From assembly GCA_002453475.1 (NCBI GenBank), contig DKGY01000055.1:54107-64281 (forward strand): a DNA stretch of 10,175 bases, in the 5' to 3' direction. The DNA is from Clostridium sp. UBA6758 (GTDB lineage Bacteria > Bacillota > Clostridia > Clostridiales > Clostridiaceae). Below are positions 1 to 10,175 of the stretch, in pieces (position 1 is the stretch's first letter; each line of letters begins with the position of its first letter). Both the position numbers and the translations under genes were made by a program. Below the pieces are notes generated by a model that saw nothing but the letters and a program-made list of their open reading frames with translations, was not told where the DNA came from and searched no databases.

Positions 1-837
1 ACGTCTTCCGCCATAAGCACCACAAGGTAGGCCACCTCCAATAATTTTACCATAGGTGATAAGATCAGGTGTCACATTTGGGAATAACTCTCTTGCACCT
101 TTATATGCAATTCGGAAACCACACATTACTTCATCAAATATTAATAAAGTACCGTTTTCTTTACAAAGTTTATCTAAGTTCTCAATAAATTCTATAGATG
201 GTCTAACAACTCCCATATTTCCTGCAATAGGTTCAATAATAACACAAGCTATATCATTATTATAAGCAGTAAATATTTCTTTTAAGTTATCTATATCGTT
301 ATAATTTGCAACAATTGTATGCTCTACATGTTCTTTAGGTATGCCAGCACTGCCAGGTATGCCACAAGTCATAACTCCAGAACCTGCACTAACTAGAAAT
401 CCATCATAGTGGCCATGATAACAACCAGCAAATTTTACAATTTTATTTCTTTTAGTATAGCCTCTTGCTAATTTAATTGCACTCATTGTAGCTTCGGTAC
501 CAGAGTTAACCATTCTAATCATATCAATTGAAGCAGTTTCACATATAAGTTTTGCTAAGTCTAGTTCTAATTTTGTTGGTGCACCAAAGGCTATAGCTGT
601 TTCTGTGGTGTTTTTTATAGCATTAACAACTCTAGAATTACAATGTCCTAAGATCATAGGTCCCCAAGCTCCAACAAAGTCTATGTATTCTTTATTTTCT
701 TCGTCATATATTTTAGAACCCATACCAGATTTTATTATAGGAGGGGTGATACCCATGTCCTTAAGTGCCCTTACTGGACTATTAACGCCTCCAGGAATAT
801 ACTTTTTGCTTTCTTCAAATATAGTTTTATTATTCAT
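1..837 (-). CDS. hemL: Glutamate-1-semialdehyde 2,1-aminomutase, 3' end outside window
   Basis: The product is a cytoplasmic PLP enzyme that converts glutamate-1-semialdehyde to 5-aminolevulinate, the last step of the C5 route to tetrapyrroles. The 279 residues visible are the N-terminal two thirds of a roughly 425-residue family. They begin [20 protein letters not shown], which matches the usual HemL opening ending in GGVNSPVRA. Further family motifs are [10 protein letters not shown], the PLP-phosphate-binding stretch [18 protein letters not shown], the CYHGHYDG segment, the FDEVMCGFR segment with the cofactor-contacting Asp, and [10 protein letters not shown] carrying the Schiff-base lysine at about K264. 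The start is the ATG at 837, with GGAGGA eight bases upstream. That site overlaps the stop codon of hemA only 13 bases away, so the two genes are cotranscribed and probably translationally coupled. The frame is open to the window edge, so the C terminus is missing only because the window ends. Confidence 0.96.
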
Positions 838-850
838 TAAGCTCTTCCTC

Positions 851-2092
851 CTAATTAATTTTATTTAGAAAAATACGTTCTATTAGCTTGTAGACGTCCT
901 CATTATCTCCCTTTAAAGTTTCTTCTTTCAAAACTTCAATGGCACGATTTATATATGTGTTAGCACTACTTTTTAAAAGCGTGGCTACAAGCTTGTCATT
1001 ATCTTTAGTATACTTTTTATTCTTAAAAGTTTTAAGGTTATTTTCTACAAGTAATTGACCTTCATCTTTAACATCTTTAATTATACCGCCTAAAGACTTT
1101 AACTTTAAAAAATTTTCATATTCATCGTAGTATTTCTTTATTATATATTTATTTGAATTCATAATATTTCTGCGTTGAATCTTGTTTTCTTTATCTACAT
1201 TTTGAAGATTATCTAAATTAAATAAACATACATTTTTTAATTCACTACAAGAATCCTCTACATTAATTGGTAAGGAAAGATCAAAAATTAACATTGATTG
1301 AGAAGGTAGATCTTTCTTTAAAACAAGGGGAGTAGGGGATGCAGTACAGCATATTAAAGCATCTATGTATTTATAAGTGTCAACTAGCTTATCAATGGAT
1401 ATAATTTCAATCTTTTTATTTACAGTTAATTCTATATTTTTAATTATAGTGCTATGATTAATAACTTTATCTGTATTTCTTACAACTATATATATTTTAT
1501 CTAAGATATCTTGTTTTCCTATAAGATAATTTAAAGTTAATTGTGCCATTTTACCAAAGCCTAATATTAATATGCTTTTACAACCTTGGTCTAGAGCTTT
1601 TTTAGCAGCTATAGATGAATAGGATACAGGTGTCTTATGTAGTTTACTTTCAGTTTTAAACTCTTTTCCACAACTAATAGCCATTGAAAATAGCTTATCA
1701 AAAGAAGCTTTTATTACTTTTAATTCTTTACTTTTTATATAGGCATCTTTTACTTGACCTAAGATTTGATCTTCACCTAAAATCTTCGAATGAAAACCAC
1801 AACTTACTTCCAGTAGGTGAGTTATAGCTTTACTATCACTAGAGTAAAATATATATTTAATAAATTCTTTATCCCAATTAAGTGATTTGAACACTTCTTG
1901 TATTATATTATTTTGTGATAAGGAAGACTTTAAGTATATTTCTGTTCTATTACAGGTATTAATTATAACAACTTCCTCGCATATAGTTTCTTTCATTTTT
2001 AGTAATATTCCATCTATATTATCTTGGGATATTGCTAGTTGAGCTCTTAAAATTAAATCAAGTTCTTTCTTTATTCCAATTAAATGAATCAT
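851..2092 (-). CDS. hemA: Glutamyl-tRNA reductase
   Basis: This enzyme uses NADPH to reduce glutamyl-tRNA(Glu) to glutamate-1-semialdehyde, the committed step of tetrapyrrole synthesis, and passes it to HemL. The 413-residue length is normal for the family. The N-terminal catalytic domain carries NTCNRTEIY with the nucleophilic Cys47, followed by [15 protein letters not shown] at about 105-118. The NADPH-binding domain has the glycine-rich loop GFGKMA at 178-183 and later DLSLPINVE at 271-279. The C-terminal part from about 310 is helical and charged, as expected for the dimerisation domain. I chose the ATG at 2092 because GGGGGT lies five bases upstream of it. A TTG in frame at 2104 would add MGVK but has no ribosome binding site. 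Small departures from the common family motifs (GED for GEP, GFGKMA for GAGKM) suggest a divergent clostridial form, but all key residues are present. hemL follows directly. Confidence 0.95.
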
Positions 2093-2144
2093 TTTTACCC
2101 CCAAATCTATGAAATTACTAAATTTTATTTAATCAAATTTAAAA

Positions 2145-2159
2145 CCCACTACAAGTGGG
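2145..2159 (-). promoter_or_regulatory. Terminator-like hairpin in the hemA 5' leader
   Basis: On the minus strand, CCCACT, a TGT loop and AGTGGG form a perfect 6-bp GC-rich stem followed immediately by TTTT. The hairpin lies between the predicted hemA transcription start near 2184 and the hemA ATG at 2092, so it would be in the mRNA leader. Its form is that of a short intrinsic terminator or attenuator. The stem is short and the U-run has only four bases, so it might instead only stabilise the message. There is no visible leader peptide or known riboswitch consensus. Confidence 0.5.
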
Positions 2160-2190
2160 CTTATCATAACTCATATATTGTAACAAGAAA

Positions 2191-2219
2191 ATTATACTAT
2201 ATGAAATTTTTTTTGACAA
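2191..2219 (-). promoter_or_regulatory. Sigma-A-type promoter for hemA-hemL
   Basis: Read on the minus strand there is TTGTCA (2219-2214), a 17-base spacer and a perfect TATAAT (2196-2191). Transcription would start near 2184 and give a leader of about 92 nt before hemA. The -35 box overlaps the -35 box of the divergent promoter on the plus strand. Confidence 0.75.
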
Positions 2220-2241
2220 TGATAAAATAGGATAATAAAAT
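2213..2241 (+). promoter_or_regulatory. Sigma-A-type promoter for the 216-residue membrane protein gene
   Basis: A perfect TTGACA at 2213-2218 is followed by a 17-base spacer and TAAAAT at 2236-2241, which matches the consensus in five of six positions. The start of transcription would be near 2248, about 30 bases before the start codon. It is back to back with the hemA promoter, with overlapping -35 hexamers. Confidence 0.65.
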
Positions 2242-2278
2242 CTTATTATATATACTACTAGTAAAAGGAAAGGGGAAT

Positions 2279-2929
2279 ATGATGAAAAAATTTATTTTAA
2301 ACACTGTTATTTCTATTACAGGTTTTGTTTTTATTATTCTTATCTCTACTTTAATAGTAACAAGTATAAAACCTATTTATACTTATAGTATTAATAAATT
2401 TAATATGGAGGAAAGAACAAGTTTATCTATTGTTGAGATGAAAGAAAATTATTCTTATGTGATAGATTATTTGTTATATAATAACAATGATAAATTTGAA
2501 CTACCATCTTTAGAATCATCAGAGGCAGGAGATTTTCATTTTAAAGAGGTAAAAGAATTATTTAGTTTAGCTAAGATTACTATATTAAGTTTAGCAATTA
2601 TGTTAACAATACTATTTGTACTGTATACTAGAATCTATAAAAGCTATAACTATATAAAATATATCTCTATTATATCAATAATAACTCCACTTATAACGTC
2701 AATTGTTATAAGCACTAATTTTAAATTTTTCTTTACAGTATTCCATAAAATATTTTTTAATAATGATAAATGGATTTTTGATCCTATTACAGATCCTATT
2801 ATAAATATACTTCCTGAAGAATTTTTTTCATTATGTGCTGGTGCCATTGGAATTCTTTGTATAGTCATTGGAGTAATATTATATGTGACATATTACAGTT
2901 ATAATAAAAATAATTTAAAAAGATATTAG
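2279..2929 (+). CDS. DUF1461 / TIGR01906-type integral membrane protein
   Basis: This 216-residue protein has four hydrophobic segments at about 7-29, 97-117, 127-147 and 184-206, so it is an integral membrane protein with a polar loop of roughly 65 residues between the first two. The conserved block at 155-181 has the form FHKIFF..D.W.FDP.TDPII..LPE. That block and the preceding HFKEVKELF segment at 87-95 are what I recall as the signature of the DUF1461/TIGR01906 family in Firmicutes, whose function is unknown. Two tandem ATG codons (2279 and 2282) could start it. AGGGG at 2271-2275 is three bases before the first and six before the second, so the second may be used as often. It is a single-gene unit with its own promoter upstream and a terminator overlapping its stop codon. 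It lies divergent to hemA, but nothing in the protein links it to tetrapyrrole metabolism. Confidence 0.85.
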   Translation: MMKKFILNTVISITGFVFIILISTLIVTSIKPIYTYSINKFNMEERTSLSIVEMKENYSYVIDYLLYNNNDKFELPSLESSEAGDFHFKEVKELFSLAKITILSLAIMLTILFVLYTRIYKSYNYIKYISIISIITPLITSIVISTNFKFFFTVFHKIFFNNDKWIFDPITDPIINILPEEFFSLCAGAIGILCIVIGVILYVTYYSYNKNNLKRY

Positions 2930-2949
2930 AAAAATTCTAATATCTTTTT
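2917..2949. terminator. Bidirectional intrinsic terminator between convergent genes
   Basis: The core stem pairs GATATTAGAA with TTCTAATATC around a three-base loop at 2932-2934. It is extended by five As on the left pairing with five Ts on the right. A U-run therefore follows the stem in transcripts from either strand. It includes the stop codon of the plus-strand membrane protein gene (2927-2929) and lies just beyond the stop of the minus-strand phosphatase gene at 2954, so it can end both transcription units. Confidence 0.85.
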
Positions 2950-2953
2950 AAAC

Positions 2954-4129
2954 TTAAAGATAAGTTATACATACTTTTTTACCTAATGCAGTTAATAATC
3001 TTGATATATCTTTAACAATTTTGATTTTTAAATTAAATTCATCTGGAAAAGATGGATTTTGATGAGCTGGATTAACTGCTTGCCCTACATATATATCTAT
3101 GGAGGTACCTTCATTAATTAGCATATTAGTAATTCTAGAAGCTCCATCAGAGCCATTTATAGTGCAGGGTATAGTGTTCTTTTTAATAGCAGTTAGATAA
3201 TTTTTTAATAAATCTTTTACTTTATTCAAAGTTAGTATACCCTCTGTAACCAAGTCTATACCTTTCATATATCCCATGGGTGGGACCTCTGAAGTATAAT
3301 GCTTTAAGTCTATTTCTATTGGAGTGTGTAGTGCATTAGATATTATATTAGCTGTAGTGCCACCACATACAATTTTTTTACCAGTGGTATTTTTCACAAG
3401 ATTTATAAGAACGCTATCGTCGTCTTTAATTTTAGGTGGTCCAGTAAAGATAGATATATGTTGTTCCTTTCTTATCTTAATAGTTACTACAGTGGTATCA
3501 TCGCCAGGTTTATTATCATATAAGTCTTTACATACTTCTAACAATTGTCTACATATATTTTGAGCAATCACTTCTTTATGGAGTACATTAGTGAGATATC
3601 TGTTTATATGAGGCCATTCCCAACCTAAATTTAAGAGCCCACCTACACCGGCATGTACAACTCCGTCGCTTATAATAACTAGGGCGTCGGATTCATTCAT
3701 GTAAAATCTGCTTTCAAAAATAACCTTACCATTTACTATACGTCTATTCTTTTTAATGTCACAACTTCGATTATTTCTAAAAAGAAAAACAGGAGGGTTG
3801 TCATATTCTACCATATACACCTCGCCACTATTTTTAATTTTCACGATTGTAAAGGTGGAGTAGGCTAATTTTCTAACTTGACACTCAGGTAATGTATTAA
3901 TTATAGTATCTATAGTTTCATCTATGGTAGCTCCTTCTTTTAACATAGTAACTGCAATTTTTGATGTTAAAGTTCCTAATATATTAGCTTTAACACCACT
4001 GCCAAGACCATCTGACATTACTACTATAATTCCATCTTCTGTTTTAGCAATTTCAACATTGTCACCACAAAGTTCTTCCCCGTGCTTATTCATACTCATA
4101 TTGGCTACATCTAAGTAATATTTTCTCAT
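2954..4129 (-). CDS. SpoIIE-type PP2C serine phosphatase with a C-terminal extension
   Basis: This 391-residue protein is a predicted PPM/PP2C protein phosphatase of the SpoIIE class, which typically dephosphorylates anti-anti-sigma (STAS) proteins on serine. The catalytic domain fills residues 1-220. The metal-binding acidic residues can be seen in CGDN (Asp23), MSDGLGSG (Asp40), IISDGV (Asp155) and PGDDTT (Asp210 and Asp211), so it should be active. There is no membrane segment, unlike true SpoIIE of about 800 residues, so this is not sporulation SpoIIE itself. Residues 225-391 form an extra region containing CGGTTANI at 255-262 and a Gly-Tyr-Met-Lys-Gly stretch near 286-290, which I cannot assign. 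The start has AGGAAG six bases upstream and begins one base after the stop of the hydrogenase-like gene, so the two are translationally coupled. The likely role is the output of a redox or hydrogen sensor. No STAS or anti-sigma kinase gene is nearby. Confidence 0.88.
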   Translation of the reverse strand: MRKYYLDVANMSMNKHGEELCGDNVEIAKTEDGIIVVMSDGLGSGVKANILGTLTSKIAVTMLKEGATIDETIDTIINTLPECQVRKLAYSTFTIVKIKNSGEVYMVEYDNPPVFLFRNNRSCDIKKNRRIVNGKVIFESRFYMNESDALVIISDGVVHAGVGGLLNLGWEWPHINRYLTNVLHKEVIAQNICRQLLEVCKDLYDNKPGDDTTVVTIKIRKEQHISIFTGPPKIKDDDSVLINLVKNTTGKKIVCGGTTANIISNALHTPIEIDLKHYTSEVPPMGYMKGIDLVTEGILTLNKVKDLLKNYLTAIKKNTIPCTINGSDGASRITNMLINEGTSIDIYVGQAVNPAHQNPSFPDEFNLKIKIVKDISRLLTALGKKVCITYL

Positions 4130-4130
4130 A

Positions 4131-5831
4131 TTAGTCTTCCTTTTCTAATACTTTTTTTAATTCTAAGATAGCAACTTTAGTTTCTGCAGTAGTTTCACCA
4201 AGTAAGCTAGCTATTTCTTGTGCAACCATCATTTGCTTATTTATAATTGATTGGGTAACATCAATAGATTTATGCTTTAGTTCAATTAACTCTAACTTTC
4301 TGTTTTCCTCTTCTGTTATATCTGTAAATGTTACCAATAAAGATGAGTGATTTTTAATATAGATTATACTTTTATATCCATGAAAATCTAATTGACTATA
4401 GAATACCTTTTTACCTAAAATATTTTTTTTTGTTTCAGCTACTTTTTTAAAATCTAAGTCATGTATTATTTCAGTTATAGGAAATCCTATTACACTTTCA
4501 TTTTCACAATTTAAAAACATTTTTCTTCCAGAAGGATTAATGTCTTTAATTAATAAGTTATCATCAATTATAATCAGAGCATTAGGTGAATTTTTAAATA
4601 TTTCACTATTCATATTTTCAGCTAATGACCTCATATAAGGTACACACATTTCAACTTGAGACATTCCGTTATAAACGGCAATAGCTTTTTCAACACAGGT
4701 GTTATATCCACAAGCACCACAGTTTAATTCATCTTCTTTAGTGTATTTTCCCATTTGTTTAAGAAGAACTTTAATTTCATCTTCTTCAGGGGATAGCATG
4801 TGTATCTTTTTATTTTCATAATTTCTTGTAAGATTAGATTTATTTATATTGATAACTTTTGATTTGTTATTTTGGGTTTTTAAGTAATCTTGAATTCTTT
4901 GAAGTCTGGTGTATACAGATTCATTATTAGATAGTGTGCCTGGACCACCAAGACAACTTTCATTACATGCACTTAATTCTATACACACATTTTTTAAAGT
5001 ATTATTTTTAAGTTCCTCTAAAATAACTTTACAATTTTCGAGACCGTGAACTCTAATTACAATTAAATCTTTTTTATCAATAGTAGGCCTTATAGCATTT
5101 AATATTCCGCCAACTACAGGATAGCGATCACCTCTAGTTGTACCACTAAAATCCACATCTCCATCTTCTAGTTGAAAATAGTCTATATCACTATCTTTTA
5201 TAAAATCATTGATTTCATCAAAGGTTAGTACAGAATCAACAAATCCTAAATTAGATTCAGATAAAGCTTCATATTTTTTAGATACACATGGACCTATAAA
5301 AACAGTATAAGATTCATCATATCTTTGTTTTATGCTTTTCCCGTGGGCAACCATAGGAGAGGATACTGGTAAAACTAATGGTATTAATTCAGGATAATAT
5401 TTTTCGATTAACATTACTATGGAAGGACAGCAACTTGTGATGAATTCGCTATTTGAACTACAATCAATCCTAGATTCATATTCTTGAGTTACTAGTTCTG
5501 CACCTATGGAAACCTCTTCAATGTAAGAAAAACCTAATTTTCTTAGAGCAGTTATCAATTTATGAGGATGAGAGAATACTCCTCTAAAAGCAGGTGCTAA
5601 TTGAGCTACAACTGTTTTATTGCTATTTAATGCTACCTTTACATCATCAATATCTGAAAGTACATGACGAGCATTTTGAGGGCATACTACTAAACAGTGA
5701 CCGCAAGAAATACATCTATCTTCTTGAATTTTAGCTTGATCATTTAATACTTCTATAGCTTTAACTGTACAAGTACGTACACATTTGTAGCAATTTTTAC
5801 AGTTAGCTGATGAAAAATTCATTACTTGCAT
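4131..5831 (-). CDS. [FeFe]-hydrogenase-like protein with PAS domain (HydS-like putative sensor)
   Basis: This 566-residue cytoplasmic iron-sulfur protein combines a hydrogenase core with a sensor domain. Residues 1-55 hold a two-cluster ferredoxin domain (Cys11, 14, 17, 21 and Cys40, 43, 46, 50). Residues 60-320 are the H-cluster domain. Its three motifs are reduced: TSCCPS at 132-137, GPCVSKK at 180-186 and ELSACNESCLGG at 285-296. The four cluster ligands (Cys135, Cys182, Cys289, Cys293) and the proton-transfer Cys134 are present, but the Met residues of catalytic MPC and E.MAC motifs are Gly and Ser. A further FeS domain at 371-396 has CGACGYNTC and a distant Cys396. A PAS domain follows at about 405-508, then a helical tail. 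This layout matches group C (HydS) putative sensory hydrogenases, which are typically adjacent to PP2C phosphatases, as here. The ATG at 5831 has AGGGTG just upstream and overlaps the preceding gene by 10 bases; an ATG at 5822 (TAATG overlap) is less well placed. Maturation would need HydEFG, which is not in the window. Confidence 0.9.
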   Translation of the reverse strand: MQVMNFSSANCKNCYKCVRTCTVKAIEVLNDQAKIQEDRCISCGHCLVVCPQNARHVLSDIDDVKVALNSNKTVVAQLAPAFRGVFSHPHKLITALRKLGFSYIEEVSIGAELVTQEYESRIDCSSNSEFITSCCPSIVMLIEKYYPELIPLVLPVSSPMVAHGKSIKQRYDESYTVFIGPCVSKKYEALSESNLGFVDSVLTFDEINDFIKDSDIDYFQLEDGDVDFSGTTRGDRYPVVGGILNAIRPTIDKKDLIVIRVHGLENCKVILEELKNNTLKNVCIELSACNESCLGGPGTLSNNESVYTRLQRIQDYLKTQNNKSKVININKSNLTRNYENKKIHMLSPEEDEIKVLLKQMGKYTKEDELNCGACGYNTCVEKAIAVYNGMSQVEMCVPYMRSLAENMNSEIFKNSPNALIIIDDNLLIKDINPSGRKMFLNCENESVIGFPITEIIHDLDFKKVAETKKNILGKKVFYSQLDFHGYKSIIYIKNHSSLLVTFTDITEEENRKLELIELKHKSIDVTQSIINKQMMVAQEIASLLGETTAETKVAILELKKVLEKED

Positions 5832-6073
5832 AAATTCACCCTCTTAATTATATATTCTTCAAAGAATTTATCTACTTCATCTTCATTTACAGTATAAATT
5901 TTATCATCTACCGTAACACATACTGAATCAGTACAATGACCAAGACAAAATGAAGCTTTTAATTCTATTTTATCTGTTAAATTGTTTAATTCTATTAAAC
6001 TCTTAATTCGGTTTATAACATTGTGAGAACCTCTTACATAGCAAGCACTTCCCACACAAACTTTAACAATCAA
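5822..6073 (-). CDS. Small thioredoxin-like [2Fe-2S] ferredoxin (NuoE C-terminal-like)
   Basis: This 83-residue protein has the cluster-binding pattern of the thioredoxin-fold [2Fe-2S] family, the C-terminal half of the 24-kDa NuoE/HydC subunit. The ligands are Cys6 and Cys11 in CVGSAC and Cys43 and Cys47 in CLGHC. It lacks the N-terminal helical part of full NuoE (about 160 residues), so it is a stand-alone electron carrier. It is first in the operon and its stop overlaps the start of the hydrogenase-like gene by 10 bases, so it probably exchanges electrons with that protein's ferredoxin domain. The start is a TTG at 6073; no in-frame ATG or GTG upstream fits, and a very strong AAGGAGGG lies eight bases before it. 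A near-consensus promoter lies directly upstream. Confidence 0.9.
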   Translation of the reverse strand: MIVKVCVGSACYVRGSHNVINRIKSLIELNNLTDKIELKASFCLGHCTDSVCVTVDDKIYTVNEDEVDKFFEEYIIKRVNLCK

Positions 6074-6114
6074 AATAAAATCCCTCCTTAATCTGTATAT
6101 AACTTATACAATAA

Positions 6115-6143
6115 ATTATAGAACTTTGGTAAAACACCGTCAA
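6115..6143 (-). promoter_or_regulatory. Sigma-A-type promoter for the [2Fe-2S]/HydS-like/phosphatase operon
   Basis: On the minus strand TTGACG (6143-6138) is followed by a 17-base spacer and a perfect TATAAT (6120-6115). Transcription would begin near 6108, leaving a short leader of about 35 nt to the TTG start at 6073. Near-consensus housekeeping elements suggest substantial constitutive transcription unless an operator that I cannot see is present. Confidence 0.72.
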
Positions 6144-6161
6144 TCACATGTTGTTATGTAT

Positions 6162-6190
6162 TTGACAATGTTATAGAAGTAAGGTAAATA
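6162..6190 (+). promoter_or_regulatory. Probable promoter for the YfcE-family phosphodiesterase gene
   Basis: A perfect TTGACA at 6162-6167 is followed after 17 bases by TAAATA, a poor -10 box. A better-looking TATAAA at 6196-6201 lies too far from this -35 box for the usual spacing. A promoter is expected here because the upstream gene is divergent, but the exact -10 box is uncertain. Confidence 0.4.
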
Positions 6191-6223
6191 ATAAGTATAA
6201 AATATATTATAGGAGGAAATAGA

Positions 6224-6769
6224 ATGAGGTTAGTAGTTGTTTCTGATATTCACGGCTCTTTAAAATATACAAAAAAAGCTATAGAAATATTTAATAGAGA
6301 AGATGGGGATTATTTATTAATTCTTGGAGATATACTTTATCATGGGCCAAGAAATCCATTACCTGAAGAGTATAATCCTAAAGATGTAGCAGAGATATTA
6401 AATGAATATAGTCATAAAATAATCGCAGTGCGTGGAAACTGTGATTCGGAAGTTGATCAAATGTTATTAGATTTTCCATGTATGGGGGATTATTCTGTAG
6501 TTTTATATAACAACAAAAGATTTTTTCTAACTCATGGACATATATATAATGAGAATAATATGCCGAATATATCTACAGAAGATATAATGTTACATGGGCA
6601 TACACATATACTAGGGCTTAGCATAAAAGAGGGTATTTCAATAATTAATCCAGGTTCTATATCTTATCCAAAGGAAAATAATCCTCATAGCTATGGAGTT
6701 GTAGCGGGAGATACGTTCTATATAAAAACATTAGACGGCACCATAATTAAAGAAATAGTATTAAACTAA
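6224..6769 (+). CDS. yfcE: YfcE-family metallophosphodiesterase
   Basis: This 181-residue protein has the full metal-binding set of the small calcineurin-like phosphodiesterases (YfcE/MJ0936 group). These are Asp8 and His10 in SDIHG, Asp36 in LGDILYHGPRN, Asn72 in RGNCD, His104 and His106 in THGH, and His126 and His128 in HGHTH. The C-terminal INPGSISYP segment is also typical. The length equals that of E. coli YfcE (184 residues), a manganese-dependent phosphodiesterase active on artificial phosphodiesters with no settled physiological substrate. It has no signal peptide and should be cytoplasmic. The ATG at 6224 has AGGAGGA seven bases upstream, so the start is secure. It is a single-gene unit, divergent from the HydS-like operon, and ends at a terminator shared with the small minus-strand gene. 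Neighbours give no clue to the substrate. Confidence 0.92.
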   Translation: MRLVVVSDIHGSLKYTKKAIEIFNREDGDYLLILGDILYHGPRNPLPEEYNPKDVAEILNEYSHKIIAVRGNCDSEVDQMLLDFPCMGDYSVVLYNNKRFFLTHGHIYNENNMPNISTEDIMLHGHTHILGLSIKEGISIINPGSISYPKENNPHSYGVVAGDTFYIKTLDGTIIKEIVLN

Positions 6770-6784
6770 ATAATGTTATATATT

Positions 6785-6825
6785 AAAAAAGAAGAGGAGC
6801 ATTTTAAAGCTTCCTCTACTTTTTA
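6785..6825. terminator. Bidirectional intrinsic terminator after the yfcE gene
   Basis: AGAGGA and GC on the left arm (6793-6800) pair with GC and TCCTCT on the right (6809-6817), with one bulged base and an eight-base loop. After an A-A mismatch, AAAAAG (6786-6791) pairs with CTTTTT (6819-6824). U-runs follow the stem in both directions. It ends the plus-strand yfcE message, and the stop codon of the minus-strand 60-residue gene (6816-6818) lies in its right arm. Confidence 0.82.
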
Positions 6826-6998
6826 ATTATTTTATCAATTATACTAGATTCAATTAATTCACTTTTACTAAATCCATTTCTAAAGTATCTCACTTGTTTA
6901 TATTTAACTCCACCCATTTCAAAATCAAGGACATCAATTCTATCTCCCTTAAAAATCTCAGCTTCTTTTTTCCCTTTTAGAAATATATGAATTTCCAT
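6816..6998 (-). CDS. Unrecognised 60-residue protein
   Basis: I do not recognise this small protein. It is a 60-residue, lysine-rich, basic polypeptide (12 Lys) with no cysteine, no membrane segment and no signal peptide. The pattern of short alternating hydrophobic stretches (MEIHIFLKG, IDVLDFEMGGVKYKQVRYF) suggests a small beta-rich fold with a C-terminal helix from about residue 44. It is likely to be a real gene. The ATG at 6998 has GGAGG six bases upstream, a promoter-like TTGAAT/TATAAT pair lies just before it, and its stop lies within a shared terminator. It converges with yfcE and stands alone, so context does not suggest a role. Confidence 0.68.
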   Translation of the reverse strand: MEIHIFLKGKKEAEIFKGDRIDVLDFEMGGVKYKQVRYFRNGFSKSELIESSIIDKIIKK

Positions 6999-7030
6999 AT
7001 CATTCCTCCATATAGTTATTTACTAAATAA

Positions 7031-7060
7031 ATTATATAACAACATAGATAATTTATTCAA
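7031..7060 (-). promoter_or_regulatory. Promoter for the 60-residue gene
   Basis: On the minus strand TTGAAT (7060-7055) is followed by an 18-base spacer and a perfect TATAAT (7036-7031). The start of transcription would be near 7024, about 25 bases before the ATG. The -35 box forms the right part of a 7-base inverted repeat with 7081-7087 (ATTCAAT and ATTGAAT). Confidence 0.55.
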
Positions 7061-7225
7061 TTATATAGATAAAAAGAATTATTGAATTAGGTTAAATAAT
7101 ATTTTAAAAGATAGACAATAGTAATTATTCAAGGGATCTTTTTTGTAAATAGGATTCTATATTTATACTTAACAAAAATAATTTGTAAATAATTAAAAAT
7201 GGAGTAGGTATAACATGAAAAGTAA
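7061..7225. other. AT-rich intergenic stretch without a supported gene
   Basis: This is very AT-rich spacer between the 60-residue gene's promoter and the glyA promoter. I see no convincing open reading frame, RNA gene or mobile element in it. ATTGAAT at 7081-7087 mirrors ATTCAAT at 7055-7061, and a related ATTATTCAA occurs at 7124-7132, which could be operator-like but might be chance in such AT-rich DNA. Confidence 0.4.
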
Positions 7226-7234
7226 TGTTATAAT
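7226..7234 (+). promoter_or_regulatory. Extended -10 promoter for glyA
   Basis: TGTTATAAT is a perfect extended -10 element (TGnTATAAT). No good -35 box lies at the matching distance, which is common for extended -10 promoters. Transcription would begin near 7241, giving glyA a leader of about 145 nt. Confidence 0.5.
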
Positions 7235-7240
7235 GATATG

Positions 7241-7386
7241 TAAAGGATCTGGTGGTTATATTGTTACTATATGTACTGCAAAACTAAGTACTAAGGCTTC
7301 ACCTAACATAAAAGAAAAAAATGGTTAGAGAAGCTTTTACATGGTTCCACCAAAAATAACTAATTTTAACTGCAGGAGGAGTATGT
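7241..7386 (+). ncRNA. Candidate structured leader RNA of glyA
   Basis: The predicted glyA leader can fold into a closed multi-helix structure. TGGTGG (7250-7255) pairs perfectly with CCACCA (7347-7352), enclosing two further hairpins. One is GTACT/AGTAC at 7273-7277 and 7287-7291 with a nine-base loop. The other is AAGGCTTC (7293-7300) with GAAGCTTT (7330-7337), which includes one G-U pair and is extended inside by TAAC/GTTA (7304-7307 with 7324-7327). The second hairpin ends in TTTT and could act as a weak terminator. I see none of the conserved motifs of the glycine, THF, ZTP, SAM or T-box RNAs that sometimes precede glyA. The pairing is read by eye and not tested for chance in AT-rich DNA, so the assignment as a regulatory RNA is inference. 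Confidence 0.35.
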
Positions 7387-8619
7387 ATGAACTTAGAACA
7401 TGTAAAAAACATTGATTCAGAAATTTATGAAGCAATTTGCCTTGAAACTGCTAGGCAGGAAAGTAAAATTGAACTTATCGCTTCAGAAAACTTTACAAGT
7501 GAGGCTGTAAGAGAAGCCATGGGGTCAACTCTTACAAACAAATATGCAGAAGGCTATCCGGGAAAAAGATATTATGGTGGTTGCGAATGTGTAGACATTG
7601 CTGAAAACATTGCTAGAGATAGAATGTGTAAACTATTTGGCGCAGATCATGCCAACGTTCAACCTCATTCAGGCTCTCAAGCTAATATGGCAGTTTATAT
7701 GAGCGTATTAGAACCAGGAGATAAAGTATTAGGAATGAATTTATCTGATGGTGGACACTTAACTCATGGAAGTTCAGTTAATTTTTCTGGAAAGTTATAT
7801 AAATTTATATCTTATGGAGTAGGTGAAGATGGATTTATTGATTATGAGGCATTAAGAACTGTTGCTTTGGAAGAAAAACCTAAAATGATAGTTGCAGGAG
7901 CTAGTGCTTATCCAAGAATAATAGAATTTGATAAAATAAGAGCAATTTGTGATGAAATAGGTGCATATATGATGGTAGATATGGCTCATATTGCTGGACT
8001 TATTGCAGCAGGGGTTCATCCTAGTCCAGCACCATATGCAGATTTTATTACAACAACAACTCATAAAACTTTAAGAGGACCAAGAGGGGGAGCAATACTT
8101 TGTAAAGAAAAGTATGCAAAACTAGTAGATAAAACTATATTCCCAGGAATACAAGGTGGTCCATTAATGCATACTATTGCGGCTAAAGCTATTTGCTTTA
8201 AAGAGGCTCTAGATCCATCTTTCAAAGAATATCAGCAAAAAGTTTTAGAAAATGCTAAAACCCTTGCAAATGCATTAAAAGAGAGAGGATTTAATTTAGT
8301 ATCTGATGGTACTGATAATCATTTAATTCTATTGGATTTAAGAAATAAAGATATTACAGGAAAAGCAGCAGAACATCTATTAGATGAGGTTGGAATTACT
8401 GTAAATAAAAATACAATACCTTTTGAAACACAAAGCCCATTTGTAACTAGTGGCATTAGAATAGGTACTCCAGCTACTACTACTAGAGGTTTTGGAAAAG
8501 ATGAAATGATTGAAATTGCTGATATAATGAATTGGGCAATTGATAATAGAGATAATGATTTATCACCAGCTAAGGAAAGAGTTAAAGCTCTTTGTGATAA
8601 AATTCCACTATATAAGTAA
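7387..8619 (+). CDS. glyA: Serine hydroxymethyltransferase
   Basis: This PLP enzyme interconverts serine and glycine while charging tetrahydrofolate with a one-carbon unit. The 410 residues are the normal length. The family signatures are all visible: LIASENFTS at 30-38, [17 protein letters not shown] at 51-67, the HSGSQAN cofactor loop at 94-100, HLTHG at 124-128, VDMAHIAGL at 197-205, and [14 protein letters not shown] at 222-235 with the Schiff-base lysine at K227. A further conserved stretch is [17 protein letters not shown]. The ATG at 7387 has AGGAGG seven bases upstream; an ATG at 7383 is out of frame. Codons here are slightly less AT-biased and motif conservation is high, as expected for a well-expressed housekeeping gene. 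It is a single-gene unit with a long leader that may be regulatory, and a hairpin terminator follows. Confidence 0.98.
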
Positions 8620-8635
8620 ATTACTTGCAATAAGT

Positions 8636-8666
8636 AAATACCTGGCATTTTATCTGCTAGGTATTT
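8636..8666 (+). terminator. Probable intrinsic terminator of glyA
   Basis: AAATACCTGGCA pairs with TGCTAGGTATTT (one G-U pair) around a seven-base loop, a 12-bp stem starting 17 bases after the glyA stop. The following sequence is AT-rich with short T stretches but has no clean U-run. A second short hairpin, TTACTT/AAGTAA at 8621-8637, overlaps its left arm by two bases. Confidence 0.65.
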
Positions 8667-8716
8667 ATATTATTTAAAAATATAAGGATGAATACATAAG
8701 TAATATTTAGATTATA

Positions 8717-8745
8717 TTGACTTATTTGTTTAAACCTCTTATAAT
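8717..8745 (+). promoter_or_regulatory. Sigma-A-type promoter for the cobalamin riboswitch and cobQ
   Basis: TTGACT at 8717-8722, a 17-base spacer and a perfect TATAAT at 8740-8745 place the transcription start near 8752, about 15 bases before the riboswitch aptamer. This gives cobQ a leader of roughly 365 nt. Confidence 0.75.
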
Positions 8746-8766
8746 TATGATTGAAAATCAAATAGT

Positions 8767-8916
8767 ATTTTAGGTGCTTTTTAAAAGTGAAAAGGGAATA
8801 TGGTTAAAATCCATAGCAGCCCCCGCTACTGTAAATGATGACGACCCTCAAAATACCACTCTTCATAGGGGAAGGTGAGGTTAGAATGATTCATAAGCCA
8901 GGAGACCTGCCTAAAT
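8767..8916 (+). ncRNA. Cobalamin riboswitch aptamer
   Basis: The stretch carries the conserved elements of the B12 riboswitch in order: the opening AGGTGC (8772-8777), AAAAGGGAAT followed by an ATGG/CCAT hairpin, AGCAGCCCCCGCTACTGTAA, GACGACC, CCACT, GGGGAAGGTGAGG, and the B12 box AGCCAGGAGACCTGCC (8896-8911). The closing P1 helix pairs the TTTAGG ending at 8774 with CCTAAA at 8910-8915. When adenosylcobalamin or a related cobamide binds, expression of the downstream corrinoid gene should fall. It sits between the promoter at 8717-8745 and a terminator at 9059-9087. Confidence 0.95.
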
Positions 8917-9058
8917 GTAAGCTTTCGGAGGGAAATGAGCTATTTTAGTGGCTAAGTTAATATGTATAAGAAAATTAAAAAATTTTGTAAGTTTTATCTT
9001 ACTTATATTTAAACTTATATTCTTATTTTACTAAGATGGAAATTTTTTATTTATTTGG

Positions 9059-9087
9059 GCAAGGGAGCTTTTCTTCCTTGCTTTTTT
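9059..9087 (+). terminator. Intrinsic terminator of the riboswitch expression platform
   Basis: GCAAGGGA (9059-9066) pairs with TTCCTTGC (9074-9081) around GCTTTTC and is followed by TTTTTTATTTTATTT, a strong Rho-independent terminator. It lies about 140 bases after the aptamer and 31 bases before the cobQ start. Its place between riboswitch and gene implies conditional termination when cobalamin is abundant. The right arm could instead pair with AGGGAA at 8929-8934. Confidence 0.87.
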
Positions 9088-9118
9088 ATTTTATTTAGAT
9101 AGAAAGAAGGTATAGTAA

Positions 9119-10175
9119 ATGGCTAAAATAATGATTCAAGGTACAGCTTCTTCTGTAGGGAAAAGCATACTAGTAACTGCATTATGTAGAATATTTAAAC
9201 AAGACGGATATTCGGTATGCCCGTATAAGTCACAAAATATGTCTCTTAACTCATATATAACACTGGATGGAAAAGAAATGGGGCGTGCCCAAGTGTTACA
9301 AGCTTACGCTGCTGGTCTTGAACCACAGGTATATATGAATCCTATTCTGCTAAAACCAACTACAGATAAAAATTGTCAAATAATTTTTAATGGAGAAGTC
9401 TATGGTTACTCTAATGCAAAGGAATATCATAATTTAAAAGTTAAATTCAAGGATGATTTAAAATCTGCTTTTGAAGAATTGGAAAATCAATTTGATATTA
9501 TTGTTATGGAAGGTGCAGGAAGCCCTGCAGAAATAAATTTAAGAGATAATGATATTGTTAATATGGGTATGGCTGAACTAATAGATGCGCCTGTTTTACT
9601 TGTAGGTGATATCGATAAGGGAGGCGTATTTGCATCTTTATTAGGTACTATTATGCTCCTTAGTGATGCTGAGAAGGACAGAGTTAAGGGAACTATTATA
9701 AATAAGTTTAGAGGAGATATATCTTTACTTAAACCAGGAGTTGATAGTTTAGAGGAGCTAACTCATAGAGATTGCTTAGGGGTTGTTCCATATTTTAAAT
9801 TAGATTTAGAAGATGAAGATGGAGCTGTTGACCTTAATAAGAACATCACAGATAAAATAGATATAGCTATTATAAGATTGCCACATATATCAAACTTTAC
9901 TGATTTTGATGCATTATCTATAGAACCAGATGTTTCTGTAAGATATGTGGAAACTGTAAACGAATTTAAAACTCCTGATTTAGTTATAATTCCTGGAACT
10001 AAAAATACACTAGGAGACTTAGAATATCTAAAAAAATCAGGTTTATATAACAAGATTAGAGAATATGAGGGTAATGGAAAAATTATAGGTATATGTGGTG
10101 GATATCAAATGCTAGGTAAAGTACTAGAAGATCCTTATGGGGTTGAAACTTTACTAGAGTCTATGGATGGATTAG
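9119..10175 (+). CDS. cobQ: Cobyric acid synthase, 3' end outside window
   Basis: This ATP-dependent amidase (also called CbiP) uses glutamine to amidate side chains b, d, e and g of the adenosyl corrin ring, forming cobyric acid late in B12 synthesis. The 352 residues visible belong to a family of about 500. The N-terminal synthetase domain has the P-loop-like GTASSVGKS at 8-16, the [11 protein letters not shown] motif, MGRAQ, the NPILLKP segment, [13 protein letters not shown] and [13 protein letters not shown]. The C-terminal glutamine amidotransferase domain begins near [12 protein letters not shown], and the catalytic cysteine is Cys326 in [10 protein letters not shown]. The ATG at 9119 has AGAAGG eight bases upstream. 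The gene is directly preceded by a cobalamin riboswitch and terminator, so it is repressed by B12 and is probably the first gene of a cobalamin operon that continues to the right. Confidence 0.97.

Follow-up and report, generated by a model that had tools for sequence, protein, structure and literature searches.

The window, the whole stretch of 10,175 nucleotides of Clostridium sp. UBA6758 that was analysed, carries on its minus strand three genes (2954–6073; order NuoE-like gene, hfsB, hfsC) whose products are predicted, at slightly better than an even chance, to form a phosphatase switch gated by hydrogen: HfsB, an [FeFe]-hydrogenase-like protein of sensory type, would hold the phosphatase HfsC by its own C-terminal tail. 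HfsB and HfsC are near-obligate partners, and the pairing tracks the PAS-plus-tail end of HfsB. The pairing statistics, the near-invariant HfsB tail and a conserved C-terminal domain of HfsC (residues 216–391; no Pfam match found) are new here. The trio recurs in many related bacteria, where the predicted H2 sensing would adjust fermentation; H2 sensing and shifts between acetate, ethanol and H2 in fermenters matter for methane from the rumen, the yield of biofuels and syntrophy. The question is narrowed by the analysis to the tail motif of HfsB, the domain of HfsC, one STAS protein, and a TnpB-like protein with its RNA.

Table 1: Features of the three-gene unit (window coordinates).
Feature	Position	Strand	Basis
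HfsC-type PP2C (SpoIIE-like) phosphatase, 391 aa	2954..4129	-	Pfam SpoIIE, fold, metal ligands
HfsC C-terminal domain, residues 216–391	2957..3484	-	strongly conserved (GPP, CGGT, NPAHQNP)
HfsB/HydS-type [FeFe]-hydrogenase-like protein, 566 aa	4131..5831	-	Pfam, alignments
HfsB tail, residues 533–552 (QM..AQ.IA.LLGETTAETK)	4176..4235	-	conservation; association with HfsC
C-terminal FeS motif C371-x2-C374-x4-C379-x16-C396	4644..4721	-	all four Cys in 77/77 rows
H-cluster motif L1 TSCCP	5424..5438	-	C134 = CpI C299 position, C135 = cluster ligand
NuoE-like small [2Fe-2S] protein, 83 aa, TTG start	5822..6073	-	Pfam 2Fe-2S_thioredx; upstream conservation
Ribosome-binding site AAGGAGGG	6082..6089	-	before TTG start; read from sequence
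Promoter TTGACG-17-TATAAT	6115..6143	-	near-consensus; relatives compared
A/T-rich inverted repeat, terminator-like hairpin	2917..2949	.	between hfsC and convergent lit gene

Transcription unit: The NuoE-like gene runs 10 bases into hfsB, a single base lies between hfsB and hfsC, and the three genes are likely one operon; the compact unit with a near-consensus promoter that the earlier note had described is confirmed by the coordinates and the promoter match (11 of 12 consensus bases, read from 6143 to 6115). As a class, promoter-like sites are not enriched in the window (16 found, shuffle mean 23.7); the site before the trio is kept in all four closest relatives fetched (TTGACG in three, TTGACT in one). 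The hairpin 3' of hfsC folds with −18.9 kcal/mol (z −6.2); a terminator scan that required three G-C pairs found no terminator, and the gene beyond, lit, is convergent. A Pfam scan of seven ORFs of the window showed neither HydABC nor an ATPase gene. The absence of adjacent HydABC genes thus stands for the window and fails as a peculiarity of it: in 28/80 loci, too, the three genes that come after hfsC include nothing of the HfsD-like, HydABC or TnpB-like kind (three loci that end within 600 bases past hfsC, L003, L037 and L040, were counted as contig ends). An HfsD-like gene is present in 32/80 loci; none lies downstream in the window.

Pairing of HfsB and HfsC: HfsC was found in 120 of 398 genomes (phylum of Clostridium tagluense). 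In the 80 loci from the HfsC search hfsB is directly 5' of hfsC without exception (80/80; at most 5 bases apart or overlapping in 74), so that chance is no plausible account of the trio; with a same-strand NuoE-like gene upstream of the pair in 73/80, the neighbourhood check speaks for a conserved trio. Among the 150 HfsB places listed out of a larger number of matches (at most three candidates scored per genome), HfsC is next in 128/130 where HfsB reaches the tail and in 0/20 where the match ends before it (Fisher p 6e-23, the rows being related by descent); one genome (G013) has an HfsC, at L144, with no HfsB found beside it. A second hfsB-hfsC pair occurs in the genomes G612 and G610. The tail is the most conserved Cys-free stretch of the HfsB alignment (12 positions invariant in 36/36 rows) and, judged from sequence, is the strongest candidate for the place where HfsC docks. 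Alignment sizes were: A1, 56 of 121 phosphatases; A2, 62 of 81 C-terminal fragments; A3, 36 rows.

HfsB: The protein comprises two 4Fe-4S motifs, an H-cluster domain, a C-terminal FeS motif, a PAS-like region and the conserved tail; Pfam matches: Fe_hyd_lg_C, 197.8 bits, ferredoxin-type 4Fe-4S and the FeS domain PF04060. Of the PAS-bearing hydrogenase-like protein proposed earlier, the hydrogenase-like domain is upheld; the PAS match stays under the cut-off in the window (PAS_8, 17.2 vs 21.8 bits), and the same stretch clears a PAS cut-off in two of six relatives scanned (L070, L036). The H-cluster ligands of L1, L2 and L3 (C135, C182, C289, C293) are present in 77/77 rows of the HfsB alignment (truncated or split L045, L052, L053 and L077 left out); C134, at the C299 position of CpI, is present in the window and in 41/77 rows. 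Aligned to CpI, the M353 position is G180 and S319 falls on L154; the M497 position is S287 (from the alignment to 8a6t_A), and the E279 and E282 positions lie in a gapped stretch. The same two replacements of Met, by G and by S, are reported for the slow TmHydS (PMC8163306, PMC10055695), and the published spacing of the C-terminal FeS motif in HydS proteins is that of HfsB (PMC8163306). Turnover of H2 could nevertheless exceed that of TmHydS, because HfsB of the window retains C134, which in fast enzymes is the proton-relay cysteine.

HfsC: The SpoIIE-type phosphatase noted earlier is borne out by the Pfam SpoIIE match (61.7 bits, cut-off 25) and by the PP2C metal-ligand aspartates D23, D40, D155, D210 and D211, intact in 81/81 HfsC rows. 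Against the SpoIIE equivalog TIGR02865 the score is 46 bits (cut-off 490.8), so the protein is not SpoIIE proper. Fold and metal ligands are shared with SpoIIE, RsbU and RsbX; unlike these, HfsC has no domain ahead of the catalytic one and carries the extra C-terminal domain, which may bind HfsB or the substrate. For this domain a fold of the molybdopterin-oxidoreductase type is at most a candidate.

Target of the phosphatase: The earlier note had the phosphatase act on a STAS-type protein encoded elsewhere, with an anti-sigma-like ATPase gene often adjacent, and both points are weakened. Taken as a partner switch, HfsC would dephosphorylate a STAS anti-anti-sigma factor (SpoIIAA in the closest relatives) and so link H2 to sigma F and sporulation; this is improbable, even though fold and sequence are of the SpoIIE, RsbU and RsbX type and all four closest genomes (closest among 206; drafts of unknown completeness) have a small STAS protein beside an RsbW-like ATPase, a pair that we take to be the spoIIAA-spoIIAB arrangement. 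In three of these drafts (G612, G614, G615) no further free STAS protein was found, which weakens a STAS partner switch as the default target, and the published output is expression of adhE and hydrogenase genes. An RsbW-like ATPase profile (15 seeds, that of L140 seemingly in the wrong frame and the profile slightly weaker for it), run over loci L001–L126 and the window, gave five matches in four loci (L056, L023 (two), L025, L017), all of them farther than 2.5 kb from the trio (flanks of L083–L112 about 1.5 kb per side); the ATPase was accordingly rejected as a constant neighbour. An initial regex search for anti-sigma-type ATPases also found none and carries little weight; no STAS or RsbW-type ATPase gene was found beside the phosphatase among the window ORFs scanned. 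In group D, a histidine-kinase-like ATPase adjoins TamHydS (PMC8163306), and this is perhaps the source of the expected neighbour.

Signal: The NuoE-like protein (2Fe-2S_thioredx, 36.1 bits, cut-off 24.8) corresponds to no more than the C-terminal half of NuoE (positions 67–142 of 145 in the family profile), with Cys at positions 6, 11, 43, 47, 52 and 82; among its relatives of solved structure are HydC-type and other subunits of hydrogenases, which are presumably electron carriers. The same switch might thus be set by the redox state of ferredoxin or NADH, with the NuoE-like protein and the 4Fe-4S motifs as the route of entry and the H-cluster as an electron sink instead of a receptor for H2. 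The frequent upstream NuoE-like gene, the HydC-type relatives, rex in the cluster of Ruminococcus albus and a frame in L123 and L124 that we assume to be Rex-like agree with such a signal, which is possible and distinctly less probable than an even chance; however, invariance of all four H-cluster ligands would be unlikely without H2 chemistry, and the fermentation pattern of R. albus tracked the H2 level (PMC6776011).

Mechanism: In the hydrogen-gated switch preferred here, H2, or electrons arriving by way of the [2Fe-2S] protein, would change the state of the H-cluster; the C-terminal Fe-S and PAS region would relay this change to the HfsB tail, and the tail would restrain or release HfsC. 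HfsC would then dephosphorylate a target protein, which is unlikely to be a dedicated STAS protein, and expression of adhE and of partner hydrogenase genes would be the output. Coupling of a sensory-type [FeFe] protein to the phosphatase is supported by conservation, by the near-obligate pairing and by published genetics of the same pair. In Thermoanaerobacterium, adhE transcript rose twofold on deletion of hfsA and threefold on deletion of hfsB, and either deletion gave a higher ethanol yield; as to the transcript, deletion of hfsC or hfsD did not raise it, and in C. thermocellum and T. mathranii loss of hfsB brought no more than a moderate gain (PMC5707799). High ethanol was restored in T. 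thermosaccharolyticum without hfsABC when hfsD was overexpressed (PMC11837493), and HfsC is therefore not always needed. The hydS cluster of R. albus fell 111-fold in co-culture (PMC6776011). The earlier view that signal, target and output are not established is, by these adhE, ethanol and co-culture data, partly outdated as to output. Few loci have adhE linked to the trio (3 among the first 80); the gene is found within the operon or close to it in L026, L028, L080, L081, L114, L115 and L178–L181. It is very improbable that HfsB serves as a metabolic hydrogenase, with the phosphatase as an unrelated passenger: retention of C134 and the lower H2 after deletion of the hfs operon in Thermoanaerobacterium (PMC11837493, PMC5707799) would suit it, whereas hydrogenase activity went up when only hfsB was deleted (PMC5707799) and an adjacent HfsC goes with the PAS-plus-tail end of HfsB rather than with its hydrogenase domain.

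TnpB-like gene and RNA element: The last gene of the operon, in 21 genomes, encodes a RuvC-altered TnpB-like protein, and behind it stands a conserved RNA-like element (order NuoE-hfsB-hfsC-[adhE]-tnpB-like-RNA; adhE between hfsC and the TnpB-like gene in four of the 21). Among 16 TnpB-like sequences the first RuvC Asp is replaced by Ser or Ala in 16/16, the second site is Glu in 4/16 and the third Asp or Glu in 15/16. The comparison here is with TldRs, nuclease-dead TnpB-like repressors, whose RuvC active site is lost and whose guide RNA has a target in the genome. The RNA alignment (A6) holds 16 of the 21 copies; Rfam gave no credible match. With the bases behind the pseudoknot GCAGC read as a guide, repeats sought in six loci gave no credible target, the best matches (8–9 bases, in 4/6 loci) being at chance level. 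The search for the TnpB-like protein found it in 4/4 control genomes and in 0/12 others, the four closest relatives of the window included; a search of 398 genomes, run without positive control, found none. Protein and RNA look like a domesticated RNA-bound regulator, a putative output arm. Tentatively, and with doubt prevailing, the gas-gated HfsB-HfsC phosphatase would in one branch have the domesticated RuvC-altered TnpB and the pseudoknotted RNA as its output arm, the window holding the same core without the arm and with its target elsewhere; if true, a metabolic gas sensor would act on adhE through a transcription factor that binds RNA and is possibly guided by it. By titles and abstract openings, none among the papers listed links TnpB with a HfsB-HfsC-type hydrogenase system (the founding TldR paper, Wiegand 2024, lies outside this comparison); the word "hydrogenase" is absent from the main text of PMC13418256.

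Comparison with known systems: The trio is a member of a known putative kind, that of HydDB group C3, R. albus HydS and Thermoanaerobacterium HfsB-HfsC. That HydS-like proteins beside phosphatases are known, as the earlier note stated, agrees with HydDB [FeFe] group C3, "Phosphatase-linked (putative)", where a sensory-type H-cluster protein is likewise transcribed with a serine/threonine phosphatase (PMC5037454); in the window, by gene order, hfsC follows 1 base downstream of hfsB. Relative to the portion of that source used, three things are added: the tail of HfsB, the C-terminal domain of HfsC and the statistics of their pairing. TmHydS (Thermotoga maritima, group C) and TamHydS (Thermoanaerobacter mathranii, group D) share with HfsB two N-terminal 4Fe-4S motifs, the H domain and the Cx2Cx4Cx16C motif (PMC10055695, PMC8163306, PMC13104023); unlike both, HfsB of the window retains the C299-type cysteine. 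In hfsABCD of T. saccharolyticum and T. thermosaccharolyticum HfsB ([FeFe] with PAS) is likewise followed by the serine phosphatase HfsC (PMC5707799, PMC11837493), a likeness judged by domain content and gene order; there the ferredoxin hydrogenase HfsD stands behind, whereas the trio of the window has no HfsD. HfsA is reported to align poorly with known proteins (PMC5707799, PMC11837493); from gene order only, we infer that it is the counterpart of the NuoE-like gene. On pRUMAL01 of R. albus 7 (rex-adhE-kinase-like-NuoE-NuoE-hydS-phosphatase-hydA2) the NuoE-like protein, HydS and the SpoIIE-type phosphatase come in the same order as in the window; the cluster differs in having two NuoE-like genes and, in addition, rex, adhE, an APH/RIO-kinase-like gene and hydA2.

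The most conserved cysteine-free stretch of HfsB, the [FeFe]-hydrogenase-like protein of the trio, lies in the last part of the protein (residues 533–552; the tail, with 12 positions invariant in 36/36 rows). HfsB places were listed by profile across 398 genomes from the phylum of Clostridium tagluense and then matched to places of HfsC, the SpoIIE-like phosphatase, which was counted as directly downstream when on the same strand at −100 to 700 bases. Among the matches listed, HfsC was directly downstream in 128 of the 130 HfsB places that reach the tail and in 0 of the 20 whose match ends before it (Fisher p 6e-23, uncorrected for shared descent); one exception is the leading copy in an HfsB tandem, and for the other a piece of HfsC was located on a different contig. 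Since pairing follows tail reach in the listed HfsB places, HfsC would seem to require the PAS-plus-tail end of HfsB. Conversely, 16 of 147 HfsC pieces were without HfsB among the matches listed; two of these do have HfsB (fetched loci L104 and L110), 12 others were fetched, of which 11 have HfsB and one (genome G013) is without, and the remaining two are fragments.

In G013 (contig C1:47592-48719, locus L144) no HfsB was found alongside HfsC, and the DGLGSG motif reads DGLGTT. HfsB-like hydrogenases matching only to profile position 406–521 (20 among the matches listed) never adjoin HfsC; they probably carry a different C-terminus, because 19/20 lie in open frames of 736–894 residues (e.g., G359:C38:7461-8684 and G269:C1:1786914-1788140). 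Tandem HfsB copies precede one hfsC in L009 (6198-9995), where a NuoE-like gene sits between them, and in G367:C124:30287-34076.

In window HfsB the H domain is accompanied by two 4Fe-4S motifs, a Cx2Cx4Cx16C motif, a weakly PAS-like region and the C-terminal tail; each of the four H-cluster cysteines is present in every aligned row (77/77, window included). Alignment to the hydrogenase CpI placed G180 at the M353 and L154 at the S319 position; alignment to 8a6t_A placed S287 at the M497 position. G and S at the M353 and M497 positions are common to window HfsB and TmHydS, the slow sensory protein of Thermotoga maritima (PMC8163306). A C299-type cysteine is present in window HfsB and in 41 of the 77 rows; it is reported in only 17% of sensory proteins (PMC10055695). 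By its residues, window HfsB would be of the sensory kind by most markers but not all, since G180, S287 and L154 fit but the C299-type cysteine is retained.

The trio (see table) encodes, in order, a NuoE-like [2Fe-2S] protein (83 residues), HfsB (566 residues) and HfsC (391 residues), with a 10-base overlap at the first junction, a 1-base gap at the second and a hairpin 3' of hfsC (−18.9 kcal/mol, z −6.2). Promoter and spacing are conserved in the four closest relatives fetched (TTGACG in L172, L173 and L175; TTGACT in L174); the closest named proteins in a similarity search were from Clostridium. The trio is flanked by hemA, lit, yfcE and glyA in L172 and L173, as in the window; in L174 and L175 it is intact, lit and yfcE lie at greater distance, and hemA and glyA were not found around it. 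The membrane protein at window 2279-2929 matched the Pfam family Lit (lipoprotein intramolecular transacylase) strongly, at 160 bits, but fell under the NCBIfam equivalog cut-off (104 vs 400). A cobalamin riboswitch (window 8755-8928, 119 bits) stands upstream of open frame 9119-10174, which continues past the window end and resembles cobyric acid synthase CobQ.

Feature coordinates in the window and in fetched loci (L) of relatives
Feature	Location	Strand	Basis or position
Trio	window 6073 to 2954	minus	gene calls + Pfam
Promoter TTGACG-17-TATAAT	window 6143-6115	minus	promoter scan
TnpB-like gene	L019 7423-8970		after hfsC
TnpB-like gene	L033 7110-8600		after hfsC
TnpB-like gene	L042 8031-9602		after hfsC
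TnpB-like gene	L070 11164-12681		after hfsC
TnpB-like gene	L031 11151-12704		after hfsC
TnpB-like gene	L059 11197-12675		after hfsC
TnpB-like genes	L154-L170		after hfsC or hfsC-adhE
hfsB-hfsC-adhE-tnpB-like	L178 3955-9452; also L179, L180, L181	one strand	four genomes
RNA-like element	L159 2978-3050		3' of TnpB-like gene
RNA-like element	L019 8984-9073		3' of TnpB-like gene
RNA-like element	L070 12702-12795		3' of TnpB-like gene

In the 80 best matches of the HfsC search, hfsB was directly upstream of hfsC in 80/80 and a same-strand NuoE-like gene was present in 73; downstream were an HfsD-like (ferredoxin) hydrogenase (32), HydABC genes (12; one locus has both) or, next after hfsC, a TnpB/Cas12f relative of 493–524 residues (6). 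None of these was downstream in 28 loci and a contig edge intervened in 3; a HydABC-free trio like that of the window is therefore common. HfsC occurs in 120/398 genomes of the phylum and 61/206 of the family of C. tagluense. A second, diverged hfsB-hfsC pair accompanies a closer HfsC in G612:C66:32507-33658 (L176), G610:C8:80177-81331 (L177) and G002:C13:22910-24067 (L113), followed in L113 and L177 by another hydrogenase-like gene.

The earlier note proposed a STAS-type protein elsewhere as phosphatase target. A small STAS protein adjoins an RsbW-like ATPase in the closest genomes (G612, G614, G615, G610); a STAS search of these gave one additional free STAS (95 residues) in G610 and none in the other three, further matches falling in frames of 541–561 residues, and a search of L001-L126 (flanks of about 1.5 kb in L083-L112) found no RsbW-like gene closer than 2.5 kb to the trio. 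A dedicated STAS substrate of HfsC therefore appears unlikely in these genomes, and the proposal loses ground; SpoIIAA is the remaining candidate STAS substrate there.

The TnpB-like protein was found in 17/58 genomes of the order of Ruminiclostridium sufflavum, all within the 21 that bear HfsC (Fisher p 3e-11); 13 of the genes directly follow hfsC and 4 follow adhE, itself after hfsC. With L019, L033, L042 and L070 the total is 21 genomes. A 16-row profile matched solved Cas12f and TnpB structures in the RuvC and zinc-ribbon part (best E 8e-10). At the positions that we take to be catalytic in RuvC, the first aspartate is replaced by Ser or Ala (16/16), Glu persists at the second position in 4/16 and the third is Asp or Glu in 15/16; the protein thus looks RuvC-altered, full loss of the active site being opposed by the second- and third-position residues. 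For the first position, the solved Cas12e used in the comparison is itself a variant, named 'd'.

Directly 3' of the gene, in 21/21 genomes, is a conserved RNA-like block of about 73–137 bases (GTGC-GCAC hairpin, CTTAC-GTAAG hairpin, GCAGCTATCTA); an RNA model search returned the same 17/58 genomes, one copy each, and Rfam no credible match. The two hairpins covary; pairs changed on both sides number 4/15; the covariation score was matched by 0/500 shuffles, the number of further pair types by 197/500. A possible pseudoknot is invariant across copies and gives no covariation signal because its bases never vary. Protein and RNA-like element are both absent from the window, and the protein was not found in its four closest genomes. 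Gene and RNA resemble TldR repressors, nuclease-dead TnpB relatives reported beside fliC and csrA (PMC13418256).

An adhE gene is located inside the operon or close to it, on either side, in L026, L028, L080, L081, L115, L178-L181 and L114 (about 4 kb away); this linkage is rare (3/80 of the best 80 loci), and the position agrees with adhE as a possible output. In T. saccharolyticum, adhE transcript and ethanol are reported to rise when hfsA or hfsB is deleted, but not when hfsC or hfsD is (PMC5707799). An eight-gene R. albus cluster including hydS, phosphatase, adhE and ferredoxin hydrogenase, whose gene order was confirmed in sequence, is reported down 111-fold in co-culture (PMC6776011). 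HydDB group C3 is already entered as phosphatase-linked, with no role assigned in the entry as described (PMC5037454). Given these precedents, the window trio is taken as a member of an already described, putative kind.
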